Source of the DNA: a virus | Strand: one strand, 5' to 3' | Virus record (IMG/VR): IMGVR_UViG_3300044800_000040 | Location: 1-64,000 of that record | Length of the DNA: 64,000 nt | Part shown: piece after piece, positions 1 to 64,000 of the stretch | Layout: the number at the start of each line of letters is the position of its first letter | Position numbering within the stretch: position 1 is the stretch's first letter | Program-made: the position numbers and the translations under genes | The notes under the pieces: model-generated | The model's input: only the letters and a program-made list of their open reading frames with translations | Databases searched by the model: none | Told to the model about the DNA's origin: nothing

Positions 1-84
1 TCTGATGCTGTGGGCTACTATATCGTGCGTGAGTACCCGATCATCAAGCTGATCGGCGAACAACAAGAACTGCGAATCGTCTAG
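1..84 (+). CDS. Terminase large subunit, C-terminal fragment (partial)
   Basis: An open frame enters from the left edge and stops at TAG (82-84), giving 27 residues that begin SDAVGYYIVREYP. A 'D-A-x-x-Y' followed by 'F/Y-P' is common at the end of phage terminase large subunits, the ATP-driven DNA packaging motor. The position directly before the portal gene fits that role. Only the tail is visible, so the call rests mainly on gene order. The stop overlaps the portal ribosome-binding site (TAGGAGG). Confidence 0.55.
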   Translation, partial: SDAVGYYIVREYPIIKLIGEQQELRIV

Positions 85-94
85 GAGGCCACAT

Positions 95-1663
95 ATGCCC
101 GGAGTCGTCGATCCCAACCTGCCCGCAGGCCGCGTCACTGAACTTTCCATCCTCGCCACCTCCGCAGACGTGCATCAGCCCTGTGCTGAATACAAGCGCA
201 TGGAGAAGATCCGCAAAGCCCCACGCACGCTCATGCAGGGCACGGCCTCCATGCGCGTTGCCGGCAAGACCTACCTGCCCCAGAAGCCGGCAGAGAGTGA
301 CCAGACCTACCAGGACCGGCTCAAGTCGAGCGTGCTGTTCAACGCCTTCCGGCGCTCGGTGAAGCAACTCACGGGCAAGGTGTTCAGCACCCCAGTCAGC
401 CTGAAGGATGCCAGCGAGACGATGGAGGAGTGGTGGGAGGACATCGACCTCCAGGGCAACTCGGGGGACGTGTTCGCCCGTGACGTGTTCGAGCGGGCCA
501 TGTGCGAGGGCATCAGCTTCATCCTCGTCGACTACCCCAACGTGAGCGAGGGCGAGCTGCCGACAACCCTGGGCGATCAGAAGACCAGTGGCAACCGGCC
601 CTACTGCGTCCACATCAAGCCCGAGCAGGTCATTGGCTGGCGCTCCGACATCGGGGGAGGTGCGAGAGTGCTCACCCAGGTGCGCATCATGGAGACCACC
701 ACCATCGACGACGGCCAGTTCAGTGAGAAGGAAGTGCATCAGGTGCGTGTGCTGGAGCGGGGCACCTGGGCTCTGTGGCGCCGGGACGAGAATCAGAAGG
801 ACGTGTGGGTGCTGTACGACCAGGGCACGACCAGCCTGGCCTACATCCCGCTCATCCCGTTCTACACAGGGCAGACCGGCTTCCTGGCTGCCGACCCGCC
901 CCTGCAGGACTTGGCTGACCTGAACATCAAGCACTGGCAGAGCTCCAGCGCCCAAGACCACATCCTGGACTACGTGCGCTTCCCCATCCTGTTCGCCCGC
1001 TGCCTGGGCATTGAAGCCGGGGGCACCGTCACCATCGGGCCGAACAACCTGATCCGCAGTGAGAACGAGAACGCCGACCTCAAGCACGTGGAGCACACGG
1101 GTGCCTCCATTGATGCCGGCCGCCAGTCCTTGCGCGACCTCGAGGCCCAGATGGCCTTCCTGGCGATGGAGCCCATGTTGCAGCAGCAGAGCGGCGACGT
1201 GACCGCCACCAAGACCGCCGTGGACACCTCCAGCGCCGCCAGCATCCTGATGGCCTGGGCAATCACCTTCAAGGAAATCCTCGAGGCCACCATCGAGTTC
1301 ATGAGCGACTACCAGGGCATCGAGGAGCCGGCCGAAGTGCAGATGAACTTCGACTTCGTGCTGTCCCTGTCCGCTGCTGACGCGACTGTGCTGCTCCAGG
1401 CGTTCCAGGCCGGGGCCATCAGCCGAGAGGTGTGCGTGACCGAGATGATGCGCAGGGGCATGCTGTCCGACGACTTGGACATCGAGGCCGATGCCGAGAA
1501 GATCGACCAGGAGAAGGCTGCGGGCCTCGAGCTGATGGCCGCCACCATGAAGACCCAGGGCTTCGGAGGCCAGTCGCCCCAGTCCGGCGACAAGAACGCG
1601 GATGGTGGTGGCGGGAAGCCCCCTGCCCAGGGTAAGCCCCCGGTCGACGGCGAAAAGGCGTAG
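95..1663 (+). CDS. Portal protein (DUF4055-like)
   Basis: This 522-residue protein should form the dodecameric portal at one capsid vertex through which DNA is packaged and released. Length, the N-terminal region with repeated Tyr/Arg around residues 30-90, and placement between terminase and a MuF-like gene match the DUF4055 portal group. The last 35 residues are a Gly/Pro/Lys-rich flexible tail. AGGAGG lies 7 bases before the ATG. The family assignment is from memory of its pattern; the portal role is well supported by context. Confidence 0.8.
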   Translation: MPGVVDPNLPAGRVTELSILATSADVHQPCAEYKRMEKIRKAPRTLMQGTASMRVAGKTYLPQKPAESDQTYQDRLKSSVLFNAFRRSVKQLTGKVFSTPVSLKDASETMEEWWEDIDLQGNSGDVFARDVFERAMCEGISFILVDYPNVSEGELPTTLGDQKTSGNRPYCVHIKPEQVIGWRSDIGGGARVLTQVRIMETTTIDDGQFSEKEVHQVRVLERGTWALWRRDENQKDVWVLYDQGTTSLAYIPLIPFYTGQTGFLAADPPLQDLADLNIKHWQSSSAQDHILDYVRFPILFARCLGIEAGGTVTIGPNNLIRSENENADLKHVEHTGASIDAGRQSLRDLEAQMAFLAMEPMLQQQSGDVTATKTAVDTSSAASILMAWAITFKEILEATIEFMSDYQGIEEPAEVQMNFDFVLSLSAADATVLLQAFQAGAISREVCVTEMMRRGMLSDDLDIEADAEKIDQEKAAGLELMAATMKTQGFGGQSPQSGDKNADGGGGKPPAQGKPPVDGEKA

Positions 1664-1703
1664 GAGGCACCCCTCCTCTCCGAACCACAAGGGAGCCTAG
1701 CCC

Positions 1704-2804
1704 GTGGCAAAGCCGGCCAACCAGATCCTCTACGACGAGATCACCCGACGCTCTGCACTCCTCATGCGCTACAACGAAGGAGTCAGGGCGTCGGTCTCCA
1801 TGATGCTGCGCACGCTGAAGGCGGGCCTGGTTCGCGACCTCAAGGACATCGACGCGACAGGCGGCCCGAGCGAGTTCCAGCGCGAGCGCATGGTGGCCCT
1901 GCTCAAGCAGGCCAACGAAACCATCAAGAGCACCTACGCCAACATCAACGAGTTCTCCATCACCAAGATGTCCGACCTGGCAATGAACGAGGCCCAGTTC
2001 AGCAAGCACGTGCTGGACGTGGCCATCCCTGTCGAGATGAACACGGTCGGCGTTGGTGAGGAGACCCTGCTCGCCCTGGCGAACAACCAGAGCGTGCTTG
2101 GCGTGCCCCTGTCCGACTGGTGGGACAAGCAGAGCGAGGTGCAGCAGGCATCGTTCACCTCGGCCATGCAGGGGGGCATGCTGCGCGGCGAGACCACGGG
2201 GCAGCTCGTGAGCCGTGTGCTGGCCCCCGAGGGTGAGGGCGGTGCCGGTATGGACCTGCGTCGCAGCCAGGCCGAGACCTTGGTGCGCACTGGTTGCTCC
2301 GGCGTCGCCAACGAGGCACGCGAGACAACGTGGAAGGAAAACTCCGATCTCATCAAGGCCATCATGTGGGTCAGCACCCTGGACGACCGCACCTCTGACG
2401 AGTGCATTGCCCGTGACGGCGTGCAGTACGACATTGACACCCTGGAGCCGCTCAACGATGGCGACCCGGCTTGGGAAGAAGGGCCCGGTGACCTGCACCC
2501 CAACTGCCGCTCGACCTCTGTGCCCGTGCTACTGTCCGCCGAGGAGATGGGCCTGGAAGGGGTGAGCCCCGCGACCAGGGCGAGCATGGATGGACAGGTG
2601 CCCGAGACCACCACGTACGGCGACTGGTTGAAGGGCCAGTCGGAGGAAGTGCAGAACGATGCCCTGGGCGTTGGCAAGGCCGACCTGTTCCGCGAGGGGA
2701 GGATCACCAGCATGCGCGATCTGCTCGATGCGTCGGGCAGGCCGCTGACCTTGGACGAGCTGACGGACAGGTTCCCCAAGCTGCCCCCGATCCCTTCTCG
2801 CTGA
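1704..2804 (+). CDS. MuF-like head morphogenesis protein
   Basis: This 366-residue protein starts at GTG with GGGAG upstream. Its C-terminal third carries the MuF/SPP1 gp7 signature: Cys and Asp around residue 232 (TSDECIARDG), then GDLHPNCRS near residue 262 with the conserved His, Pro, Asn, Cys and Arg. These minor head proteins bind the portal, are packaged in procapsids and in some phages are ejected with DNA. The first 200 residues are helical. It follows the portal, as in Mu and SPP1. Confidence 0.8.
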   Translation: MAKPANQILYDEITRRSALLMRYNEGVRASVSMMLRTLKAGLVRDLKDIDATGGPSEFQRERMVALLKQANETIKSTYANINEFSITKMSDLAMNEAQFSKHVLDVAIPVEMNTVGVGEETLLALANNQSVLGVPLSDWWDKQSEVQQASFTSAMQGGMLRGETTGQLVSRVLAPEGEGGAGMDLRRSQAETLVRTGCSGVANEARETTWKENSDLIKAIMWVSTLDDRTSDECIARDGVQYDIDTLEPLNDGDPAWEEGPGDLHPNCRSTSVPVLLSAEEMGLEGVSPATRASMDGQVPETTTYGDWLKGQSEEVQNDALGVGKADLFREGRITSMRDLLDASGRPLTLDELTDRFPKLPPIPSR

Positions 2805-2865
2805 CATCTTTTTTGCACCTCTCCACTTGTTTGCGTGTTGCGCACTAGATAGGGTGTTCACAGTG

Positions 2866-2890
2866 GCTCACCACAGTGAGCAAGTTTTTC
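2866..2890 (+). terminator. Intrinsic terminator after the MuF-like gene
   Basis: GCTCAC (2866-2871), loop CACA and GTGAGC (2876-2881) form a 6-bp hairpin followed by AAGTTTTTC. It lies in the 132-base gap between the MuF-like gene and the scaffold gene, so it may lower readthrough and separate head-gene expression levels. Another T-run (2808-2813) follows the MuF stop codon without a clear stem. Confidence 0.6.
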
Positions 2891-2936
2891 TGCCCTTCGC
2901 CGGATGGCGCAACCAACCAACGGGAGGAATCCCCAG

Positions 2937-3743
2937 ATGAAGCTGAAGGTCGATGAAAGCGGGAACGCAGTGCTTGAGGCCGGCATGCCCGTGTACGTCC
3001 ATGATGACGGCAAGGAAGTGCCGTTCGACGCCGCCGGGGCAATGTCCAAGATCAAGGAACTCAACGCCGAGAGCAAGACCCGCCGCGAACAGGCGGAGGG
3101 AGCCCTGGGCAAGCTCAAGGACTTCGAAGGACTGGACGCCAAGGCTGCCCGCGAGGCGCTGGAGCTGGCCAAGAACTTGAAGGACGGAGACTTGGTCAAG
3201 GCCGACAAGGTGGCCGAGCTCAAGGCCAGCATCGAGAAGTCGTACAAGGACAGCTTCGGGGCCAAGGAAGCCCAGTACCAGGAGCTGATCAAGCAGAAGG
3301 AGAGCGAAGTGTCCGCCAAGGATGCCGCCATCCACAAGCTGCTCATCAAGGGCGCGTTTGACTCCAGTCCTTTCCTCAAGGAGAAGACCACCCTGCTCCC
3401 CGAGTTCGCTTTCAAGTTCTTCAGCGAGTATTTCACGGTGGAAACCGTCAACGGCGAGCTCCGGGCCGTCGCGATGCTGAATGGTCAGCCCATTCTGTCG
3501 CGCTCCAACCCCGGCGAGTACGCCTCGGCAGAGGAGGCGATTGAGCACCTCATCGACATGCACCCCCAGAAGGACATGCTTCTCAAGGCCCCGCCCGCCA
3601 AGGGTTCCGGAGCCGCCCCCGCCAAGGGTGGCGCGCCCGGCACCAAGACCTGGCAGGAGCGGCACAAAGAAGCCCTTGCTCGGGGTGATGTGCAGGGAGC
3701 CATCGCCATCAAGAGAGAAGGAATGAGGCAGGCCGCCCAGTAA
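2937..3743 (+). CDS. Capsid scaffolding protein (predicted)
   Basis: This 268-residue, highly charged protein lies directly before the major capsid gene. Residues about 25-150 are Lys/Glu/Ala-rich and should form long coiled-coil helices. A Gly/Ala/Pro linker near residue 220 leads to a short basic C-terminal helix, the usual arrangement in scaffolds, where the basic end contacts the capsid protein. I chose the ATG at 2937 (MKLKVDESGN) because GGAGG precedes it; an in-frame ATG at 2904 lacks a site. No protease domain is seen. Confidence 0.65.
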   Translation: MKLKVDESGNAVLEAGMPVYVHDDGKEVPFDAAGAMSKIKELNAESKTRREQAEGALGKLKDFEGLDAKAAREALELAKNLKDGDLVKADKVAELKASIEKSYKDSFGAKEAQYQELIKQKESEVSAKDAAIHKLLIKGAFDSSPFLKEKTTLLPEFAFKFFSEYFTVETVNGELRAVAMLNGQPILSRSNPGEYASAEEAIEHLIDMHPQKDMLLKAPPAKGSGAAPAKGGAPGTKTWQERHKEALARGDVQGAIAIKREGMRQAAQ

Positions 3744-3775
3744 GCGCCCTGCTCTGACACTGCAAGGAGCACATC

Positions 3776-4738
3776 ATGGCCAATACCAACAACCCCGCGA
3801 CCGTCTGGAACTGCCCGAACTACACGGGCGAGCTCTACATGATCGGCGCCAACCAGACCCCCTTCCTGAACATGATCGGCGGTCTCGAGGGCGGGCAGGT
3901 CCGCACCGTCGCCGACTTCCAGTTCCCGATCAGCCAGCCCTGGTCGCTGGAAGCCGCTTCCCAGCCGGCCATCACCGAGACCGCTTCTCAGACCGCGCCC
4001 ACTGCGTGGACCTACGTGCGCGGCCAGGCCGTGAACACCGTCCACATCGTGCAGAAGGCCGTGAAGGTCTCCTACGCCAAGCAGTCCGTGACCGGGCAGA
4101 TCACCGCCGACACCACGACCTACCTCGTGGACGGCACCGAAGTGCAGCCTGTGCAGAACGAGCTCGACTTCCAGGTGACCGCGGCCCTGCGCCAGATCGC
4201 CGTCGACACCGAGCTCACCTTCCTGCGCGGCACCTACGCCCAGGCCACCAGCGCCGGCGTGGCGGCCAAGACCCGCGGCATCTGCACCGCGGCCAGCACC
4301 AACACCGTCGCGGCCTCCAGCGTCCGCCTGTCCAAGAGCCTGATCAACCAGCTCATCCGGACCATGGCCTCCAACGGCGCCCCGTTCCAGAACCCGGTCA
4401 TCTTCTGCAACGCCTTCAACAAGCAGATGCTGACCGACATCTACGCCTACGCCCCGATGGACCGCAACGTGGGCGGCGTCAACATCAAGCAGATCGAGAC
4501 CGACTTCGCCATGATCGGTGTGGTGTACGCGCCGCAGATGCTGACCACCACCCTGCTGGTGGCCGACCTCGCCGTCTGCAAGCCCGTGTTCCTCCCCGTG
4601 CCTGGCAAGGGCGTCCTGTTCTACGAGGAGCTCTCGAAGACGGGTGCCGCGGAGAACGGCCAGATCTACGGCCAGATCGGCCTCGACTACGGCCCGGAGC
4701 AGTACCACGGGACCATCACTGGCCTGCTCGCCTCCTAG
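3776..4738 (+). CDS. Major capsid protein (SU10/DUF5309-like)
   Basis: This 320-residue protein begins MANTNNPATVWNCPNYTGEL. The early 'NY.GEL', 'TPFLNMIGG' near residue 30 and the Ala/Thr/Gln-rich E-loop-like stretch match the SU10-type (DUF5309) HK97-fold capsid proteins. It sits after the scaffold gene with a strong AAGGAG site. Its very strong bias to C-ending codons suggests high expression. It should form the icosahedral shell. Confidence 0.85.
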   Translation: MANTNNPATVWNCPNYTGELYMIGANQTPFLNMIGGLEGGQVRTVADFQFPISQPWSLEAASQPAITETASQTAPTAWTYVRGQAVNTVHIVQKAVKVSYAKQSVTGQITADTTTYLVDGTEVQPVQNELDFQVTAALRQIAVDTELTFLRGTYAQATSAGVAAKTRGICTAASTNTVAASSVRLSKSLINQLIRTMASNGAPFQNPVIFCNAFNKQMLTDIYAYAPMDRNVGGVNIKQIETDFAMIGVVYAPQMLTTTLLVADLAVCKPVFLPVPGKGVLFYEELSKTGAAENGQIYGQIGLDYGPEQYHGTITGLLAS

Positions 4739-4772
4739 TCTGGCTGACTAGGTCAACAAGGAGGAAACAGAC

Positions 4773-5189
4773 ATGATGACCGACAACAAGACGGGGCTGT
4801 CCCCGACCCAGCGTGACACCGAGATCATGATGGCCCTGGCCGCTGCCGGTGACCTTGTGTTCACCGTGTACCCCGCGACCTGCACCAGGGTGGCCACCTC
4901 GGCGGCTTGGAGCCGCGAAGTGCGCATCCGCCTCAACAGCGCCTCCCTGGACTGCCACACGTGGTTCAGCGGGGCCATCGCCAACGGCGTGTCCATCGGC
5001 GATACGGCGTCCGGCACTGCCGCCATTGCCAGCACCACCCTGACCTTCGTCCACGGTGAGGCCGTGGTGACCGTCACCGGCACTGGCGCGTTCGCCGCGA
5101 CCAACACCGACACCCTGACCATCGCCCAGGCGACGATCATGGGTGCGACCGTGGCCAGCAAGACCAGCGTCCAGACCTGGACCAGTTAA
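4773..5189 (+). CDS. Putative head decoration or accessory protein
   Basis: This 138-residue protein follows the capsid gene and has a strong AAGGAGG site. The N-terminus is charged; the rest is rich in Ala, Thr, Ser and Val in a beta-strand pattern, like small decoration proteins or Ig-like domains. I do not recognise a family. Position alone suggests that it binds the capsid surface. A perfect stem-loop follows its stop codon. Confidence 0.5.
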   Translation: MMTDNKTGLSPTQRDTEIMMALAAAGDLVFTVYPATCTRVATSAAWSREVRIRLNSASLDCHTWFSGAIANGVSIGDTASGTAAIASTTLTFVHGEAVVTVTGTGAFAATNTDTLTIAQATIMGATVASKTSVQTWTS

Positions 5190-5196
5190 CCAACCC

Positions 5197-5228
5197 AGGG
5201 CAGGGGCTTCGGATGAGGCCCCTGCCCT
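5197..5228. other. Perfect 11-bp stem-loop between head genes
   Basis: AGGGCAGGGGC (5197-5207) pairs perfectly with GCCCCTGCCCT (5218-5228) around a 10-base loop. No T-run follows on either strand, so it is not a standard terminator. It may stabilise the upstream capsid-region mRNA against 3' exonucleases or act as a weak attenuator. Confidence 0.6.
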
Positions 5229-5252
5229 ACACAACAACCGGAGGAAACCGGA

Positions 5253-5549
5253 ATGACCACTTTCTACCAGACTGAAGGCAAGGCCACTGTGGTGTGGGAC
5301 GCGGAGCAGGATTGCGCGCTGTGCGAGTTCGCGAACCGTCAGCTCGAGACGGACGACCCCAGGGTGATCGCCAAGCTGGAAGAGCTGGGCTACCCCAAGC
5401 AGGGCCAGCCGCTGAACTACTCCGACGCGGAGCAGATGGCGCAGATCGACCAGATCAACGACACGGGCGACAGCGGAGCCTCCCCCCAGGAGATGGCCGA
5501 GAAGGCTGCCGCCCCTTTGGCCAAGCCCACGCGCCGCGCCAAGAAGTAG
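5253..5549 (+). CDS. Hypothetical virion-region protein
   Basis: This 98-residue protein has GGAGG before its ATG. The first half contains a short Cys pair (CALC) and a segment resembling a small head-tail joining domain; the end is Ala/Lys/Arg-rich. I do not recognise the family. Its stop TAG overlaps the GTG start of the next gene, so the two are translationally coupled. Confidence 0.55.
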   Translation: MTTFYQTEGKATVVWDAEQDCALCEFANRQLETDDPRVIAKLEELGYPKQGQPLNYSDAEQMAQIDQINDTGDSGASPQEMAEKAAAPLAKPTRRAKK

Positions 5550-6037
5550 TGACCCTGGTTGTCGGCTCGGCTCCATGCTGGGCCGACGACTTGGCAAACT
5601 TCGCTGCGCTGGGGTGGCCTATCAAAGAGGTGATTGCGGTGAACAGAGCAGGCATCGAATACACCAGCCCCATCGCAGCTTGGGCCACCTACCACCCCGA
5701 GGAACTCCCGGAGTGGTTGGCCGCCAGACGGGCCGCTGGTGGCAATGTGGGCATCCCTTGCTACTCTCACCGCCTTGTCCCCCACGTCACCCAGGTGCTT
5801 GAGCATGAGGAGCCCAGTGGCTCGTCCACCCTTTTGGGTGTGCGGGTTGCCCTGCTCCGCGGAGCTCTCGGCGTAGTCGTGGTGGGTTGCCGGCTCGATG
5901 ATCAGGACTACTGGGTCTATCGTCAGGGCTGGCGCGAATACACTGATCAACTCCAGGGCTGCGTGCGGGCCATGTCGGGGTGGCTGTCACAGCACCTCGG
6001 CGTTCCGTCGCACCCCTGGTTGGAGGCACTCACATGA
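5549..6037 (+). CDS. Rossmann-like protein A (paralogue of the 9628 gene)
   Basis: This 162-residue protein is read from GTG in TAGTG. It opens with a nucleotide-binding-like strand-loop (TLVVGSAP), then 'AVNRAGIEY', 'AWATYHPEEL', 'GSSTLLGVRVAL' and 'GVVVVGCRLDD'. The same motif order occurs in the gene at 9628. The pattern recalls DUF115/MptE-like or sialyltransferase-like Rossmann folds, though no catalytic assignment is possible by eye. An enzyme-like gene inside a head cluster suggests modification of a virion surface or a recruited structural role. Confidence 0.55.
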   Translation: MTLVVGSAPCWADDLANFAALGWPIKEVIAVNRAGIEYTSPIAAWATYHPEELPEWLAARRAAGGNVGIPCYSHRLVPHVTQVLEHEEPSGSSTLLGVRVALLRGALGVVVVGCRLDDQDYWVYRQGWREYTDQLQGCVRAMSGWLSQHLGVPSHPWLEALT

Positions 6038-6378
6038 ACGACCGCGCTGTCGAAATCCTGGAGATGAGCAACATCAGGCTCTTCTGCCCTGGTGCTACCC
6101 TGACCGGGGCTCCCCTTGTATGCAACACGGGTAGCAACGCCACCACGGGCACGGCCACGACTGGCCTGCTCTACGTGTACTCGACCGTGGACTTCCACAT
6201 CAAGATCAGCACCGCCAGCCCGGCGACTGCGGCGTCCACCAATGACGCTCCGTTCCCCGGCCTGACCCCGTTGCTGTTCTCGGTGCCGTTGGGCTCCAGG
6301 GTGGCTGTCGTGAAGCGCGATGGCGTGGCCGACGGCACGACCTGGGTCCACAACGTCATTGACACCACGAGGGTGTAG
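6034..6378 (+). CDS. Hypothetical small structural protein
   Basis: This 114-residue protein starts at the ATG of an ATGA overlap with the preceding gene and has GGAGG upstream. It is rich in Thr, Ala and Val, with predicted beta structure and no recognisable motif. Context suggests a decoration or head-tail joining protein. Confidence 0.5.
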   Translation: MNDRAVEILEMSNIRLFCPGATLTGAPLVCNTGSNATTGTATTGLLYVYSTVDFHIKISTASPATAASTNDAPFPGLTPLLFSVPLGSRVAVVKRDGVADGTTWVHNVIDTTRV

Positions 6379-6380
6379 TC

Positions 6381-6779
6381 ATGGGCCTGGGCGTTGTTCT
6401 CCAGCAGGCGATCGTGGACTGGCTCAAGGGCACGTCCTTCATCGCTGCACCCGTGTCCATGACCCTGGCGCTGTCCACTGCCGACCCCCTGGACGATGGC
6501 AGCGGCCTGGCCGAGCCCACCGGCAACGGCTATGCCCGGCAGACCTTCACGCCAGGGGCCCGCACCAGCACGAACGGCGTTGGCACAACCGTGGCAAACG
6601 CGACCGACATCATCCACGGCCCGGCGTCGGGATCGGGGTGGGGAACCATCACCCACTTCTGCGTCATCGACAGCTCCAGCCGGAAGGTGCTGTCCGGTTC
6701 CTACGCTGTGCCCAAGAACGTAGCCGTCGGCGACTCCTTCGTGACCAACGCCGGCAGCATCATCCTGACTGTGAGGTAG
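6381..6779 (+). CDS. Hypothetical tail-fibre-like or head accessory protein
   Basis: This 132-residue protein has an N-terminal amphipathic helix followed by repeated Ser/Thr/Gly-rich strands and a closing 'VGDSFVTNAGSIILTV' segment. The last part resembles the end of small phage beta-sandwich proteins that report as tail-fibre-like. It begins two bases after the previous stop. Function is not assigned. Confidence 0.5.
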   Translation: MGLGVVLQQAIVDWLKGTSFIAAPVSMTLALSTADPLDDGSGLAEPTGNGYARQTFTPGARTSTNGVGTTVANATDIIHGPASGSGWGTITHFCVIDSSSRKVLSGSYAVPKNVAVGDSFVTNAGSIILTVR

Positions 6780-6782
6780 CAG

Positions 6783-7250
6783 ATGCGTGGACCTTCCCAG
6801 GCCAACCGGCAGCAGTCCGGAGCAGTCCTTGTCGGTGGATACCTGGCAGGGACTTCCGGCGTTCGGAGGTCTGGTACGGGCACGTGCCTGGCTCTCGCAG
6901 AAACGGGTGCTGTGGGCGTGCGGGGAGCCGGGGGGCAGTCTGACCTTGCCCTGGGCGTCTCCGTTGCCACAGCGCACGCAAACCGCTTCCTTGCCCGGTC
7001 TGTGCAGTCGCTCGGAGCCGAGTGCGTCTGCATCACCGCCAAGGAAATCGTGGCCATCTCTCGCGGCGTGTGGGAGGCCCTGCTCGGTGGCACGATCACC
7101 GCAGAGGACGCCATGCTGGCCGCGGGTTCCGCCGGAGACCCCTGGATCACCCCGCTGCCTGGCACGTACCCCGCTGGCAGTGCAGGCGCTCTCGTGTCCG
7201 GGCTGGACACCAAGGTTGACGACACCCAGGCGCTGGTCCTGGCAAAGTAG
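6783..7250 (+). CDS. Hypothetical protein
   Basis: This 155-residue protein has GAGG upstream of ATG. The first half is Gly/Ala/Val-rich with low complexity; the second half has a helix (AKEIVAISRGVWEALLG) followed by a Pro/Gly turn-rich end. No family is recognised. It belongs by spacing to the head operon. Confidence 0.45.
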   Translation: MRGPSQANRQQSGAVLVGGYLAGTSGVRRSGTGTCLALAETGAVGVRGAGGQSDLALGVSVATAHANRFLARSVQSLGAECVCITAKEIVAISRGVWEALLGGTITAEDAMLAAGSAGDPWITPLPGTYPAGSAGALVSGLDTKVDDTQALVLAK

Positions 7251-7259
7251 GAGAGGAAC

Positions 7260-7817
7260 ATGCCCACCACGCTCATCGTCGAGGACGGCACCGTCGTTGC
7301 CAACGCGAACGCCTTCGTTGCCCTGGCAACCTGCGACACGTATCACAGCCTGCGCGGCAACTCGGCCTGGACCGGGACCGACGCTGCCAAGGAAGCTGCC
7401 ATCGTCAAGGCCACCTTCTATCTCGACCGGCTCAACTGGAAGGGGCTCAAGACCGGGGTCAACAACCCGCTCGCCTGGCCGCGCTACGGCGACAGTCTCC
7501 AGGGCTGGAACCGGATGGTCATGCCGGCCTCGCCGTTCATCGGCATTGTGGACGAGGACGGGTATGATGTGGGCACGGCAACGGTCCCGGTGAAGGTTCA
7601 GTACGCCTGTTGCGAGATGGCGCTGCGCTTCTTGAACAGCGCGGTGCCCGAGCCCGACCTCGACAGGGGTGGCAAGATCAAGTCGCAGACCATCGACGTC
7701 ATCAGCATCACTTACGAGTCCGGCGCACCGACCGCCCCGGTGTACACGGTCATCCAGCGGCTCCTGCGCGGGCTGCTGCGCGCCGACACCACCTCGACGA
7801 TTCAGCTGGGGATGTAG
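7260..7817 (+). CDS. Head-tail adaptor (DnaT-like/gp6 family)
   Basis: This 185-residue protein starts after AGGAGAGG. The opening 'LIVEDGTVVANANAFV', then 'W.G.D..KEAAIVKAT.YLDRL' and 'WPR.G', are typical of phage proteins annotated DnaT-like that act as head completion or connector proteins below the portal. It precedes a stopper-like and a gp10-like gene, the usual adaptor-stopper-completion order. A replication role as DnaT is unlikely here. Confidence 0.65.
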   Translation: MPTTLIVEDGTVVANANAFVALATCDTYHSLRGNSAWTGTDAAKEAAIVKATFYLDRLNWKGLKTGVNNPLAWPRYGDSLQGWNRMVMPASPFIGIVDEDGYDVGTATVPVKVQYACCEMALRFLNSAVPEPDLDRGGKIKSQTIDVISITYESGAPTAPVYTVIQRLLRGLLRADTTSTIQLGM

Positions 7818-7819
7818 TC

Positions 7820-8197
7820 ATGGAATGGAACTCCATCGCGGGCACGGTCGCCACCCAGATTGCCAACTATGGTGCGGACGTGACAATCAGTCGGGCCATC
7901 AAGGGCACCTTCAACGATGCGGCAGGGACGTTCACCGGGGACTCGGTGGCCACCTACCCGGTCAAGGCGCTCATCAACGCCAAGGGGAAGCGGGGCTATG
8001 GTGAGGACCGCGAGCCTGGTACCCTCATCCGCTCCGCCTCCATCAGCTTTCTTGTGGCCGCCAACTCCCTGTCCATCACCCCGCTGGCGGGTGACTTGGT
8101 CACCCTGGCGAACGGCACCGTGTTCACGGTTGAGCAGAACATCCCGGTGTTCCCTGGGGGCGTCTACCTGATGCACCGTCTGCTGTGCAGGGCGTAG
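7820..8197 (+). CDS. Head-tail stopper-like protein (predicted)
   Basis: This 125-residue protein follows the adaptor and precedes a gp10-like protein, the standard place for the stopper that seals the capsid after packaging. It is mostly beta (ISRAIKGTFN, SFLVAANSLSITPLAGD, FTVEQN), as in small barrel stoppers. Sequence support is weak; the call is from gene order. Confidence 0.5.
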   Translation: MEWNSIAGTVATQIANYGADVTISRAIKGTFNDAAGTFTGDSVATYPVKALINAKGKRGYGEDREPGTLIRSASISFLVAANSLSITPLAGDLVTLANGTVFTVEQNIPVFPGGVYLMHRLLCRA

Positions 8198-8200
8198 GTC

Positions 8201-8686
8201 ATGGCGGGCAGCTTCCAGATTGCGGTGAAGAAATTCACCGACCAGACCGAGAAGCGGATCAACGCAACCGTGCGCTGGCTTTGCCTTGAAATCAGTCGCC
8301 GTGTCATTCTCAAGACCCCCGTGGACACCGGACGTGCCCGCGGGTCATGGACCCCCGCCATGAACGCAATGGCGACGGGCGGTGGGCAGATAGACAAGTC
8401 TGGGGGAGCCACCCTGGGTGCGGTGTCCGGGGTCGTCGCCGGCTACAAGCCAGGGGACACCTTCTACCTGATGAGCAACCTGCCGTACATCGGCGTGCTG
8501 GAATATGGGCAGTACCCCGATCCCCCTGCACGTGGCAGCTGGGTCAAGAAGGCGGGCAAGAAGGGCAGCTGGGTTGTGAAGTCCTCCGGGGGCTTTTCCA
8601 AGCAAGCCCCCGCGGGCATGGTGCGCATCACCCTGGCAGAGTTCCCGGGCATTGTCGAACAAGCAGTCAGCCACGCCAAGGAGTAG
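8201..8686 (+). CDS. HK97 gp10-like tail completion protein
   Basis: This 161-residue protein carries the pattern of HK97 gp10-type proteins: an N-terminal helix, 'RRVILKTPVDTGRARGSW' near residue 35, then 'YIGVLEYGQYP' near residue 95 and a C-terminal helix. The 'TPVDTGRxRGSW' block is the clearest mark of the family. These proteins join the tail tube to the head connector in siphophages. Confidence 0.8.
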   Translation: MAGSFQIAVKKFTDQTEKRINATVRWLCLEISRRVILKTPVDTGRARGSWTPAMNAMATGGGQIDKSGGATLGAVSGVVAGYKPGDTFYLMSNLPYIGVLEYGQYPDPPARGSWVKKAGKKGSWVVKSSGGFSKQAPAGMVRITLAEFPGIVEQAVSHAKE

Positions 8687-8689
8687 CAA

Positions 8690-9421
8690 GTGGGAAAGCA
8701 CACCGACATCCAGTCCCTTCTCAATGCCAGGCTCGCGACGATCTCGCCCGCACTGCCCATTTGTCACGAGAACATTGACTTCACTCCGCCCAACCCGACA
8801 GACGCCGTGCTGCCGCAGATCAGCAAGTGCTATTTCGTCGCCCGCACCCCTGCCGTCGATGACGTCTACACAATCACCATTGACGGCGTGGCGCATACGG
8901 CCTCCGGAGCAAGCCTGTCCGCGATCATGGCCGCGCTCACCGGCAGTATTGTGGGTGCAAGGCTCACCGCTAGCCCTCCCACTGTCATCATCACAGGGGC
9001 GTCAGACGGCACGCCCTTCACCGTGGCTGTGTCCGCTGTGACAGCGGGCGGCGTGCCCATTGCCGGAGCCCTTGCGTCCCCGGCCTACGCCACCACCCAG
9101 GACGCCTTCATCGGCAATGCCTGGCTGCGCTCCTTTCTCATGGAGGGTCGCCCGATGCCCGCCACCATTGGCGTCGACGGGCTCAACAAGCAGGTCGGCG
9201 TGTTCCAGGTGGATGTGCTGTTCGCGGCGGGGGAGGGCTGGGGCGACTGCAAGGCAATGGCGGACACGGTCTGTGCGTTGTTCAAGCGAGGCACCTCCAT
9301 GACCCAGGGCACCAGCCGTGTGCTTGTCGAAGGCAGCGGGCCTGGCCCGGCGACGACCGATGGCCAGTGGTACCGCATCCCCGTGTCGGTCTACTACATG
9401 GCGTTCGTGGAAAATGACTGA
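8690..9421 (+). CDS. Tail terminator-like protein with an inserted beta domain
   Basis: This 243-residue protein starts at GTG with GGAG upstream. Residues 1-45 (DIQSLLNARLATI) and 140-243 resemble a DUF4128-type tail terminator, the ring that caps the finished tail. Residues about 55-140 are a separate Thr/Ala-rich beta segment (DDVYTITIDGVAHTASG), seemingly inserted between strands. Terminators of this type are normally about 140 residues, so the insertion explains the length. It may add a surface feature at the neck. Confidence 0.6.
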   Translation: MGKHTDIQSLLNARLATISPALPICHENIDFTPPNPTDAVLPQISKCYFVARTPAVDDVYTITIDGVAHTASGASLSAIMAALTGSIVGARLTASPPTVIITGASDGTPFTVAVSAVTAGGVPIAGALASPAYATTQDAFIGNAWLRSFLMEGRPMPATIGVDGLNKQVGVFQVDVLFAAGEGWGDCKAMADTVCALFKRGTSMTQGTSRVLVEGSGPGPATTDGQWYRIPVSVYYMAFVEND

Positions 9422-9596
9422 TGCCAAGCCGCAGGCCATTCACAACTTCCGCTGCCCGGTCTGTACCCACTTGCTTTTCAGGGGTCAGGTCCTTATGGTG
9501 GAAATCAAGTGCGACAAATGCAAGTCGCTGATGGTCTTTCATGCATCGGGCAAAGCCCAGTTGATCGAGCGTCGTAGAACGCCTGCTGTGAAGTGA
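9414..9596 (+). CDS. Com-like zinc-finger protein
   Basis: This 60-residue protein starts at an ATG inside the end of the tail terminator gene. It has two CxxC pairs (FRCPVC, then IKCDKC) separated by a short strand pair. The spacing 'CPxCxxLL...G....IEIKCxxC' is that of the phage Mu Com family. Mu Com binds mRNA and allows translation of mom, the DNA-modification gene. No mom homologue follows; the next gene is Rossmann-like protein B. Confidence 0.65.
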   Translation: MTDAKPQAIHNFRCPVCTHLLFRGQVLMVEIKCDKCKSLMVFHASGKAQLIERRRTPAVK

Positions 9597-9627
9597 TTCC
9601 CGGTGGGCGTTTTCTTTTGGAGGCGGA

Positions 9628-10221
9628 ATGGCGAAGATGCGCGTTGAGAACAAGCCGAGGCAGGCAAAGGTGCGGGGAGCCGGCACATCGACAGATGTGG
9701 CCGCTACTCCTGTCTCCCTTGACCCGATCCTGCTCGTGGTTGGTTCGAGCTCGCGCATCGCCCCCGACGTTTCCCTGGCGCACAGCATGTTGGGGGGGCT
9801 GCCCTTCGACGTGATGGTCGTGAACAACACGGGCGCGATCTACACCGACCCGATCAAGTACGTGGCGACCTGGCACCCGGACGACATGGAGCACTTCAGA
9901 GAGAACCGGGCCAAGGTTGGGGGCAACATGGACTTCACTGTGGTGACCCAGTTCAGCCACTACGAGCAGTTCGGTGCAATGCACGTCGGCGTGACCATCA
10001 GCGGGGGCAGCTCCGCACTGTACGCTGTCCTTGCCGGCATCCAGCTCGGGTATTCCCGGGTGTTGATCGCTGGTGTTGATTTGAGAGGTGAGTACGCCCA
10101 CTTCCAGAAGGGGTGGGCGAAGTCGTATGAGGCGATCAAGGACAAGGTCCGGGCCCTGTCCGGCTACCCCAACGAACTGCTGGGCCCACCCAGCCCGGAA
10201 TGGTTGGCGGGCAACAAATAA
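9628..10221 (+). CDS. Rossmann-like protein B (paralogue of the 5549 gene)
   Basis: This 197-residue protein starts after GGAGG. A basic Ala/Thr leader of about 30 residues precedes 'ILLVVGSSS', 'VMVVNNTGAIY', 'YVATWHPDDM', 'SGGSSALYAVLAGIQLGY' and 'VLIAGVDLRGEY'. The motif order matches the 5549 product, so the two are paralogues. The second Gly-Ser-Ser motif and Asp-Leu near the end look more intact here. The fold recalls DUF115/glycosyltransferase-like enzymes; substrate is unknown. Confidence 0.55.
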   Translation: MAKMRVENKPRQAKVRGAGTSTDVAATPVSLDPILLVVGSSSRIAPDVSLAHSMLGGLPFDVMVVNNTGAIYTDPIKYVATWHPDDMEHFRENRAKVGGNMDFTVVTQFSHYEQFGAMHVGVTISGGSSALYAVLAGIQLGYSRVLIAGVDLRGEYAHFQKGWAKSYEAIKDKVRALSGYPNELLGPPSPEWLAGNK

Positions 10222-10239
10222 GCGCAGGAGGATTCTGCC

Positions 10240-11154
10240 ATGACCACTTTCGCCGCGGGCTCCCAGCACGCACTCCAGTACATCACCGAAGTGACGATGG
10301 GCACCACCCCGTCGACCCCGCAGATGATTGCTCTGCGCAACACCAGCTGTACGCTGGATCTGACCAAGGACAACTTCGCCTCGGGCGAGATCCGGTCGGA
10401 CCGCATGATCAGCGACATGCGCCTGGGTGTCCAGAAGGTGGCCGGCGACATTGGCTTCGAGCTCTCGTACAAGGAGTTCGACACCCTTCTCGAGTCGGCC
10501 CTGTTCGGCGCGTGGAACGTCGACGTCCTCAAGGCCGGGGTCACCCCCAAGTACATGACCTTCGAGCGCCAGTTCACCGACATCACCAAGTACCGGGTGT
10601 TCCGTGGCTGCGTTGTGGACAAGCTCTCCCTGTCCATCAAGCCCAACTCCATGATCACCGGCACGTTCAGCCTGATCGGCATCGACAACGTGAACAACAA
10701 TACCCCGCTGGACGCCTCGCCCACTGCGTCGCAGACCAACAGCCCGCTCGACTCGTTCACGGGCACGCTGACGGAAGGTGGGGTGGCCATCGCGACCGTC
10801 ACCGGCATCGACCTGACCCTGAACAACGGAGTCACCCCGGCTCTGGTCGTGGGCTCCACCAAGGCCGCCGCTCTGGTTCCCCAGCGCATCGACCTGACCG
10901 GCTCCATCGACGCTTACTTCCCTGACCTGACCCTGCTCAACAAGTTCATCAACGAGACCGAGTCGAGCCTGTCCATCGTGCTCGGCAACGGCGCCACCAA
11001 GAGCTACACCCTGCTCATCCCGCGCATCAAGTTCACGGGTGGCGAGACCCCGCTCTCCGGCGAGGGCCCCATCGTCCTGAAGATGCCCTTCCAGGCGCTT
11101 CTCGACAGCTCGTCCACCAACACCAACTTCCAGATCACCCGCACGGCCACCTAA
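10240..11154 (+). CDS. Major tail tube protein
   Basis: This 304-residue protein has a strong AGGAGG site and highly biased codons, which fits a high-copy virion protein. It is followed by frameshifted tail chaperones and the tape measure, the normal place for the tube protein. The N-terminus 'GSQHALQYITEVTMGTTPSTP' region and the 'GDIGFELSYKEFD' block fit lambda-like tube proteins. Residues about 155-210 appear to be an added surface domain. Confidence 0.75.
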   Translation: MTTFAAGSQHALQYITEVTMGTTPSTPQMIALRNTSCTLDLTKDNFASGEIRSDRMISDMRLGVQKVAGDIGFELSYKEFDTLLESALFGAWNVDVLKAGVTPKYMTFERQFTDITKYRVFRGCVVDKLSLSIKPNSMITGTFSLIGIDNVNNNTPLDASPTASQTNSPLDSFTGTLTEGGVAIATVTGIDLTLNNGVTPALVVGSTKAAALVPQRIDLTGSIDAYFPDLTLLNKFINETESSLSIVLGNGATKSYTLLIPRIKFTGGETPLSGEGPIVLKMPFQALLDSSSTNTNFQITRTAT

Positions 11155-11180
11155 CATCAACCGACCAAGGGGACACAACA

Positions 11181-11558
11181 ATGGATCTCACGAGCATCAC
11201 CGACATCAGCGGCAACGGCGCGGAACTTGTCATCACCCATCCCGTCACTGGCCAGGACACCGACATCAAGTTCACCCTGGCCGGGTCGGACAGTGAGCAG
11301 TACCGCAAGGCGCAGCGCCTCATCCAGAACCGCCGCTTGCAGAAGCCCGGTCGCATGAAGCTGGACGCCGCGGTCATTGAGAAGGAAGCCCTGGAGCTGC
11401 TCGCCGCTTGCGTGATCAGCTGGAAGGGTGTCCAGCTGGACGGGATGGAGCTGCCTTGCACCCGGGAGAACGCCATGGGCGTCTTCGAGCGGTTCCCCTG
11501 GCTCCGCGACCAGTGCGACAACTTCATCGGCGACCGGCAGAACTTCTTGCAGGACTGA
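11181..11558 (+). CDS. Tail assembly chaperone, first frame (gpG-like)
   Basis: This 125-residue acidic protein lies between tail tube and tape measure. Siphophages usually encode two overlapping products here, the second made by a ribosomal frameshift near the end of the first; both coat the tape measure during assembly. The start has AAGGGG upstream. The frame ends at TGA (11556-11558), while the minus-one frame stays open across that stop. Confidence 0.7.
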   Translation: MDLTSITDISGNGAELVITHPVTGQDTDIKFTLAGSDSEQYRKAQRLIQNRRLQKPGRMKLDAAVIEKEALELLAACVISWKGVQLDGMELPCTRENAMGVFERFPWLRDQCDNFIGDRQNFLQD

Positions 11559-11908
11559 TTGACGCCCTGACTGGCGCAGTCAGGGCAACTGTGCAGCTCG
11601 AGTACCCGAGGAAAGATGGCACGAAGCTCGCTGACCACCTCGACCAGATCCTCCGCACACATGGGGAGCTGCCTCCGGGCTCCCCTGTGGTGGAGGAGAT
11701 CCCTTTCCCAGCAGCCGCTCTCTGGAGCATCTTCTGGCAGCTGTCTGGGGCACGGGGATCAAATGGCTTCGGGCCGACTGGGCTCTCCTTCACGGAGATC
11801 CAAGCCTGGTCAGACCTGTACGCAGTAGAGCTGACACCCTGGGAGGTTGAGGCACTGAAGGCCATGGATGCCGAGTACCTCAAGACCACCGCCCAACTGG
11901 AGAAGTAG
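11546..11908 (+). CDS. Tail assembly chaperone, minus-one frame extension (gpT-like)
   Basis: This open frame of about 120 residues (…AGLIDALTGAVRATVQLEYP to TTAQLEK) has no convincing start of its own and lies in the minus-one frame relative to the 11181 gene. The expected product is a fusion made by minus-one slippage near 11541-11550. I see no textbook X-XXY-YYZ heptamer there, so the exact slip site is uncertain. Its stop TAG sits directly before the tape measure ATG. Confidence 0.6.
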   Translation, partial: LAGLIDALTGAVRATVQLEYPRKDGTKLADHLDQILRTHGELPPGSPVVEEIPFPAAALWSIFWQLSGARGSNGFGPTGLSFTEIQAWSDLYAVELTPWEVEALKAMDAEYLKTTAQLEK

Positions 11909-14632
11909 ATGGCTGACCTCGCTGAACTTGGAATTGCGATCCGCTCCGACGGGGTGGTCGTTGCTGTTGACCGGCTCAAGCAGCTGGAGCAGGAAGCGGG
12001 CAAAGCGGAGTCTGCCACGGACAAGCTCGGCAAGTCCTTCGACAGCCTCCAGTCCATTGCTTTGAAGTTGGCCGGGTACTTTGCCACGTTCGAGCTGGGC
12101 AAGCTGGCCAAGGATGCCACTATGGCGGCCGCGCATCACGAGACGCTGGCCCTGTCCATGCGCAAGGTCGGGGAGAACGCCGGGTACACCATCGACCAGC
12201 TCGAGCACCTCACCGAGACCCTCACCAAGTATGGCATGACCGAGGAAGGGGCGATGGAGGTCATCAACAAGATGGCCGGCCAGTACCTCAACCTCGCTGA
12301 TGCCCAGGAGCTTGCCGAGCGCGCCCGTGACATCGGCATCGCCAAGGGTGAGCAGACCACGGAAGTGATGAGTGCGATGATCCGCGCCATCGAGACGGGC
12401 AACACCAGGATGCTCCGCCAGTTCGACATCATGGTGAACCAGGAGACCGCGGTGCTCAAGTACGCGGACAGCCTGCACCTCTCCACCAAGGAGCTCAACG
12501 AGAACCAGCGCATGGAGGCCATCCGGTTGGAGGTCATGCGCAAGTCCGCAGGCTACGCTGGAGTCGCGGCGTCCACGCAGGACATGCTCACCCGCAAGCT
12601 TGGTGCCCTGCGCCGCGCCTGGGACGAGTTCCATGATGATCTGGGCAAGGCGTTCCAGGGTCCGGGTGCCGCAGTGTTGTCTGCGCTGACCGACCAGTTG
12701 GAACACCTGCGCAAGATCGTGCAGACCGACGAGTTCCAGGACAAGCTCAAGAGGGTGGCCGAGGCCGCTGCCAAGCTCGCCAAAGTTTTGGTGGAGATGG
12801 GGGCACAGGTAGGCACGCTGGCTTACAATCTCCTCGACGTGCTGGCCAACCTGCCCGAATGGGTGTTGGAGGCGGGCATCATTGGGGTGTTCCTGTTCGG
12901 CAAGAAAGCCAAGTTTGTGATCGCGGGCATCGCCGTAGCCGCCAGCGTCATCAAGGGTGTGGAGGCTCGTGGCCGCAAAGCTGCGGATGAGGAGACGGAG
13001 GCAATGGGGTATGGGGCTGCCCCCGGAGCCGCGTCCACTGCCACCGATCTTGACAAGGCCAAGGCCGCCGCAGCCAACGCTGCCAGGCAGGCCGAGTCCG
13101 TCAAGGCTGCCGCAGAGGGAGCCGCCAACCGCAAGAAGGAACTCTCCGAGGAGGAGGCCCTGCGTCAGCGGAAGCTGGCCGCAGAGTTGCTGGCGTCCGA
13201 GAAGGCTGCCGGCGAGGCCCAGTGGGCTGCCCGCATTTCGCTGTACACCGACCAGGGCAAGAAGGTGGAAGCCGCCGAAGCCGAACTGCAGGCCAAGCTC
13301 TACTCCATCGAGATGGACCGCCGGGTGAAGCAAGCCAACATGGATGCCGCCAGTGGCACCAGGGGCAACATCAACGACGCCGCCACGGCAGCAGCAGAGC
13401 AGGCGACCATCGAGGGCATGCGCAAGATTGCCCAGGCCAAGGCCGAGGTGGTCGCCATTCAGCACGAGCTCCAGTCGAAACTCGGCACGGCGATGGGCTC
13501 CGCGGGCACGCTTGGGTCCAGTATTTCCGCGGCGTTCGATGAGTACCAGAAGGGTGCCAACTCCACCACCACGGACGCGAACAAGGAGATGTTCCAGAAG
13601 ATTTTCGTTGAGCAGCGTGCCAGGCTGAGCGAGGACGCTGCCCAGGCTGCCGCTACTGCACAGAATGCCGCACAGCAGACCACTGCGAGTCTGCGTGGCG
13701 AAGGAGCCTCCTCTCTGTTCGGCTTCGACGTGGAGGCACGCCAGGCAGCCAAGGTTGCCCAGGTGCAGGCCGAGGAGGCCGGTAAGATGCTGGCCGTGCA
13801 GAAGCAGATCACGGACGCCGTACGCGAGGAAGCTGCCGCTCGTGAACAGCTCAAGTCTGCCAAGGAGGAAGGTGACTGGTCGGAGGCCAGCCTCGCTGCA
13901 CTCCAGGAAGAGATTGACCGCCGCAAGGAACTGGTCCGGCTTCTTGAACTCCAGAAGGGAGTGCAGGCCGACACCAGTCGCCGCAAGGTCGAGAATGTCA
14001 AGAACGAGCGCACGCTGCTGGGTGGTCTGACACAGGCGTGGAATGACTACTCCGATCAAGTCAGCAACACCGGCAAGAATGTGGGCACCGCGTTCACGAA
14101 CATCATGGGTGGGCTGGAAAACACGATGGTGGAGTTCTTCGACAAGGGCACCATCGGGTGGAAGCAGTTCGGCGCAATGGTCCGCACAGAGCTCACCAAG
14201 ATGTACGTCAAGGAACAGGTCATGGCTCCGCTCATGGCTGGTGCCAAGGGGCTCTGGGCCTCTCTGTTCAGCGCCAACGGCAACGCCTTCGGGCCCAGTG
14301 GCCTGCTCGCCTTCGCGAACGGTGGGGTGGTCAACTCGCCCACCATGTTCGGCTACGGTGCTGGCAACATCGGCATCATGGGTGAAGCGGGGCCGGAGGC
14401 CATTGTTCCCCTGTCCCGGGGCACTGACGGCAAGCTCGGCGTCAAATCGCAGGGAGGCGCGGCTCCTATCAACGTGCAGGTCAACGTGGTGAACCAGTCG
14501 GGCACGGCCGTTCAGCAGAAGGGCCCGGCCAAAGTGCAGTGGTCGAACGAAATGCGCGACGGCATCATCACGGTGGTCGTGGAAGCCATCGATAACAACA
14601 CAGGCGGCCTGCGCACCAAGTTGGGGGGCTAG
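11909..14632 (+). CDS. Tail tape measure protein
   Basis: This 907-residue protein sets tail length and is packed in the tail lumen. It is the longest helical protein of the tail cluster, with an N-terminal coiled coil, a hydrophobic Gly-rich segment around residues 315-350 (FLFGKKAKFVIAGIAVAASV), long Ala/Lys/Glu helices from 370 to 720 and the typical C-terminal 'FANGGVVNSPTMF' plus 'GEAGPEAIVPLSRG' blocks near residues 800-840. By the usual 0.15 nm per residue the tail would be about 135 nm. Confidence 0.9.
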   Translation: MADLAELGIAIRSDGVVVAVDRLKQLEQEAGKAESATDKLGKSFDSLQSIALKLAGYFATFELGKLAKDATMAAAHHETLALSMRKVGENAGYTIDQLEHLTETLTKYGMTEEGAMEVINKMAGQYLNLADAQELAERARDIGIAKGEQTTEVMSAMIRAIETGNTRMLRQFDIMVNQETAVLKYADSLHLSTKELNENQRMEAIRLEVMRKSAGYAGVAASTQDMLTRKLGALRRAWDEFHDDLGKAFQGPGAAVLSALTDQLEHLRKIVQTDEFQDKLKRVAEAAAKLAKVLVEMGAQVGTLAYNLLDVLANLPEWVLEAGIIGVFLFGKKAKFVIAGIAVAASVIKGVEARGRKAADEETEAMGYGAAPGAASTATDLDKAKAAAANAARQAESVKAAAEGAANRKKELSEEEALRQRKLAAELLASEKAAGEAQWAARISLYTDQGKKVEAAEAELQAKLYSIEMDRRVKQANMDAASGTRGNINDAATAAAEQATIEGMRKIAQAKAEVVAIQHELQSKLGTAMGSAGTLGSSISAAFDEYQKGANSTTTDANKEMFQKIFVEQRARLSEDAAQAAATAQNAAQQTTASLRGEGASSLFGFDVEARQAAKVAQVQAEEAGKMLAVQKQITDAVREEAAAREQLKSAKEEGDWSEASLAALQEEIDRRKELVRLLELQKGVQADTSRRKVENVKNERTLLGGLTQAWNDYSDQVSNTGKNVGTAFTNIMGGLENTMVEFFDKGTIGWKQFGAMVRTELTKMYVKEQVMAPLMAGAKGLWASLFSANGNAFGPSGLLAFANGGVVNSPTMFGYGAGNIGIMGEAGPEAIVPLSRGTDGKLGVKSQGGAAPINVQVNVVNQSGTAVQQKGPAKVQWSNEMRDGIITVVVEAIDNNTGGLRTKLGG

Positions 14633-14635
14633 CAG

Positions 14636-14980
14636 ATGAGCTACAACACGTTCCCGACCAGCATCACCGCCCCCTCGTACGGACTGGACGAGGAGGTTGT
14701 GTTTCCCCAGATCGCCACCACGTTTGATGATGGCACGGTGCAGGCACAGAACAAGTACACCCGGGCCAGGCTCTCGTGGACGCTGCAGTGGGACAACATG
14801 CCCGAGGCCGACTACCAGATCCTCAAGGCGTTCTTCCTGGCCAACCGCTCGCTGCGGTTCTACTACACACACCCGATTGACTTGGTCACCCGGTTGTGCA
14901 TGTTCGGGCCCAACAACCTGAAGAACGTGGCGGACCAGCCGGGCCATCGCCGGACGTCCATCAGCATCCTGGAGATGTAG
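14636..14980 (+). CDS. Minor tail protein (gpM-like)
   Basis: This 114-residue protein sits directly after the tape measure where lambda has gpM. It is beta-rich and contains 'ARLSWTLQWDNMP' and 'FFLANRSLRFYYTHP', a pattern typical of short tail-tip hub proteins. A G-rich run before the ATG can serve as ribosome-binding site. It should form the first ring of the tail tip. Confidence 0.65.
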   Translation: MSYNTFPTSITAPSYGLDEEVVFPQIATTFDDGTVQAQNKYTRARLSWTLQWDNMPEADYQILKAFFLANRSLRFYYTHPIDLVTRLCMFGPNNLKNVADQPGHRRTSISILEM

Positions 14981-14981
14981 C

Positions 14982-15623
14982 ATGACCTTGCCGATCAGCA
15001 GCACAGCGATTGTGGAGAAAAACTCCCTGTCCACGGACGGGGTGTTTCTCCTTGCGCTGAAGATCCTGATCCCGGGTACGCCCCCGGTGTACGTTGTGCG
15101 CAACACCGACGACATCACCTGGGCCGGGCAGCTGTACCAGGCCTTCCCCTTTGAGGTCGACGAGATCGGCCAGGGCAAGGATGGGGCAGTGCCCCAGGTC
15201 AACCTCCGCGTCTCCAATGTTGGCCGTGCGCTTGAGTCGTACGTTCAAGCATATGACGCGTACTGCAAGGCCAACGGCTACAGCCGCATCTTCGTCACGA
15301 TCTATGTGGTGAACAGCAAGAACCTGTCCGACCCCACGCCGGAGTGCGAGCACGAGTTCATCCTCAAGAACCCGCAGAGCGGTGAGCAGTGGATGACCTT
15401 CGTCCTGGGCGCGTCCAACCCGTTCCGGATGCGCAGTCCGATGAACCGCATCCTCAAGAACCGCTGCACGAGCACCTTCAAGGATGCCCGCTGCCAGTAT
15501 GCCGGGGCAGTGACCTCGTGCGACCACACGCTGCCCACTTGTCGCAACCTTGGCAACCAGGCTCATTTCGGTGGATTCCCCAGTGCCGGCCCCGGAGGAC
15601 TCAATGTTTCGACCCCTACCTGA
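14982..15623 (+). CDS. Minor tail protein (gpL-like)
   Basis: This 213-residue protein has a beta-barrel N-terminal two thirds and a Cys-bearing C-terminus (RCTSTF, ARCQYAG, TSCDH, PTCRN at about residues 162-188). In lambda gpL four Cys in this place hold an iron-sulfur cluster, so the same may hold here. It lies between gpM-like and gpK-like genes and overlaps the latter by 20 bases. Confidence 0.75.
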   Translation: MTLPISSTAIVEKNSLSTDGVFLLALKILIPGTPPVYVVRNTDDITWAGQLYQAFPFEVDEIGQGKDGAVPQVNLRVSNVGRALESYVQAYDAYCKANGYSRIFVTIYVVNSKNLSDPTPECEHEFILKNPQSGEQWMTFVLGASNPFRMRSPMNRILKNRCTSTFKDARCQYAGAVTSCDHTLPTCRNLGNQAHFGGFPSAGPGGLNVSTPT

Positions 15624-16023
15624 TCTGCGTGACCTCATCGGGGTGCCCTTCGTTGATCGTGGGCGTGACCCGCTCACCGGACTCGACTGCTGGGGTCTGG
15701 TCATGGAAGTGCATCGGCGCATGGGCAACGAGATCCAGGACCTGGGGTCCGCCGCCTCCGCGCACGATGCCGAGGCGTCGTATGCGTGCATGCAGCGGGC
15801 AGTAGCCTTCCGCATGTGGTACAGGGTCGACGTGCCCGAGCTGGGGGACGTGGTTGCAATGGCACTGGAGCCCGAAGCTCCCGAGGCCGTCGGCCACGCT
15901 GGGGTGTACTTGGAGGAGGGTCGCTTCCTCCACACTCTGGTTGGGCACGAGTGCTGCATCGCACGCATCGATGATCACTTCTACAAGAACAAGATCCGGG
16001 GGTACTACAGATGGGACAGGTAG
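15604..16023 (+). CDS. NlpC/P60-type tail peptidase (gpK-like)
   Basis: This 139-residue protein carries the NlpC/P60 catalytic Cys in 'GLDCWGLV' near residue 30 and a His in 'GHAGVYLE' near residue 98. Such domains in tail-tip proteins cut peptidoglycan cross-links or process the tip. I chose the ATG at 15604 because GGAGG lies before it. It overlaps the J-like gene by 13 bases. It lacks the N-terminal JAB domain found in lambda gpK. Confidence 0.8.
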   Translation: MFRPLPDLRDLIGVPFVDRGRDPLTGLDCWGLVMEVHRRMGNEIQDLGSAASAHDAEASYACMQRAVAFRMWYRVDVPELGDVVAMALEPEAPEAVGHAGVYLEEGRFLHTLVGHECCIARIDDHFYKNKIRGYYRWDR

Positions 16024-19000
16024 AGTACCTTCCTCCTGACCGGGCGTACTCCTCGGCACACAAGGGCCGGGAGGATGTGGTTGTCACGTCCATCCCCAAC
16101 CCGTTCGAGCCGCTCGTCCACCGGGTGACCCGTGCGTTCGCTCCTGGCAAGACCGGGCGCGACTACGTGATGGAGTTCTGGCCGCTGCTGCCCCCCGACC
16201 GCGAAGTGATGATGATCATCAACGGGGTGTCCTACCACAATTCCGAGTGCTACGACATCGTCATGCAGCCGGGTGACTCCCTGGCGTTCTACCTCGTGCC
16301 CGGCAAGGGTGGTGGTGGCAAGCAGATCATCACGATGGTCGCCATGATCGCCCTCACCATCGTCACGGGCGGCGCGGGCATGGGCGTGCTGCTGTCCGAC
16401 ATGGCAAGCGAGGGGCTGTATTCTGCCGCGACGATCGTCGCCAGTACATTCGGCACCAGCACCGCGGTTGTGTTCGGCGTTGGCGCTACCATTGTCGGCG
16501 GTGCCGTCATGGCGGCGGTTGGGGCCATGTTGCCCAGCGGGGACAGCTCGTCCAACCAGGCATCGCAGAGCCTGGACGCCAGTGCCACGTACTCCTGGGG
16601 CTTGTCGAACAACCCGGTCGTCGAGGGCGGCCCGTGCCCCTTCCTCTACGGCACCGTGCGCATCACCCCGCCCTGCATCGGGCGCTACGTCATTGATGCC
16701 GCCAGCACGGACACGGACAACAAGAACCAGTACCTCGCCATGTTGTTCCTGGTGGCTGACCATGCGGTCGACTCCATCAGTGACATCTGGATCAACGGCA
16801 ACCCGCTGTCCTACTACACGGACGTGACCACCGAGACGCGCCTGGGCACCAACGACCAGACGGCCATCAGCTTCTACACCGACACCATCAGCCAGAAGGG
16901 CTCCGGTGCGGTGCTCACGGCCACCGGATGGGTCTCGGTGCGCACCGATGGCAATGCGTTGCAGGGCCTGGGTCTGTGCCTGGCGAATGATCAGGGCTTG
17001 TTCCACGGCACGGGCAGCACGACCGAGAGCACCAGCGTCACGGTGCAGGCGCAGTACCGCAAGGTGGGCAGCGTCACCTGGCTCCCCTTCTTCGACAGCG
17101 GGGCAACCGACACCAAGACCATCAGCGGCAACTCCACCTCTCCCCTGTTCCACTACTACCGCCTGGACAACCTGCCGGACGGTCCCGGGCAGTACGAGAT
17201 CCAGTGCCGGTACTTGACCGCACCGTCCGCGGACATTGCATACCGCAACCGCACCATCATCTCGTACATTCACGAGATCATCTACGACGCCTTCACCTAC
17301 CCGGGCCGCTCCCTGCTGGCGCTTAAGATCAAGGCCACCGACCAGCTCTCCGGCAGTGCCCCGTCCATCTCGTGCCTGGTGACTCGCAGCACGGTGAGCG
17401 TGAGCGACGGAGTGACCACGTACAGCAAGCCGGCGAACAGCCCGGCCTGGGCCAGTCTGGAGCTCTTGCAGTCCACCATCTACGGCGGGCAGGTGAGCCC
17501 CTCCCGCTGCGTCTGGGCGGACTTCAACAATTGGGCCACGTGGTGCACCTCCAAGGGCTACACCACGAACTACTACGCGGACACGGCGCAGGGCCTGCCC
17601 AAGCAGCTCGCCGCAGTTGGCATCCAGGGCCGGGGCACGGTCGTGCAGTTCGGCTCCAAGTTCCAGTGCATCGTGGACCGCCCGGTGGCGCTGCCCGTCC
17701 AGAAGTTCCTTTTCAACGTGAGCAACATGCGCGACTTTCAAGAGTCCTGGGCTCCGATGGAAGGGCGCGCCAACATCATCGAGATCACCTACTTCGACTC
17801 CACCGCGGACTACTCGCGCCAGGTGGTGCCGGTGCAGGCCATGGACTTCGACACCACCGACATCGAGGTCATCACCCAGGGCGTCGCCCTGCCGGGTTGC
17901 ACTGACCGGGCCCAGGCGCTGGTCTATGGACAGTTCCTCATCAACTGCAACCGCTACCTGACCAATACCATCACGTTCACTGCGGCCATCGACTCTCTGG
18001 CCTGTACCATCGGTGATGTGGTTGACGTGCAGCACGCCGTGCCGCAATGGGGCTTTGGCGGTCGGGTTGTCTCGGCCACGGCGACCCAGGTCGTTCTCGA
18101 CCAGGAGATGACGATGGTGGCGGGCACGGCCTATGCCATCCAGATCATCCTCGGTGCTGACGACACCCGGGCGGATGTGAACGTGGTCTGCGTGCCGGGC
18201 TCCACCAACACCCTGACCATCGTCGGAGCCTGGCCTGGGGCAACTCCTGCCGCGGACGACCGCTTCGCCTTTGGCCCGGTCGGCTACGTGAGCAAGTCCT
18301 TCCGCATCGTGAGCATGACACGCAACGGCGACTTCCAGCGCAAGCTCACGGCGCTTGAATACTACGAGCCGGTGTATGAGGACGCCGTGTCCATCCCGGC
18401 AATGGTCAACCAGTCGCTGCTGCCCTCGGTGTACGCTCTCATCGCCTCCGAGCTGTACGATGTCGTCAGTGGTTGGCCTGTGCCCCGCGTGTCCCTGGCC
18501 TGGAAGGGTGCTGCGCTGAATTGGGATGTGGCCTACCGCGTTGCCGGCACCACTGCCTGGACTTCCCTGGGCACCGTGACCTACCCCAGCAAGGAAGTGC
18601 CCGGCACGATGCTGGTGCCCGGGACGGAGTACGATTTCCAGGTGTCCTCCAACGGTCTGTCCGTCATCTCTCAGGTGCAGTATGCCGGCGGACCGACTCC
18701 CCCTGATGTGGTCGGCCTGTACAGCAGCCTCACTGGCGGTGCGCTGTACCTCAACTGGGACCCCGCGCTGTGCCCGTACAGTGTCAACTACGAGGTGCGC
18801 GAGGGCACCATGTGGGCGACTGCACAGATCATCTACTACGGCCCTGCCACCTCGGTGCCGTTGAGCGGGCCGGGCTCGTTCCTGGTGTCCGCGAACTCGG
18901 GCATGATCTACTCGGCAACCCCCGCAGCCATCACGGTCACGGACACCCCGCTCATCCAGAACGTGATCGCGACCTTTGACGAGTTTGCAACCGGCTGGAC

Positions 19001-19697
19001 CGGGACCAAGACGGACGACCTGGCAATCGTGGGCGCGGAGTTGTGGCTGGTTGGCGGCGGTGACTTCTACGCTGCCCCCGACGTCTACGCCATATCCGAT
19101 GTGTACACCTACGGCGGCATCGGGCCGGTTGGCACCTACACCATCCCCACCGGGCATCAGGTGGACATCGGCACGGCCTCCCCCTGCAACGTGGTTGTCC
19201 GGTACAGCCTGCGCGCCGACGGGGTCTATGATGATTTCTATGCCGTGGCAGATGTGTACGCAGAGAGCGACGTCTATGGGGGTTGGGGTTCGTTCGTCTT
19301 GGCGCAGCCACAGATTCGCATGTACAACGGCGGTGCGTGGGGCAGCTGGATCAACTACTCGCCGGGCACCTACACCGGGCAGAAGTTTGACATGCGCATC
19401 GTGCTGTCGACCACCAGCGACACCGCCCTGGCGATTCTGACCGGGCTGTCCTTCTCGGTGGATGTGCCGGATCGGGTTGACTGGCACAAGGGTGTGAGCG
19501 TGCCTATCACCGGGCTGAACTTCACGCACACGCCGAGTTTCCGTGCGGTGCCCTCGACCGTTGTGCAGATTCTGTCCGCAACCCAGGGCGACGACGACGT
19601 GCTGACCGCAGAAACGGTAGCGGGCGGAACCTTGTTCATCTACAATGGGGGCGTCGCGGTGGCCCGCTCCGTGAACCTAATCCACCAGGGGTACTGA
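16011..19697 (+). CDS. Central tail-tip/host-specificity protein (gpI-gpJ-like fusion)
   Basis: This 1228-residue protein is the largest of the tail. Residues 1-170 resemble a gpI-like part with hydrophobic helices (TMVAMIALTIVTGGAG), then from about 190 the J-like hub begins with 'ATYSWGLSNNPVVEGGPCP', a hallmark of J proteins. Fibronectin-like strands follow near residues 820-980. Residues about 1018-1085 hold a short duplicated motif (DVYAISDVY and DVYAESDVY). The C-terminus should contact the receptor. Confidence 0.85.
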   Translation: MGQVEYLPPDRAYSSAHKGREDVVVTSIPNPFEPLVHRVTRAFAPGKTGRDYVMEFWPLLPPDREVMMIINGVSYHNSECYDIVMQPGDSLAFYLVPGKGGGGKQIITMVAMIALTIVTGGAGMGVLLSDMASEGLYSAATIVASTFGTSTAVVFGVGATIVGGAVMAAVGAMLPSGDSSSNQASQSLDASATYSWGLSNNPVVEGGPCPFLYGTVRITPPCIGRYVIDAASTDTDNKNQYLAMLFLVADHAVDSISDIWINGNPLSYYTDVTTETRLGTNDQTAISFYTDTISQKGSGAVLTATGWVSVRTDGNALQGLGLCLANDQGLFHGTGSTTESTSVTVQAQYRKVGSVTWLPFFDSGATDTKTISGNSTSPLFHYYRLDNLPDGPGQYEIQCRYLTAPSADIAYRNRTIISYIHEIIYDAFTYPGRSLLALKIKATDQLSGSAPSISCLVTRSTVSVSDGVTTYSKPANSPAWASLELLQSTIYGGQVSPSRCVWADFNNWATWCTSKGYTTNYYADTAQGLPKQLAAVGIQGRGTVVQFGSKFQCIVDRPVALPVQKFLFNVSNMRDFQESWAPMEGRANIIEITYFDSTADYSRQVVPVQAMDFDTTDIEVITQGVALPGCTDRAQALVYGQFLINCNRYLTNTITFTAAIDSLACTIGDVVDVQHAVPQWGFGGRVVSATATQVVLDQEMTMVAGTAYAIQIILGADDTRADVNVVCVPGSTNTLTIVGAWPGATPAADDRFAFGPVGYVSKSFRIVSMTRNGDFQRKLTALEYYEPVYEDAVSIPAMVNQSLLPSVYALIASELYDVVSGWPVPRVSLAWKGAALNWDVAYRVAGTTAWTSLGTVTYPSKEVPGTMLVPGTEYDFQVSSNGLSVISQVQYAGGPTPPDVVGLYSSLTGGALYLNWDPALCPYSVNYEVREGTMWATAQIIYYGPATSVPLSGPGSFLVSANSGMIYSATPAAITVTDTPLIQNVIATFDEFATGWTGTKTDDLAIVGAELWLVGGGDFYAAPDVYAISDVYTYGGIGPVGTYTIPTGHQVDIGTASPCNVVVRYSLRADGVYDDFYAVADVYAESDVYGGWGSFVLAQPQIRMYNGGAWGSWINYSPGTYTGQKFDMRIVLSTTSDTALAILTGLSFSVDVPDRVDWHKGVSVPITGLNFTHTPSFRAVPSTVVQILSATQGDDDVLTAETVAGGTLFIYNGGVAVARSVNLIHQGY

Positions 19698-19698
19698 A

Positions 19699-20880
19699 AT
19701 GAGTTACGCTGCACTGACCTTCGCGGGAGCACCACTGACGGGCACAGCTATGCTGGCAGCCCTCACTGCCAAGCTCCAGTCCCTCGCAAGCCTGCGCTCG
19801 GGCACAAGCCGTCCGGCGGACGCGCAGACTCCCGAGATGTGGATGGACACGACCACGTCCACGGCCTGGGCGCTCAACATCTGGGACGGCACGCACGATA
19901 TCTGCATCGGGCACGTCAACTCGTCCACGGGCATCTTCACCCCGACGAGTGGCTCCGTGTCCATCGCGGCCGCCACGGGAACGGTGGATGCAATCACCGC
20001 CACGTTCAGCCCGGCGATGCCCTTGACGGACATGACGGTGTGCTTCGTGATTGCTGCTGGAGCGAACACGACCGCCACCCCGACCTTCGCCCCCAACGGC
20101 CTGACCGCACACACCATCACCCGCAGGGGTGGTCAGGCTTTGGCTCCTGGTGACGTGGCCGGGCCCGGTGCCCTGCTCGTGCTGGAGTACAACCTGGCAA
20201 ACACCCGCTGGGAGCTGGGCAACCCAGCCACCATTCAAGAGCCCTGGGCAGTTGCTGCGGGCACTGCGGACGTGATCACACTGACGCTGGCTCCTGCCGC
20301 TCCGGCGCTGGTAGACGGTCTGTGCGTGAGCTTCCGTGCGTCGGGAGCCAACACGGTGACCACCCCCTCGCTCAATGTCAACGGCCTGGGGGCCAAGACC
20401 ATCGTGAAGCAGGGCGGTCAGGCTCTCGGCATCGGGGACATCCCCCGCGCCCTGTACGAATGCATCTGCGTCTACAACCTGGCAAACACCCGCTGGGAAT
20501 TATTGAACCCGGACAATCCCAACACGGCCCTACGCGATATATCCCAGTCCTACACCGCCACGCACTACCCCGCGCCTGTGGCTCTGACCACTACTGGCGG
20601 GCATATCTCCTTTGACAACTCCATCCACGCCTACGCTACCCACACCATGACGGAGACTACCAATCTGGACGCCATGAGCAATCGCGCTGACGGGCAGGCT
20701 GGCGAACTCGTTGTCACTGGCGCGGGCAGCTACACCTTGTCGGCCACGGCCACGAATGGCTGGAAGATGGTGGACGGGACGAGCTTCTCTGTTTCGCTCG
20801 TCGCGGGCAAAAAGACCTGGATTTACTGGGAGTGCAACGGCACCCAGAACCTCATCGTCGGCACGAAGCAGGAGTCCTAA
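19699..20880 (+). CDS. Tail fibre protein
   Basis: This 393-residue protein follows the J-like gene. It contains two homologous beta repeats (ITATFSPAMPLTDMTVCFVI and ITLTLAPAAPALVDGLCVSF), each followed by 'G..A.TI...GGQAL..GD', then a 'NTRWEL' box (twice) and a C-terminal domain. Such repeats are common in trimeric side or central fibres. Its stop TAA abuts the ATG of the glycine-rich gene. Confidence 0.7.
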   Translation: MSYAALTFAGAPLTGTAMLAALTAKLQSLASLRSGTSRPADAQTPEMWMDTTTSTAWALNIWDGTHDICIGHVNSSTGIFTPTSGSVSIAAATGTVDAITATFSPAMPLTDMTVCFVIAAGANTTATPTFAPNGLTAHTITRRGGQALAPGDVAGPGALLVLEYNLANTRWELGNPATIQEPWAVAAGTADVITLTLAPAAPALVDGLCVSFRASGANTVTTPSLNVNGLGAKTIVKQGGQALGIGDIPRALYECICVYNLANTRWELLNPDNPNTALRDISQSYTATHYPAPVALTTTGGHISFDNSIHAYATHTMTETTNLDAMSNRADGQAGELVVTGAGSYTLSATATNGWKMVDGTSFSVSLVAGKKTWIYWECNGTQNLIVGTKQES

Positions 20881-21912
20881 ATGCTCACGCATCGTAGACA
20901 TCGTGGGCTTGGTGGAGGGGCCAACTATTTTGGTTCTGGTGCTGACGGCAACGTGACCATCAGCGCAGACACAAATCTGACCTCATCCACAGATGGCGAT
21001 ATGGTGGTGGCGAATTACAACACGTTGACCATTGACTCTGGGAAAACGCTATCCGTATCCAATCGTTGCAAGGGTCTGTTTATTTACGTCAAGGGCAACT
21101 GCACCATCAATGGCACCTTGAGTATGACGGCCAAGGGCGCGAGTGCAGACCCATCCGTGGCCGGAGTTTCCGCAACGGGTCTACGCATTATTCGCAATAA
21201 ATCAGGTGGTACGGATTCTCTGTCCGCGTCCGACCTTGCGGGCTGCGGCAGCCCGGCGACTACGGCGGAAGCGAACCAGAAAGCTGTGTCCAGTGGACTT
21301 GTGGTCACGACTGACCGTACGGGCGGCAGTGGTGGCGCGTCATTCACCGGACCAACATACCCCAGTGGTACTGTCGGAAATACCGGAGGCACAGGCGCAA
21401 CAAAGATGGGTGGTGGCGGTTCCGGTGCGGCGGGCGCGGCGGGTATCTGTGGGCGCGGCGGCAATGCAACGTGCTTTTCCGGTGGCCCTGGCGGCGGTAG
21501 CGCTGTGGCGAACACCGGTACGGCTGGTTCCGACACGGGCGGCGCGGGTGGAAATGGCCTTGACAATGGGACGCCGAGTGCTGGTGCTGGTGCAGGCAAT
21601 CCCCCAGGTACGGGGACAGGCAGCGCCGCCGAAGCTGGGACAGGTGGTCTGCTTATTGTCATTGTCGGCGGTAACTTCGTTCAGGGTTCTGGCTCGTCCA
21701 TTATCTCTGCGGGCAAGAAGGGCGGCGCGAGTGCCAACTACTGCGGTGGCGGTGGTTCCGGTGGCGGACGAGTTATTGTTCTGTACGCTGGAACGCGCAC
21801 TGACAATGGCGGGACAATTTCTGCCCCCGGTGGGCTGGGCGGTGTTGGGTATACTGCAAATGGTGGCCCTGGCGGCGCGGGTGCTGTAACTATTTCCCAA
21901 ATAGATAAGTAG
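20881..21912 (+). CDS. Glycine-rich adhesin-like tail fibre tip (gp38-like architecture)
   Basis: This 343-residue protein has an N-terminal beta domain (residues 1-85, NLTSSTDGDMVVANYNTLTI) and a long region with many Gly-rich blocks such as GGGGSGAAGAAG and GGPGGAGAV, separated by short strands and Cys/Asn turns. Polyglycine sandwiches of this type form the receptor-binding adhesin gp38 of T-even phages such as S16. Codons are less GC-biased than in neighbours, which fits exchange between phages. Homology to gp38 is not shown; only the architecture is alike. Confidence 0.6.
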   Translation: MLTHRRHRGLGGGANYFGSGADGNVTISADTNLTSSTDGDMVVANYNTLTIDSGKTLSVSNRCKGLFIYVKGNCTINGTLSMTAKGASADPSVAGVSATGLRIIRNKSGGTDSLSASDLAGCGSPATTAEANQKAVSSGLVVTTDRTGGSGGASFTGPTYPSGTVGNTGGTGATKMGGGGSGAAGAAGICGRGGNATCFSGGPGGGSAVANTGTAGSDTGGAGGNGLDNGTPSAGAGAGNPPGTGTGSAAEAGTGGLLIVIVGGNFVQGSGSSIISAGKKGGASANYCGGGGSGGGRVIVLYAGTRTDNGGTISAPGGLGGVGYTANGGPGGAGAVTISQIDK

Positions 21913-21922
21913 GAGACACGCT

Positions 21923-22411
21923 ATGAATCAGTGGAGCTACCCCATCGGGGCAATAGTCAATAACGATACTCTGACTGAGCGGCGGATTTTTGGCGCGTTG
22001 CCTGTCACCATCAACGACATCAGTTACGGGTCTGATATTTTCAGCAAGTGGCCGATGGCTGACTTGGCTGCTTTGGGCTTGAACTTGTTCGTCGAGAACC
22101 CCATCCCCCAGGACTACATCGGAGGCGTCCCGGTGGACATCGAGACTGACGAGCAGATCACGCGCACGTACCCAGACATGTATCTGGATACCGGGGCCGT
22201 GACCACTCGCCAGAAGCAGGCCATCTACGCCGAGTTGTCCGAGCTCGACGGTGAGCGTGTCAGGCCCGCTGCAGCGATCACCAGGGCCCAGGCCAACAGC
22301 GAAACGCCCGACCCGGATGATGTGGCAAAACTCAACCAGTTGGAAGATCGCGCCGAAGTTCTGCGTCAGGAACTCCGCGCCCTCGATGTCGCCAACACTC
22401 CGCTGCCCTAG
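21923..22411 (+). CDS. Hypothetical fibre-associated or assembly protein
   Basis: This 162-residue protein starts after AGGAG. The first half is beta-like with 'DISYGSDIFSKWPMADLAALG'; the second half is a charged helix (ARREL-type Glu/Arg/Leu pattern) likely to be a coiled coil. Position after the adhesin-like gene suggests a tail fibre assembly chaperone, many of which end in helices. No clear family match is visible. Confidence 0.5.
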   Translation: MNQWSYPIGAIVNNDTLTERRIFGALPVTINDISYGSDIFSKWPMADLAALGLNLFVENPIPQDYIGGVPVDIETDEQITRTYPDMYLDTGAVTTRQKQAIYAELSELDGERVRPAAAITRAQANSETPDPDDVAKLNQLEDRAEVLRQELRALDVANTPLP

Positions 22412-22444
22412 CACCCGAACCCCAACCTCACCGGGAGTACCCAC

Positions 22445-22972
22445 ATGACCACGACAGCACCCAATTCCGTCGCCTACTCGTTCGATGTGCTCTGCCGTGA
22501 TTTCCCGCTCAAGGCGACGGTCACTTGTGGTATCTCTGTCGTGTCGTACTTCGCGGGGGGAATCGACCAACTAGTGTCCTCACTGTTCCTGCTCATGGTC
22601 CTGGACTTCGGGCTGGGCTTCTCCCGGGGCTGGCATGAGGGCAACATCTCCGGCGACAAGATGAAGCACGGGGCAATCAAGTTCATCATCTATGGCATCT
22701 CCGTCTATGTTGCGGTGCTGATGCAGACCACCATGCAGGCCCTGGACCCGTCGTTGCTGGGCATACGGTTCAGCTTCGCGGTCCGGGACTGGCTGCTGGC
22801 GTACCTTGTGCTCAACGAGTCCATCAGCTGCATGGAGCACCTTGTGTACTTCAAGGCCCCGCTGCCCATCAGCTGGATCAAGAGGCTCAAGAACTACCGG
22901 GGCTGCATATTTGCTGGAAAGAGCCACGAGGGTCCACCCGCCCAGGAGAACAAGCCCAAGGAGGACGAATAG
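22445..22972 (+). CDS. Holin (phage holin family 4-like)
   Basis: This 175-residue membrane protein has three to four hydrophobic segments (about residues 22-58, 80-98, 110-130). The 'LVSSLFLLMVLDFGLGF' helix, followed by 'G.ISGDKMKHGAIKF', matches the toxin-secretion/phage-lysis holin group. Holins make timed lesions in the inner membrane. It opens the lysis cassette ahead of spanins and lysozyme. Confidence 0.8.
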   Translation: MTTTAPNSVAYSFDVLCRDFPLKATVTCGISVVSYFAGGIDQLVSSLFLLMVLDFGLGFSRGWHEGNISGDKMKHGAIKFIIYGISVYVAVLMQTTMQALDPSLLGIRFSFAVRDWLLAYLVLNESISCMEHLVYFKAPLPISWIKRLKNYRGCIFAGKSHEGPPAQENKPKEDE

Positions 22973-22974
22973 AC

Positions 22975-23166
22975 ATGGGACCGAAGGAAATGTTTTGCGC
23001 CCTCTTGGCGGGGCTGGTTTTGGCGGGCTTCGGAGCCGGGTGGTTGGTGGGCGACTACCTGGATGCAGGACTGGTGTGGGGCATAGCTGCTGGGGTGTGC
23101 TTCACTGTGGTTCTGTTCGTGGCCATACACAGCTATGCCTTCTCCAAGCTGCGTATCACGGGGTGA
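22975..23166 (+). CDS. Small two-helix membrane protein of the lysis cassette
   Basis: This 63-residue protein has two predicted transmembrane helices (ALLAGLVLAGFGAGWLVG and LVWGIAAGVCFTVVLFVAI) and a short basic end. AAGGAGG precedes its start. It may be a second holin or antiholin. No sequence motif distinguishes the two. Confidence 0.6.
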   Translation: MGPKEMFCALLAGLVLAGFGAGWLVGDYLDAGLVWGIAAGVCFTVVLFVAIHSYAFSKLRITG

Positions 23167-23170
23167 CGCC

Positions 23171-23509
23171 ATGGGACTGATTGAGACCGTCAAGAGCATC
23201 TACAGCGGCGACAACTCCGGCATCGACTACACCCACGTCAGTCACTCGATCATCGCCGCCATCATCGTCGGCATGTGGGTCTGGAAGTCCTGGGAACTGG
23301 TCGGGGCCTTGTGCGACTTTCCTCCGGGCGTCCAGCTGGTGCTTTTCGCCGTGGTCGGGGCCGTACCGCTGTCCGGCGCGGTGAACGCCTACCGGGCCAT
23401 CGGGACGCAGACCACTGCCACCTCCATCGTGCGGACAGAACAGGCCACCGTGGCCACCACCGAGACCAAGAACGCTGACGATGACGACAGCGGAACCGCC
23501 AGACCGTAG
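23171..23509 (+). CDS. Membrane protein of the lysis cassette
   Basis: This 112-residue protein has two hydrophobic segments (SIIAAIIVGMWVW and VQLVLFAVVGAVPLSGAV) and a charged Asp-rich C-terminal tail. It lies between the small membrane protein and the i-spanin. It may be another holin-like or regulator protein. I chose MGLIETV as start because the upstream in-frame ATG lies within the preceding gene. Confidence 0.55.
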   Translation: MGLIETVKSIYSGDNSGIDYTHVSHSIIAAIIVGMWVWKSWELVGALCDFPPGVQLVLFAVVGAVPLSGAVNAYRAIGTQTTATSIVRTEQATVATTETKNADDDDSGTARP

Positions 23510-23518
23510 GAGGGGACG

Positions 23519-23908
23519 ATGCCATTCTTGCTCACCAACTGGAAGTTGATCCTGATGGCCCTGCTGCTCGCTGCACTGGGGCTCCAGACCCTGCGCCTGT
23601 CGTGGAGCCAGACCGAGGTCGTGACCTTGCAGGGCGAGGTGGTCACCGAGAAGGAGAAGGTGGAGAAGCTCACCGAGGATCAGGCTACCAAGAAGGAGCT
23701 CATCGCCACGCTCCAGAATCAGATGAAAGAGAACAACGACGCCCTTGACCTCTGGAAGCGGACCAACGGCAAGATCACCACCATCGTCTCCGGCTTCCAT
23801 TCCCAGCCCGCTGCCCAACCAATCGCCCGCAAGGAGGTACTCGATGCGCAGTCTTCTGCTGCCGCTGTTCGTAGCATCAACGATGCTGCTGACCGGATGT
23901 CCTGGTAA
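23519..23908 (+). CDS. i-spanin (Rz-like)
   Basis: This 129-residue protein has one N-terminal membrane anchor (residues 8-24, WKLILMALLLAALGLQTL) followed by a periplasmic coiled coil (EVVTEKEKVEKLTEDQ). That is the Rz pattern: an inner membrane subunit that spans the periplasm with an outer membrane lipoprotein and fuses the two membranes at lysis. The o-spanin begins inside its 3' end in another frame. Confidence 0.85.
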   Translation: MPFLLTNWKLILMALLLAALGLQTLRLSWSQTEVVTLQGEVVTEKEKVEKLTEDQATKKELIATLQNQMKENNDALDLWKRTNGKITTIVSGFHSQPAAQPIARKEVLDAQSSAAAVRSINDAADRMSW

Positions 23909-24122
23909 GTCTGGCCGGCAGATCGTCGAGTGCCAGGCGGTCTACGAGCCCTGCCAGCGCCCGAACCCGATGCGCCTTGCCCGGCTCGACAACGCCACGC
24001 ACATCGGCGGTGCCACCAACGTCGAGATTCTGATGCGCGACTTCAATGACCTCGAACTGTTCATCAACCAGATGAACGCAACCATCGGCTGCTACGAACG
24101 GCAGGCCAAGAAGGGGAACTGA
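23844..24122 (+). CDS. o-spanin lipoprotein (Rz1-like)
   Basis: This 92-residue protein starts after AAGGAGG inside the i-spanin gene. Its signal peptide ends in a lipobox (MLLTGC) with the lipidated Cys near residue 19. It is longer and less Pro-rich than lambda Rz1. It should pair with the i-spanin in the outer membrane. The overlapping arrangement is the usual embedded-overlap spanin layout, and it points to a Gram-negative host. Confidence 0.85.
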   Translation: MRSLLLPLFVASTMLLTGCPGKSGRQIVECQAVYEPCQRPNPMRLARLDNATHIGGATNVEILMRDFNDLELFINQMNATIGCYERQAKKGN

Positions 24123-24124
24123 TC

Positions 24125-24323
24125 ATGGGGGGGACAAAACGAACGGCACGCGGGCACCATCATTGACGTGTGCCCGGACACAATCCAGGCGCTTTTGGAA
24201 CTCGGGTACTTGCAGAGCGTTCCTGGAGCGGGCTGCGTGTACATGCCCACAGACAAGGGTCGCGAGGAGCTCGGACGGCACTTCCAATGGGAGGCCAAAA
24301 AGAAGGACGGATTCCATGAGTGA
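24125..24323 (+). pseudogene. Small gene broken at a seven-G run
   Basis: ATG at 24125 runs into a seven-G tract (24127-24133) and reaches a stop after 13 codons. With six Gs the frame continues for about 65 codons: MGGQNERHAGTIIDVCPD, then 'IQALLELGYLQSVPGAGCVY' and a Lys-rich end, stopping at TGA (24321-24323) that overlaps the lysozyme start. The downstream frame is clearly protein-like. A sequencing error, a true mutation or slippage on the G-tract could each explain it. Function is unknown. Confidence 0.55.
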
Positions 24324-24906
24324 CCTGTTCGACACCGTTGGCTACCCGCGCACATGCAACTTCGAGGGCACCTATTCCAACGACCCCACCGACACTGGCG
24401 GCGAGACGTGGAAGGGCGTCGCCAGGAACAAGCACCCGCACTGGAAGGGATGGGACCTTGTGGACAGTCTCAAGTCCGACCCGTCCTTCCCCGCGTGCTT
24501 GTCGCAGTCCGTCGGGCTGGAACAGGCCGTGCAGGATTTCTACCGCGAGGAGTTCTGGGAGAAGATGGGATGCCCGAACATGCCGCCCGCCCTGGCCCTG
24601 GACATTTTTGACTGCGGCATCAACTGTGGCACCGGGACGGCCATCAAGATGCTCCAGCGCGTCCTCAACGTGATGAACAAGTGCCAGGCCCTCTATGCGG
24701 ACACAGCTGCGGACGGCCAGTGGGGTGCAGGCACCCAGGCCGCCATGCTGGGATACTTCGCCACCCGCAAGGACCTGGACGAGCTGCTGGTCGCCTTCAA
24801 CTGTCTGCGTGGGTCCTACTACGTGGAATGCGCCGAAAAGCGCGAGGCAAACGAGAAGTACGAGTTCGGCTGGTTCAAGCAGCGCATCGCCCTGCACCCG
24901 ATCTAG
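24316..24906 (+). CDS. Endolysin, GH108-type N-acetylmuramidase
   Basis: This 196-residue enzyme carries the GH108 catalytic block 'EGTYSNDPTDTGGETWKGVA' at about residues 18-37, with the catalytic Glu first, and a C-terminal peptidoglycan-binding-like region (ADGQWGAGTQAAM near residue 135). It should cut the glycan strands of the host wall. No signal peptide is visible, so release depends on the holin. Length is usual for the family. It is the last gene of the rightward arm. Confidence 0.9.
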   Translation: MSDLFDTVGYPRTCNFEGTYSNDPTDTGGETWKGVARNKHPHWKGWDLVDSLKSDPSFPACLSQSVGLEQAVQDFYREEFWEKMGCPNMPPALALDIFDCGINCGTGTAIKMLQRVLNVMNKCQALYADTAADGQWGAGTQAAMLGYFATRKDLDELLVAFNCLRGSYYVECAEKREANEKYEFGWFKQRIALHPI

Positions 24907-24944
24907 CATCCCCGGACGGGGTTTTCTCCCCCTCGTCCGTATGC

Positions 24945-24978
24945 ACGCCCCTGGTACGTCCCTGCCAGGGGCGTTTTT
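24945..24978 (+). terminator. Strong terminator ending the rightward arm
   Basis: ACGCCCCTGG (24945-24954) pairs with CCAGGGGCGT (24965-24974) and is followed by TTTTT. A second G/C stem with TTTTC lies just before it (24913-24937). Together they should end late transcription before the convergent leftward genes. Confidence 0.85.
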
Positions 24979-25066
24979 CTGTGCCTGGGCAGGGCAAGGG
25001 TGCCCCCGGTGCGAGAAACGCAGCGACAGGGCGGTTTTTGCGAGATGTGGGGGGCTCTGGTGAGTT

Positions 25067-25116
25067 GGGCCGGGGTAGTGTTTAGGTGAAGTTGGGTCGT
25101 GCGAACTCCCCGGCCC
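25067..25116. repeat. 9-bp inverted repeat at the convergent junction
   Basis: GGGCCGGGG (25067-25075) is perfectly complementary to CCCCGGCCC (25108-25116) with a 32-base loop. It lies between the end of the rightward arm and the last leftward gene. No T-run follows on either strand. The gap 24979-25123 holds nothing else that I can identify; the repeat may act as a bidirectional transcription block. Confidence 0.5.
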
Positions 25117-25123
25117 GGTGAGA

Positions 25124-25315
25124 CTAGATGGGAATGTGCCACGTATTGCGCGGCAGGCTGGTGTTCGGGACTTGGCCGATGCCCTTGCACCCAGTACAGG
25201 GCGGAGCGCCCATCGGGCGGTCGTACAGAGCAATCTGCCTGGCAGGGAGCATGGGTTCCTTGCGGCCACCCATGCACCGGGCGCACTCACGCCAGTATGT
25301 GATCGTGATCAGCAT
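25124..25315 (-). CDS. Small zinc-finger protein
   Basis: This 63-residue protein has two Cys pairs: ECARC near residue 11 and CTGCKGIG near residue 41. The second resembles the CxxCxGxG repeat of DnaJ zinc domains. It starts four bases after the stop of the 3D-domain gene, with GAGG near the ATG. It is the last gene of the leftward arm. Function is unknown. Confidence 0.5.
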   Translation of the reverse strand: MLITITYWRECARCMGGRKEPMLPARQIALYDRPMGAPPCTGCKGIGQVPNTSLPRNTWHIPI

Positions 25316-25321
25316 AGTGCC

Positions 25322-25843
25322 TCAAATTGGGATGAGGGTTGCGGGCAGGGTACCGAACCTGGCAGCGTCACGCTCGCCCACCATGTAGATGTCCACGCTG
25401 CGGTACTTGCCGTGCGCCATGCGATCCTCCACCCGGAAGACGCCAAGGTCACGCTCGCCAGCAACAACCCGGACGCGTCGGCCCTTCAGATGCCAGAGGT
25501 CCTTGCTCACTGCGATGGTGTGGTCCTGGCGCACCCTGGTGCCGCTGGCGGTGATGCCGTCGGTCTTGCCGCACTGGGCGACGGAGACGCTGTACGCTGT
25601 GGCGCGCACTTCGGCGATATGCGCTTGTTGCAGACTCAAGTATGCGTCGGTGAAGTATGTGGCGTTGTCAGAGCAGAGGGCTGCTTGCACAACGAGCTGC
25701 CGGTAGCGTTCCTTGGACAGGACGACCCGACCATCCTCCAGGCGCTCCTCATCAGGAATGATGCGGGGAGGTGAGGAGAACAAGAGCAGTCCCATCAGGA
25801 ACAATGCAAAGAGGGCTACGGGCCACACGATTGTCGTCTTCAT
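25322..25843 (-). CDS. Membrane-anchored 3D-domain protein
   Basis: This 173-residue protein has an N-terminal signal anchor (residues 5-23, IVWPVALFALFLMGLLLF) and a C-terminal double-psi barrel of the 3D type: 'VRATAYSV' near 82, 'GTRVRQDHTIAV' near 101 and 'VEDRMAHGKYRSVDIYM' with the conserved Asp residues near 140-155. Such domains occur in lytic transglycosylases (MltA) and resuscitation factors, so it may act on the cell wall. It begins one base after the Ro60 stop codon. Confidence 0.75.
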   Translation of the reverse strand: MKTTIVWPVALFALFLMGLLLFSSPPRIIPDEERLEDGRVVLSKERYRQLVVQAALCSDNATYFTDAYLSLQQAHIAEVRATAYSVSVAQCGKTDGITASGTRVRQDHTIAVSKDLWHLKGRRVRVVAGERDLGVFRVEDRMAHGKYRSVDIYMVGERDAARFGTLPATLIPI

Positions 25844-25844
25844 G

Positions 25845-27155
25845 CTACTGCTCCTCAACGGCCATGATGTAGTCGAGGATGGCCTCGCTGAACCCGTCCA
25901 CGTGGTGCCAGGGACCGTAGCCGACGCCGTGGGTGTTGGTCGCCACGTTGACCATGTAGTTGCGGCCGCACTTGGGCGAGCCCACCACGCCATGACTCTG
26001 CTCGTCGGTGAACACGATCAGGCGGTCCCAGGTGGTGTGCTGCTCGAGCCCGCCCAGCGCGGTACCGAGGTACGTGCCCTCGTGCGACTGGCTCTGCACG
26101 ATGCTGTCACGCAGCGCGAAGCCCCGGCGCGGGGGCACCTGGCAGAGCTGCATCGAGAACGTGTAGACCTCGATGTCGTCGGACAGCTCGCGGGCCAGCA
26201 CAGCCAGGCCGCAGGCGGCATCCATGCGGGTCATGTCGCTCTTGTTGCTGATGGGGTGGTCCATGGAGCCGGACACGTCGATCAGCAGCACAGTCTTGCC
26301 CGGCAGGTTGACCTTGTCGCCCAGGCAGCGGTACATAGCCTGCTCCAACTCGGGCTCCAGGGCCGGGGCGTAGCGGGCAGCGGCGATGAAGCGGAAGGGC
26401 AGCACACGCTCGGTCTTCATGTTGAGCAAGCCCTGGCGGATGGCGTCGCGGTCGACCCCGGCCTGTTCCATGTTGCGGAGGTTGCGCAGCAGGGCGAGCG
26501 CCCCCAGCTTGCCCTCGGACAGCAGGCGCGTCCAGATGGCCTTCTTGTCGGTACCGCCAGCGGACAGGGCCACTTCCCAGGTGTCGGGGATGGCGAGCTG
26601 CCCGTCGACGAGGCGCTTCCAGACTTCCGCCTGCACAGCGTCCTTGGGTTTGGCATGGACGAGGAACAGCACGTCACGCAGCTTGACCGCGTTGTCTCGG
26701 TTGTACTTGGCCAGGGCGTACTCGTCGAACTTGGTGAACGCACGCGCAAGGCCCTTCTTGACCTGGGCGGACAGCTTGCACCGTCCAGCCGACCAGTACA
26801 GCGACAGGAACTCGGTGAGCTCGTCAGGGCGCTGGATGATCTGTGCCAGGGTGTCCGCCACCAGGCCCTTGTGATTGGGCAGGTAGGCCATGATGCGCGC
26901 AATCATCAACGGAGCGTGACGCAGCTTCATCTTGGTACGGGCTTCCACCGCCATGCTCTGCACAGTCACCGGGTCGACCAGGGGCACGAGCTTGGCAAGG
27001 CGTTCGGTGATGGACAGACCGTCCTCGTAGAAGGTGTTCTCCCACAACATGCAGGCCATCAGCGTCCGGCGCAGTTGCAGCTCGGCATTGATGCGCTTGG
27101 CGGGGGCTCCTTCGTGGGTGCGGATGGGCTGGACGGGGAGGTTGGTGCGGGCCAT
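25845..27155 (-). CDS. rsr: Ro60/Rsr, TROVE-vWA RNA-binding protein
   Basis: This 436-residue protein has a helical TROVE ring (residues about 20-250) with the family block 'KLSAQVKKGLARAF' near residue 127, followed by 'YALAKYNRD', and a C-terminal von Willebrand A domain with the MIDAS motif 'LLIDVSGSM' near residue 288 and 'FTDEQS' near 380. Ro60 proteins bind misfolded RNAs and Y RNAs; in bacteria Rsr with a Y RNA can gate a nuclease such as PNPase. AAGGAG before the ATG at 27155 fixes the start. A longer in-frame TTG start would read through the Y-RNA array and is rejected. It is shorter than cellular Ro60 (about 530 residues). Homologues are known from some mycobacteriophages. Confidence 0.92.
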   Translation of the reverse strand: MARTNLPVQPIRTHEGAPAKRINAELQLRRTLMACMLWENTFYEDGLSITERLAKLVPLVDPVTVQSMAVEARTKMKLRHAPLMIARIMAYLPNHKGLVADTLAQIIQRPDELTEFLSLYWSAGRCKLSAQVKKGLARAFTKFDEYALAKYNRDNAVKLRDVLFLVHAKPKDAVQAEVWKRLVDGQLAIPDTWEVALSAGGTDKKAIWTRLLSEGKLGALALLRNLRNMEQAGVDRDAIRQGLLNMKTERVLPFRFIAAARYAPALEPELEQAMYRCLGDKVNLPGKTVLLIDVSGSMDHPISNKSDMTRMDAACGLAVLARELSDDIEVYTFSMQLCQVPPRRGFALRDSIVQSQSHEGTYLGTALGGLEQHTTWDRLIVFTDEQSHGVVGSPKCGRNYMVNVATNTHGVGYGPWHHVDGFSEAILDYIMAVEEQ

Positions 27156-27176
27156 AGCAGGCTCCTTGGGTAAGAG

Positions 27177-27240
27177 GTCCGGGAACAGGCGGCGGCAGTG
27201 ATGTTCTAGCACGAAGTAACTGCAACCTTCACCACGGAAC
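27177..27240 (-). ncRNA. Y-RNA-like element Y4 (next to the Ro60 start)
   Basis: On the minus strand GUUCCG (27240-27235) pairs with CGGAC (27181-27177) with one bulged U. Inside are the shared 5' box UGGUGAAG....UACUUC (27234-27213) and the shared 3' box CGCCUGUUCC (27191-27182). The inner loop is short. It ends 21 bases before the Ro60 start codon, so Ro60 binding here could also control translation of its own gene. Confidence 0.65.
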
Positions 27241-27249
27241 ACAAAGGCA

Positions 27250-27364
27250 AGATCTGGGAACGAGCGGGGTGTGAGTACCGGCTTTCGCCGGGTGCGGTCG
27301 TCTCCGAGCCGCGACGCTCCCGAAGGAGCGGGCAGATGTATCACAACCCTATCACCACAGATCT
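27250..27364 (-). ncRNA. Y-RNA-like element Y3 (two-hairpin module)
   Basis: AGAUCUG (27364-27358) pairs perfectly with CAGAUCU (27256-27250). The 5' box is a variant, UGGUGAUAGGG....ACAUC, in which GAU/AUC replaces GAAG/CUUC pairing; the 3' box CGCUCGUUCC (27266-27257) is exact. The insert holds GCUCC-UUCG-GGAGC and CCGGC-GAAA-GCCGG hairpins instead of a tRNA-like fold. This would give a Y RNA with a different effector module. Confidence 0.65.
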
Positions 27365-27374
27365 GAAAGAGCGA

Positions 27375-27507
27375 AGTCGGGGAACAAGCGATCAAGGCAT
27401 TTTTCCAGCTGCTCTACCAGTTGAGCTACGGGTGCCGAAGCTCCCGACGGGATTTGAACCCGTGACCAACTGTTCCGATGAAGTAGCCCTGGTCTTCACC
27501 ACCGACT
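27375..27507 (-). ncRNA. yrlA: YrlA-like Y RNA Y2 with a permuted tRNA-like domain
   Basis: AGUCGG (27507-27502) pairs with CCGACU (27380-27375). After the 5' box (27500-27480) comes a T-arm (ACGGG, loop UUCAAAU, CCCGU; 27463-27447), then CGGGAGC-UUCG-GCACCCG, an acceptor-like stem closed by a tetraloop (27446-27429), then UA and a D-arm (GCUC, AACUGGUA, GAGC; 27426-27411). The order T-arm, acceptor, D-arm is circularly permuted from a tRNA. The anticodon-stem position (AGCUG with CAGUU) leads back to the closing stem. This is the known design of bacterial YrlA RNAs. Confidence 0.88.
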
Positions 27508-27517
27508 GAAAACTGTT

Positions 27518-27582
27518 GACGGAGGAACGAGCGGTTCGCGGTGTATTTCCCCAAGAAGTAGCCGCGGCCTTCACCATCCGTC
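27518..27582 (-). ncRNA. Y-RNA-like element Y1 (first of the array)
   Basis: GACGGA (27582-27577) pairs perfectly with UCCGUC (27523-27518). It contains the 5' box UGGUGAAGGCC..GGCUACUUC (27576-27555) and the 3' box CGCUCGUUCC (27533-27524) with only a short insert. Its first base is 9 bases after the TATAAT box, so it should form the 5' end of the primary transcript. Confidence 0.7.
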
Positions 27583-27590
27583 GAGGACCT

Positions 27591-27596
27591 ATTATA
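27591..27596 (-). promoter_or_regulatory. Promoter -10 box (GCGTATAAT) of the Y-RNA/Ro60 unit
   Basis: Minus-strand TATAAT lies in GCGTATAATAGG and overlaps the TAA stop of the upstream gene. The expected start, 6-9 bases downstream, coincides with the first base of Y1 (27582). A CTTGTT 16 bases upstream is a weak -35 candidate. The GCG extension recurs at other gene junctions in this arm. Confidence 0.7.
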
Positions 27597-27804
27597 CGCC
27601 AAGACCCCCGTGAACAAGATGCTTGAGACGCTGATCGACGAGCCAGATGAAGTGATCAACGTGGACGGGGTTGTACTGCTTCTGCTTGGACAGACGATAG
27701 ATCCACTCGCGCGTGTTGTCGAGGTGCTCTGCAGTCTTGCAGGAGCAGATCACTCGACCGAGCCGGCCCTGGATGGGCTGCGGGATGTCTTGGTGCATGG
27801 GCAT
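27592..27804 (-). CDS. Hypothetical 70-residue protein
   Basis: This protein starts at an ATG preceded by AAGGAGG. It contains 'GRVICSCKTAEHLDNTREWI' and 'HVDHFIWLVDQRL', suggesting a compact helical domain with one Cys pair. No family is recognised. Its stop codon is part of the Y-RNA promoter, so it ends exactly where the Ro60 transcription unit begins. Confidence 0.6.
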   Translation of the reverse strand: MPMHQDIPQPIQGRLGRVICSCKTAEHLDNTREWIYRLSKQKQYNPVHVDHFIWLVDQRLKHLVHGGLGV

Positions 27805-27816
27805 GGTGGACCTCCT

Positions 27817-28275
27817 TCAAAAGTTGAGAGGGTCATACGCATCCGCTACGTGCTCCTCCCCCGTCTCGGCAATGTACTTGTCGAGGAACTTGCTCTTGCA
27901 CTTCTTGCAGCGGTACTCCCCATCGGTGACCTTCTTGCAGTCAACGCAACGGCAGCTGATCACCTTGGCGTACACGCTCTTCTTCTCACCCCTGCACTCC
28001 AGGCACGTGTCGTGCGGTTGGAGCTGGGCATTGAGGAACTCACTGACCGGGCGGTATGACCGGCACCCAGGACAGCGGCGCACATGGCGCTCCCGGTTCT
28101 TGTCCGGGTTGGACAGGGTGGCCTGCCAGTTGAGGTACTTGCCGAAGTGTTTGTGGTTGCAGAACTTGGCGCGGCGTGCCCTCGTGCCCCGGACGTACCA
28201 GACACGCCCACACCAGAGGCACTCACATAGAAATCGCGTGCGCCGAGGGCGCTTGGCATCGCTCACATCAGTCAC
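27817..28275 (-). CDS. Multi-zinc-finger protein
   Basis: This 152-residue basic protein starts at GTG with GGAG upstream. It has at least four Cys clusters: CECLWC, RCPGC, CLEC, and C-x-C-x2-C (SCRCVDC) followed by YRCKKC. This resembles phage recombination endonuclease VII-like or HNH-adjacent zinc ribbons, but I see no HNH residues in order. It lies next to recombination genes and may bind nucleic acid. Confidence 0.6.
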   Translation of the reverse strand: MTDVSDAKRPRRTRFLCECLWCGRVWYVRGTRARRAKFCNHKHFGKYLNWQATLSNPDKNRERHVRRCPGCRSYRPVSEFLNAQLQPHDTCLECRGEKKSVYAKVISCRCVDCKKVTDGEYRCKKCKSKFLDKYIAETGEEHVADAYDPLNF

Positions 28276-28286
28276 GCTGCACTCCG

Positions 28287-28901
28287 CTAGGCTACATCGA
28301 CGTCAGCTGTCACCACCCCAGACCTCACCTTGAACACCCGGTCAGCCGCTTCGACGATGCCGGGCAGGTGTGAGATCATGATTATCTGAAGATGTAGTTG
28401 CTTGGCAAGCCCCCGCAACATCTCGGCGCATGCCTGGTGCAGATCGGTGCTCACGAACTTGAAGGGCTCATCGAGGATGATCACCGGGCGCGAACGGCTC
28501 AACGCCCAGAAGGCCATGCGCAGAGCCAGGCTGGCCACGTCCAGGGGTCCACCTCCGGAGCTGGTCATGGGGTCGAGGTGTGTCATGTTGCCCCGCGCGA
28601 AGTACAGGTCGCACTCCACCCGACCACGCCTGTCCACGAACTCCACCTTGAACTCGTAGGGGTCCGGGAACACGGCCGCCAGGGCGGAGCTGACCAGGGA
28701 GGACAGATGCACTTCGAGCTGTTGCTGGGTCATGCGCGCCGCTTCCTGCACGACGGTCTTGGCCTGGGCGAGCGTCTGGACCTCCGCCTCGGCCGAGTCC
28801 GCCAGAGCCTGGGCCTTGGCCCTCTGCTCCTGCCAGGACTGCAAGTCCGCACGCATGCGGGAGACCCTGCGCCGCAGGACGGCTATGCGTTCGATTGGCA
28901 T
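28287..28901 (-). CDS. SbcC/gp46-like ATPase, C-terminal half
   Basis: This 204-residue protein begins with a coiled coil (residues 5-60) and then carries the ABC signature region 'SSGGGPLDVASLALRMAF' near residue 115 and the Walker B 'VIILDEPFK' near 140, then the D-loop and 'MISHLPG' switch His. It has no Walker A. The matching N-terminal half with Walker A is a separate gene at 31452. The two should assemble into one SbcC/Rad50-type ATPase that works with the SbcD protein between them. Confidence 0.85.
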   Translation of the reverse strand: MPIERIAVLRRRVSRMRADLQSWQEQRAKAQALADSAEAEVQTLAQAKTVVQEAARMTQQQLEVHLSSLVSSALAAVFPDPYEFKVEFVDRRGRVECDLYFARGNMTHLDPMTSSGGGPLDVASLALRMAFWALSRSRPVIILDEPFKFVSTDLHQACAEMLRGLAKQLHLQIIMISHLPGIVEAADRVFKVRSGVVTADVDVA

Positions 28902-29134
28902 GCCGCCTCCAGCTGCTCCACCTCGTTGATGAGCTCCTCCTCGAGGGTGTGCTGGCGGGTCTCCAGCTTGTCCAGTTCCTTGTTCGCAGCAGTGATGGTC
29001 TTGAAGCCGAGCTCCTCCAGCGTCTTCATGCCGGCATCGAGTTCACCCTGGGCCCGGTCCATGTCTCGCTGGGCGGTGCGTTCCAGTTCTTCAAGTTGCT
29101 TGAGACGCCGCAGGGCGTCGTTCACGTCAGACAT
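28883..29134 (-). CDS. Coiled-coil protein of the SbcCD module
   Basis: This 83-residue protein is almost entirely a predicted coiled coil (DALRRLKQLEELERTAQRD through the Leu/Glu heptads). It overlaps the C-terminal SbcC half by 19 bases and the SbcD gene by 8. It may supply part of the Rad50-like arm missing from the split halves. No zinc hook (CxxC) is present. Confidence 0.6.
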   Translation of the reverse strand: MSDVNDALRRLKQLEELERTAQRDMDRAQGELDAGMKTLEELGFKTITAANKELDKLETRQHTLEEELINEVEQLEAACQSNA

Positions 29135-30098
29135 GACTCATCGCCTCCTCAATGAAAGGTTCGACGCGCTTGCGTTCCTCTGTGGGCAGGCTGTGCAGTA
29201 CGCGGTGCAGGTTGTCCTTGAAGTTGGTGCCGGCTTCCTGGCCGGAGGTGAGGTTTTCGATGAACAGCTCCAGGCGTTCGTTGCGCTCTGCCAGCAGCTC
29301 GGCCCGGTCAACGTCGAAGACCCTGGCAGCGGGTTCGCAGGGGATCCAATGCCGGGTGAGTTCCCGGTGGTAGGAGTCCCAGACGTAGGCGCGGGGGCGG
29401 TGGTCGATTTGGTCGATGCTGGAGCGCATGAGGGAGCCGCAATTCACCACGTGCCTGTTCTTCACGGAGACAGTGAATGCCTTGTGGTTGTCGCCACACA
29501 CCCAGAGGTCCACCGTTGGGTAGTCCTCGAGCAGCGTGCGCGCATCGAGGTTGCCCTCCTGGCCCTCCCAGAGCTTGCCGGAGTTGGTGGTCATGGCGTG
29601 CATGATCACAACGTGCGGACGGTTGGGGTACTGGGTGAACGTCAGGTGCTCCATCTCGTCCGGGGTGGGTAGGGTGCATCCCCAGGCACGGAACAGGATC
29701 GCGATGTCGTGGGTCGGCACGAACTCCAGACCAGACTCGGCACTGATGGTGACCTGCCCGGACATGGTCTCGTTGAGGAGCCCTGCCGGGGTGTTCACCA
29801 GGGACAGGTTGTGAAAGTGGGTGTCGTGCTGGCCCAGGGTCGTGTAGATGTGGACGTTTGTGGGGGTCAGCAACTTCACGAGACGGGTCACAACCTCGTA
29901 CGATGCCCTGGGGGAGTCAACGAGGTCTCCTGGCTGCATAAGACCGGGGCATGATTCGCCGTCCTCCTTGGCAACCCTGGTTGCCAGGTCGAGCAGGAAC
30001 TTGAGCTTGCCCAGGGCAGTGCCAAGATAGTCCGCATCTGTGCGGAAACGGGGACGCCTGTCAGTGAGGTGCAGGTCACCAGCAAGTACGAACCTCAT
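29127..30098 (-). CDS. SbcD/gp47-like nuclease (Mre11 family)
   Basis: This 323-residue metallophosphatase has motif I 'LAGDLHLTD' at residue 5, motif II 'MQPGDLVDSP' near 55, motif III 'LGQHDTHF' near 90 (Gln where GNHD is usual), a His motif 'VIMHAMTTN' near 165 and 'VCGDNHKAF' near 205. With the split SbcC halves it should form the recombination nuclease that processes DNA ends, as T4 gp46/gp47. It starts at the ATG of an ATGA overlap. Confidence 0.85.
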   Translation of the reverse strand: MRFVLAGDLHLTDRRPRFRTDADYLGTALGKLKFLLDLATRVAKEDGESCPGLMQPGDLVDSPRASYEVVTRLVKLLTPTNVHIYTTLGQHDTHFHNLSLVNTPAGLLNETMSGQVTISAESGLEFVPTHDIAILFRAWGCTLPTPDEMEHLTFTQYPNRPHVVIMHAMTTNSGKLWEGQEGNLDARTLLEDYPTVDLWVCGDNHKAFTVSVKNRHVVNCGSLMRSSIDQIDHRPRAYVWDSYHRELTRHWIPCEPAARVFDVDRAELLAERNERLELFIENLTSGQEAGTNFKDNLHRVLHSLPTEERKRVEPFIEEAMSHV

Positions 30099-30316
30099 GA
30101 CTTCTCCGAGTGCCCGTTCGGGTTGTTGATGGTGGTGCCGTTCATCTTGCCGAGCGTGGCCGCTTTGATAAACTCACCGCACCAATCGAATGGGGAGACG
30201 CATGGGAAGTGGTAATCCTTATGCGGCGGGTATCTGCGACAGATACCCCGGTCGTTTATCATGGTCCGTCCATCGTAGTATTGGCAGTCTTTGCACTGCT
30301 GCTCACACGGTCCCAT
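30095..30316 (-). CDS. Cys-rich small protein
   Basis: This 73-residue protein has C-x3-C-x2-C (CEQQCKDC), a Cys before RRYPP and the 'FPCVSPFDWCGEF' end typical of small phage zinc-binding proteins with 'DWCGEFK' motifs. AGGGAGG lies before the start. The function is unknown. Confidence 0.65.
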   Translation of the reverse strand: MGPCEQQCKDCQYYDGRTMINDRGICRRYPPHKDYHFPCVSPFDWCGEFIKAATLGKMNGTTINNPNGHSEKS

Positions 30317-30337
30317 TTCTTTCCTCCTCCCTACTGA

Positions 30338-30616
30338 CTACAGATCAGCCGCAGCGAGGGCGGCTTTGTACGTGGCGCGAAGTTCCATGTACGCAGGATT
30401 CCACGGTACGGTGACACACGCATCTATCATGTCAAACGCCAATTCCTGCACCTCCACCAGCCACTCCAACGCCTCGCACCGCTCCCGGCATGAGGCGAGG
30501 GAGGAGCGGAGGGCGGCGTTTTCCCTTGATTCGGACTGCAAAAGTGCGCACGTCCCCGTCAGCCCCGAGTGTTCGTGCCACGCGACTCCGCAAGCTCCGC
30601 AAAATTCAGTTGCCAT
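30338..30616 (-). CDS. Hypothetical small Cys-containing protein
   Basis: This 92-residue protein starts at an ATG whose ribosome-binding site (GGGGGAG) is formed by the last codons of the gene before it. It has FCGAC near the start, then a helix 'SESRENAALRSSL' and two more Cys. It resembles the fragment at 30959, which has 'RENTAALRATF'. The small genes here form a chain of accessory proteins. Confidence 0.55.
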   Translation of the reverse strand: MATEFCGACGVAWHEHSGLTGTCALLQSESRENAALRSSLASCRERCEALEWLVEVQELAFDMIDACVTVPWNPAYMELRATYKAALAAADL

Positions 30617-30617
30617 G

Positions 30618-30794
30618 CTACTCCCCCTCGGACTTGTTACATTCCCGGCATAGTGATTCATCGGTTTCCCTCGTCTGGTCAGAATCGGGCCAAATCTGCC
30701 GATGAATTGCGGCCCCTGATTCAAGGTCAGCGAAGGGTATGTATCTCCCGCACTCGTCGCAGCGGGGACATGTTTCTTTCTGCTTCCAAGACAT
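30618..30794 (-). CDS. Short zinc-finger protein
   Basis: This 58-residue protein (MSWKQKETCPRCDECGRY) has C-x2-C-x2-C near the start and CREC at the end, a two-pair zinc ribbon. It starts after GGGGGAG, which encodes the Gly-Glu end of the upstream gene, and itself ends in Gly-Glu-stop over the next site. Confidence 0.6.
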   Translation of the reverse strand: MSWKQKETCPRCDECGRYIPFADLESGAAIHRQIWPDSDQTRETDESLCRECNKSEGE

Positions 30795-30795
30795 A

Positions 30796-30954
30796 CTACT
30801 CCCCCTCCGGCCACAGGTTTTTCATGTCTCGGATACAGGCATCCGCAGCGTCTCCCGAAAACTTCTGCAACGCAGCAATTGGGAGAAGCAGCCACCAGAT
30901 AGCGGCACATATAGCCCATCCGCATGCCACCAAAATAAGTGCAATGCTACGCAT
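30796..30954 (-). CDS. Small membrane protein
   Basis: This 52-residue protein begins MRSIALILVACGWAICAA and has one long or two short hydrophobic helices up to residue 27, then a charged tail. The same Shine-Dalgarno-encoded 'GE-stop' junction follows. It may be an inner membrane accessory or superinfection protein. Confidence 0.6.
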   Translation of the reverse strand: MRSIALILVACGWAICAAIWWLLLPIAALQKFSGDAADACIRDMKNLWPEGE

Positions 30955-30958
30955 GGTG

Positions 30959-31123
30959 TTACTCCCCCTTCGTCCGTCTGGACAGCTCAACATCAAATTC
31001 TTTAGCAGTTCTCACGAATGTGGCGCGCAATGCGGCAGTATTCTCACGCAGAACATCACGTTCAAGGCAGGAATTGCATGCGCGGAGAATCCGCTTACGG
31101 AGTCGATAACGGAGATTGCTGCG
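30959..31123 (-). CDS. C-terminal coding segment in a shifted frame
   Basis: A frame open from 31123 to TAA at 30959 reads as a credible protein end: 'RACNSCLERDVLRENTAAL' then 'TFVRTAKEFDVELSRRTKGE'. Its Lys-Gly-Glu-stop encodes the ribosome-binding site of the next gene, the same device as in the two following genes. No ATG or GTG suits as start. It may be reached by a minus-one shift from the 31012-31455 gene, or that gene may carry a recent indel. Confidence 0.4.
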   Translation of the reverse strand, partial: RSNLRYRLRKRILRACNSCLERDVLRENTAALRATFVRTAKEFDVELSRRTKGE

Positions 31124-31455
31124 TCAATGTCTATCGCAGGCAGCGGGGCGGGCTTGGCCTCCAACTGCGTGATGTAGGCCAGGAGGGTGTCGAGATCGTC
31201 AGACAGGCAGGTACTCCAACGCTTGGGCGCAAGCACAGGAAAGAATCCGTCACCGGTATCAATTTCACCTGTGCGGGCGTCTCCCGCAAGTCGCTCTATC
31301 GCCTCCCGCACTTCGGCGGGGGAGGGAACTGCACGGGGTCCTGCGTGCTTCGCGCAATACACGATTTCCTCAAGGTCGATGTCACAGTACCCGTCGCCGT
31401 CATTGTCCACGGACATGTGTACCATGCATCCACAGTCCATTTCATGCGTGCTCAT
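31012..31455 (-). CDS. Hypothetical Cys-rich protein with a doubtful C-terminus
   Basis: This protein of about 147 residues starts MSTHEMDCGCMVHMSVDND after GGAGG. The first 105 residues look genuine (DLEEIVYCAKHAGP, AEVREAIERLAGD, LDTLLAYITQLEAK). The last 35 residues are less protein-like and overlap the better coding segment in the shifted frame at 30959-31123. The true product may therefore be a frame-shifted chain. Confidence 0.5.
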   Translation of the reverse strand: MSTHEMDCGCMVHMSVDNDGDGYCDIDLEEIVYCAKHAGPRAVPSPAEVREAIERLAGDARTGEIDTGDGFFPVLAPKRWSTCLSDDLDTLLAYITQLEAKPAPLPAIDIDAAISVIDSVSGFSAHAIPALNVMFCVRILPHCAPHS

Positions 31456-32372
31456 ACGACCTCCAGGGGGCGCTTGCAGGTTGGGCAATATTTGATGCTC
31501 TTGCGCGCTGCCTCGATGGACTGCCGGATGTTGCGCAGCTCATCGCTGGCCTTGTCACGGCGTGCAGTTGCTTTGCTGATGTTGGACACGGACAGGGCCA
31601 GAGTTGACCTCGTGCTGATCACAGCAAGGAGATCCTCTCGCACGGCGACAGCGGTGCGCACGTCACCCAGACTGTCCATGGTACGCCTGGCACTGGTGAG
31701 CTTGTCCCTGGATTGCATCACCCGGCGCACAGCTCCGGACAGGTTGAAAATTGTGGTCGCCTGGGCGGTGATACGTTCCTGAAGACGTTCACACACCGCC
31801 AGCATCTTCTCGGCCTTGTCCACGTCCGGACTGGCGGCAATGCTGGCGTCCACATCCTGCACGATTTCGAGCTGTGCCGTGGCAAGAGTGCGTGCGCGAA
31901 CCTGGCGCGAGTTGAGCGCAGTGAAGACTCCATCGATCTCAAACCCGGCCAGGGCGTTGATGGCCTTGGCGACCTCGCCCGGAGGGCTATCCAGCATGAA
32001 CGGCCCTTCCCCTTGTTTCTGCATGCAGTAGGGGGACACGTGCAGCATGTCCTCGACCTGCTCGGGTACGTTGGTACCCACGGCGGCGAAGGGGGTGCCG
32101 TTCACGTCGTATGTGTTGGTGTTCCCCTTGCGCGAGCGTGTGATGTCCCCCTCGGGGGTGGTGACCTTCACCCAGACCGGCTCTCCCTTGGGTGCTCCCT
32201 CGCGGCGGTAGCCATCACCCCGCAGGTTGTTGAACAGCACCCAGCCCAGGGCACGCAGCACACTGGACTTGCCCTGGTCGGACGGCCCGGTGATCACGTT
32301 CACTCCTGGGTGTAGGTCGAGCGTGCTGTCCTTGTGCGCCTGGAAGTTCTGGAGGCGGATGCGGGTGAACAT
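31452..32372 (-). CDS. SbcC/gp46-like ATPase, N-terminal half
   Basis: This 306-residue protein begins MFTRIRLQNFQAHKDSTLDL and has Walker A 'GPSDQGKSS' near residue 34 and a Q-loop-like 'QKQGEGPFM' near 120, then a coiled coil from about 170 to the end with a CxxC (YCPTCKRP) at its C-terminus that matches a Rad50 zinc hook. So this half carries the first ATPase lobe, one arm and the hook; the other lobe is the gene at 28287. The zinc-hook end suggests that the split lies at the hook. Confidence 0.85.
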   Translation of the reverse strand: MFTRIRLQNFQAHKDSTLDLHPGVNVITGPSDQGKSSVLRALGWVLFNNLRGDGYRREGAPKGEPVWVKVTTPEGDITRSRKGNTNTYDVNGTPFAAVGTNVPEQVEDMLHVSPYCMQKQGEGPFMLDSPPGEVAKAINALAGFEIDGVFTALNSRQVRARTLATAQLEIVQDVDASIAASPDVDKAEKMLAVCERLQERITAQATTIFNLSGAVRRVMQSRDKLTSARRTMDSLGDVRTAVAVREDLLAVISTRSTLALSVSNISKATARRDKASDELRNIRQSIEAARKSIKYCPTCKRPLEVV

Positions 32373-32380
32373 GGGGGCTC

Positions 32381-32617
32381 CTAGTCCGTTGCCTGGACGC
32401 GGTCGAGGTCGAGGCTTTTCTGGTCAGCCATCCACTCGCTGATGAACACGTCGCAGGAGTCGCCTTCCTTGAGCTCGTCCAGCGGGGTCGTCCAGTCACC
32501 GAGCTGCGACTTGGGGAACCACAGGCACTCCCCGTCAAGCAGCTTGACCTTCACAGCCTTGTCCGTCTGGGTGAGGTACACAGCACGGAGCTGCACCTCG
32601 TTGTTATTCACTGCCAT
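32381..32617 (-). CDS. Hypothetical 78-residue protein
   Basis: This small acidic protein (MAVNNNEVQLRAVYLTQTDK) is beta-rich with 'VKLLDGECLWFPKSQL', like proteins that carry a small SH3- or OB-like fold. AAGGAGAG precedes the start. A GCGTAGTATC variant of the recurrent promoter motif lies about 25 bases upstream (32639-32644). Confidence 0.6.
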   Translation of the reverse strand: MAVNNNEVQLRAVYLTQTDKAVKVKLLDGECLWFPKSQLGDWTTPLDELKEGDSCDVFISEWMADQKSLDLDRVQATD

Positions 32618-32641
32618 GATGTCTCTCCTTGTCCTTGGATA

Positions 32642-33265
32642 CTACGCACTGGCCTTCTTGCGGCGGCTCTTCTTGACAGGCACGGAGCCGCCGAGCCAGA
32701 GCACACAGCCGGACTTGAACTTGTCGAGGCACTCCTGTTCGAGTGCGGACAGGCCCTTGCCACAGTGGTGCGGGTAGGCCGGGCCAAGCCCCCCGCCAAG
32801 TGCCAGGTGCCCAAGCATGGCCAGGCCAAAGGCGTCCGCCAAGTTGTCGTTGGTCATGATCGTGTTCCAACGCTGGAGCACCTTCATCAGCACCAGCTGC
32901 TTCTCGGCGTTGCCCTTGCCGGTGAGGAACTTCTTGAGGGTGCCGTTGTGGCAGAGGCAGATGCGTTCCTGGGGGATGTCGTACTCCTCAAGCAGCATGT
33001 ACTTCACCGTGCCGGCGAACTCGGCCAGGCGCGTGATCTGTCCGGGAGCGGCATAAGCATAGTCCTCGATGACGATGAGGTCGGTGGGCTTGGGACGGCA
33101 CTCGTGCATGATCTGCCTGGCCTGCCGGCTGAAGCGCAGGGTGTCCAGCACACAGGGCTCGGGCTTGGAGCCGACAATGCAGGACAGCTCGACGTGACCA
33201 CCGGCACCCATAACGCAGATGCCGGTGGCGGTCAGTGACAGGTCGAGGCCGATGGTCCGGCTCAC
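32642..33265 (-). CDS. RuvC-like Holliday junction resolvase
   Basis: This 207-residue protein starts at GTG overlapping the upstream stop. 'TIGLDLSLTATGI' at residue 3 gives the first catalytic Asp of the RNase H fold, 'LIVIEDYAYAAPG' near 70 the Glu, and 'NLADAFGLAMLG' near 145 the last Asp pair. Such phage RuvC-like enzymes cut branched DNA before packaging. The C-terminus is basic (KKSRRKKASA). Confidence 0.8.
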   Translation of the reverse strand: MSRTIGLDLSLTATGICVMGAGGHVELSCIVGSKPEPCVLDTLRFSRQARQIMHECRPKPTDLIVIEDYAYAAPGQITRLAEFAGTVKYMLLEEYDIPQERICLCHNGTLKKFLTGKGNAEKQLVLMKVLQRWNTIMTNDNLADAFGLAMLGHLALGGGLGPAYPHHCGKGLSALEQECLDKFKSGCVLWLGGSVPVKKSRRKKASA

Positions 33266-33432
33266 ATCTTCCTCCGCATCTTGCGCAGGTGCTTCTTGTT
33301 CAGCGCGTTGCGGCCGTACAGGTGCTTCGGGTCGTTGACCCAGCCCTGCACGAACGACTCCTTGCGCGCTCCGGTGTAGCCCAGGGCATCCGCCACAACA
33401 CCAGCCGCCAGTTCCTTCTTCTTGATGCTCAT
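33262..33432 (-). CDS. Small basic hypothetical protein
   Basis: This 56-residue protein (MSIKKKELAAGVVADALGYT) ends in a very basic stretch (KKHLRKMRRKM), which suggests nucleic acid binding. It has GGAGG upstream and overlaps both neighbours by 4 bases, so it is coupled to the RuvC-like gene. Confidence 0.6.
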   Translation of the reverse strand: MSIKKKELAAGVVADALGYTGARKESFVQGWVNDPKHLYGRNALNKKHLRKMRRKM

Positions 33433-33698
33433 GATGCCTCCATGTACTTTTTGATGATGCGTCGAGGTGGCACCGGGATTGGCATCCACCACTCGTTCCA
33501 TAGGTCCGCTTTCTTGGCACCACGTTCCAGCTGTGCCCGCAGGCGGTAGTTGAAGTCAGAAGCCGGGCCGACGTACACGTTGCCGTAGCGCAGGTCGAGC
33601 ATCAGGATTTCCTTGCTCGTGTTGGGGGGAGCCTGGTCGCGCCAGTGAATCCACCCCATGTCCTCGAGCAGCTCTGTGAGCGCGGTAGGCACTCTCAT
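33429..33698 (-). CDS. Hypothetical 89-residue protein
   Basis: This protein starts MRVPTALTELLEDMGWIHW and contains 'LRYGNVYVGPASDFNYRL' and 'NEWWMPIPVPPRR'. Many Trp and Tyr residues suggest a small folded domain. No family is recognised. ATGA overlaps couple it to both neighbours. Confidence 0.55.
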   Translation of the reverse strand: MRVPTALTELLEDMGWIHWRDQAPPNTSKEILMLDLRYGNVYVGPASDFNYRLRAQLERGAKKADLWNEWWMPIPVPPRRIIKKYMEAS

Positions 33699-34069
33699 TA
33701 TTTCCTCGGCCGCCACATGTCGAGTGGGCTGTTGGTGAACTTCTCCCACTTACCACCCTGGGTGCAAAGGGACATGAACTGGCAGTAGCCCCCCGGAGTG
33801 ACGTCGAGTTGCTTGGCGCAGTTGTCACAGCACCGCGCGTCCGCGGGGATCTTGCTGGCCTTGACACGCAGGCCGTTCCAGAACGAGACGAGGATGGCCT
33901 GGCACCATCCACGGGAGTGCTTGAAGCCGTCGAGGAACCCGCCGACTGCCAGGCCAACCACCCAGCCGAGCCCCTGCACGATTGCACACAGGATCACCAG
34001 GATCATCCAGGGCACGAAGCCGATGAGCTTGCCCAGGAGCTTGAAAAACGAGAGCAGCAGTTTGATCAT
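33698..34069 (-). CDS. Membrane protein with a Cys-rich tail
   Basis: This 123-residue protein has two predicted transmembrane helices (LIGFVPWMILVILCAIVQGL and GWVVGLAVGGFLDGF) and a C-terminal Cys cluster (CCDNCAKQL and YCQFMSLC). It is coupled by ATGA to the flap nuclease gene. Function is unknown. Confidence 0.6.
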   Translation of the reverse strand: MIKLLLSFFKLLGKLIGFVPWMILVILCAIVQGLGWVVGLAVGGFLDGFKHSRGWCQAILVSFWNGLRVKASKIPADARCCDNCAKQLDVTPGGYCQFMSLCTQGGKWEKFTNSPLDMWRPRK

Positions 34070-34920
34070 CACCGGAAGTTTACCTCCCACGGTCGCAGGT
34101 TGCGGAGCATGGAGGCGAAGCCATACTCCTGACAGACATCCTTGAAGCCTTCCAGATCGAAGCGGCACTTGGCTGGAATGGGGCAGCGGGTGCCGGGCAG
34201 CGGCAGCTTGATGAGCCAGCGGTTGCGGATGAGGTCGGCCGTGCCCATGAACGCCTCGATCTTCTGGTAGGTCTTGGAACTGGGCTTGAGCTGCCCACGG
34301 ACCCACTTCAGCGCAGTAGGGATGCCAACGCCAACCACCCCAGGCACCTCGTCCGTGTCGCACCCGGCAATGATCTTGGCCTCGAGGTACTGGTCGGGGA
34401 AGCATCCCAGATCATCCCGCAGGTTGCTGGTGGTGTAGAGTAGCCCGTTGGTCTTACTCATGGGTGCCAGGTGCAGGCACTGGTACAGGTCCTGGTCGGA
34501 GGTCACCAGGATGCAGCCGGGGTAGCGCGCCGCCATCGCCGCAAGGAGGTCGTCCGACTCGTACCCGGTCTGCCGGAACTGGTTCAGGAAACCCATGCGG
34601 GGCAGCAGCTCTTGGCGCAGGCGCTGGAACTGGTCGAAGCACAGCTCGTCGGCGCGCATCTCCAGGGCAGTGCGCTCCTTGAGCTTGGCACGCCGCTTCT
34701 CCTTGTACGCAGGGAACCGGACACGGCGCTGTGACTTCTGGCTGTCCCAGCAGAACACGTACTCCGTGCCAGGCCCGAACGCCTTGCCCAGGGAGAGAAG
34801 CTGCTCCAGGAAGCCGAACACGACGCCGGACGCCAGGTCCTCATGGGACAGGTCGCCTGTGGTGAACTTGGCCCTGTAGCAAAGCTGGTTGGCGTCGAGA
34901 CAGAGAGTTGTCACGCCCAT
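34069..34920 (-). CDS. 5'-3' exonuclease/flap endonuclease
   Basis: This 283-residue FEN/PIN-type nuclease has 'LCLDANQLCYRA' at residue 6, 'FCWDSQKSQRRVRFPAYK' near 55, 'GYESDDLLAAMA' near 125 and 'LVTSDQDLYQ' near 148, which give the acidic metal ligands, then a helix-hairpin-helix-like 'DEVPGVVGVGIPTALKW' near 200. It removes RNA primers and flaps; the polymerase at 41099 lacks this domain. The ATG at 34920 is chosen because it opens the conserved core. Confidence 0.88.
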   Translation of the reverse strand: MGVTTLCLDANQLCYRAKFTTGDLSHEDLASGVVFGFLEQLLSLGKAFGPGTEYVFCWDSQKSQRRVRFPAYKEKRRAKLKERTALEMRADELCFDQFQRLRQELLPRMGFLNQFRQTGYESDDLLAAMAARYPGCILVTSDQDLYQCLHLAPMSKTNGLLYTTSNLRDDLGCFPDQYLEAKIIAGCDTDEVPGVVGVGIPTALKWVRGQLKPSSKTYQKIEAFMGTADLIRNRWLIKLPLPGTRCPIPAKCRFDLEGFKDVCQEYGFASMLRNLRPWEVNFR

Positions 34921-35138
34921 TGCCCATTCAGCCTTTTGCGGATTGCGGACACAATGTTCTCCCTTCGCCTGGGTTGGTCGGTTGCTGTGCCGGGCACTCG
35001 GGTCATCACCTCCCGCCCGTCCTCCATGCTCACCGTGAGCAGGCCATGTCCTCGTCCGGGCTCCCACTTGAGGAAGCTGATGCCCGGGATCTTGCGGCGC
35101 AGGAACTTCTCGAACTCCAGTTGCCGGAATGGGGCCAT
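34911..35138 (-). CDS. Hypothetical 75-residue basic protein
   Basis: This protein (MAPFRQLEFEKFLRRKIPGI) is basic with a short beta hairpin (GLLTVSMEDGREVMTRVPG) and a C-terminal helix. It overlaps the flap nuclease start by 10 bases. The pattern is similar to small phage proteins that fold like toxin-antidote or HicA domains, but the match is too weak to call. Confidence 0.55.
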   Translation of the reverse strand: MAPFRQLEFEKFLRRKIPGISFLKWEPGRGHGLLTVSMEDGREVMTRVPGTATDQPRRRENIVSAIRKRLNGQWA

Positions 35139-35146
35139 GTGGCCTC

Positions 35147-36271
35147 CTACGCGAACCGCCGTTTGCGGCCCGACTTCAGTGCGTCCTCTTGTTCCTGCCA
35201 GGCACGCGCCACAACTCTGCGGAGTGCCCCCTCCTTGCCAGTTTCTTCGATGGCCTTAACCAACTGCTTGACCGTGCCCGACAGCTCCACATCTGTCGCA
35301 TCTACGACACCGCCCTTGGTCTTGTCCCAGACCCCCTGATCGACGAGGTACTCGATGCAGCTGGTGAGGTCGTCGACGCCGTAGTCGTACAGGATGGGGA
35401 AGGTTGCCGAGCGCACCTTGCCGGTGAGCTTGTTCTTCTCGCACTTGGCAATGACGTTGACGCCGATGGGGAGGTTCTTCTCCTTGACCTTGATGGACAC
35501 GTTGGACTCGACCGCCAACCAGACCTCGTGCGTGGCGTAGAACTTCAGCGCACGCCCACCGGAGCGGGTCTTCTTCTTGCCGAAGGTGACGCCGATCTTG
35601 TCACGGGTCTGGCTGATGATGATCAGCACGGAGTTGGTGCGCTTAAGCCCGGCACAGATGGCACGGAACAGCTTGCTCGCGCTCTTCTGCTTGTTCATGC
35701 CGTAGGTGCCCTTGGACTCCTGCCCGTCGCACTTCTCCAGCGCCTCAACCTCCGCGTCCTCCTCCACCGAGCCGATGGCATCGAAGGAGTCCAGCACGTA
35801 GATGAAGGGCACGTTCTTCTTGATGGCCCGGAGCACCCTGGCGAAGAACTCCTCCACCGTGGTGCTGTACAGGGGCTCCCCGTCGTCGTCCTTGGCAGGG
35901 GGCTCCATGCGCTCGGCCAGGGCGTCGCCGAACAGGTAGGAGATGTCCATCTCCAGGGCGTGCTCGGCATCGTCGAAGATGATGCGGTAGTCGTCGAACC
36001 GGGTGTCGTTGGCCATAGCCGCCAGGCCCGTCAAGGCAAGGAACGTCTTGCCGGCACTCGAGTCGCCGACAAGGTTCGTCATCTTGCCAGCGCCGTAGCC
36101 ACCACGGTGACTGTCGGACAGGGCCAGGTTCAGCAGCGTCGACCCGGTTGGGATCAGATCAGCCTTTGCGCTTGCGGGGGCTTTTTCCGACTTTCCTTCC
36201 ACCGGCTTCATGCGTCGGCTTGTGGAAATACTTTGCGCTGGCTTGGTAGACGGGGTCTTGGTTCGCGTCAT
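35147..36271 (-). CDS. RecA/UvsX-like recombinase
   Basis: This 374-residue ATPase has Walker A 'VGDSSAGKTF' near residue 68, 'IIFDDAEHALEMDISYLFG' (RecA-like catalytic Glu/Asp region) near 95, Walker B 'FIYVLDSFDAIG' near 150 and 'LIIISQTRDKIG' near 215. It should form filaments on ssDNA for recombination and replication restart, with the SbcCD-like nuclease and SSB nearby. GGAGG supports the ATG at 36271; its first 113 bases overlap the HTH gene. Confidence 0.88.
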   Translation of the reverse strand: MTRTKTPSTKPAQSISTSRRMKPVEGKSEKAPASAKADLIPTGSTLLNLALSDSHRGGYGAGKMTNLVGDSSAGKTFLALTGLAAMANDTRFDDYRIIFDDAEHALEMDISYLFGDALAERMEPPAKDDDGEPLYSTTVEEFFARVLRAIKKNVPFIYVLDSFDAIGSVEEDAEVEALEKCDGQESKGTYGMNKQKSASKLFRAICAGLKRTNSVLIIISQTRDKIGVTFGKKKTRSGGRALKFYATHEVWLAVESNVSIKVKEKNLPIGVNVIAKCEKNKLTGKVRSATFPILYDYGVDDLTSCIEYLVDQGVWDKTKGGVVDATDVELSGTVKQLVKAIEETGKEGALRRVVARAWQEQEDALKSGRKRRFA

Positions 36272-36446
36272 TGAGAATCGCCTCCAGGCGCATGAGTGAG
36301 TAGTACCACCGCATGCCGATTTTGATGGCCAGGGAATGCTCCCTCGCCCAGTTGTACAACGTGTCCTTGGACACCTCGATGCCCCGTGCGCCGAGCCACT
36401 CGATGGTCTCCTTGATGTTCAGGTACTGCTTTTTCGCGACTGTCAT
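36159..36446 (-). CDS. Small HTH (excisionase/MerR-like) DNA-binding protein
   Basis: This 95-residue protein has 'NIKETIEWLGARGIEVSKD' followed by 'TLYNWAREH', a winged-helix/excisionase-type turn, then a basic end (KVGKSPRKRKG). It overlaps the RecA-like gene by 113 bases in another frame. It may regulate transcription or bind a packaging or replication site. No integrase is present, so an excisionase role is unlikely. Confidence 0.6.
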   Translation of the reverse strand: MTVAKKQYLNIKETIEWLGARGIEVSKDTLYNWAREHSLAIKIGMRWYYSLMRLEAILNDANQDPVYQASAKYFHKPTHEAGGRKVGKSPRKRKG

Positions 36447-37003
36447 TTCAACCTCGCTACCGCTCTCTTGTAGCGGTCGATGAACTTGGAATAGGCCACC
36501 TCGTGTGTCCAGAACTTGAGCTTGCCCAGGTCGGGGATGTCCGCCAGCGCGGGCACCTGGAACTGGAACGACTCCACGTAGCGGCTCCGGTTCATGCGTA
36601 CCTCGTAGAGGAACGCCTGATGATCCATCTCCTGCACGAACTCGACCCGCTCGCCAGGCAAACCATGCTTGCGCATCGCCGTGGCGTAGATGCTGTCTTC
36701 AAACAAGCGATACTCACCGAAGCACTCCTTCAGCGGCTTGGGGATGTCCGACAGGTACACCTCGCCGATGTCGTGCAGCAGTGCCGCCACCAGGATGGAC
36801 GGGTAGGCTCCCGCTTCATGCACAAGGTCATGCACGATGCAGCAGTGCTCCGCAACGCTGACAAAGCGGTCGCAGTGCCCATTGAAGCGGCACTGCTTGC
36901 TCAACGCCAGGGCAGCATCCCTGACGGAAATCTCGTCGGCTGTGATGGACAACGGGTGGACCCATTTGCCAGTCGCCGTTATGATCGCCGGTCCGCGCTC
37001 CAT
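36443..37003 (-). CDS. HD-domain 5'-nucleotidase-like (YfbR family)
   Basis: This 186-residue protein has the HD pattern: 'SVAEHCCIVHDLVHEAG' near residue 48, 'ALLHDIGEVYLSDIPKPLK' near 70 and a late Asp in 'FVQEMDHQAFL'. The 'H...HD...D' order with 'IPxPLK' is typical of YfbR-like dNMP phosphohydrolases. In a phage it may adjust dNTP pools together with the MazG-like enzyme. A terminator hairpin lies just before its ribosome-binding site. Confidence 0.8.
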   Translation of the reverse strand: MERGPAIITATGKWVHPLSITADEISVRDAALALSKQCRFNGHCDRFVSVAEHCCIVHDLVHEAGAYPSILVAALLHDIGEVYLSDIPKPLKECFGEYRLFEDSIYATAMRKHGLPGERVEFVQEMDHQAFLYEVRMNRSRYVESFQFQVPALADIPDLGKLKFWTHEVAYSKFIDRYKRAVARLK

Positions 37004-37013
37004 GTTGCTCCTC

Positions 37014-37042
37014 AAAGGGGGCAGAGCTTGTGCCCTGCCCCC
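37014..37042 (-). terminator. Hairpin between the SSB gene and the HD gene
   Basis: On the minus strand GGGGGCAG (37042-37035) pairs with CTGCCCCC (37024-37017) and is followed by TTTGAGGAG. The short T-run merges with the next ribosome-binding site. The same layout recurs at 49654, 51749 and 57502. Confidence 0.65.
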
Positions 37043-37050
37043 TGGTTGGT

Positions 37051-38190
37051 CTACTTGCCGGCCTTGGCAGCCTTGCGCAGCTCGCGCTTCTTCTCCTGGC
37101 ACTCCTCCCAGACGTTGCACTTCTCGCACTCGTCGAGGGAGTTGCAGTCGGTGCCGTAGGTGCCGCCATGCGGGCACTCGTCACCATCCTCGTCCTTGGC
37201 CTTGCCCTTCTTCTTGGCGGGCGGGTCCTCGTCCTCGTCGTCAGCGGGCTTGGAGCCGCGCTTGGGCTTGGCCGGAGGGGCATCCTCGTCGTCCTCGTCC
37301 TTGGCCGGCTTCTTCTTGGACTTGGCCGGGGGTTCCTCGTCCTCCTCCGGTTCGGGCTTGGCCTTCTTCTTGGGCTTGGGATCGTCCTCCTCGTCGTCCT
37401 CCTTGGGGGCCGGCTTCTTCTTGCGCGGGGCTTCGTCCTCGTCCTCGACCGGGGCACGCTTCTTGGCACGGGGTTCGTCGTCCTCGTCGACCGGATCGTC
37501 GACGCCCAGGAACTGCCGCTCCAGGGCCGCGTACTCCATGATCACCATGCACTGGTCGAGGTTCTGCACCTGCTCCAGGATCTTCTTGCTGATGGGGGCG
37601 TCGCGCTCCTCGAAGTCGATGCGCTTGGCCTCGAGGAACTTCTGCTTGCCCATTTGCTTCTCGTTGAAGCGGACCTTGAGGGTGAGACCTTCCTTGGGGT
37701 CGTAGAAGCCGGCCACGTTCTCGTCAGCCTCGACCTCCTCCTCGAGCATCTTGCCGAACAGGTGGTAGCTGATCTCCCAGACGTGCAGCTTGCCGGCGCC
37801 GTCGCCGTCGTAGGGCACCACGAACATGACTTCGCGATCCTTGGGGAGCAGGGCTTTCTTGCCGTCCTCGTCAAGGTTGGCGGTCTTGCGATGGGCGCAG
37901 ATGGGGCAGGGCTTGCCGATGGTCAGGGGGCACAGCACGGACTTCTCGTCCACGCCGATCTTGAAGTGAGTCTTGATCGGGCGGCGCGGCCACAGCTCGC
38001 CCACCTCGGCCTTGTCCAGGTGCTTCTTGTCGCTGACCTCGTACGGGATGATGTCGATGAGGTTGACGCCAGCCTTGGGCTTGTAGAAGGGGAGATCCGG
38101 GTCGAGCCGGATGTAGCCGCCCCCGCCGCCACCCTGGGCCTTGTGCTCCGTGGCGCGCTTGCGGAAACGGTCAGCATTCACCTTCGCCAT
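37051..38190 (-). CDS. Single-stranded DNA-binding protein (gp32-like)
   Basis: This 379-residue protein has an OB-fold-like core (residues 25-230) with a Cys cluster 'LCPLTIGKPCPICAHRKT' near residue 90 that recalls the zinc site of T4 gp32. Residues 230-335 are a long tail of alternating acidic and Lys/Pro blocks, and the end holds more Cys. gp32-type proteins use an acidic tail to recruit replication partners; here the tail is unusually long and mixed in charge. Confidence 0.8.
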   Translation of the reverse strand: MAKVNADRFRKRATEHKAQGGGGGGYIRLDPDLPFYKPKAGVNLIDIIPYEVSDKKHLDKAEVGELWPRRPIKTHFKIGVDEKSVLCPLTIGKPCPICAHRKTANLDEDGKKALLPKDREVMFVVPYDGDGAGKLHVWEISYHLFGKMLEEEVEADENVAGFYDPKEGLTLKVRFNEKQMGKQKFLEAKRIDFEERDAPISKKILEQVQNLDQCMVIMEYAALERQFLGVDDPVDEDDEPRAKKRAPVEDEDEAPRKKKPAPKEDDEEDDPKPKKKAKPEPEEDEEPPAKSKKKPAKDEDDEDAPPAKPKRGSKPADDEDEDPPAKKKGKAKDEDGDECPHGGTYGTDCNSLDECEKCNVWEECQEKKRELRKAAKAGK

Positions 38191-38194
38191 GTGT

Positions 38195-38386
38195 CTAGTC
38201 CTCCTTGCTGTTGCGACCGGAGAGTCCGGTCAGCTGTTTGAATGATTCCAACTTGGCACTCAACTTGGCCTTGTGCACGGTCTTAGTCACACTCCAGGCG
38301 AGCAGGTTGATGAGAAAGAACACGGCTACGATGCCGCCAAGTACAGCCACAAGCCGTACGAACATCTCGCCCAGGTCGTAGATCAT
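38195..38386 (-). CDS. Small single-pass membrane protein
   Basis: This 63-residue protein has one transmembrane helix (residues 10-32, VAVLGGIVAVFFLINLLAW) and a basic cytoplasmic tail. It overlaps the upstream gene by one base. Function is unknown. Confidence 0.6.
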   Translation of the reverse strand: MIYDLGEMFVRLVAVLGGIVAVFFLINLLAWSVTKTVHKAKLSAKLESFKQLTGLSGRNSKED

Positions 38387-38919
38387 CAGTTGCCTCGCTT
38401 GGGTGCAGCCTTACGCATGGCGGCCGTGGCATGCTCCTTGGTCTTGGCCCGGTCCTGGGCACTGCGGCGCTTGAACTCACGCTCGACGGAGTCCGCGAGG
38501 TTGTGCGGCGCGTCGACCGGGGCAGAGAAGTAGTCGGCCATGAGCAAGCGCACGAGGTTGGCCAGGGCATCGCGTTTGTGGTCGAGCGCCTTCATGGCCG
38601 CGCTGTACAGACCCATGTCCGCGGCAGCGTCCTGCAACTGGTCTTGCGCAACGATGCGGTCGCGGTGGGTGGTCACCCAGGCTTGGGCGGCCGCCTCGGT
38701 CGGCTTCTGCCCCGCAGCTTCCAGCGTCTCCTTCGCCATCGGGTACAGTCTGGCTTCGACCAGTACGAGGCGGTCCTTTGCCATGTTGTAGCGGGTACGT
38801 GCGTCGGCCTCCATGCGCGCATACTTGCCCACGAGCCCGGCCTGGCGCGTCCACTCCACGTCCAGGGCATCGGGGTTGATGTCCACGTCGCTGTCGAAAT
38901 TGAATTCAGGCTCGATCAT
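38386..38919 (-). CDS. Helical hypothetical protein of the replication region
   Basis: This 177-residue protein has an acidic N-terminus (MIEPEFNFDSDVDINPDALD) and long Ala/Arg helices, including 'LDHKRDALANLVRLLMADYF'. Its place before the SSB gene and its pattern resemble phage proteins that accompany recombinases and SSB. No motif allows a firm call. It is preceded by a 200-base leader. Confidence 0.6.
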   Translation of the reverse strand: MIEPEFNFDSDVDINPDALDVEWTRQAGLVGKYARMEADARTRYNMAKDRLVLVEARLYPMAKETLEAAGQKPTEAAAQAWVTTHRDRIVAQDQLQDAAADMGLYSAAMKALDHKRDALANLVRLLMADYFSAPVDAPHNLADSVEREFKRRSAQDRAKTKEHATAAMRKAAPKRGN

Positions 38920-39127
38920 GTTGCCTCCTTGCGATGTTGTTCTGGGGCTGGCTTTGCGCCTTCAGCGGCGAACTTGTCAGGCTAGGCGTTTATGCCTGGG
39001 GCCGAAGCCCATGTTGACCTTTTCCACCAGCGAGTGACCGACTCCTAATCCAGGGATGGACACCTGATACGCCCGTATGTCGGCTGCTTGTCAAACTCCA
39101 TTGAAGCCCAGGACTTGAGATTATACG
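38920..39127 (-). promoter_or_regulatory. Leader with GCGTATAAT box and two tiny reading frames
   Basis: TATAAT (39125-39120, minus) follows GCG, with no -35 match. A transcript from about 39113 would have a leader near 190 bases before the 38919 ATG. It holds two very short frames: MEFDKQPTYGRIRCPSLD (39100-39044) and MGFGPRHKRLA (39014-38979), the second with AAAAGG upstream. Whether either is translated is unknown. Its length fits a regulated leader or small RNA. Confidence 0.45.
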
Positions 39128-41095
39128 CTAGCCGCAGACCACCGCATAACAGGACAGGACGAGGCCGGCCCGGCCGCTGGCGTAGTAGGGCTCCTTGAAG
39201 CACTCCAGCACCAGGGCGGCGTGGGGGTTGTCCCCCTTGATCAGCACGCTGGTGAAGTAGCCGAGCACCGAGCGGCGGATGGACTCCTCGTCCTGGTCTG
39301 CCAGGCCACGTAGGATGGTGGCGATGGGTGCCCAGGTCAGCTTGCCCTTGCCCATGAGCGCACGACACAGCTCGATGGTGGCAGACAGGTCAGCCGCCGC
39401 CTTGTCCACCATCTTGACCTGATCCGCAGGGGAGAGGTCGATGAGCGCCTCGAGGATGGACAGGGCGAGCCTGGCACTGCCCACGGCATTGCGTGCGATG
39501 AGCTCAACCACTTCTTCCGACACCTTGGCCTTCTCGGCACGGCATACCCGGTTGACCAGGGCAATGAGCTTGGCTTCGGTAAGGCTGCTCACCTCGTAGG
39601 TTGTGAGCCGGGTCTTGACCGTCGGCAGCAGCTTCTGCGGCTCGGTCGTCGCCATGAGCACGAACACATGACCCGGAGGATGCTCCAGCCCTTTCAGCAA
39701 GGCATTCTGGGCGTCATTGGTGAGCTTGTGGCAGTTGTGTACCAACACCCCACCTGCGAAGTAGCTGGGGTGCCCATCGATCTCGAGGTCATGGTATTCT
39801 ACGAAGCCGCGACGAATTTCATCACTTGTGAAATCACTCGGGCCAAGTCCTGCATCACCTCCTGATTCGTAAAGCGCAACACCACCCACCCGAACGAGTG
39901 CAGGAGCTCCGTCTTTTTCGTATCCAGCAGTGAATTCCGCCTCGACCTGTGCCCACGTCCGTCCACTTCTACGGCAATTTTCAACACAGAATTTGCGATG
40001 TCCACCTTGTAGCTGTTCGGGCACCCCGGTGCTTTCCCCGTCGGGATCACCACTTCCATCGGCCAACCAAGTGCCGTCGCCAGCAGGCGTTGAGGTTCTG
40101 TTGTCTTCCCGTTCCCTCCCCGCGCCCCCTTCCATATGCGAAGGGAGCCCTTGGCTGTCTTGGTCGCACGGGCCTTCTCCAATGTGATGGGGTTGGCCGA
40201 CGGGTTGTCTCGCTGCATGCGCTGACTGTGCGCCTGTCTCTCCGCAGCCCCCTCTGGGGTCTCCATCAGAAACCGCTTCCGACTGATGGAAATCTTTGCC
40301 GCAACTTGCGCGTTGTGCACCTTGGCACGGACTTCCGGAAGTGCCATCCGTCTCACCGCTGCACATGACCTGGAGCATGTCTGCTGATTGTACTTCTCCT
40401 GTCGGTTCGGAAAGAACGGCATCGGTGTACTGCATACTGGGCACGGTCTCGTCGTTGTCATTAGGAACCTCCGCAAGCATCGCTGGTGAGCTTGTGCGGT
40501 CCACATTATGACAATTCATGGGGTATAACAAGTCCCCCTCACGAAGATCACCAGCGGGCACCCACCCTCGCGTGGTGCGGAACAGGTGCTCCCGAGAGCA
40601 GCGGATGTCCCCTTGGTCAGTATGCACCCGCGCTGTGCGCTCCAAGGGCACCTTGTTGACAAAGTGGTTGAGCACTGTGCGGAATCCCTGCATGGATTGC
40701 ACAAGTTCGCCGGGCTGGATGTCTTGAATGGGTCGCACCCCGCCCAGGCACACGACAGGTGTGTCGGCCGCGAAGCACTCGTCCAGGAAGAAGACCCGGC
40801 ACGGCCCGGCCATCGGCTTGAGCCGCATCTGCTGGCGCAGGTCACGGATGGAGTCGATGCCGCGGAAGTCCGCGCTGTCCACTTCCTTGAAGTCCAGCTC
40901 CATGTTGCAGCCCAGTTCGGCGGCGACGATGCGGGCAAGGGTTGTCTTGCCACAGCCCGACGGGCCGAGGAACAACATGGAGTGCGGGATGTTCTCCCGG
41001 TCACGGGCCAGGACGTTGCGCAGGGACTCGATCACCTGGGGGTTACCAAGCATCTCGTCCAGGCTTTGCGGGCGGTGTTTATTGTACAGCGACAT
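39128..41095 (-). CDS. Clamp loader ATPase interrupted by an intein
   Basis: This 655-residue precursor has Walker A 'GPSGCGKTT' near residue 45 and 'FFLDE' at 102-106 directly followed by the intein (107-454), then 'CHKLTNDAQNALLKGLEHP', the rest of the Walker B/sensor region, 'MATTEPQKLL' and the C-terminal collar. The spliced product of 307 residues matches phage replication factor C-like clamp loader subunits (T4 gp44). It loads the sliding clamp encoded at 43986. Confidence 0.9.
   Translation of the reverse strand: MSLYNKHRPQSLDEMLGNPQVIESLRNVLARDRENIPHSMLFLGPSGCGKTTLARIVAAELGCNMELDFKEVDSADFRGIDSIRDLRQQMRLKPMAGPCRVFFLDECFAADTPVVCLGGVRPIQDIQPGELVQSMQGFRTVLNHFVNKVPLERTARVHTDQGDIRCSREHLFRTTRGWVPAGDLREGDLLYPMNCHNVDRTSSPAMLAEVPNDNDETVPSMQYTDAVLSEPTGEVQSADMLQVMCSGETDGTSGSPCQGAQRASCGKDFHQSEAVSDGDPRGGCGETGAQSAHAARQPVGQPHHIGEGPCDQDSQGLPSHMEGGAGREREDNRTSTPAGDGTWLADGSGDPDGESTGVPEQLQGGHRKFCVENCRRSGRTWAQVEAEFTAGYEKDGAPALVRVGGVALYESGGDAGLGPSDFTSDEIRRGFVEYHDLEIDGHPSYFAGGVLVHNCHKLTNDAQNALLKGLEHPPGHVFVLMATTEPQKLLPTVKTRLTTYEVSSLTEAKLIALVNRVCRAEKAKVSEEVVELIARNAVGSARLALSILEALIDLSPADQVKMVDKAAADLSATIELCRALMGKGKLTWAPIATILRGLADQDEESIRRSVLGYFTSVLIKGDNPHAALVLECFKEPYYASGRAGLVLSCYAVVCG
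39734..40777 (-). mobile_element. Intein in the clamp loader, inserted at DE/CH
   Basis: The 348-residue intein starts with Cys in 'CFAADTPVVC', has a B-block-like 'CSREHLFRTTRGWVPAGDL' near its residue 70 and ends 'GHPSYFAGGVLVHN' before +1 Cys. Between about its residues 105 and 325 the frame is low in hydrophobic order and matches no intein endonuclease; it is the shadow of the nuclease gene in another frame. The insertion splits the Walker B motif between Glu and Cys. Confidence 0.92.
39799..40461 (-). CDS. EDxHD-type homing endonuclease overprinted on the intein
   Basis: This 220-residue protein starts at ATG 40461 with GGAGG 7 bases upstream and is read in a different frame from the intein around it. 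It has a zinc finger (CPVC, then CSRSC near residues 8-36), a basic middle, and a Vsr-like core: 'VLKIAVEVDGRGHRSRRN' near 160 followed by 'KKTELLHSFGWVVLRF'. The Glu-Asp-x-His-Asp-like residues match the nuclease family found in fractured split-intein genes of phages. It should spread the intein by cutting intein-free alleles. Confidence 0.85.
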   Translation of the reverse strand: MTTTRPCPVCSTPMPFFPNRQEKYNQQTCSRSCAAVRRMALPEVRAKVHNAQVAAKISISRKRFLMETPEGAAERQAHSQRMQRDNPSANPITLEKARATKTAKGSLRIWKGARGGNGKTTEPQRLLATALGWPMEVVIPTGKAPGCPNSYKVDIANSVLKIAVEVDGRGHRSRRNSLLDTKKTELLHSFGWVVLRFTNQEVMQDLARVISQVMKFVAAS

Positions 41096-41098
41096 GAA

Positions 41099-43786
41099 TC
41101 ACTCCATGATGTTGTGGCCGCACTTGGGGCAGCCGAAGACCTTTTTCTTGGTGACCTTGTCGAAGCCCTTGCGCATGAATGCACTGCCGCAGGGGCACTG
41201 CTTGGCTACCAGCTCCTTGAGGTTGTACCAGGGCTCGTCGACCAGGGTGCATTCAACCTCGATCTCCAGGGGCACGATGATCCACTTCCACTCGGCGACA
41301 AGCTCCTTGGTCATTATACGCCGGCAGGCGTTGACGACCATGTCCAGCTCATCGGGGTCGATGCTCATGACAATGGAGTCGTGGATCTGGCCGATGGGAA
41401 ACGACTTCCACTTCTCCTTGCGGGCAAGCTCGGTGATTCTGGCGAACGACCAGAGCAGGCAGTGGAACGCGCTCCCTTGCACGGGGTAATTGATGGCGTC
41501 GTTCTTCATCATGAGCCCGCCACACTGGAAGCCGGTCAAGGTCTTGAAGTAGCCGCGCTTGCTGTATGCCTTGAGATGGTCCTCCTTCCACTGCTGGTAG
41601 ACCGGGAAGCGTTCGTACCAGAAGTGCCGCTCCACCTTCTCGATGTGCTTGGCGAAGGTGTCCTGATTGCGGATGCCAACCGAGGCCAGGTGCTCGCGCA
41701 GAGGGATGCCGTCCGCGGTCTCCTCGTGGATGCCGTCGGCCCAGAGCCCCTTGGCACAAGCCTTCCACCAGTCGCCGTAGAACTGGGGGAACACGAACTT
41801 GTTCTTTGCTGCCTGGCGCAGCGGCTTGCTGACTTGCTTCTCCTTGAGCTTGTAACACTCGGCCGCCATGTCCCGGTGCATGTCCGTCGAGTCGTCGAAG
41901 ATGTAGGTGAGCATGGTCGGGTCTTCGTGGTAGCACGCGGCAACACGCACCTCGACGCCGGAGTAGTCCAGCTCCATCATGATGTGCCCAGGGTGCGGCA
42001 GGATGGCCCGGCGAGTGATCTTCTGGCTTTCCGGGTCACGCTTGGGCACGTTCTGGAAGTTGGGGTTGGAGGAGCTGCTGCGGTAGGTCACCACCGTGTG
42101 CAGGTTGAAGAACGGGTGCATGTAGCCGTCGACCGTCTCCCGCACCCAACCACCCAGGTACGTGCCCCGGATCTTGTCCAGCTTGCGGTACTCGAGCAGG
42201 TCGTCCACGATGGGGATGTTCATGCTGCGCAGGGAGTCCGCATCAACCGAGGGCTTGCCGCTGGCTGTCTTCTTTGCGATCTCCACCCCCAGGTCTTCCA
42301 CAATGACCTTGGCGAGCTGGTCGTCCGAGTCGAGGTTGTAGTTCGCCCCGTACCTGGCACGTAGCCCCTTGCCGAGCTTGGAGTCCATCACGGTGGCCTT
42401 GAGGTTCTTGCAGCGCCTGTCCAGATGGGAGAGCTGGCGGTGGCAGTAGTCCATGTCCATGCGCAGCCCTTTGACCTCGGCGTCGACCAGGGCAATCGCC
42501 CCGTCGTGCAGCAGGGTGTACGCTGGCATCAGCTTGCGCCGGGCCATCTCCTCCTTCTGCTTGAGCATGAGCCGGTGCTGCACCAGGGCATCCGTGCCGC
42601 CATACTTGAGCAGGGCGTCGATGGGTGCCTGGTGGATGCGGTTCATGGAGTTGGCGTTCTTGCGGTCCTTGCTCTCCAGGTACTTGCTGATCTGGGTCGA
42701 GTAGTCTGCCTGGCCGAAGTTGACATACGACTGGAACTTGAGGCCGTGTACTCCCTGGCGGTTGTCCAGGACGTGCGCTGCCAGCATGGAGCACCAATCC
42801 CAGGACTGCACTCTCTGGCGCAAGGCAACGATCGACCACAGCTGCTCGAACTTGAGGCCATGCGCCGACTTGCGCAGACCCTCGTCCGCCAGCATGACCC
42901 GCATGGCCGTCTGCACTTCCTTGTCGTGCATGGTGAAGGCTACGGCATGACCTGGGTCCTGGCATACCGATGCAGTGAAGATGCGGTGCCCCTCCGCTTG
43001 AGGTTTGCGTCCAGTTGTCTCCCAGTCAAAGGAGACGACGTTGTCGCGCCTCTTGGGCAGACTTCGCAGGTAGTTGATGACTTGCTTGGGCTCCCACAAG
43101 ATCTCAACCCCATCGGTGGGGTCTTCCCATGCGGGCAGGGGCTGGTCGACCAGGGTCAGCGCCGCCTTGAGGTCTTGCTTCCAGATCGTCCAGATGGCCT
43201 CGAGGTTCTCCATGCGCATGATGTAGCTGGGGTGGTAGGTCGGGCACACCCAAGCGCCGTATGTGTGCTCCGGGATGTGCCAGCCGCGCCACTTGCCAAT
43301 ACCCCCGGCACTGCGCTCGCTGTCGTCCTCCTCGTCCTCGAGGTAGCGGGGCTCGAGGATGGACTGCACCGCCACGTTGCCCAGGGGAATGATCAGCGAG
43401 GGCTTGTAGCGTTCGATGGCTTCCAGTACCCGGGGGCGGCAGCACTCGATCTCGATGTCCTCGGGGGTTCTGTTCTCTGGCGGCCGGCAGTTCACTGCGT
43501 TGGTCTTCCAGCAGTCCCGGTCGAGATCGATGTCCAGCTCGGCCAGGGTGTCGCGCAGGGTCTGGCCTGCCTTGCCCACCAGTTGGGTGTTGCGCACGTC
43601 CTCGGTGCGCCCTGGTGCCTCGGCTATGATCAGGATGCCCTTGCGCCCTTTGCCAGTTGGCTCCATGCGTGGAGAGCGGCAGGTCTTCCAAAGCCCGCAC
43701 CCGTCACAACCCAGGGCACGGGGGCTGCCCTTGGCACGGGCCTTGGAGATGACCGTGGTGACTTCGGATGCCTTAAAGAAGGCCAT
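41099..43786 (-). CDS. Uracil-DNA glycosylase-DNA polymerase A fusion with zinc ribbon
   Basis: This 895-residue protein has three parts. Residues 1-215 are a family 4-like uracil-DNA glycosylase: CDGCGLWKTC, 'IAEAPGRTEDVRNTQLVGKA' near 52, 'NAVNCRPPENRTP' near 95 and 'PTYHPSY' near 180. Residues 245-430 are a 3'-5' exonuclease with 'VSFDWETTG' near 252. Residues 470-850 are a family A polymerase: motif A 'MELDYSGVEVR' near 602, motif B 'RQAAKNKFVFPQFYG' near 655, motif C 'IHDSIVMSI' near 800 with Ser where Glu is usual. A zinc ribbon (CPCG...CPKCG) ends it. Confidence 0.9.
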   Translation of the reverse strand: MAFFKASEVTTVISKARAKGSPRALGCDGCGLWKTCRSPRMEPTGKGRKGILIIAEAPGRTEDVRNTQLVGKAGQTLRDTLAELDIDLDRDCWKTNAVNCRPPENRTPEDIEIECCRPRVLEAIERYKPSLIIPLGNVAVQSILEPRYLEDEEDDSERSAGGIGKWRGWHIPEHTYGAWVCPTYHPSYIMRMENLEAIWTIWKQDLKAALTLVDQPLPAWEDPTDGVEILWEPKQVINYLRSLPKRRDNVVSFDWETTGRKPQAEGHRIFTASVCQDPGHAVAFTMHDKEVQTAMRVMLADEGLRKSAHGLKFEQLWSIVALRQRVQSWDWCSMLAAHVLDNRQGVHGLKFQSYVNFGQADYSTQISKYLESKDRKNANSMNRIHQAPIDALLKYGGTDALVQHRLMLKQKEEMARRKLMPAYTLLHDGAIALVDAEVKGLRMDMDYCHRQLSHLDRRCKNLKATVMDSKLGKGLRARYGANYNLDSDDQLAKVIVEDLGVEIAKKTASGKPSVDADSLRSMNIPIVDDLLEYRKLDKIRGTYLGGWVRETVDGYMHPFFNLHTVVTYRSSSSNPNFQNVPKRDPESQKITRRAILPHPGHIMMELDYSGVEVRVAACYHEDPTMLTYIFDDSTDMHRDMAAECYKLKEKQVSKPLRQAAKNKFVFPQFYGDWWKACAKGLWADGIHEETADGIPLREHLASVGIRNQDTFAKHIEKVERHFWYERFPVYQQWKEDHLKAYSKRGYFKTLTGFQCGGLMMKNDAINYPVQGSAFHCLLWSFARITELARKEKWKSFPIGQIHDSIVMSIDPDELDMVVNACRRIMTKELVAEWKWIIVPLEIEVECTLVDEPWYNLKELVAKQCPCGSAFMRKGFDKVTKKKVFGCPKCGHNIME

Positions 43787-43976
43787 GCACTACACCGGCA
43801 GCTTGTGCTGTTCCAGGGGGGAACAGGTGATCATCACAAGTATGCGTGATGGAATGCACCTCCTCGGTCATTGCACATTTGCGGAAGCGCCGGGCCTTCC
43901 CTTTCTTGGGAGCTTCGTTGCGAGTGACCCTGGCAGCCTGGACGCAGGTATAGCACGCCTTCGTTTTGTCGCGCAT
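43773..43976 (-). CDS. Small Cys-containing basic protein
   Basis: This 67-residue protein (MRDKTKACYTCVQAARVTRN) has CYTC near residue 8 and Cys/His residues later (KCAMTEE, THTCDDH) that could bind zinc. A strong AGGAGG precedes the start. It overlaps the polymerase start by 14 bases and lies between the clamp and polymerase genes. Confidence 0.6.
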   Translation of the reverse strand: MRDKTKACYTCVQAARVTRNEAPKKGKARRFRKCAMTEEVHSITHTCDDHLFPPGTAQAAGVVHGLL

Positions 43977-43985
43977 GTCAGCCTC

Positions 43986-45011
43986 CTACACCAGCGAGAT
44001 GGCGTGCATGAAGTTGTCCCCGGTGAACAACATGGCGTTCTCCGAGACCGTGGTCTCCTCAAGGTGCGCCAGGATCTCGATGAGGAACTGCGGGTTGATG
44101 ACGACCTCGCGCTGCTCGCCGTCGTACTTGATGCGCCCGGTCTCCTCGAGCCAGCCGATCTTGCCCTGGGCCTTGACGGTGACCTTGCCCGGCTCCAGCA
44201 CCAGGGTGACCTCCTCATCGGAGTCGAAGTCCTTCTGGCTGAAGACTCCGGCACGCGACAGCATGTCGGTCACCATCTCCTGGGGCAGCATGAGGTCTTC
44301 GCCCTCAACGGAGAGGAAGTCGTCAAGGTCGGGGAACTTGTACTCCTCGTGGTCGATGGTGCGTGCGGACAGGATGGTGCCGGCTTCGGTGCGGAAGTGG
44401 ACCCAGCCGTCAACGACGCACTGGTCGACCACCTTGAACGCAAGCAGGGCACGGCATGTCGCCGCAGGGATGAGCACCTCGGCCTTGATGGCTCCGTCCT
44501 TCATCTTCCAGCGGGTGATGCGGAACTGGTCACAGGTCTCCAGCAACGCACCGTCCACATGCACGCAGGTCAGCGCCGGCTTGGTCATGTCCCGGCTGGC
44601 GCTGAACAGGACGAAGCGGAGCCCCTCCAGGAAGTTCTCGGGCAGCTTGTTCCACTTCTTGGCAGCGTTGATGCTGTCCAGGGGCAGGCGCACTTCGCTG
44701 TCCAGGCGGATGCCCGCGTTCAGCTTCTTGCCCTTGATGAGCAACTGGCTGCCCTCGTCGCCCTGGGTGACCTCGAGGATCAGGGTCTCGTCCTTGATGC
44801 GGGTCAGCAGCTTGTGCAGCTCCTCGGCCTGGACAGCACCCTCGAAGCCGACCTTGATCGGATGGGAGACGGCCAGCTCGTCGTTGAAGGTGACAACCCG
44901 GTCACCCATGAACGCGAACGAAGTGGAGTGCTCGACGATTTCCTTATTTGCCAGACCGGGACGCACCTTGGTGAGTGCGTCCAGCAGTTCGCTTGTTTTG
45001 ACCTTGGCCAT
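43986..45011 (-). CDS. Sliding clamp (DnaN-like)
   Basis: This 341-residue protein begins MAKVKTSELLDALTKVRPGL and shows the repeated beta-clamp pattern (FAFMGDRVVTFNDELAV; LEVTQGDEGSQLLIKG; VTVKAQGKIGWLEETGRI) with the closing 'FTGDNFMHAISLV', like the 'MPMRL/ISLV' end of DnaN-type clamps. It should be a dimeric or trimeric ring that tethers the polymerase. AAGGAGG precedes the ATG at 45011. The next small gene upstream overlaps its start by 68 bases. Confidence 0.85.
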   Translation of the reverse strand: MAKVKTSELLDALTKVRPGLANKEIVEHSTSFAFMGDRVVTFNDELAVSHPIKVGFEGAVQAEELHKLLTRIKDETLILEVTQGDEGSQLLIKGKKLNAGIRLDSEVRLPLDSINAAKKWNKLPENFLEGLRFVLFSASRDMTKPALTCVHVDGALLETCDQFRITRWKMKDGAIKAEVLIPAATCRALLAFKVVDQCVVDGWVHFRTEAGTILSARTIDHEEYKFPDLDDFLSVEGEDLMLPQEMVTDMLSRAGVFSQKDFDSDEEVTLVLEPGKVTVKAQGKIGWLEETGRIKYDGEQREVVINPQFLIEILAHLEETTVSENAMLFTGDNFMHAISLV

Positions 45012-45165
45012 CGAGAACCTCCTTGATGAGTTGCAGCGCGGGCTTGCGCGTTGAGTGTCGAGTAGGAAGCAGATCCCAGTAGGAGTGCAGGACTGCGTAT
45101 GCCCCGGAGCTTCGCACCATCTCCAACACATGGGGCACCTCCGCTCCGGCCAAGTAGATGATCAC
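44944..45165 (-). CDS. DpdA N-terminus-like mini-protein 3
   Basis: This 73-residue protein starts at GTG 45165 after AAGGAACAGAA: V/M-IIYLAGAEVPH, then 'AYAVLHSYWDLLP'. The 'IIYLAG....VL.SY' pattern is that of the first 35 residues of the DpdA gene product at 45541-46593. Its C-terminus overlaps the clamp gene and is basic. It shares a GTGA overlap with mini-protein 2. Confidence 0.65.
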   Translation of the reverse strand: MIIYLAGAEVPHVLEMVRSSGAYAVLHSYWDLLPTRHSTRKPALQLIKEVLDGQGQNKRTAGRTHQGASRSGK

Positions 45166-45320
45166 TTCTGTTCCTTCTTGAGCTCCGCCATGCACGCAGT
45201 CGTGTCACGTGCCTGGTTCGGGCTGGTTCTGAAGTAGCTGATCAGCACAGTCGCCACGGCACCGATGTCGGCGAACATGGCGAGATGTACTTTCTCCGCG
45301 TTGGCGATGTAGACAATCAT
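45162..45320 (-). CDS. DpdA N-terminus-like mini-protein 2
   Basis: This 52-residue protein reads MIVYIANAEKVHLAMFADIG, then 'ATVLISYFRTS' and a Lys-rich end. It repeats the 'xIVYIAxx....VLISYF' layout of the DpdA N-terminus and of the two other mini-proteins. ATGA links it to the gene before it. No catalytic residues are present. Confidence 0.65.
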   Translation of the reverse strand: MIVYIANAEKVHLAMFADIGAVATVLISYFRTSPNQARDTTACMAELKKEQK

Positions 45321-45541
45321 GCCACGCTCTCCGGGTAGTTGAGCAGGAGTTCGTGCATGGCGTCCTTGAGTGCCTCCTTGGTCATCTTGTACTCGTCCGG
45401 CCTGGAGAGGAAGTTGGGCTCCACCCGCAGGAATGCTTTGCTGGCCTGTGCCACTTTGTGCAGGCGGCGAGCGTAGGAGCGCAGCATGTTGCACTCCTCA
45501 CAGCCGCTCACAATCCCTTCAATCCTCGGTGTGCGGGTCAT
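45317..45541 (-). CDS. Hypothetical 74-residue protein after dpdA
   Basis: This protein (MTRTPRIEGIVSGCEECNML) has a CxxC (CEEC) near residue 14 and two helices rich in Arg/Lys and Leu. Its ATG overlaps the dpdA stop codon (TGATG). It may be a small partner in the modification cluster; function is unknown. Confidence 0.6.
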   Translation of the reverse strand: MTRTPRIEGIVSGCEECNMLRSYARRLHKVAQASKAFLRVEPNFLSRPDEYKMTKEALKDAMHELLLNYPESVA

Positions 45542-46593
45542 CACAGGAACCCCTTCCGGGTTGTCGGCTTCTTGAACGCCCAGGGATACTCCGGCAGAGC
45601 GTTCTGGAGGTCGAGGAAGTAGATCAAGTTGGCCTTGTCGCGCAGCAGGTAGTCGTTCGCCAGGCCCGGTTCGATGATGCGCTCGAGGCCGCGTGCGTTG
45701 CCGTCTGCCTTTGCCATGAAACGCTCGCTCTCGCCAAGCTCGTAGTCCGCGGGCACGGTGGTGAACTCGGACTTGCCCATCGGCAGCTCCTTGCTGTCGA
45801 GGTAGTCCATGACCACTCGCTGGACAGCCTGGGGCATGGTGGAGAAGTGCGCGCCGGCTTCCGTGGTGTTCGGCGACCTGGCACTCACGAAGATCTTCCA
45901 GGCTTCCTCAAGGTAGTCGTACTTGCCGCCCTTCCACCTGGGCACGTAGATGCTGCCCATGCGCGAGGACATCAGCCAGGAGGTGGAGTCGACGCTGAAC
46001 CAGGGGTAGCGGATCATGAGCCGCAGGCTGGTCATGCCGAAGCCGTGGACGCGCACCTTGGGCATGCCGTCCGGCCCGCAGATGTGCTCACCGAAGATAG
46101 AGTCGAGCCAGGGCTGCAGGTCCCGGGTAGCGATGGGCACCATGCCGCCGAGGGCAATGTAGTCGTACTGCTCCATGTACTCGTGCAGGTACTTCACGTC
46201 CTCGCCGTAGTGGAAGCACGGCATCGGGCGCAGCCCCTGGCGCTCCATCGCTTTCTGGTTGTCGCGGGTGCCCTCGGGGTCACCGATCTCGTCGAGGTTG
46301 GCGTACACCTCGAGGTACTTCTTGTTCGCTTTGATGAAGTCGCAGTATTCCTTGATGTCGATGGTGACGCCCTTGGTGAATGCGGAGTACGCACCCGAGT
46401 CCAAGAACAGCTTGATGTCGCGGCTCATGACTTGCTCCTTGTGAGTGGTGCGCGCCGCACGCATGGTGGCGTGCCTGTCCTGTCCAGCCTCGCAGACGTA
46501 GAAGTACGAGATGAGGCGGTACGGCGGGCCGTCCTCCAGCACCATCGCTTCACGTCCGGCCGAGCCGGTCTCACCTGCGAGGTAGATTTCCAT
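45541..46593 (-). CDS. dpdA: DpdA-like DNA 7-deazaguanine transglycosylase
   Basis: This 350-residue protein resembles phage TGT-fold enzymes that exchange guanine in DNA for preQ0 or a derivative. An N-terminal 'MEIYLAG' segment with 'RLISYFYV' precedes the core: 'LFLDSGAYSAFTKG' near residue 60 (catalytic Asp candidate), 'YANLDEIGDPEG' near 95, 'CFHYGEDVKYL' near 125, 'ALGGMV' near 148 and 'VHGFGMTSL' near 185. AAGGAGCAAC before ATG 46593 supports the long start; a second site before an internal ATG (46428) is also good. It works downstream of folE, queC, queD and queE nearby. Confidence 0.85.
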   Translation of the reverse strand: MEIYLAGETGSAGREAMVLEDGPPYRLISYFYVCEAGQDRHATMRAARTTHKEQVMSRDIKLFLDSGAYSAFTKGVTIDIKEYCDFIKANKKYLEVYANLDEIGDPEGTRDNQKAMERQGLRPMPCFHYGEDVKYLHEYMEQYDYIALGGMVPIATRDLQPWLDSIFGEHICGPDGMPKVRVHGFGMTSLRLMIRYPWFSVDSTSWLMSSRMGSIYVPRWKGGKYDYLEEAWKIFVSARSPNTTEAGAHFSTMPQAVQRVVMDYLDSKELPMGKSEFTTVPADYELGESERFMAKADGNARGLERIIEPGLANDYLLRDKANLIYFLDLQNALPEYPWAFKKPTTRKGFL

Positions 46594-46750
46594 GTTGCTC
46601 CTTCTGTGCTTTGACCCAGACGGCGATGGACGGATGCTCCGCGCCGCGCCTGCTCCTGATGGCGAAGAACGAGGTGAGCCGGTAGGGGTAGAACTGGATC
46701 ATGTGTTCGTCCATCTCCATCTCCCCCTTGCCGGCCGCGTAGATGATCAT
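46571..46750 (-). CDS. DpdA N-terminus-like mini-protein 1
   Basis: This 59-residue protein begins MIIYAAGKGEMEMDEHM, then 'FYPYRLTSFFAIRSRR'. It repeats the DpdA N-terminal layout (IYxAG then RLxSFF). Its ATG directly follows the folE stop (TAGATG) and its end overlaps the dpdA start by 23 bases. Three such mini-proteins and DpdA itself share this domain. Confidence 0.7.
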   Translation of the reverse strand: MIIYAAGKGEMEMDEHMIQFYPYRLTSFFAIRSRRGAEHPSIAVWVKAQKEQHGNLPRR

Positions 46751-48523
46751 CTACTTGCCGCAGAGCGCCATGAGTTCGGCGCGGGCGCTGGAGCCCTTGA
46801 AGGTGTCCTCAAGGAACACGCCCTTCAGCGAGCTGTAGCCCATCACCGAGTGCTGCTTCTCAACGCCCCGGGCGGTCATGCACAAGTGCTTGGCCTCGAT
46901 GATGCAGGCGGCACCCTTGGGCTGGAGGTGCGTCATGAGCGCCTCGGTGACCTGCTCGGCAATGCGCTCCTGCACCTGGAGCCGGCGAGCGTAGACCTCG
47001 AGGATGCGGGCCAGCTTGCTGACTCCGATCACCTTGCCGTCGGGGATGTAGGCGATGGTGGCGTGCCCGAAGAACGGGATCATGTGGTGCTCGCAGTTGT
47101 GGACGACAATGCCGTTCGCCACGAAGTTCTGGTGCCCTGGCACTTCCATGCACCACACGTCTTCGGTGTAGTTGAGCTCCTCAACTCCGAGTACCTTGTG
47201 ATTCGGTACGCGCTGCTCCTTCCAACTGCGCTTGACGGACTCGGACCGCTTCTTGCACATTGCTTCCCGCTTGTCCGGGTCAGCCATCATCTTTGCCAGG
47301 CCGGCCCACTGCGCGGCATCGAACGCTTCCCGCTCCTGCGTCGTCATCCTCGCCCAACGCTCGGCCTCGCGTGCCCCACGCCCGTCCTCTTGCGCGTGCA
47401 AGCGGGAGTGAGCACTCGGGGACAGGATGGACAGATTGCTCGGGTCATTGTTCGCCGGGTTGCCGTCGAGATGGTGGACGTGCTCATGCTGGCGCAGCTC
47501 TCTGCCGAGCATGGCCGCCATGATCTTCCGGTGCTCCGCAACCAGCTTGCCGTCCTTGTACTGAATGTGGCTCCTGGGCTTGTCCGCGTGCATGATGATC
47601 CCACGGAGCAGGGCAACCACCGATTCGCCGGGAAGCAGGTCCGCCGCCGCCACCCACCCGCGCTTGTATGTCAAGAAGCGGTGGTTGGGGGTGCAGATGA
47701 CAGTATCCTTATCGGTGTACACCCGCACCAGCTTGGCGTCGCGCTGGGTGATCCTCGGGTTCTGGCAGCGCACGAGGTCGAACCGCTGGGTGTCCTCGTT
47801 CCAACTGTACACCCAGTCTCCGTCTGCAAGGCGACTGATGGGCACACGGCCCTTTGGGGTTTCGATGAAGGTGGAGCCTACAAGGCACGTGGAGTAGAAC
47901 TCCACGTCCTTGAGGTAGACCATGCCGCCGCTGGCCTTCTCGTTGAAGACCTTGAACAGCTCCTCCACGTCGGAGTGGTAGCCTTCGAAGAGCTTGCCGT
48001 ACGACTTGACCACCCTGGCCGGGGTCTCCAGCAAGCCCTCGCGGTTGGGGTCCTCGCCGATGTACTCGAGGATGCGGACGATGTTGTCCTCCGGCCCGGT
48101 CTCGCCCTTCATGGTCTCCCACCAGAACTCGACCCAGGTGTCCAGGGTGAACAGGCCGGCTTCGATCATGTAGTTGCGCTGCACCGGGGTGAAGTCAGAG
48201 TTGTTCGGCTGGGCGGAGCTGTGCTTCTTGTACGTCAGCGCCGCGAAGGGGAAGCCGAAGAACCGCTCCCTGGTCGCCCCGGTGTCACAGATGTCGTCGA
48301 CCACCAGGACCTCGGGGTCCGGCCCGGCGGGCAGGTCGGTGCGGATGGGCAGGTTCAGCAGGTTGGAGAGGATGATGGCCGGGTACAGGCCACCACGGGG
48401 CACGGGGTAGATGCTGCGCAGCATGCTGCCAGGGGGGAGGAACTGGCACTGCACGCGGATGTGCTTGGCAAGCTCACGGCAGAGCTGTTCCACAGTAGAG
48501 TGGTCGAGGACAACGCGGGGCAT
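46751..48523 (-). CDS. folE: Phosphoribosyltransferase-GTP cyclohydrolase I fusion with intein
   Basis: This 590-residue precursor starts after AAGGAG. Residues 1-140 are a purine phosphoribosyltransferase-like domain with 'PVPRGGLYPA' near 40 and the PRPP loop 'VLVVDDICDTGAT' near 72, ending 'TWVEFWWE'. Residues from 145 are GTP cyclohydrolase I: 'GEDPNREGLLETPARVVKSY' near 157, then the intein (213-476), then 'CEHHMIPFFGHATIAYIPDG' with the zinc Cys and His, and later 'EAKHLCMTARGV' with the second zinc Cys. FolE makes the first intermediate of preQ0 synthesis; the PRTase may salvage guanine. Confidence 0.92.
   Translation of the reverse strand: MPRVVLDHSTVEQLCRELAKHIRVQCQFLPPGSMLRSIYPVPRGGLYPAIILSNLLNLPIRTDLPAGPDPEVLVVDDICDTGATRERFFGFPFAALTYKKHSSAQPNNSDFTPVQRNYMIEAGLFTLDTWVEFWWETMKGETGPEDNIVRILEYIGEDPNREGLLETPARVVKSYGKLFEGYHSDVEELFKVFNEKASGGMVYLKDVEFYSTCLVGSTFIETPKGRVPISRLADGDWVYSWNEDTQRFDLVRCQNPRITQRDAKLVRVYTDKDTVICTPNHRFLTYKRGWVAAADLLPGESVVALLRGIIMHADKPRSHIQYKDGKLVAEHRKIMAAMLGRELRQHEHVHHLDGNPANNDPSNLSILSPSAHSRLHAQEDGRGAREAERWARMTTQEREAFDAAQWAGLAKMMADPDKREAMCKKRSESVKRSWKEQRVPNHKVLGVEELNYTEDVWCMEVPGHQNFVANGIVVHNCEHHMIPFFGHATIAYIPDGKVIGVSKLARILEVYARRLQVQERIAEQVTEALMTHLQPKGAACIIEAKHLCMTARGVEKQHSVMGYSSLKGVFLEDTFKGSSARAELMALCGK
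47096..47887 (-). mobile_element. Intein with in-frame HNH endonuclease in folE
   Basis: The 264-residue intein runs from Cys in 'CLVGSTFIETPKG' to 'GHQNFVANGIVVHN' before the FolE zinc Cys (+1). Block B is 'CTPNHRFLTYKRGWVAAADL'. The middle holds an HNH nuclease in the same frame: 'HEHVHHLDGNPANNDPSNL' then 'SPSAHSRLH', followed by basic helices. It interrupts FolE at the catalytic zinc site, so no activity is possible before splicing. Confidence 0.9.
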
Positions 48524-48525
48524 GT

Positions 48526-49311
48526 TTACTCCTTGGTGTGGTCGCCACAAACGACACGGCGTCCGCCCGGCAGGTTGGGGTCGTCAGGGCCACCGACGAG
48601 GATGGTGTGCTCCGCGGTTAGCGTATTGTGCGAGATGTGGGGCAGCGGGTCGCGTCTCCCAGCCTTGGCGAAGGCCTCGATGCGTTCGACGCAGGAGCCG
48701 CACTTTCCGCAAGAGGTGGGCTGGTCTTTGTAGCAGGTGCGGGTCAGCTCGTAGGGCACATTCAGCAGGGTGCCCATGATGGCGATGTCACCCTTGTCCA
48801 TGCCCAGGAAGGGAGCCAGGATCTCCACCCGGGAGCCGGTGCCCAGGAACAGGGCGGTGTCCATCGCCTTGATGAACTCGGGCCGGCAGTCCTCGTAGAT
48901 GGCGTGATCACCCGCATGGACACCCAGGGCGATGTACGGGGCGCCCTTGCTCCAGGCCAGGCCCGCCATGAACGAGCTGAAGATGATGTTGCGTGCGGGC
49001 ACGACGGTCGCGCTCATGCTGGCGTCGGTGTAGTGCCCCTCGGGGATGGCCGGGCCGTCGCCCATGAGCGCCGACTTGAAGCCGATGAAGGCATCGGTCA
49101 GGTCGATCAGAGTGCGCTGCAGGCCGTAGTGGACGCAGAGCTTGTCGGCGGCGGCGCTCTCGTACTGGTTGTGCTTGCTGCCGTAGATGAAAGAGATGGG
49201 GATGGGCTCGCAACCCTTGTCAATCAGATGGGCGAGCAGGGTGGCACTGTCCATGCCACCGCTGACGGCCACAACGACCTTGGTGCCTGGGACGAACTGC
49301 GGTGTGATCAT
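48526..49311 (-). CDS. queC: QueC, 7-cyano-7-deazaguanine synthase
   Basis: This 261-residue enzyme has the PP-loop 'VVAVSGGMDSATLLAHL' near residue 13 and a C-terminal zinc cluster (TCYKDQPTSCGKCGSCVERI) near 210. It turns 7-carboxy-7-deazaguanine, ATP and ammonia into preQ0. There is no N-terminal amidotransferase domain, which argues against the archaeosine-type G+ base. Its last codons (AAG GAG TAA) form the ribosome-binding site of folE. Confidence 0.92.
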   Translation of the reverse strand: MITPQFVPGTKVVVAVSGGMDSATLLAHLIDKGCEPIPISFIYGSKHNQYESAAADKLCVHYGLQRTLIDLTDAFIGFKSALMGDGPAIPEGHYTDASMSATVVPARNIIFSSFMAGLAWSKGAPYIALGVHAGDHAIYEDCRPEFIKAMDTALFLGTGSRVEILAPFLGMDKGDIAIMGTLLNVPYELTRTCYKDQPTSCGKCGSCVERIEAFAKAGRRDPLPHISHNTLTAEHTILVGGPDDPNLPGGRRVVCGDHTKE

Positions 49312-49628
49312 CTGTCCTCCATTGGTGTGTAGTGTCTGACAACTGGGCGGGTGTCCTTGATGTCCATGATATGCACGGTGCGACTGATCTCGACTGGGAT
49401 GCCGACGATGCGTGTAAGGGGTGGTGCCTCGGGTCCCCGGTTGACTTCGCAGTAGTTGAAAAGCTCCTGCATGTTCAGCTCGGTGAGGATGACGTGCTGC
49501 GCCTCGGGGGACAGCCAGACCTTGAGAGACTCGCCGGGGTCGTCGTCGATGTTGGTGCTGCGGAACTTGTCCCTGTGCCGGAGCACCATGTGTACCAGCT
49601 CCATCCCCAGGTTGAACTTGAGCGCCAT
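49308..49628 (-). CDS. Hypothetical 106-residue protein
   Basis: This protein (MALKFNLGMELVHMVLRHRD) has mixed helix and strand, including 'EAQHVILTELNMQELFNYCE' and 'PVEISRTVHIMDIKDTRP'. It is coupled to queC by ATGA. A terminator hairpin precedes its ribosome-binding site. No family is recognised. Confidence 0.6.
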   Translation of the reverse strand: MALKFNLGMELVHMVLRHRDKFRSTNIDDDPGESLKVWLSPEAQHVILTELNMQELFNYCEVNRGPEAPPLTRIVGIPVEISRTVHIMDIKDTRPVVRHYTPMEDR

Positions 49629-49643
49629 GCTTCCTCCTGCGGG

Positions 49644-49673
49644 TAAAAGGAAAGGGCCGAGTTGCCCCGGCCC
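49644..49673 (-). terminator. Terminator hairpin with an abutting TAAAAT box
   Basis: On the minus strand GGGCCG (49673-49668) pairs with CGGCCC (49659-49654), followed by TTTCCTTTT. Directly upstream is GCGTAAAAT, a variant of the recurrent -10 motif (49680-49675). It separates the basic protein gene from the 49628 gene. Confidence 0.7.
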
Positions 49674-49699
49674 TATTTTACGCATTGGCGTCTTGAAGC

Positions 49700-50350
49700 C
49701 TAGAACTTGAACATGCCCTTGTCGTTCTTGGTGAGGGTGAGCCCGCACTCCTTGTTGACCCGGTTGGGGATCTGGACGGCCACGGTCTTCTTCATGGCGT
49801 CGGCGTCGCGCTCCGGGAACTTCTTGGACAGGTGCTCCAGCACCATCTCGCGGTTGAAGCCCTTCTTGCCGTTGGCCTTGGCGAACTCGCGGATGGCGGC
49901 GATGATGCCGGGGCCCTTGGCGATCTTCTCACCCTTGGTCTTGGGGGCCTTGGGCAGCTTGCCGTCCTTGGGGGTGCGCGGCACCGGGAGCTGCTCCTCC
50001 TTGGCGGCGACCTTTTCCTGGGCCTTCTGGACGGCCTTCTGGTTGGGGCCGACGCCGAGGCGCTTCAGCACGTCCCAGGTGCTGATGGCGAGCTGGTCCT
50101 TGGGCATGATCTCGTCGGCGATGCCCTTCACGGCCTCGATCAGCTCGTCGCGGGTCAGCTCGAGGTCGATGGCCGGGTTCAGCTCGAGGATGGTGTTGAT
50201 GTCGGTGGCGGCATCGACCATCTCGTCCTTGGACGGCAGCTTGGACGCGGCTTCCTTGGGGGCGGTGGCCTTGGTGGGAGCCTTGGCAGCGGGCTTGGAG
50301 GTGGACTTGGCAGGGGCCTTGGACGCGGGGGTCGACTTCTTGGTGCTCAT
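49700..50350 (-). CDS. Basic histone-like DNA-binding protein
   Basis: This 216-residue protein has an Ala/Lys/Pro/Ser-rich N-terminal 40 residues like histone H1 tails (STKKSTPASKAPAKSTSKP), an acidic helical middle, a second basic linker, and a winged-helix-like C-terminal domain (REFAKANGKKGFNREMVLEH, then a 'GLTLTKNDKGMF' wing). It may compact or regulate DNA. It has its own promoter-like TATAAT 70 bases upstream. Confidence 0.6.
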   Translation of the reverse strand: MSTKKSTPASKAPAKSTSKPAAKAPTKATAPKEAASKLPSKDEMVDAATDINTILELNPAIDLELTRDELIEAVKGIADEIMPKDQLAISTWDVLKRLGVGPNQKAVQKAQEKVAAKEEQLPVPRTPKDGKLPKAPKTKGEKIAKGPGIIAAIREFAKANGKKGFNREMVLEHLSKKFPERDADAMKKTVAVQIPNRVNKECGLTLTKNDKGMFKF

Positions 50351-50419
50351 GTGATTCTCCCTTGATAGTTGTTTCGGCGGCTGCCGTGGATTGCCTGTGC
50401 GCCAACGCGCTCATGACAG

Positions 50420-50425
50420 ATTATA
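50420..50425 (-). promoter_or_regulatory. Promoter -10 box (GCGTATAAT) before the basic protein gene
   Basis: Minus-strand TATAAT in GTGCGTATAATCTG; CTTGTT lies 17 bases upstream as a fair -35. The expected start gives a leader of about 60 bases to the ATG at 50350. It lies between queE and the histone-like gene. Confidence 0.7.
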
Positions 50426-50468
50426 CGCACGGTGGCCTTCCTAACAAGCGTTTTTGCGCAAACTTTTT

Positions 50469-51239
50469 TCACAAAGTTTCGCCGGGATTATCCTCCACCA
50501 ATTCCAGCATCTTATGGATCTGGAAGTTGACGATCACGTCGAACAGCTCCGCCTCACGCAGCCAGTTCATGAAGGTGGGCATGCCGATCCCCACCGTGCC
50601 GGTGCCATGCATGACAGGGGAAAGGGCCACCCAGGGGGCATCGGCACCAGCGGCCGCAGCATTGTGGCGCACCTCGGTCAGATGGGCCAGGGCGAACTCG
50701 AAGTCGTTGAAGTCGCTGATCACGTATTTCAGGAAGGCGGGGCTCTGGCGTCCCCAGGTCAGCCAGATGGGGTCACTGGCCTCCGGCATGCGCGACCACA
50801 TGCCGGAGCTCGGCAGCTTGACGTCCACCACGTAGGACAGTTTCGGGTGCAGGATGGGCGGGGGCAGACTGCCGTTGGTCTCGCAGCTGATGGTGTGCCC
50901 ACGGGAGGTCAGGGCGAGCACCAACTGGATGAACGCCTGGGTCTGCATGAGGGGCTCACCCCCGGTGATGGTCACCTTGGGGCAGCCGATCTTGAGTACC
51001 TCATTCACGATGTAGCCGACGTTGACCTGCTGGCTGGCCTGCACCTCCCAGGTGGCTCCGCTGTCGCAATACCCGCAGCGCAGGTTGCAACCAGAGAAGC
51101 GCACGAAGGTACTGGGGCAGCCCTGGCCGACGGCGTTCACCTCGCCGTCGATGGAGTGGAAGACGGAGAACAGGTTCACCGGGGTGCGCAGCGGGTAGGG
51201 GGTCGCCAGCATGGCGCTCTGTTCGGGGGTGAGGATCAT
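50469..51239 (-). CDS. queE: QueE, 7-carboxy-7-deazaguanine synthase (radical SAM)
   Basis: This 256-residue enzyme has the radical SAM Cys motif 'FSGCNLRCGYCDS' near residue 38 (CxxxCxxC), a Gly-rich SAM loop 'VTITGGEPLMQ' near 80 and 'ETNGSLPPP' near 110. It converts 6-carboxytetrahydropterin to 7-carboxy-7-deazaguanine. AGGGAGG supports the ATG at 51239, which overlaps the queD stop (ATGA). Confidence 0.92.
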   Translation of the reverse strand: MILTPEQSAMLATPYPLRTPVNLFSVFHSIDGEVNAVGQGCPSTFVRFSGCNLRCGYCDSGATWEVQASQQVNVGYIVNEVLKIGCPKVTITGGEPLMQTQAFIQLVLALTSRGHTISCETNGSLPPPILHPKLSYVVDVKLPSSGMWSRMPEASDPIWLTWGRQSPAFLKYVISDFNDFEFALAHLTEVRHNAAAAGADAPWVALSPVMHGTGTVGIGMPTFMNWLREAELFDVIVNFQIHKMLELVEDNPGETL

Positions 51240-51727
51240 GCTTCCTCCCTGACCCACTCGGCGTAGCTGGTGGGGGTCTCGTAGACCCGCACACGCTGCA
51301 CGAACACGGGGGTGTCTGCCAGATCGTCCTCGAGGATGTCCTTGATCTGCATGGCCATGTTTTCCGCCGTGGGCATCATGTGCGAGGGGAAGAACTCGTG
51401 GCCGTTGAGTTCCTGGTGGTCGAGCTGCTCAAGGATGGGGGCGACCATGGACTTCATGTCGTTAAAGTCCATGACCATGCCGATGTACAGCTGGGCGTGG
51501 AAGTCTCCTGGCTTGCAGTGCATGTCGGCCATGTACTCACTGGGCAGCCGGGAGATGTACGGCTCATTCGGGGTGTGCTGCATCTGCACCTCGCGGAAGT
51601 CCCGGTCGCTCATGCCGAACGTGACCTCTAACTTGCCGTTGTGGCCGTGCAACTGGCAGCACTTGCCGATGTAGCCGGGCAGGTGGTGGGCGTAGCAGAA
51701 GTCAAAGCTCTTGGTGACGGTGATCAT
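51236..51727 (-). CDS. queD: QueD, 6-carboxytetrahydropterin synthase
   Basis: This 163-residue enzyme has zinc ligands in 'FCYAHHLPGY' near residue 13 and 'CQLHGHNGKL' near 27, with the catalytic Cys beside the HxH, then 'MVMDFNDMKSMV' near 80 and 'PTAENMA' near 113. It converts the FolE product to 6-carboxytetrahydropterin. AAGGAG precedes the ATG at 51727, and a terminator hairpin lies just upstream. Confidence 0.92.
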   Translation of the reverse strand: MITVTKSFDFCYAHHLPGYIGKCCQLHGHNGKLEVTFGMSDRDFREVQMQHTPNEPYISRLPSEYMADMHCKPGDFHAQLYIGMVMDFNDMKSMVAPILEQLDHQELNGHEFFPSHMMPTAENMAMQIKDILEDDLADTPVFVQRVRVYETPTSYAEWVREEA

Positions 51728-51740
51728 AGGCGCTCCTTCA

Positions 51741-51770
51741 AAAGGGAAGGGGGTGGCCGAAGCCACCCCC
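51741..51770 (-). terminator. Terminator hairpin before queD
   Basis: On the minus strand GGGGGTGGC (51770-51762) pairs with GCCACCCCC (51757-51749) around TTCG, followed by TTCCCTTTTG. The T-run merges with the queD ribosome-binding site. A UUCG tetraloop makes this hairpin very stable. Confidence 0.75.
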
Positions 51771-51780
51771 TGTTGATGGG

Positions 51781-52179
51781 CTACTGGTTGGAGTCGGCAG
51801 GTTCGGTGGTGGTGGGCGGCGTCCAGAGCTTCATGCGGCGGCTGTCGAAGTAGAACTCCTCGTAGTCGCCGTCCGGGTCCTGGGTCAGGCAGACGAGGTC
51901 ACGGAACTGCCGGTTGCCCCCGTCCTCCGTCTGCGTGTCCACCTCGGGGATGAGACGCATCACGATGCAGGGCTGGCCAGCGGCGGGCCACCGCTTGTTG
52001 ACGAGGTCGTCGGCCGCCCAGGTGATCAGGTCGCCGGGATTGAACTGGGGGCGCTGCTCGAGCATGATGGCAGCGGCGGTCTGGAGGCCACGCACGTTCA
52101 CGGGCTCCATCTCGATCTGATCTCCACCACCGAGAGCCTGTCTCATCATGAGCTCCATTTCACGCGGCATCTTCTTCAT
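51781..52179 (-). CDS. Hypothetical 132-residue protein
   Basis: This protein begins MKKMPREMELMMRQALGGGD and has 'RPQFNPGDLITWAADDLVNK' near residue 43 and 'GQPCIVMRLIPEV' near 70, a pattern of small beta-barrel phage proteins. The ATG at 52179 is chosen since it follows GGGAGAAG and lies 50 bases after a TATAAT box. Function is unknown. Confidence 0.6.
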   Translation of the reverse strand: MKKMPREMELMMRQALGGGDQIEMEPVNVRGLQTAAAIMLEQRPQFNPGDLITWAADDLVNKRWPAAGQPCIVMRLIPEVDTQTEDGGNRQFRDLVCLTQDPDGDYEEFYFDSRRMKLWTPPTTTEPADSNQ

Positions 52180-52228
52180 ACGCTTCTCCCTTGCTCGCCC
52201 TTCCGGGCGGTTGTGGTTGTGATGGGAG

Positions 52229-52234
52229 ATTATA
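52229..52234 (-). promoter_or_regulatory. Promoter -10 box (GCGTATAAT) before the 52179 gene
   Basis: Minus-strand TATAAT in GTGCGTATAATCTCC. No good -35 is seen at 16-18 bases. The leader to the ATG at 52179 would be about 40 bases. It lies between the MazG-like gene and the 52179 gene. Confidence 0.6.
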
Positions 52235-52245
52235 CGCACTGCGTG

Positions 52246-52596
52246 CTAGAATGCTTTCCCGTGCCGGTAGGGCCGCTCGCTGTTGTATGCCAGCTTCGCG
52301 ATGAGCGCAGGCGCGACTCGCCAACCGCGACCGGACGCCATGTCCATGATGCGGATGATGCAGTCGGCCAGTTCCTCCTCCACCTGGGTGAAGTCGGGGA
52401 TCTTGTCCGAGGACGGGTTGCCGGCACGCAGACCTTCCAGAGCTTCGGACAGCTCACTGTGCATGAGGGCAATGGCCTCGCCGTCGTTGCGCTCGTCACG
52501 CCACCAGCCCTTGTCCCTGGCGTTCACGAATACCTGTGTCTGGACGACCTCGAAGCCAGTGACGAATTTCTGCTCGATCGCTTCCTGTACGCTCAT
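52246..52596 (-). CDS. MazG-like nucleotide pyrophosphohydrolase
   Basis: This 116-residue protein has the all-alpha NTP pyrophosphohydrolase pattern: 'IALMHSELSEALEGLRAG' near residue 41 (ExxE) and 'EEELADCIIRIMDMA' near 72 (ExxD). Such enzymes hydrolyse dNTPs or related nucleotides; in phages they have been linked to alarmone or nucleotide control. AAGGAG precedes the ATG at 52596. Confidence 0.8.
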   Translation of the reverse strand: MSVQEAIEQKFVTGFEVVQTQVFVNARDKGWWRDERNDGEAIALMHSELSEALEGLRAGNPSSDKIPDFTQVEEELADCIIRIMDMASGRGWRVAPALIAKLAYNSERPYRHGKAF

Positions 52597-52598
52597 CT

Positions 52599-54164
52599 CT
52601 ACTCCTTGTTGTGTGCCCGAAAGCTGGTCAGGTAGGGTCTGCCAATCGCAAGGCATTGCAGCACGGACACCATGTCACGCACGTCAAAGTCGTCCTCGCG
52701 CTTGAGTAGCTCACTGATGTTCATGATGCCCTGGCTCTTCTGCTCGGGCGTCTGGTTCAAGGCAATCACATGGGTGGCGTGTGCCAGCTTGCGCTTGTCC
52801 TCCGACCCGGCATCCTCCACGTCGAGCCTGGCCTTGGAGTGCCCCCCGAGCTTGGCCTGGGTGGCAGTGACCACAAGGCAGTTGCGCTGCTGTGCCAGGG
52901 CACGCAGGGCCATCCACGTCTCGTTGACTTGGTGCCTAGCTTCCTTGCGCCCGTCGATGGGCATGAGGATGTCGGCGTAGTCGATCACAACCACGTCGGG
53001 GATGAAGCACTCCTTCTCCCAGATGTCGAGGTAGCTCTGGATCATCTTGACGCTGACCGTGTTGGCGGGCTTGCACTCCAGGCGCAGGGTGCGTGACCCG
53101 ACGCGCTTGTTGAACCCTTTGAGGGCGTGCTCCACCAGATCGGGGCTCATGGCGGGCACCTTGAACTCCTGCGCCCAGGCACGGCCCTGGAAGTCCTTGG
53201 GTGCGCTCTTGGCACATGCTGTGCAGGGGATGTGATCGGGAAAGTCCTTGGGGTCGAGGGTGAACCACTTCTTCGCTTTGGTACGGTACTCGGCGACCTC
53301 GTCCTTGTTCGCCGGGCACTCGTCCTTGCTGCACTCGCGGCTCTGGTTGTGCAGGCAGTCCAGCACAGGGCGCATGACTGTGCGGCCGCCGTGCTTGGCG
53401 CTGGACTCGGACAGGTAGGAGTACACACGCCCGAGCATCTGTTTCGTGCTCATGTCACCAACGGAGAAGAAGCCGACGTTGCAGCGGCTGACTGCCGCAC
53501 GCATGGCGAACTCCATCAACCACCAAGTCTTGCCCCGCTTCTCCGGACCGCAGATGGCCAGGAAGTTGTCACGCTCCATCGGGCCAAGCATCTGCCCCAG
53601 GGCACCGGGCATCTTGAAAAGGACCTGGCTCTCCTCCTCGGCGAACACCCGGGAGATGGCGGTGGGGTCGCGCAGGGGGTCGACCCAGGAAGCCGACGGG
53701 CGCATGACTGGCTTGTACGTGGCGAGCAGGGCCTCGGCCTCCAGGGAGTCACCCTGGGTGAGCAGCCCCTTCACGTCCTCGGCTAGCATCAGCAGGGAGC
53801 GCGACTTGAAGAACTCCTCGGCGCGCTTGGCGGCATAGGGTGCGTTGAAGCCGCCGCTCTGCTCGTACTGGTCAGATGCTGACTCGAGGAGTGCCCCCAC
53901 CAGCTCCTCATGCTCACCCAGGGAGCCGGCACGCTTGGCGGCCTCGTAGATGTCCTGCACATGGCGTCCAGGGGGCTTGCCGAACTCGCGCCAGAAGTCC
54001 AGGCACCAACCCGCCACGGTGCGGCAGTGCTCGGACTGGAGGTAGTCGTTGTCGAAGATGGGCTCGATGTCCCGGAGGAACTCGCCGCTGGTGATCATGC
54101 CGATGAGGATCAGCCGCTCAATGGAGCTCTCCTCGTCCAGCTTCTTGCGCGTGATCTTGGGCAC
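52599..54164 (-). CDS. DnaB-like replicative helicase
   Basis: This 521-residue ATPase has an N-terminal helical domain (EESSIERLILIGMITSGEF), Walker A 'ICGPEKRGKTWW' near residue 204, Walker B 'VVVIDYADILMP' near 390 and 'LVVTATQAKLGG' near 428. A Cys-rich insertion (DCLHNQSRECSKDECP, then CTACAKS; residues 268-318) may bind zinc and is not usual in DnaB. It should unwind the fork with the primase at 56213. Confidence 0.85.
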   Translation of the reverse strand: MPKITRKKLDEESSIERLILIGMITSGEFLRDIEPIFDNDYLQSEHCRTVAGWCLDFWREFGKPPGRHVQDIYEAAKRAGSLGEHEELVGALLESASDQYEQSGGFNAPYAAKRAEEFFKSRSLLMLAEDVKGLLTQGDSLEAEALLATYKPVMRPSASWVDPLRDPTAISRVFAEEESQVLFKMPGALGQMLGPMERDNFLAICGPEKRGKTWWLMEFAMRAAVSRCNVGFFSVGDMSTKQMLGRVYSYLSESSAKHGGRTVMRPVLDCLHNQSRECSKDECPANKDEVAEYRTKAKKWFTLDPKDFPDHIPCTACAKSAPKDFQGRAWAQEFKVPAMSPDLVEHALKGFNKRVGSRTLRLECKPANTVSVKMIQSYLDIWEKECFIPDVVVIDYADILMPIDGRKEARHQVNETWMALRALAQQRNCLVVTATQAKLGGHSKARLDVEDAGSEDKRKLAHATHVIALNQTPEQKSQGIMNISELLKREDDFDVRDMVSVLQCLAIGRPYLTSFRAHNKE

Positions 54165-54168
54165 TCGG

Positions 54169-55662
54169 TTACTCCTGTGCCCTGGGGTCTTCGAACGACC
54201 TGGGCTGCGGGATGTCGTAGGGGGCGAAGTATTCGTTCATGTACTCGACGAACGCAGCAAACATTTTACGCCCAGGGGCAAGGTGTCCTACCCGAATCTT
54301 TTTGAAGCCGCTGTACTCGCGCACAACCCATTCGCGGTAGTGTTCGCCAAGCACCGCCGGACTGTCCCAGGCCACGTCCATGTCCTTCTCGAAGGAGCAC
54401 CACCATGCATCGATTGCCTTGGCGACCTGTATGGAGTCCTGTTCCTCGCCTGGCAACAGGTCACCGCGGATGTCCTCGACGATGCCCTGCACCTCCATCA
54501 TGAGGGCGTGGGTGTCGTCGTCCATCTTGCTCATGGTGGCATCTGTGCGCTTCTGCTTGATGGGCTCCGCTTCGCCTTTGACCTTGGCGATGGTGAGCAG
54601 CGACTTGCCCACGTCACCGTCATAGATCACCTTGGCAAGCCCCATGCCTTTCATGGCCGGGCCGGGCCACATGCCGTCGCCGAGCATGTCGTTGACCACC
54701 GCCAGGGCGCGACGGATCTGCTCGTCAGACCAGGGCTGGGTGAGGTGCTTCATGGTGACGCCGTGCGACTTCATCCAGTTGGGGTCCCAGTTGTTGCGCT
54801 TGGACAGGCCGCACCGTTCCAGCTCCCGAAGGAGCTTGCACGCCTCGGCCCTGGCCTTGGTTCCGGGCTTGTCATGGTGCCTGGTATTGGGCAGGGTGTT
54901 CCAGAACTGGAGGAGAGGGTGGTCAGCGTCCTTGGCTGGTGGCTTGGCTGTGCTATGCTTCTCCCTGGCCCTCGCTGCAAAGCGATCCCCATCCACGGGC
55001 TTGGGTGCCATTCTACGAGGACGATCAGCCTGGGTGTCTCCGGCAGGAGACGCAGCTACTGGTCCTCCAGTAGCGTATAGTTCCCTGTCCATAGTTATCT
55101 CGTGGATTTCTTCCATGTCCAGACGTGTAGAAATTCCACATCCCACAGTGAAAAGCTCCGCCCTGTTTACTGGCAACAGATCCACCATGCGGGCAACCCA
55201 ACGCTTCTCCTCCACCAGGAACTCTGCCAAGGCCCTTGCCAGTAGGGGGTCCGGGTCGTTCTCCATGTGGACGGCATACAGCAATTCGCTGCATTCAATG
55301 AGAAGCTCAAGGTATCCCTCGCGCACTTGGAAGTGCCGCTTGAATGGCAGTCCGAACTTGGTTGTCTTCAGCACTCCCGTCTGTTCCAACATACCCAGGA
55401 TGCCACCCAGTGTGCGGGTGTCCCCGACGCCAATCATGGGCATGAGCCGGGTCTCTTGCTGGTAGAACCAGAGCTGCCCTTCGTGGGGGATCAGTGTTCC
55501 CTTGCGAGTGAAGTGGCGCTGGAGGCCGCGGAGCTGAAACAGGAGGACGCTTTCGCGCAGGCCAATGAGCCAGGACATGGGGGCATGGAATGTGCGGTAG
55601 TAGCTGCCGTCTCTGCTGTCGTTGTGCCGGGTGGTTGCGTACTGTTCGCGTGCGGAGCTCAT
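54169..55662 (-). CDS. Replication initiator-like winged-helix protein
   Basis: This 497-residue protein has a winged-helix N-terminal region with 'GGILGMLEQTGVLKTTKFG' near residue 85 and 'PFKRHFQVREGYLEL' after it, a Pro/Ala/Lys linker near 215-255, and a helical C-terminal half. Gene order before the DnaB-like helicase fits an initiator or helicase loader. The ATG at 55662 overlaps the stop of a shorter paralogue (ATGA). Confidence 0.6.
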   Translation of the reverse strand: MSSAREQYATTRHNDSRDGSYYRTFHAPMSWLIGLRESVLLFQLRGLQRHFTRKGTLIPHEGQLWFYQQETRLMPMIGVGDTRTLGGILGMLEQTGVLKTTKFGLPFKRHFQVREGYLELLIECSELLYAVHMENDPDPLLARALAEFLVEEKRWVARMVDLLPVNRAELFTVGCGISTRLDMEEIHEITMDRELYATGGPVAASPAGDTQADRPRRMAPKPVDGDRFAARAREKHSTAKPPAKDADHPLLQFWNTLPNTRHHDKPGTKARAEACKLLRELERCGLSKRNNWDPNWMKSHGVTMKHLTQPWSDEQIRRALAVVNDMLGDGMWPGPAMKGMGLAKVIYDGDVGKSLLTIAKVKGEAEPIKQKRTDATMSKMDDDTHALMMEVQGIVEDIRGDLLPGEEQDSIQVAKAIDAWWCSFEKDMDVAWDSPAVLGEHYREWVVREYSGFKKIRVGHLAPGRKMFAAFVEYMNEYFAPYDIPQPRSFEDPRAQE

Positions 55663-56024
55663 GACAACCACTCCGGAGATGACAGACGCACGTGCCGCTT
55701 GCATGGCAGGCCGAACTTCTCGATGTGTAGCTCTCCGCTTTCTTGCAAGGTGGTCAACGCTATTTGCAGATCACGTCTCCGGCATCCCAATACGTGCATG
55801 ATGTCCTTGTCTGTGGCCGGCAGCCATTCGTGTTCGCCGTGGGTGACGAAGGGGGCGGGGAAGTTCGGGCGGGAACCATCCATCTCATCGTCATATTCAG
55901 TCTGCAGGAGTATGGACACGATTGCGGCCGGGAGTAGGCCATACCTGTCGAGGAGTTTTCGATGGATGAACAACTGGTCACGGAGCGTCCAGCAGTTGGA
56001 TGGCTGACGATGTTTTTCAGACAT
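55659..56024 (-). CDS. Short winged-helix paralogue of the initiator-like protein
   Basis: This 121-residue protein resembles the N-terminal domain of the next gene: 'RRDLQIALTTLQESGELHIE' and 'KFGLPCKRHVRL' match 'TRTLGGILGMLEQTGVLKTT' and 'KFGLPFKRHFQV'. AGGAGG precedes the ATG at 56024. It may compete with or assist the longer protein at the origin. The 188-base gap before it (56025-56212) holds a GCGTAGTATC motif (56183-56178) and no gene. Confidence 0.65.
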   Translation of the reverse strand: MSEKHRQPSNCWTLRDQLFIHRKLLDRYGLLPAAIVSILLQTEYDDEMDGSRPNFPAPFVTHGEHEWLPATDKDIMHVLGCRRRDLQIALTTLQESGELHIEKFGLPCKRHVRLSSPEWLS

Positions 56025-56212
56025 GGGAGGACCTCCTGGGTCTCGTTGGTGTGCCACGGGCCGGGCAGCTACCCCAACCAACCAACGAGTCAGTCTGCGG
56101 AGAGCAGGAACTGAAATCGAAGTTGAGGTACCCACCCGGCCCATCACCCAGGCCTTGGGCTAGTGGCGGCAAGCCAGATACTACGCCCTGGCCCGGTTGA
56201 AAACAAGTGACC

Positions 56213-57136
56213 TCACTTCAACAGGCCGAGCTCTCGCATGAGGGTGTTGGCCTCCCCTTGGCTCATCTCGGCCGGGTCACCATCGCTCAAGGTCAGCAGC
56301 TCCACGTCCACACCGAGGGCTGCCAGGTTCGCACCAAGCTGTCGGGCCTGGGCCTGTGCCTGGACCTCGGAGTCGTACAGCACGAAGACCCGCTTCATGC
56401 GTGTCAGCAGGGCAACCTGGGGCGGACGGAACTTGATCCCGAACGTGGCGCAGGCACCAGGGCCAAGTCGCCAGGCATCGGTGATGCCCTCAACCACAAG
56501 GCAAACGTCCCGGCGGATGAGGTGCAGGCCATAGAGCGTGTCGTGGTGATCCATGACCTCGCGTTCCTTGGGGCACGCCTTGTAGCGGAGGTCACTCTTG
56601 CCGGTGACATCCCGGCCCTGGTAGCTCACCAGCTCGTCACCGTGGTAGATGGGTGCGATGAGCCGGAACTTGTAATCACCGATGGGCCCGGTCGCACAGA
56701 CCTTCCAGACCTCGGCCAGATAGTCCGGGTCGAACCCCCTGGCTTCGCAGTAGCGGCGGTGAAGTGTCGCATTTGGGTCGCCCAGGGGCATGGTACCAGG
56801 GGGAAGGGCCAGTTCCGCAGCGGAGGCACCCCTCCTGGCTGCGCGTATTTCACGCCTAGCAGGGCGTACAACGCATTTGCGCACCAGACCCCGTGCCTGA
56901 CCCTCGGGAATGCGCAAAAGCGCAGCGACAACGCGCCAGGCAGGCTTCCAGCCACAGCGCCAGCACGAGAAGAAGTGGTCGTCAAAACACCATCCCAGAT
57001 GATAGTCTTTTGACCCCGAACAGAACGGGCAATGAATCTGTACCCAACCAGGCACACAGTGTTTATTTCCACTTGTGATATATTGGATGCCGTGCTCCCT
57101 GTAAAATCGAAGAGCGTCGAACGCTATCTTCTTCAC
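56213..57136 (-). CDS. DNA primase (zinc finger plus TOPRIM)
   Basis: This 307-residue protein has a DnaG-type zinc finger (HCPFCSGSKDYHLGW, then CWRCGWK) at residues 34-62 and a TOPRIM domain with 'CLVVEGITDAWRLG' near 208 and 'VFVLYDSEVQAQ' near 248. It lacks a helicase domain, which is the separate DnaB-like gene. It should make RNA primers. Confidence 0.85.
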   Translation of the reverse strand: MKKIAFDALRFYREHGIQYITSGNKHCVPGWVQIHCPFCSGSKDYHLGWCFDDHFFSCWRCGWKPAWRVVAALLRIPEGQARGLVRKCVVRPARREIRAARRGASAAELALPPGTMPLGDPNATLHRRYCEARGFDPDYLAEVWKVCATGPIGDYKFRLIAPIYHGDELVSYQGRDVTGKSDLRYKACPKEREVMDHHDTLYGLHLIRRDVCLVVEGITDAWRLGPGACATFGIKFRPPQVALLTRMKRVFVLYDSEVQAQAQARQLGANLAALGVDVELLTLSDGDPAEMSQGEANTLMRELGLLK

Positions 57137-57471
57137 AGCACAAGCCCCGCGCGAATGGCCCCCCGGACTTGTGCCCGGTGTCGGAGCAGATTGACCAGTT
57201 TCGGGTGCATCAAGCTGTACAGCATCAGTTGAGCCACTTCTTGCTTGGCCGCAAAGTTGTTCTCACTGTCTTCGTATGGGAACGGGTCCTCCCCCGTGTC
57301 CCAGATGAAGTGGAGGGTGCTCGGCGCGGGTAAGAAGATAAGCTCGGCAATGGTGGCACGCGCCTCTCCAGAGAGGAAGATCAGACGACGCAGTTCTTTG
57401 ACGCACTCACGCAGCCGCTGTCTTTTTTGGTGACGTATTTCGACGGGGATTGATGTCTGGAGTGGGTTCAT
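57133..57471 (-). CDS. Hypothetical 112-residue protein before primase
   Basis: This protein (MNPLQTSIPVEIRHQKRQRL) has a basic helix, a central 'TLHFIWDTGEDPFPYEDSEN' segment and a helical end. It is coupled to the primase by ATGA. A terminator hairpin and promoter-like box lie upstream. Function is unknown. Confidence 0.55.
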   Translation of the reverse strand: MNPLQTSIPVEIRHQKRQRLRECVKELRRLIFLSGEARATIAELIFLPAPSTLHFIWDTGEDPFPYEDSENNFAAKQEVAQLMLYSLMHPKLVNLLRHRAQVRGAIRAGLVL

Positions 57472-57494
57472 GCTGGATCTCCTGTTGACTGGGC

Positions 57495-57528
57495 AAAAGA
57501 AAAGGGCAGCCCCGCAAGGACTGCCCTT
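57495..57528 (-). terminator. Terminator hairpin after the HNH gene
   Basis: On the minus strand AAGGGCAG (57528-57521) pairs with CTGCCCTT (57509-57502), followed by TTCTTTTG. It starts only 3 bases after the TATAAT box at 57531, so a transcript from that box would begin inside or next to the stem. Confidence 0.75.
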
Positions 57529-57530
57529 GG

Positions 57531-57536
57531 ATTATA
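57531..57536 (-). promoter_or_regulatory. GCGTATAAT box next to a terminator
   Basis: Minus-strand TATAAT in TAGCGTATAATCC, near the HNH gene stop codon. The closely following hairpin means that it either drives an attenuated transcript or only partly functions as a promoter. No clear -35 is present. Confidence 0.5.
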
Positions 57537-57538
57537 CG

Positions 57539-58234
57539 CTACGCCGTGAGAAAAGAGCGAAGGAGGTTTTGCGCGATGGTGCCCGTGTTTGCTTTGCCGT
57601 GGCAACTGGCGCACAGGCAGATGAGGTTGGTGGGGGTGTTGTTGTCCTTGTCGAAGTCGATGTGGTGTACATCCATCTTGCCATGAGTTCGGGAGCAGAA
57701 TCGACAGGCGTTCCCATCGCGCTGCCGGATCGCTTGGCGTAGCCAACGTGTCCATTCTTTCCCGTATGGCAGGGAGCTCACTCCACCCTGCCAGTTGGGA
57801 CCATCCTCCCCGCGGAACTTGCCGGTGTTTGCTTCGCGCAAACGCTCCTTCGTTGCTTGTGTGTGCTGCTTGCCGAGGAATGCGTTTGGGTTGTTCTGGT
57901 GCCATTCTTTCAGGGTGCGTGAGATTGCTTCGCGCTGATCTTGTGGTATTTGTTTGCCCTTGCTGGAGGCGGATATCTTGTCCCCCCAAGTGATCATGCG
58001 CCCCATCATTCCCCGCGAAATCTTCTGACGGGTTTCCGCGGATACGCAGTACCCCTGTTCCTTGTGCAGACGCTCTCGTTCGGCAGCCGCCACCGACATT
58101 TTTTTCTTGGCCTGTTCGGTATGTCGATGACCAGTGGAGGCCACTCGGCGGGCCTCCACTTCTTCCGGATGCTCCGCTAGTCTCTTCTTCATGCTGGCGG
58201 AGATCTTGGCGCGGCGTTGTTCTTCGTTGGTCAC
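57539..58234 (-). CDS. Free-standing HNH homing endonuclease with NUMOD3-like repeats
   Basis: This 231-residue protein starts at GTG after AGGAGG. Residues 10-150 hold several basic NUMOD3-like repeats (ISASMKKRLAEHPEE, SAETRQKISRGMMG, SSKGKQIPQDQREAIS), and the end is an HNH domain: 'RDGNACRFCSRTHGKMDVHH' near 170, 'NTPTNLICLCASCH' near 200. It lies just downstream of the intein-bearing SNF2 helicase and has lower GC than its neighbours. Confidence 0.88.
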   Translation of the reverse strand: MTNEEQRRAKISASMKKRLAEHPEEVEARRVASTGHRHTEQAKKKMSVAAAERERLHKEQGYCVSAETRQKISRGMMGRMITWGDKISASSKGKQIPQDQREAISRTLKEWHQNNPNAFLGKQHTQATKERLREANTGKFRGEDGPNWQGGVSSLPYGKEWTRWLRQAIRQRDGNACRFCSRTHGKMDVHHIDFDKDNNTPTNLICLCASCHGKANTGTIAQNLLRSFLTA

Positions 58235-58267
58235 TGGTGGGTTCCTCCTGAAGTATCTTCCGCCTGA

Positions 58268-61200
58268 TCATACTCCCCTCTTTCGGCCGATACAAGAGAC
58301 GAGCTCTGCGAGGACCCCTCCTGTGGTATTCCCAACCCCATCCATATTGGACACACCGTCCAGCGCCATGCCAATCACTTGCGCCTTGTTGTGGAGAAGG
58401 GTTGTGATGTCGTCGTCGAGGGTGTCTTGGGCCACAAGGCAGTACGAGCTGACGCTCTGCGACTCCTGTCCAATTCGGAGAACGCGGTCTTCCGCTTGGA
58501 GGAGTTCCGATGGGGTCCAAGGAAACTCCACGAAGCAGGTCGAGTCCGCCGCGGTCAGGGTGATTGCCACACCAGCCGCCTTGAGCCCGCCGATGAAGAT
58601 CCGGCAGGTCGGGTCCTCCTGGAAGCGGTCGATGAACGCCTGCTTCATCATCGGCGGGGTGCGACCGTCCAGGCGCACAGGGTTGAACTCTCCCAGAGCT
58701 TCGAAGAGCCCGTCCAGGATCTCATGGTGGTGTGCGAACACAACCAGCTTCTTGCCGCTGTCCATGTAGTCCTTGATCCACTCGATGGCTGCCTCGAGCT
58801 TGGCCTTGGCAGACCAGAGCTTCAACTGGGTGATCTGCGCCAGCACCTGCCCAGGCTCCTTCTTGCCCGGTCTGGCGTTCTCCACCGCGAACTCCGCCTC
58901 GAGCTTGGCATACGCCTTCAGTGCGGCCCGGGACAGTTCCAGGGGCACTACGCTGCGCTGCTTGATGGGCAGGTCCGGCATCACGTCCACCTTGAGGCGG
59001 CGGATCATGACGGTCTTGGTCAGCAGGGCATGCAGCTCGTCCATGTTGGAAGCGCCGTTGAAGTTCCAGCCGTAGTCGGTGCGCTTGGCGTCGCAGAACC
59101 GCTGGGTGTAATCCCAGAAGCTCGGGAACACGTCGGGGCGCAGCATGTGCAGCACAGTCCAGAACTCGATGGGGCGGTTGATGATGGGGGTGCCGGAGGT
59201 GGCCACGATGTGCCGGCAACCTGTCGCCAGGCCGGGGTGCTTGATCTTCACCTTCTGCCAGGTGGCCTTGTCCATGATCTCTTCTTCGTACCCGACGATG
59301 GCCCGGGTGCGAGCAGCCTTGGGGTTCTTGATCGCATGGCAGTTGTGAACCAGAACTTCGTTCGCGTAGTAACTTGGGTGTCCGCTGACCTGGAGATTAT
59401 ACACTGTCGCACCGTCTCCAGGACCTTCTCCGGGGTCTGTACAACCTCCCAATTCCAGAATCTCAACACGCACCACCCGAGGCTGGTCAGTACCTCTGTT
59501 TTCTTGGTGTCCAGCTTCTGTGCGCGCTTGGTCTGATGTCCCCGACCATCTATCTCGATTGCAATTTTCAGTCGGGGATGGGCAAGATCCACTTTGTAGC
59601 AATGTGGGCACTCCGGACGATTGTTTGTGGGAATAGCCACCTCCGCTGACCAATGAAGTAGGCATGCCAGAAGTTTCTGTGGTTCTGTGAGTATCCCATT
59701 CCCTCCCCGCAGGCCCTTCCACGCCCGCAGGGTCCCGTTCCGTTCCTTGGTATCTCGCATCTTCTGAATGGTGGCAGGGGAGTGCATGGGGTTCTTCTTG
59801 GTCATGCGTATTGCCGCGTCTGGTCGGGGAGCACCTTTGAGTGCTTGTGACAACTTCCTGTTGCGTTCTGGTGAGAACACCCTTTTGCGAATTTCCGGCT
59901 GGGACATCCTCCACTTCGCGGAGCAAGATGTTCCGCAAAAGCGTCTCGGCCGATTCTTTTTCTGTGCCGCAAGGAATGTCGCCCCGCACCACTCGCATGT
60001 CATTTCCGTCATTTTCATTTATTGTTCCCTCCTTGCGGGACACTATACCAAGAATCTTCTCAGCAGGAAACAATAATCTTCCGGTGAGGTTTTCTGCGGC
60101 CACCCATCCAGATTCCGTAAAGATGGGGTGGTTGGGAGTGCATTCAAAGCTGGTACCATCGTCGAGTACAACACGGACAAGCGTGCTCACTTTTTTCGAG
60201 AACACCTTCTGTACCTGTCCCATTCCGAACGCATTGTACACCCAGTCCCCCACCTCTATTTCCTCGATGGGGCGTGTGCCGTGTTCTGTGCGAATGGGGG
60301 TGCCAGCGGGGAAGCACTCGTCCAAGGCAATGACCTCGGGTGTGCCAACCTGGGCGACGATCTCGCACCACCAGTCGGAGAGGATGTCGTAGTTGACGAT
60401 GATGATCACGCCCTTGCTCTCTCCCTTGGCCTTGCGCACGGTGTGGTCGAAGATGTTGTCGTTCTTGCCGGGCTTGCCACGCAGGGTGATGACGTGCGGG
60501 TCGGACATCCACTGCAGGACATGGCGCTCCCAGGACGGCTTCGCCGTGGCAGGGCACACGATCACCGCGGGGCGAAGCTCCGGGTGCAGTTGCAGGTAGC
60601 CGATGATCTGGACGGTCTTGCCGAGACCCATGTCGTCGGCGAGCAGGGCGTTGCCGCCCATCTGGTCGAGGAAGGACACGCCCACGGTCTGGAAGGGGCG
60701 CAGCGTCTTCTGGAGGCCGGGGATCGCCAGGTCGGCGTTCTCACCCTTGGTGAAGGAGGCGAACCAGTCCTGCAGCGCCTTGCCCCGGAGTTCGAAGCCC
60801 AGGTTGCGCAGACCCTCGACGGCCTGGAACGACTGGGGCAGCGTCCAGAGCTTGCGGTCGGGGCACCAGCGGCGGCCCGGCAGATTCTTCACGTCGGCGA
60901 CGGTCTGGGGGTTGTAGGGGAAGCTCACCAGAAGCGTATTGCCCTCGAGGGTGACGAACTTGGTCGGGCTCTGGCTGCTGGCTGCACTCGCCTGGGGCAC
61001 GGCCACAGGGGGCACGGGGCGCTTGCCGTTGGGTCGGGGAGCCACCTCGGCGTGCATCAGCTGCTTGGCATACTTGTGCAGCTTGGGCTTGATGAAGGAC
61101 ATCTGCCGCTCGGTGAGGAAGCCCTTGTCCTTGTACCACTCGGCAATGCTGGTCAGGATGTCAGCGTCGATCATGTTGAAGCCAGCGCCGTTCTGGTGGG

Positions 61201-61333
61201 AGGTCGTCTGCATGTACTTCTCGTCCTCCTCCTGGCGATGGTAGAGGGTCATGAGCGCGCCGATGGCGAACTCGTCGTTGTTCTTGATCTGCTCGATGAT
61301 GCGCGCGACTTGTTCTTGCTGTTCGGCCTTCAT
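58268..61333 (-). CDS. HARP-SNF2 (SMARCAL1-like) helicase with intein
   Basis: This 1021-residue precursor starts at ATG 61333 after AAGGAG. A HARP-like domain (FPYNPQTVADVKNLPGRRWC near residue 138, then KLWTLP) precedes SNF2 motifs: 'LLADDMGLGKTVQI' near 230, 'LDE' then the intein (340-664), then 'CHAIKNPKAAR', 'VATSGTPIINRP' and the C-terminal 'QAEDRVLRIGQ' near 950. The spliced protein has 696 residues. SMARCAL1-type enzymes anneal DNA at stalled forks. Confidence 0.9.
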   Translation of the reverse strand: MKAEQQEQVARIIEQIKNNDEFAIGALMTLYHRQEEDEKYMQTTSHQNGAGFNMIDADILTSIAEWYKDKGFLTERQMSFIKPKLHKYAKQLMHAEVAPRPNGKRPVPPVAVPQASAASSQSPTKFVTLEGNTLLVSFPYNPQTVADVKNLPGRRWCPDRKLWTLPQSFQAVEGLRNLGFELRGKALQDWFASFTKGENADLAIPGLQKTLRPFQTVGVSFLDQMGGNALLADDMGLGKTVQIIGYLQLHPELRPAVIVCPATAKPSWERHVLQWMSDPHVITLRGKPGKNDNIFDHTVRKAKGESKGVIIIVNYDILSDWWCEIVAQVGTPEVIALDECFPAGTPIRTEHGTRPIEEIEVGDWVYNAFGMGQVQKVFSKKVSTLVRVVLDDGTSFECTPNHPIFTESGWVAAENLTGRLLFPAEKILGIVSRKEGTINENDGNDMRVVRGDIPCGTEKESAETLLRNILLREVEDVPAGNSQKGVLTRTQQEVVTSTQRCSPTRRGNTHDQEEPHALPCHHSEDARYQGTERDPAGVEGPAGREWDTHRTTETSGMPTSLVSGGGYSHKQSSGVPTLLQSGSCPSPTENCNRDRWSGTSDQARTEAGHQENRGTDQPRVVRVEILELGGCTDPGEGPGDGATVYNLQVSGHPSYYANEVLVHNCHAIKNPKAARTRAIVGYEEEIMDKATWQKVKIKHPGLATGCRHIVATSGTPIINRPIEFWTVLHMLRPDVFPSFWDYTQRFCDAKRTDYGWNFNGASNMDELHALLTKTVMIRRLKVDVMPDLPIKQRSVVPLELSRAALKAYAKLEAEFAVENARPGKKEPGQVLAQITQLKLWSAKAKLEAAIEWIKDYMDSGKKLVVFAHHHEILDGLFEALGEFNPVRLDGRTPPMMKQAFIDRFQEDPTCRIFIGGLKAAGVAITLTAADSTCFVEFPWTPSELLQAEDRVLRIGQESQSVSSYCLVAQDTLDDDITTLLHNKAQVIGMALDGVSNMDGVGNTTGGVLAELVSCIGRKRGV
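59248..60018 (-). CDS. EDxHD-type homing endonuclease overprinted on the helicase intein
   Basis: This 256-residue protein starts at ATG 60018, with AAGGAGG upstream (60034-60028), in another frame from the intein. It has CEWC and CGTSC zinc Cys near residues 8-32, 'GTLRAWKGLRGGNGILTEPQ' near 95 and the core 'LKIAIEIDGRGHQTKRAQ' near 150, then 'KKTEVLTSLGWCVLRF'. It is clearly related to the nuclease at 39799. Its tail runs 94 bases past the intein into host-gene sequence. Confidence 0.85.
   Translation of the reverse strand: MKMTEMTCEWCGATFLAAQKKNRPRRFCGTSCSAKWRMSQPEIRKRVFSPERNRKLSQALKGAPRPDAAIRMTKKNPMHSPATIQKMRDTKERNGTLRAWKGLRGGNGILTEPQKLLACLLHWSAEVAIPTNNRPECPHCYKVDLAHPRLKIAIEIDGRGHQTKRAQKLDTKKTEVLTSLGWCVLRFWNWEVVQTPEKVLETVRQCIISRSADTQVTTRTKFWFTTAMRSRTPRLLAPGPSSGTKKRSWTRPPGRR
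59342..60316 (-). mobile_element. Intein in the SNF2 helicase, inserted at DE/CH
   Basis: The 325-residue intein runs from Cys in 'CFPAGTPIRTEHG' to 'GHPSYYANEVLVHN' before +1 Cys. Block B is 'CTPNHPIFTESGWVAAENL'. From about its residue 100 to 300 the frame is a low-order shadow of the nuclease gene in another frame. The host motif is the helicase motif II Asp-Glu, followed by Cys-His, the same site type as in the clamp loader. Confidence 0.92.
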
Positions 61334-61359
61334 GTCTTGCTCCTTGGTTGATGTTGGGT

Positions 61360-61419
61360 GCCTCATCAGGCCAGGAGACCCAAGCTCCTAGCGACAGGGG
61401 GCGCACCCCCTGTTTCGGC
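61360..61419 (-). ncRNA. Type II hammerhead ribozyme 1
   Basis: Minus strand, 5' to 3': GCC, GAAA, stem III CAGGGGG-UGCG-CCCCCUG, UC at the cleavage site (between 61393 and 61392), stem I GCUAGGAG / CUCCUGGC (8 bp), core CUGAUGA, then GGC to close a 3-bp stem II. All core bases of the hammerhead are present. It begins directly after the stop codon of the SpoT-like gene, 59 bases before the helicase start. Confidence 0.88.
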
Positions 61420-61917
61420 TTACCTTGCCAGCGTCCGTGCAATGCTCCAGAGCCCCACGTGCCCGCGCTTGAGCACTTCAAGCAGTGCCCGCTTCTCCTC
61501 CAAGTAGGTCTGGGCGAAGGCCGGATCGAAGGCGATGATGGTCTTTGTGTTGTCGATCAGGTCGGCCAGTTTGATCGTCTGCGCCTGGGGCGAGGCCAGA
61601 GCCAAGTGCTCCAAGTCCAGGCGCTTGCGGACGGCTCGGTTGCCGTCGGTTGGCTTGGACACGTCGGTGACGGCCATGACGAGGTCAGTCACTCGCGAGC
61701 CAAAGGTTGCTGCGAGGTAGCAGGGATCGACCCCGCAGTCCTCCACCACGTCGTGCAGGAGCGCGGCTGCGATGCTGTAGTCGTCCGCCCCGGTGGAGGC
61801 CACCAGGCCAGCTACGGCGAAGGGATGCACGATGTAGGGCTCCTGCGTGTACTTGCGCTTCTGTCCGTCATGGGCGCGCAGGGCGATGTCCATGGCCTGT
61901 ATGATGATCATGCTCAT
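61420..61917 (-). CDS. SpoT/MESH1-like HD (p)ppGpp hydrolase
   Basis: This 165-residue protein has 'ALRAHDGQKRKYTQEPYIVH' near residue 12, 'PFAVAGLVAS', then 'AALLHDVVEDCGVD' near 50 (HD followed by ED) and 'DLIDNTKTI' near 118 (ND-type motif), the order of RelA/SpoT hydrolase domains and MESH1. It has no synthetase domain. It could remove alarmones during infection. Confidence 0.85.
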   Translation of the reverse strand: MSMIIIQAMDIALRAHDGQKRKYTQEPYIVHPFAVAGLVASTGADDYSIAAALLHDVVEDCGVDPCYLAATFGSRVTDLVMAVTDVSKPTDGNRAVRKRLDLEHLALASPQAQTIKLADLIDNTKTIIAFDPAFAQTYLEEKRALLEVLKRGHVGLWSIARTLAR

Positions 61918-61921
61918 GTTG

Positions 61922-64000: not shown

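Follow-up and report, generated by a model that had tools for sequence, protein, structure and literature searches.

A probable class of mobile phage inteins carrying the homing endonuclease as an overlapping gene in the +1 frame

The stretch of DNA analysed here (the window) comprises the first 64,000 nucleotides of the viral record IMGVR_UViG_3300044800_000040. On its minus strand, positions 39128-41095 form a single continuous open reading frame (ORF) of 655 amino acids plus stop, the exteins of which (40778-41095 and 39128-39733) correspond to a phage clamp loader (PHROG 5846, E 1e-55). Between the Walker B residues DE and CH lies an intein of 348 residues (39734-40777, minus), which starts with Cys1 at 40777, closes with His-Asn (Asn348, ending at 39734) and is followed by Cys at the +1 position, the terminal residues expected of inteins. 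These ends are well conserved: among 93 unique loci, the first residue is Cys in 92, the last is Asn in all and the +1 residue is Cys or Ser in all, while the penultimate His is replaced by Ser in 15 and by Gly in one. Profile matches locate an N-terminal Hint half, IntN, at 40505-40777 (E 4e-29) and a C-terminal half, IntC, at 39734-39895 (E 4e-16), both minus. The AlphaFold model of the intein is confident at residues 1 to ~90 and, slightly less so at first, at residues 273-348; it places the protein among Hint folds, with a match to gp41-1 of Z 18.8 over 122 residues and similar matches to other inteins. Gp41-1 is likewise the closest solved intein by profile. Residues 110-270 (39968-40450, minus), at which pLDDT is below 50 almost throughout, are predicted to form a disordered linker, and it is here that the intein frame runs through the codons of a second gene.

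That gene occupies 39799-40461 on the same strand in the +1 frame relative to the intein. It encodes a 220-residue nuclease of the EDxHD/DUF559 type (DUF559, E 4.3e-13) with an N-terminal zinc finger and four conserved Cys. Its stop codon lies at 39799-39801 and a Shine-Dalgarno (SD) motif, GGAGGT, at 40467-40472 (minus), five bases 5' of the ATG. The structure model (mean pLDDT 93.4) ends in a strand at residues 193-198 and helices at 199-204 and 206-219. Its top Foldseek match is I-Bth0305I (Z 11.4), and Vsr is matched with Z 10.2; E165, D167, H171 and D180, invariant in 48 aligned nucleases, occupy the active site of this Vsr-like fold. When the nuclease codons were shuffled synonymously, the intein frame acquired a mean of 4.1 stops and remained open in just 0.9% of 2000 shuffles; the natural sequence has none. 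A preliminary description of this DNA had proposed an unbroken clamp-loader frame across a 348-residue intein, stop-free yet disordered over the nuclease, together with a zinc-finger EDxHD nuclease read from 40461 to 39799 in another frame behind its own GGAGG; each of these features is confirmed by the analyses above, with the disorder covering most of the nuclease.

The two genes share more than a linker. In one frame, 39802-39895 (minus) codes for the nuclease C-terminus; in the other, the same DNA codes for a Hint strand and helix within IntC. The nuclease sequence 'LGWKVLRFTNKEV' and the intein sequence 'RVESIEIYKQG' (locus L001) derive from identical bases, a sharing that can also be written as 'GWKVLRFTN' and 'RVESIEIYK'. 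Intein strand 295-303 and helix 318-323 fall within nuclease codons in the model, according to which the final ~30 codons of the nuclease also encode part of the Hint fold. At intein residues 274-288, part of the model's confidence may stem from sequence conservation for which the nuclease is responsible; the mini-intein L003, described below, has no counterpart of these residues.

We searched the complete record of this phage (68,690 bases) for further intein-like places and found two besides the clamp loader. The first is a 325-residue intein (59342-60316, minus) at the Walker B motif of an SNF2-family helicase gene, itself a continuous ORF (58268-61366, minus; SNF2-rel_dom, E 9e-28). It, too, is overprinted: a nuclease ORF lies at +1 to the intein (59248-60018, domain 59395-60018, minus; DUF559, E 5e-14), with the SD motif AAGGAGG at 60028-60034 (minus) 5' of its ATG. 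The domain of this second nuclease ends without a stop, and its frame continues through IntC into the C-extein to a stop at 59248; reading on through 59248-59394 (minus) would add a foreign tail to the protein. The other lies in a GTP cyclohydrolase I ORF (46751-48550), where the intein (47096-47887, minus) carries an in-frame HNH_3 domain (E 1.8e-7). The same phage thus offers an internal contrast, one intein of canonical in-frame layout alongside two overprinted ones.

Assessing how widespread the overprinted layout is required a census. Three nuclease alignments, each covering a different part of the family, served to scan viral contigs (the best 80 of 325, 251 and 303 relatives being kept), and an alignment scan of bacterial and archaeal genomes added 45 loci. 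A profile of IntN only was too variable for scanning; profiles of the nuclease, IntN and IntC were applied to the loci with limits of E 1e-5 and 117 residues. The limits removed many weak matches of the genome alignment scan, which were ordinary short DUF559 proteins without an intein (an earlier tally of 29 'free' matches among 139 also counted L091 and a second match in L074). The same limits removed the L003 fossil, and the final census also leaves aside the window copies L012-L014 and a clamp-loader scan that was counted apart (L141-L220). Once duplicates among its 268 nuclease matches of 117 residues or more were merged, 180 unique nucleases remained, two of them from the window. Every scan started from overprinted members and retained no more than its 80 best loci, and may therefore have overlooked different layouts in more distant relatives; within this scope, 174 of the 180 unique nucleases are overprinted at +1 within one continuous intein ORF, none lies in the intein frame and none at any other offset. 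The remainder comprises two nucleases interrupted by contig ends at the same offset, one split by a single stop (L058) and three with no intein detected.

The 174 overprinted nucleases are hosted by 83 ResIII-type helicases, 49 SNF2-type helicases and 42 clamp loaders. Their N-exteins end in DE in 151 cases and in DExH in 15, and the host genes are nearly all interrupted at Walker B. A tblastn search with the nuclease returned 40 phage records. We analysed eight (Pseudomonas phage MR14, Corynebacterium phage phi673, and Vibrio phages 1.088.O, CP-T1, 1.194.O, 159E43-1b, 104E43.1 and K391), and in all eight the nuclease is at +1 to the helicase/intein frame. In each of the 40 records the region of the nuclease is annotated solely as part of one CDS, labelled helicase-like, coiled-coil, P-loop or hypothetical; because only the host CDS is annotated, an overprinted element is taken for a long gene with a disordered segment inside it, and gene annotation overlooks the arrangement. 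A scan of bacterial and archaeal genome contigs with the single window protein gave no matches, and plasmid searches gave only short DUF559 matches to the nuclease, as well as helicase matches. Judged by these sequence comparisons, the overprinted layout is real, conserved and widespread.

Taken alone, the window loci would be only moderately significant as regards stop depletion (for the helicase-intein nuclease, shuffles gave a mean of 4.7 intein-frame stops and none in 0.25%). Across the unique intein-associated nucleases of the census, the aligned regions contain no intein-frame stop, against ~1575 expected from synonymous shuffles, and we therefore consider the intein frame to be translated through. 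The third frame of the same set holds 2826 stops against 2606 expected. An earlier set of 94 unique nuclease cores with slightly wider limits, which includes the L003 fossil fragment, had one intein-frame stop (in L058) against 894 expected; there, too, stops in the third frame were no fewer than expected (1577 against 1448). The shuffles rule out that the frame is open by chance in GC-rich DNA, the effect being strongest in AT-rich relatives.

The phase of substitutions tells the two frames apart. In ten pairs of relatives, which are not independent of one another, changes at host codon position 3 account for 60% of the total upstream of the nuclease (N-extein plus IntN) and for 62% downstream of it (C-extein plus the part of IntC not shared with the nuclease). 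Inside the nuclease, 57% fall at host position 1, equivalent to nuclease position 3, and 20% at host position 3. Between the nucleases of L008 and L010, 35 differing bases alter four of 252 nuclease residues and 29 residues in the intein frame. It is therefore the nuclease frame that holds its protein sequence, the intein frame being mostly a stop-free linker. In the zone common to the nuclease and IntC, pooled changes are fewer (88 at 946 sites, against 964 at 5534 elsewhere in the nuclease). A non-coding nuclease frame, which the preliminary description had named as a possible undoing of its proposal, is ruled out by the substitution phase, the homologues giving a strong coding signal.

How the nuclease might be produced is suggested by what precedes it. 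Its start lies near the end of IntN and is an ATG in 88 of 94 loci. An SD motif of at least five bases precedes a start candidate in 46 of the 94, compared with 3.0% of 1885 host-frame ATGs, although the fair chance level is higher than 3.0% because each locus had a mean of 2.35 candidates, of which the best was taken; an SD motif of four bases is absent from 22 loci and a start candidate from one. In L077, L062 and L048 the motif AAGGAG sits within the last bases of the matched IntN, ~15 bases before the ATG. Programmed ribosomal frameshifting after IntN would yield the nuclease with no internal start, as a fusion to the N-extein and IntN. Such slippage would agree with a nuclease frame that is always +1 to the host frame and with the 37 of 93 loci in which the chosen start follows the upstream stop at a distance of more than ten open codons. 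In 31 of the 93, however, the upstream stop is at most four codons from the start and leaves little room to slip, and the places concerned bear ATG codons and SD motifs instead. We regard frameshifting as improbable, and infer, as the likeliest reading, that the nuclease is expressed independently, as the preliminary description had suggested.

Nuclease and intein appear to have a common history. A tree of 92 nucleases requires four changes of host type and separates the clamp-loader elements from all others by a single branch (SH-aLRT 96); seven such changes are needed in the intein tree. Within host types, nuclease and intein distances correlate (rho 0.69 for clamp loaders, 0.52 for SNF2 and 0.68 for ResIII), exceeding all 300 permutations in each case. 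The two thus seem to have travelled largely together, on trees that are both weakly resolved.

The clamp-loader scan for IntC junctions, which was blind to the nuclease, gives a view of other stages. Of the best 80 loci kept, 54 have no intein match, 18 are overprinted at +1, four are mini-inteins, three are partial and one, L157, has its intein elsewhere, the Walker B of its clamp loader being uninterrupted; a motif check found the Walker B sequence uninterrupted in 52 of the 80. The four mini-inteins, of 148-188 residues, can all still be read in the +1 frame as the C-terminus of the nuclease. L142, on the same contig as L003, retains 'ILGWKVLRYTNEEIMTDTSRVLLEIKKEIKDL' and the stop codon, L145 has a stop inside the nuclease relic, and in L160 Gly replaces the catalytic Glu. 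Apparently empty, presumably active and decayed alleles coexist, which fits the stages of a homing cycle. Such relics also raise the question of whether the window nuclease is itself a decaying remnant, open only because the intein needs the DNA they have in common, a suggestion to which mini-inteins that keep only the end of the nuclease, one with a stop and one without its catalytic Glu, lend some colour. The window copy, however, is full length and has all conserved catalytic residues as well as its SD motif, and the nuclease frame is under strong purifying selection in the relatives compared; decay is accordingly a very improbable account of the window locus.

Comparison with known systems helps to place these elements. 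Fractured genes, which Dassa et al. are said to have described in 2009, reportedly contain split inteins whose halves, encoded by separate genes and splicing in trans, flank a free-standing nuclease of the Vsr-like (EDxHD) type; gp41-1 presumably comes from a locus of this type. The kinship to fractured phage genes that the preliminary description had suggested is borne out by gp41-1 as the closest profile and I-Bth0305I as the top structural match, and both systems place an EDxHD-type nuclease between intein halves in phage genes. Unlike in fractured genes, IntN and IntC here belong to one ORF with the nuclease overlapping them at +1 (174 of 180), L058 being the one exception in the census. 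It could be argued from the match to the split intein gp41-1, and from the single stop between IntN and the nuclease domain of L058, that sequencing indels mask either a fractured gene (split intein) or an in-frame nuclease. As a general account, however, this hazard, which the preliminary description had itself pointed out for split genes, is rejected and hardly conceivable, because the continuous frame and identical +1 offset recur in 174 unique sequences, GenBank phages included.

An overlapping gene that is genuinely encoded in the +1 frame also sets these elements apart from canonical bifunctional inteins. The two share the Hint fold, the Cys1, Asn and +1 Cys residues and a nuclease between the Hint halves; here, however, the nuclease is outside the intein protein, being at +1 in the window and in 174 of 180 cases and in frame in none of the 180. 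The nuclease has the fold and E-D-x-H-D residues of I-Bth0305I and Vsr-like nucleases. Unlike I-Bth0305I, which is named as a mobile intron protein, only three of the 180 occur without a detected intein.

In the literature searched by title and abstract, no out-of-frame nuclease inside an intein was found, the nearest report being that on ShiLan-type insertions (Arsenault et al. 2025, PMC11855218); one 2025 preprint may overlap, and priority is uncertain. In ShiLan-type insertions a hidden HNH nuclease lies out of frame; it starts with GTG, no ribosome-binding site was detectable, no self-splicing domain was found, and homing has been proposed (PMC11855218). These insertions resemble the present elements in being open in the host frame while carrying the nuclease in another. 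The present elements differ in having a Hint intein as splicing domain, a nuclease of the DUF559/Vsr-like (EDxHD) kind and SD motifs.

We consider it very probable that the window element is a mobile intein with its homing endonuclease as a separate overlapping gene, splicing, internal initiation, cleavage and homing all being predicted steps. Ribosomes from the start of the host gene would read one continuous frame into a precursor, in which the Hint halves (residues 1 to ~90 and ~293 to 348) would fold around the long disordered linker; splicing in cis would then remove the intein and restore the ATPase interrupted at Walker B. Other ribosomes, entering at the internal SD site just behind IntN, would read the +1 frame and make the free-standing zinc-finger EDxHD nuclease, which would cut the intein-less host allele, whereupon repair would copy the element in. 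On this scheme the nuclease frame would keep its protein sequence and the intein frame, over most of the nuclease, would need only to avoid stops. The frames are plausibly locked at a fixed offset because both proteins fold from the same DNA over the last ~30 codons. The overprinted elements as a whole are thus predicted to work like homing inteins, and they probably constitute a distinct and widespread class, defined by an overlapping nuclease gene locked at +1, ~30 dual-coding codons and a nuclease independent of splicing.

If this is correct, inteins would have a third means of carrying a nuclease, in addition to fusing it in frame or placing it between split halves. The nuclease would no longer depend on the folding and splicing of the intein, but the two would have to share part of their DNA permanently. 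The 174 unique sequences also constitute a large natural set of overlapping genes for measuring two-frame constraint, in which one stretch of codons specifies two folded elements, and the Hint halves are candidates for new split inteins. The preliminary description had seen the arrangement as a plausible intermediate between in-frame and fractured layouts. As a passing state this is not borne out: the layout is a stable arrangement, because 174 of 180 unique nucleases have it across three host gene families. Overprinted inteins could nonetheless be natural precursors of the split inteins of fractured genes via a single stop, the suggested route being the gain of a stop and a start codon by a precursor whose nuclease is already produced separately.

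Some individual loci deserve mention. L058 is the only one with a stop in the intein frame (3991-3993), located between IntN and the nuclease domain, with IntC continuing in the same frame; the stop is possibly a first step towards a fractured gene, or possibly a sequencing error. Two of the nucleases with no intein detected (L291:2992-3633 and L363:1513-2148) lie directly upstream of, and slightly overlap, a helicase-like gene that has no insert, and may represent a free-standing state. In the window, positions 41099-43786 (minus) encode, in a single ORF, a family A DNA polymerase with an N-terminal domain of the uracil-DNA-glycosylase superfamily.

Follow-up and report, generated by a model that had tools for sequence, protein, structure and literature searches.

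Free-standing copies of the DpdA N-terminal module in phages and a probable split DpdA with exchangeable, tract-switched small subunits

The dpdA locus and its small proteins

We analysed a stretch of 64,000 nucleotides (the window; positions 1 to 64,000 of the 68,690-base virus record IMGVR_UViG_3300044800_000040), for which a DNA similarity search of phage records returned no match. The minus strand carries, in order, queC, folE, mini A, dpdA, ORF D, mini B, mini C, a sliding clamp gene and DNA polymerase A (Table 1), so that preQ0 synthesis genes, assigned through PF06508 for queC and through sequence and synteny for folE, adjoin dpdA. The three small ORFs, here called minis A, B and C, are all present on this strand where an earlier note on this DNA had placed them. 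The mini A start codon lies directly 3' of the folE stop, and mini A overlaps dpdA by 23 nt; the D/B and B/C junctions are 4-nt ATGA/GTGA overlaps, the GTG start of mini C overlapping the mini B stop, and the last 68 nt of mini C (~20 codons) lie inside the clamp gene. Stop-start overlaps, which the earlier note had described for the minis, therefore occur at D/B and B/C but not between A and dpdA; likewise, the minis do lie beside dpdA as it proposed, but ORF D, which sequence comparison found unrelated to them, separates dpdA from B. Such NTGA overlaps are uninformative on coupling, as most minis have a second codon beginning with A. We also rejected the recurrent 'KEQ' at mini C-termini as a sign of protein homology; it appears where the reading frame runs through the AAGGAG ribosome-binding site of the following gene.

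Table 1 Features of the window around dpdA.
Feature	Position	Strand	Evidence
queC (preQ0 pathway)	48526..49311	-	PF06508, E 4.6e-52
GTP cyclohydrolase I (folE, preQ0 pathway), with intein-like insert	46751..48550	-	sequence and synteny
Mini A, 59 aa, free-standing DpdA N-module	46571..46750	-	ATG start; ORF and family profile
dpdA, whole ORF	45541-46593	-	
N-module fused to DpdA, residues 1-55	46429..46593	-	AlphaFold model and window-free profile
DpdA catalytic core (β3-β8), carries D65 and D202	45541..46428	-	alignment, AlphaFold model, structural match
ORF D, 75 aa, between dpdA and mini B	45317..45544	-	ORF list; no family match
Mini B, 52 aa	45162..45320	-	ATG start; similarity to C, weak in family profile
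Mini C, 73 aa	44944..45165	-	GTG start; similarity to B and family profile
Sliding clamp (DNA polymerase processivity factor), conserved neighbour	43986..45011	-	family search and synteny
DNA polymerase A, with N-terminal uracil-DNA glycosylase superfamily domain	41099-43786	-	PF03167, E 2.4e-21 (N-terminal domain)
Clamp-loader-like gene, with second intein-like insert	39128-41095	-	

Two neighbouring genes contain intein-like inserts, folE (CLVGSTFIETPKGRVPISRL ... GIVVHNCEHH, with an HNH-like stretch) and the clamp-loader-like gene (CFAADTPVVCLGG ... GVLVHNC), and the glycosylase domain of DNA polymerase A is encoded in the same ORF as the polymerase.

The start and the later box that the minis had been said to share with the DpdA N-terminus were found as described (A, MIIYAAG..RLTSFF; B, MIVYIAN..VLISYF; C, VIIYLAG..VLHSYW; DpdA, MEIYLAG..RLISYF). 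Mini A aligned along its whole length with the DpdA N-terminus (z 6.5, 31% identity over 54 aa) and mini B with mini C (z 9.1, 46% identity over 37 aa); the remaining pairs were weak when compared singly. A family profile built from 126 minis of other phages and zero window sequences placed the DpdA N-terminus, A, C and B at ranks 1-4 among 1,081 six-frame segments (E-values 1.8e-6, 6.9e-5, 1.1e-4 and 0.32, respectively). Minis A, B and C belong to a single family together with DpdA residues 1-55, mini B being placed there mainly by its likeness to C. Profile-profile comparison (hhalign) of the minis with canonical DpdA N-termini gave a probability of 96.4% (E 1.1e-9), and the minis carry the N-module signature MxIYxA ... 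LxS[YF]. Their residues with no or hardly any variation (M1, I3, Y4, A6, L25 and S27) match the DpdA N-terminus, and the (near-)invariant columns agree (M1/A6/L27/S29 in DpdA, M1/A6/L25/S27 in the minis). All three window minis (52-73 aa) end before β3, with no β3-β8 core and neither catalytic aspartate; they are modules, not DpdA enzymes. Single-sequence searches with A, B and C over phages and viral contigs yielded nothing usable, a match of mini B to a capsid gene (E 0.5) being dismissed as chance; Pfam and PDB sequence searches gave no family for the minis, and PHROGs essentially none, with one weak match to a single member.

An AlphaFold model of the window DpdA, built with 47 sequences (pLDDT 90.2, pTM 0.88), shows a TGT-type (βα)8 barrel, into which the fused N-terminus folds as β1 (residues 2-6), α1 (12-18) and β2 (25-29), with block pLDDT values of 81, 65 and 86. 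Residues 38-57 mostly have pLDDT below 50, and strand 3 begins at residue 61; this linker, disordered in the model, is the place where relatives are split. The best structural match was DpdA 7ui4 (Z 18.4, rmsd 3.5, 272 residues, over residues 1-336), followed by archaeosine TGT, and Zymomonas TGT (ZmTGT) aligned from its own residue 40; a family missing from the match lists was not counted as excluded. The catalytic pair D65 and D202 (DSG and VDS motifs) is invariant in the 47 sequences. DpdA replaces guanines in phage DNA, and the window protein is a putative enzyme of this kind that would insert a 7-deazaguanine into DNA. Structure prediction, which the earlier note had proposed as a check, was less informative for the free protein: mini A modelled alone gave a low-confidence model with no strands (pLDDT 66.5, pTM 0.34), which would fit a fragment that needs a partner.

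In ZmTGT (PMC5395182), the pocket that takes ribose 34 and phosphate 35 has Val45 and Leu68 as its floor and Asn70 at its side, and the loop-helix of residues 47-62 screens the dimer interface. The N-module therefore carries part of the target pocket. The conserved L and S of the minis would correspond to Leu68 and Asn70, if the β2 register is read from the L-x-S / L-x-N pattern.

Core-only and fused DpdA in related viruses

Alignment of DpdA led to 80 viral loci, and the closest of these (44-58% identity) have strings of 50-75 aa ORFs around dpdA with the pattern M-K-I-Y-L-A ... R-L-L-S-Y; minis of ~55 residues come in sets in dozens of uncultured relatives. A second search used the DNA pattern of the mini alone, without DpdA information, and returned 51 viral loci, 42 of them with a DpdA core within the stretch examined; among the other nine, seven have the array near an end of that stretch, and the remaining two (L088 and L125) give no match to the mini profile. 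Arrays of 2-6 minis are frequent at dpdA-bearing loci, and metagenome-assembled genomes give the same picture (L138, L139, L141, L142, L145 and L154). Relatives maintain the arrangement folE - [minis] - dpdA - [minis] - clamp - [minis] - polymerase, with minis on both sides of the clamp gene. Loss of the mini genes in close relatives, which would have spoken against the earlier note's proposal, was looked for, and the genes proved to be retained.

Most DpdAs of this clade begin 3-18 residues before FLDSGA[FY]SA, that is, at barrel strand 3. At least one mini lies near the core-only DpdA at 27/29 loci (22 by profile; five diverged and recognised by motif, L017, L029, L058, L059 and L152), whereas full-length Queuovirinae-type DpdA loci have none (0/51; 49 by script, L037 and L061 by eye), counts that cover only loci found through DpdA, include some near-duplicate loci and depend on classes partly assigned by eye. 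The two core-only loci where no mini was found are L030, at a contig edge, and L140. Minis are thus near-always present where DpdA lacks the module, which strongly supports the earlier suggestion that they are partners of the enzyme.

Module clusters mix free and fused members; for example, L110, L126 and L128 carry the GTPG..RER..SFWDI module as a free protein and L093 carries it fused, and the type of module that is fused varies from phage to phage. The idea of domain duplications, also raised in the earlier note, has strong support: the minis duplicate the strand 1-helix 1-strand 2 module and are evolutionarily interchangeable with DpdA's own. An internal ATG near the start of the core is retained in 16 of 18 fused DpdAs, seven of which also have a ribosome-binding site, a combination found in none of 54 Queuovirinae-type DpdAs. 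The fused dpdA of the window is one of these seven: AAGGAG and six bases precede an internal M56 at 46428, where the core can start. The free minis of the window may act otherwise than those of core-only relatives, because the window DpdA already has a fused module.

Several loci depart from these arrangements. L018 carries tandem dpdA genes with overlapping ends (2037-2960 and 2957-3808), the second with a strongly diverged N-module. DpdA ORFs of ~600-670 aa, with ~300 extra internal residues that are possibly inteins, occur in L049 (5854-7854), L099 (78-1913) and L113 (293-2107). A contig binned as Thorarchaeota (L152) encodes a core-only DpdA and one diverged mini (5180-5365); given this putative assignment, the split form may reach archaeal viruses.

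Selection and repeat tracts in the minis

Orthologous minis gave dN/dS values of 0.00-0.46, mostly below 0.2, indicating that they are translated and kept; we rejected pure decay on these values. Between the two mini motifs, in the β1-α1 loop, many relatives have a tract of G, C or GA. Across 67 loci with near-duplicates removed, repeat tracts occur at 3.41/kb in modules and 0.039/kb elsewhere in the relatives, an 88-fold enrichment, and in-frame modules hold 35 tracts against 2.9 expected (sd 1.7, maximum 8, 300 synonymous redraws). Tract-bearing copies make up 22/38 of the out-of-frame class and 35/139 of the in-frame class (p 3e-4), the former being defined by motif and so including some chance pairs.

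Tract lengths at the same site differ between related phages (C7/C8/C9, G8/G9 and varying GA numbers); L108 (= L010) and L098 share 3,734 bp in which a single base differs, G8 against G7 within a mini. Tract-length alleles that change frame, the mark of a phase-variable locus, are therefore present in relatives, as read from metagenome assemblies in which homopolymer errors are possible. The window modules contain no G/C run of at least 7 and no (GA) tract, so that phase variation does not apply to the window itself.

Frame differences of this kind could also stem from programmed ribosomal frameshifting or from assembly errors, an explanation that concerns only the switching and is compatible with a split enzyme. 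The material consists of metagenome assemblies with homopolymers, and contig L098 ends within a C-tract, both of which speak for it. Tract lengths of related phages, however, vary by one base or one GA unit, the tracts lie far above synonymous expectation, and to our knowledge GA tracts are not -1 slippery sites; we regard this explanation as doubtful, if still worth keeping in view.

A probable split transglycosylase and its nearest parallels

Computation shows that the minis are homologous to the DpdA N-terminus, accompany core-only DpdAs, interchange with fused modules and evolve under purifying selection, that the fused module has its place in the barrel, and that in relatives the modules are enriched in tracts with alleles of different length. 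On these grounds we consider it probable that these viruses encode a split DpdA with exchangeable β1-α1-β2 subunits, switched by tracts in the relatives. The minis would be free-standing copies of the first strand-helix-strand of the (βα)8 barrel, the core providing β3-β8 and both catalytic aspartates, and the small subunit providing β1-α1-β2 and part of the pocket. One phage would offer one to six or more different small subunits to a single core, from a single translationally coupled operon shared with folE, clamp and polymerase, sometimes with one subunit fused to the core. Each mini would dock on the core and complete a preQ0-DNA transglycosylase, different minis would confer different activity or neighbour-base preference, and in relatives poly-G, poly-C or (GA)n tracts in the β1-α1 loop would shift minis in and out of frame during growth (phase variation).

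According to the title of Olsen et al. 2023, as cited in PMC11945000, one Queuovirinae lineage of phages inserts preQ0 at a single GA motif. Because the pocket lies next to the 3' neighbour of the base that is exchanged, and in view of that title, we infer that the minis could set different neighbour preferences. In its fullest form, which we put forward tentatively and as less likely than the split itself, the arrangement would be a combinatorial phase-variable system, in which each subunit gives another target context and the repeats diversify a population's modification against host restriction.

The minis might instead regulate DpdA, blocking or damping it at the β1-β2 site or the dimer face, for instance to time or limit modification, with no catalytic partnership. 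The β1α1 loop-helix covers the TGT homodimer interface, and the window DpdA has its own module, with which extra copies could compete. A pure inhibitor is nevertheless unlikely at loci where a core-only DpdA is found with a single mini (L019, L029, L058 and L059), the minis retain the pocket residues, and modules occur fused to DpdA too; we judge regulation unlikely overall. Retained pocket residues and purifying selection also leave the 'decoys' of the earlier note without support.

Somewhat less probable again is that the minis act alone, for example in anti-defence or nucleobase binding, reusing a fragment of the DpdA fold while the operon merely co-expresses them. The minis are highly diverse and have phase-variable tracts, as arms-race genes typically do, but linkage to dpdA is near-strict, minis are absent from the 51 loci with full-length DpdA, and the fused modules argue against this reading as well. 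That the minis are what is left of tandem dpdA duplications in decay, or ORFs that arose by chance, appears highly improbable: some copies are indeed out of frame, but selection is purifying, types are conserved across distant phages, partial core remnants are almost never seen (one in L121), and the frame shifts concentrate at the repeat tracts.

If the split-enzyme reading is correct, nature would have produced an enzyme in which exchangeable subunits of two strands complete the barrel, and phages would have an equivalent of the phasevarions of bacteria; the choice of DNA target by DpdA would become directly testable, as would within-population diversification of phage DNA modification. The plainer result alone, that dozens of viral genomes have a small-protein family tied to split DpdA and apparently not described before, corrects the annotation of these genes. 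The phage DpdA reports that we found in the openly accessible literature name no small subunit, split gene or repeat switch.

The system shares with phage and bacterial DpdA (7ui4) and with TGTs the barrel, the catalytic aspartates of the core and, for DpdA, the adjacent preQ0 synthesis operon; known DpdAs and TGTs hold β1-α1-β2 in one chain, whereas here it is often missing from the core and would be supplied by one to many small proteins. Eukaryotic TGT (QTRT1/QTRT2) pairs a TGT with a non-catalytic partner, and engineered half-barrels (HisF) demonstrate that barrels assemble from fragments, both resembling the split DpdA proposed here; QTRT2, however, is a full-length homologue, unlike a 2/8 fragment. 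We know of no natural 2/8 + 6/8 barrel split with several alternative pieces.

Among switchable systems, the nearest functional parallel is bacterial DNA methyltransferase genes with frame-shifting AG repeats, for which PMC3498834 describes a case in the type III methyltransferase of Mycoplasma. The specificity subunits of type I R-M systems (HsdS) and the phase-variable Mod genes of phasevarions likewise combine one modification core with an exchangeable or switchable specificity part and frame-shifting dinucleotide repeats. Here, in contrast, the enzyme is a phage base-exchange enzyme, many modules are encoded at once, and the exchangeable part would be two strands of the catalytic barrel rather than a separate recognition domain.

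Follow-up and report, generated by a model that had tools for sequence, protein, structure and literature searches.

The homing endonucleases of inteins are described as nested domains at a conserved site (for reviews, see PMC6801210), and three intein layouts are known: full-length, with the nuclease in frame, mini and split. Two other systems come close to the case reported here. In fractured genes, split inteins reportedly occur with free-standing Vsr-like homing endonucleases (Dassa et al. 2009, doi 10.1093/nar/gkp095). The ShiLan domain is an out-of-frame HNH domain in a mycobacteriophage methylase, without intein or intron features and without a ribosome-binding site (PMC11855218); of the published cases located, it is the nearest. 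Literature searches on overprinting, on nucleases out of frame and on inteins with DUF559 returned only this last paper and a phage announcement citing such an element; it remains possible that an overlapping case is contained in Dassa et al., and this cannot be excluded.

Here we describe inteins whose nuclease is encoded in another frame of the same DNA. Two of them lie in the window, by which we mean the whole 64,000-nucleotide stretch that was analysed, taken from a virus record of 68,690 bp (IMGVR_UViG_3300044800_000040). The explanation that we consider very likely is a mobile intein with a separately translated, overprinted homing endonuclease gene. The analysis shows the two frames and their conservation across the family, the uniform phase, the enrichment of Shine-Dalgarno sequences, the predicted folds and the allele polymorphism. 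Splicing, internal translation, cleavage and homing are inferred; there is no experiment, including on splicing across so long a disordered linker.

The helicase locus and other inteins of the phage

One of these inteins lies in a SNF2-family helicase gene at the Walker B motif (motif II, the DE-box), with junctions ALDE/CFPAGTPI and EVLVHN/CHAI, where the slash marks the intein boundary. Its frame is unbroken by any stop within the helicase ORF (Table 1). The Hint and intein Pfam domains match it at about 1e-5, under their curated cut-offs; the TIGR01445 match exceeds its cut-off. The nuclease gene laid over it has a DUF559 match (DUF559/MTES_1575) of 7.9e-14, and a TAA in the nuclease frame stands immediately 5' of its ATG. 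The last stretch of the nuclease ORF, residues ~216-256, is encoded beyond the intein in extein DNA and does not belong to the conserved family. The original prediction, made from sequence alone, was of a continuous 325-residue intein with a nuclease in another frame behind AAGGAGG, and this was confirmed.

That prediction also held this locus to be a second case sharing its design and a related nuclease with a first. This held as well: the DnaX-like clamp-loader ORF of the same phage has the same layout, and the two nucleases are 44-47% identical. A phylogeny, proposed as a check, was run, and the two copies are not close sisters in either the nuclease or the intein tree. The trees have modest support, and the placement of the SNF2-locus nuclease is unresolved; as far as they go, they indicate that the copies are members of an old family and not products of a recent duplication inside this phage.

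Table 1. Features of the two overprinted inteins in the window and of their host genes
Feature	Coordinates	Strand	Details
DnaX-like clamp-loader gene, host of the first case	39128..41095	minus	655 aa
Clamp-loader intein	39734..40777	minus	348 residues; FFLDE/CFAADTPV .. GVLVHN/CHKL
Overprinted clamp-loader nuclease gene	39799..40461	minus	220 aa; +1 frame; GGAGG 5 nt before ATG; ATG at 40461, stop ends 39799
SNF2-family helicase gene, exteins and intein	58268..61366	minus	1032 aa; SNF2-rel_dom 9.1e-28; phrog_62 helicase 6.5e-94
Helicase intein	59342..60316	minus	325 residues / 975 nt; Hint/Intein_splicing, TIGR01445 intein_Nterm, AF2 model; Cys1 codon 60316-60314, last Asn codon ends 59342, Cys comes next
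N-terminal splicing region	60053..60316	minus	intein residues 1-88; AF2 pLDDT 96-98
Intein-frame linker, predicted disordered, overprinted by nuclease gene	59483..60034	minus	residues ~95-278; pLDDT ~45
C-terminal splicing region	59342..59479	minus	strand 280-288 and block 301-325 ending HN; pLDDT 94-96
Shine-Dalgarno AAGGAGG of nested nuclease gene	60028..60034	minus	9 nt 5' of nuclease ATG
Overprinted nuclease gene, zinc finger and DUF559/EDxHD catalytic domain	59248..60018	minus	256 aa; +1 vs helicase; ATG at 60018, stop ends 59248; conserved part 60018-59374
Dual-coded beta strand	59450..59479	minus	nuclease GWCVLRFWN / intein RVVRVEILEL; AF2 models

The phage has a third intein, at ~47887-47096 in a GTP cyclohydrolase I (FolE) gene (46751-48550, minus) that adjoins a QueC-like gene (48526-49311). 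This intein is conventional, with an HNH domain in frame, and offers an internal contrast to the two overprinted ones. Two further observations concern the surroundings of the helicase gene. A free-standing NUMOD3-HNH homing-type endonuclease gene with a GTG start lies directly downstream (57539-58234, minus). At the 5' end, a match to the type II hammerhead ribozyme (61352-61420, minus; 40 bits against a gathering threshold of 37) overlaps the first listed helicase ATG; the true start may possibly be an internal ATG near 61333, which has GGAG ahead of it.

A nuclease family in one phase over an open intein frame

How widespread is this layout? Relatives were searched with the nuclease alone, so that the search was blind to the intein frame. 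Lineages were defined as clusters under 85% identity, and membership by a profile demanding more than the DUF559 domain. Of 195 clusters that passed, one (L170) was excluded as a stand-alone DUF559 protein, leaving 194 lineages. The nuclease is nested in an intein-bearing ORF in 191 of them, all in the same +1 phase. The three non-nested members are two free-standing nucleases beside uninterrupted helicases (L239 and L247) and one split intein (L116). These counts are lower bounds (at least 194 and 191); because the profile scans were bounded and the profile was built from nested members, free-standing relatives may be under-counted. No in-frame homing endonuclease was found inside the family among the lineages examined.

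The host genes encode SNF2-like helicases, ResIII-type SF2 helicases, large methylase-helicases and DnaX-like clamp loaders. The intein directly follows the DE of Walker B in 155 of 189 bounded cases. Cysteine occupies position 1 in 110 of 111 bounded inteins, which end in HN, SN or KN followed by C or S. Most cases without a motif are regular-expression misses or contigs cut at the end; three that were read by eye (L236, L250 and L313) are inteins at DE/C or DEAQ/C. The layout occurs in bacterial isolates and in named phages: Pseudomonas phage MR14, Vibrio phages CP-T1, 1.088.O, K391, 103E44.1 and 159E43-1b, and Corynebacterium phage phi673. Each distinct match examined in the named phages sits in the +1 frame within a single annotated helicase CDS, with the nuclease unannotated.

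Some genomes carry more than one intein. Two overprinted inteins also occur together in another viral genome, IMG/VR contig 3300033144_006696 (L032, L085), where they lie in a clamp loader and a helicase. The helicases of L004 (IMG/VR 3300038659_000158) and L173 (Vibrio phage PS65A.1) have two inteins each. The Walker A intein has a LAGLIDADG-like domain in frame; the one at Walker B is overprinted in L004 and a mini-intein in L173.

Might the open second frame be due to chance in GC-rich DNA, or to a sequencing or assembly artefact? The GC content of the window, 62%, speaks for this reading, yet in loci that are AT-rich (30-37% GC) the third frame holds 20-31 stops while the intein frame has none. 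Over the nuclease region of the 191 nested lineages there is 1 stop in the intein frame and 3,286 in the third frame; the intein frame is fully open in 190 of the 191 (190/194 of all lineages). An intein-frame stop requires T at the third position of a nuclease codon, followed by AA, AG or GA. In the nested lineages T precedes these dinucleotides in 1 of 12,739 cases, against 7,691 of 30,208 (25.5%) elsewhere. This is the stop count in another form and not an independent test. No such avoidance is seen in the three non-nested members (69/221 vs 134/404, or 33.2%, elsewhere), in stand-alone DUF559 genes (22.0% vs 24.5%) or in C-extein codons (22.2% vs 21.4%).

Synonymous codon shuffling gives the same picture. 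For the window nucleases, a mean of 6.4 (SNF2) and 3.9 (DnaX) intein-frame stops is expected and 0 are observed. When the first 107 clusters were shuffled with each gene's own codons, 982 stops were predicted; the actual number was 11, confined to L063 and L116. Chance openness is ruled out by the shuffling together with the third-frame stops. The same layout recurs in isolated phages, bacterial isolates and independent Vibrio phages, and chance or artefact is all but excluded as an explanation. The original prediction had argued that two loci make a sequencing artefact unlikely, and had proposed a search for the nested layout in other phages. The argument held, given its recurrence in isolates, AT-rich loci and independent Vibrio phages; the search, when run, found the layout in viral contigs, named phages and bacterial genomes. 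The observed layout is genuine and extends far beyond two loci.

Why is the phase always the same? By dynamic programming, the nuclease protein forces no stop in the used phase in 107 of 107 cases, because every NNT codon has a synonymous NNC. In the other forward phase at least one stop is forced in 97 of the 107 (mean 2.57), because Met followed by a codon starting with A gives TGA. A nuclease gene landing in the used phase would therefore be tolerable after synonymous changes alone. We propose this synonymous escape as the likely explanation for the single phase; it is possible that a single nesting event in the ancestry of the family is responsible, which would equally give one phase.

A different objection is that the middle region is an intron, or is otherwise removed at the RNA level, so that the open intein frame is irrelevant. 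In its favour, group I introns are known to harbour phage homing endonucleases of this type (I-Bth0305I, PMC3943268). An intron, however, would need no open host frame, yet only one of the 191 nested lineages fails to keep it open; moreover, HINT motifs flank the middle region. We found no match to Rfam intron families in the window region or nine related loci, so that the criterion for a group I or II intron, a ribozyme core flanking the endonuclease ORF, is not fulfilled. This reading can be all but dismissed.

Start sites, predicted folds and mobility

If the nuclease is a separate gene, it should have its own start site. The ATG closest upstream of the zinc finger is preceded by 5 nt or more of matching Shine-Dalgarno sequence in 39 of 100 lineages, whereas this holds for 107 of 2,228 other ATGs in the vicinity; for matches of at least 6 nt the figures are 20 of 100 and 20 of 2,228. 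About half of the family members have no recognisable match of 4 nt or more at that ATG, which counts against the proposed explanation. The rival view is that programmed +1 frameshifting yields a fusion of the N-terminal intein part to the nuclease, which would then be no separate gene. The phase is always +1, as a conserved frameshift would also give. Against it stand the enrichment at the nuclease ATG, an in-frame stop that precedes the ATG by 20 codons or fewer in 114 of 176 nested members, and the free-standing relatives, which are stand-alone genes. At the helicase locus of the window, the TAA right before the nuclease ATG would terminate any upstream frameshift. We regard frameshifting as very unlikely.

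Which of the two frames is conserved? In Vibrio phages K391 and 1.088.O (L009 and L010) the differences at nuclease codon positions 1, 2 and 3 number 5, 1 and 35, and the same bases give 97.7% amino acid identity in the nuclease and 86.7% in the intein frame. This comparison shows that the conserved frame is that of the nuclease.

The predicted folds fit two distinct proteins. The AlphaFold2 model of the nuclease has a mean pLDDT of 93.5; its fold neighbours are I-Bth0305I at the top (3r3p; 5.5e-4 in another comparison), a DUF559 protein and Vsr. Residues E155, D157, H161 and D170, which we take to be the E, D, H and D of the EDxHD motif, are invariant in the family. The nuclease thus passes the fold and motif test for an EDxHD (Vsr-like) enzyme; site-specific cleavage is inferred. 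In the intein model, residues 1-88, 280-288 and 301-325 form a HINT domain with high confidence; the linker that they surround has a pLDDT near 45. The best PDB match of this model is the gp41-1 intein (1.1e-7). The block B histidine, H63, is invariant, and the tests for the HINT fold and for terminal residues (Cys or Ser at position 1; HN, then Cys, Ser or Thr) are passed; splicing activity is inferred.

At one place the same bases are structured in both proteins: intein strand 280-288 and nuclease strand 183-188 are encoded together. In a set of 100 lineages, one frame of this region gives GWxVLRFxN and the other a sequence similar to RVESVEIL. Synonymous choice in the nuclease is biased here toward the intein residues. 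The Gly of GW is encoded by GGG in 83 of 99 cases, against 371 of 1,131 elsewhere (P 1.5e-23, which overstates the precision because lineages are not independent).

Vibrio phages with nearly identical helicases carry three alleles of the site: empty, mini-intein and overprinted. The empty allele, in 234P10, is an uninterrupted helicase with 98.9% protein identity to that of K391 and 93.6% identity in flanking DNA. The overprinted element of K391 is 1,068 bp long, and comparison with 234P10 gives its exact boundary, GATGAG followed by TGTCACCAC. The mini-intein allele (143-150 aa) is found in K453, PS65A.1 and 13VV501A. Such presence and absence in near-identical helicases indicates mobility; homing itself is inferred. 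The original prediction spoke of a mobile element type that keeps the host frame while bringing its own gene, and this is supported by the 191 nested lineages, the single phase and the Vibrio alleles. It needs one correction: the element is an ordinary HINT intein with its homing endonuclease gene out of frame, so that it is the intein linker that preserves the host frame.

Both trees track host gene type, with exceptions (12 changes for the nuclease and 16 for the intein, against ~49 in shuffles; Mantel r 0.54, p 0.001). One helicase copy (L085, on contig 3300033144_006696) combines a nuclease of the DnaX clade with an intein of helicase type, a mismatch suggesting that the nuclease part can move between inteins.

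Relatives that deviate from the intact nested layout look like stages. In L239 (2992-5260) and L247 (2986-5275) the nuclease gene lies directly upstream of an uninterrupted ResIII helicase gene and overlaps its start, as expected of a homing endonuclease next to its target gene. In L116 (3436-5728, a Lacinutrix MAG) the helicase intein is split and the family nuclease lies between the halves, overlapping the ends of both; this may be a transition from overprinted to fractured. L142 (a Planctomycetota MAG) retains an eroded nuclease, ~100 aa with internal stops, in an intact intein whose 2170-aa host ORF is open, and L063 has one stop in the intein frame. A series from free-standing to overprinted to fractured or eroded is plausible, its direction being inferred. 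Salmonella phage S16 UvsW (L175) has a split intein at the same DE/C site with the endonuclease-like gp114.1 between its halves; gp114.1 is not a member of the overprinted nuclease family.

Could the intein effectively be split already, its halves acting in trans and the continuous frame being incidental? L116, with a nuclease between its halves, S16 UvsW, split at the same site around another nuclease, and the structural match to gp41-1, itself a split intein, all favour this. But no stop interrupts the window frame, and 190 lineages keep theirs open, while the split and free-standing members do not. We find this reading very unlikely.

We return to an intact intein with an overprinted gene. 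The proposed mobile intein sits at the Walker B (DE/CH) codons of the helicase, and its homing endonuclease would be a separate gene over the linker in the +1 frame, not an intein domain. When the full ORF is read through, the HINT halves would fold around the ~180-residue disordered linker, splice and restore the helicase. A second ribosome would start at the internal Shine-Dalgarno and ATG and make the zinc-finger DUF559/EDxHD endonuclease, a step inferred from these signals and from conservation. The nuclease would cut intein-free alleles, and repair would copy the whole element in, as inferred from the polymorphism. The linker frame would be selected only for openness, apart from the one strand coded in both frames. 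A bolder reading, likely when its parts are taken jointly, is that 'overprinted inteins' are an old and widespread class whose splicing and homing proteins come from two frames of the same DNA, a specialist of the Walker B codons in helicases and clamp loaders, locked in the sole synonymously tolerable forward phase and standing between free-standing and fractured arrangements.

Comparison with known systems

The layout has consequences for annotation and for the study of overlapping genes. An overprinted homing gene is missed by standard gene calling, and each of the phage records checked has just the helicase annotated; a six-frame check may be worthwhile for large inteins whose middle part cannot be recognised. 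As an overlapping-gene system it is well replicated, with a full overlap of ~200 codons, 191 lineages and a clean phase rule, and it offers free-standing members as controls and one beta strand in two frames.

The ShiLan domain resembles these elements in having a homing-type nuclease gene in another frame, an open host frame and a patchy distribution. It differs in that no splicing domain was found, the element is retained in the protein, the nuclease is of HNH type, in the third frame (the other phase) and without a ribosome-binding site, and its hosts are mycobacteriophages. Overprinted inteins have a HINT intein, an EDxHD-type nuclease, Shine-Dalgarno sites and ~190 lineages, and they fail the test for the ShiLan type. 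I-Bth0305I is the top fold match (3r3p) and has the same E, D, H, D order in its catalytic motif, but it belongs to a group I intron, whereas the nucleases of the family are encoded over inteins and carry a zinc finger at their N terminus.

Like overprinted inteins, fractured genes are reported to combine splicing domains with an EDxHD/Vsr-like endonuclease that is encoded independently, again in phage genes for DNA metabolism. In them the intein is divided between two genes around the nuclease; the window intein is continuous over it and fails the test for a split intein. Only the relative L116 meets that criterion, and it might be a fractured derivative of the overprinted layout. This suggests a route to split inteins: when the frame no longer stays open, the only way left is for the two halves to act in trans.

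In conventional large inteins, such as PI-SceI and the FolE intein of the window, HINT halves likewise flank a homing endonuclease between blocks B and F. There a LAGLIDADG or HNH nuclease is in frame and one polypeptide has both activities; overprinted inteins use two proteins from two frames. They fail the test for a conventional bifunctional intein, the nuclease always being +1 and the intein-frame linker disordered. Mini-inteins share the HINT domain and, in Vibrio phages, the insertion site, but are 143-150 aa long and have no nuclease gene. We class overprinted inteins as a variant of inteins and not as a new kind of splicing. They form a fourth, repeated layout beside the full-length, mini and split ones, and the intermediates seen here connect inteins with both free-standing homing endonucleases and fractured genes.
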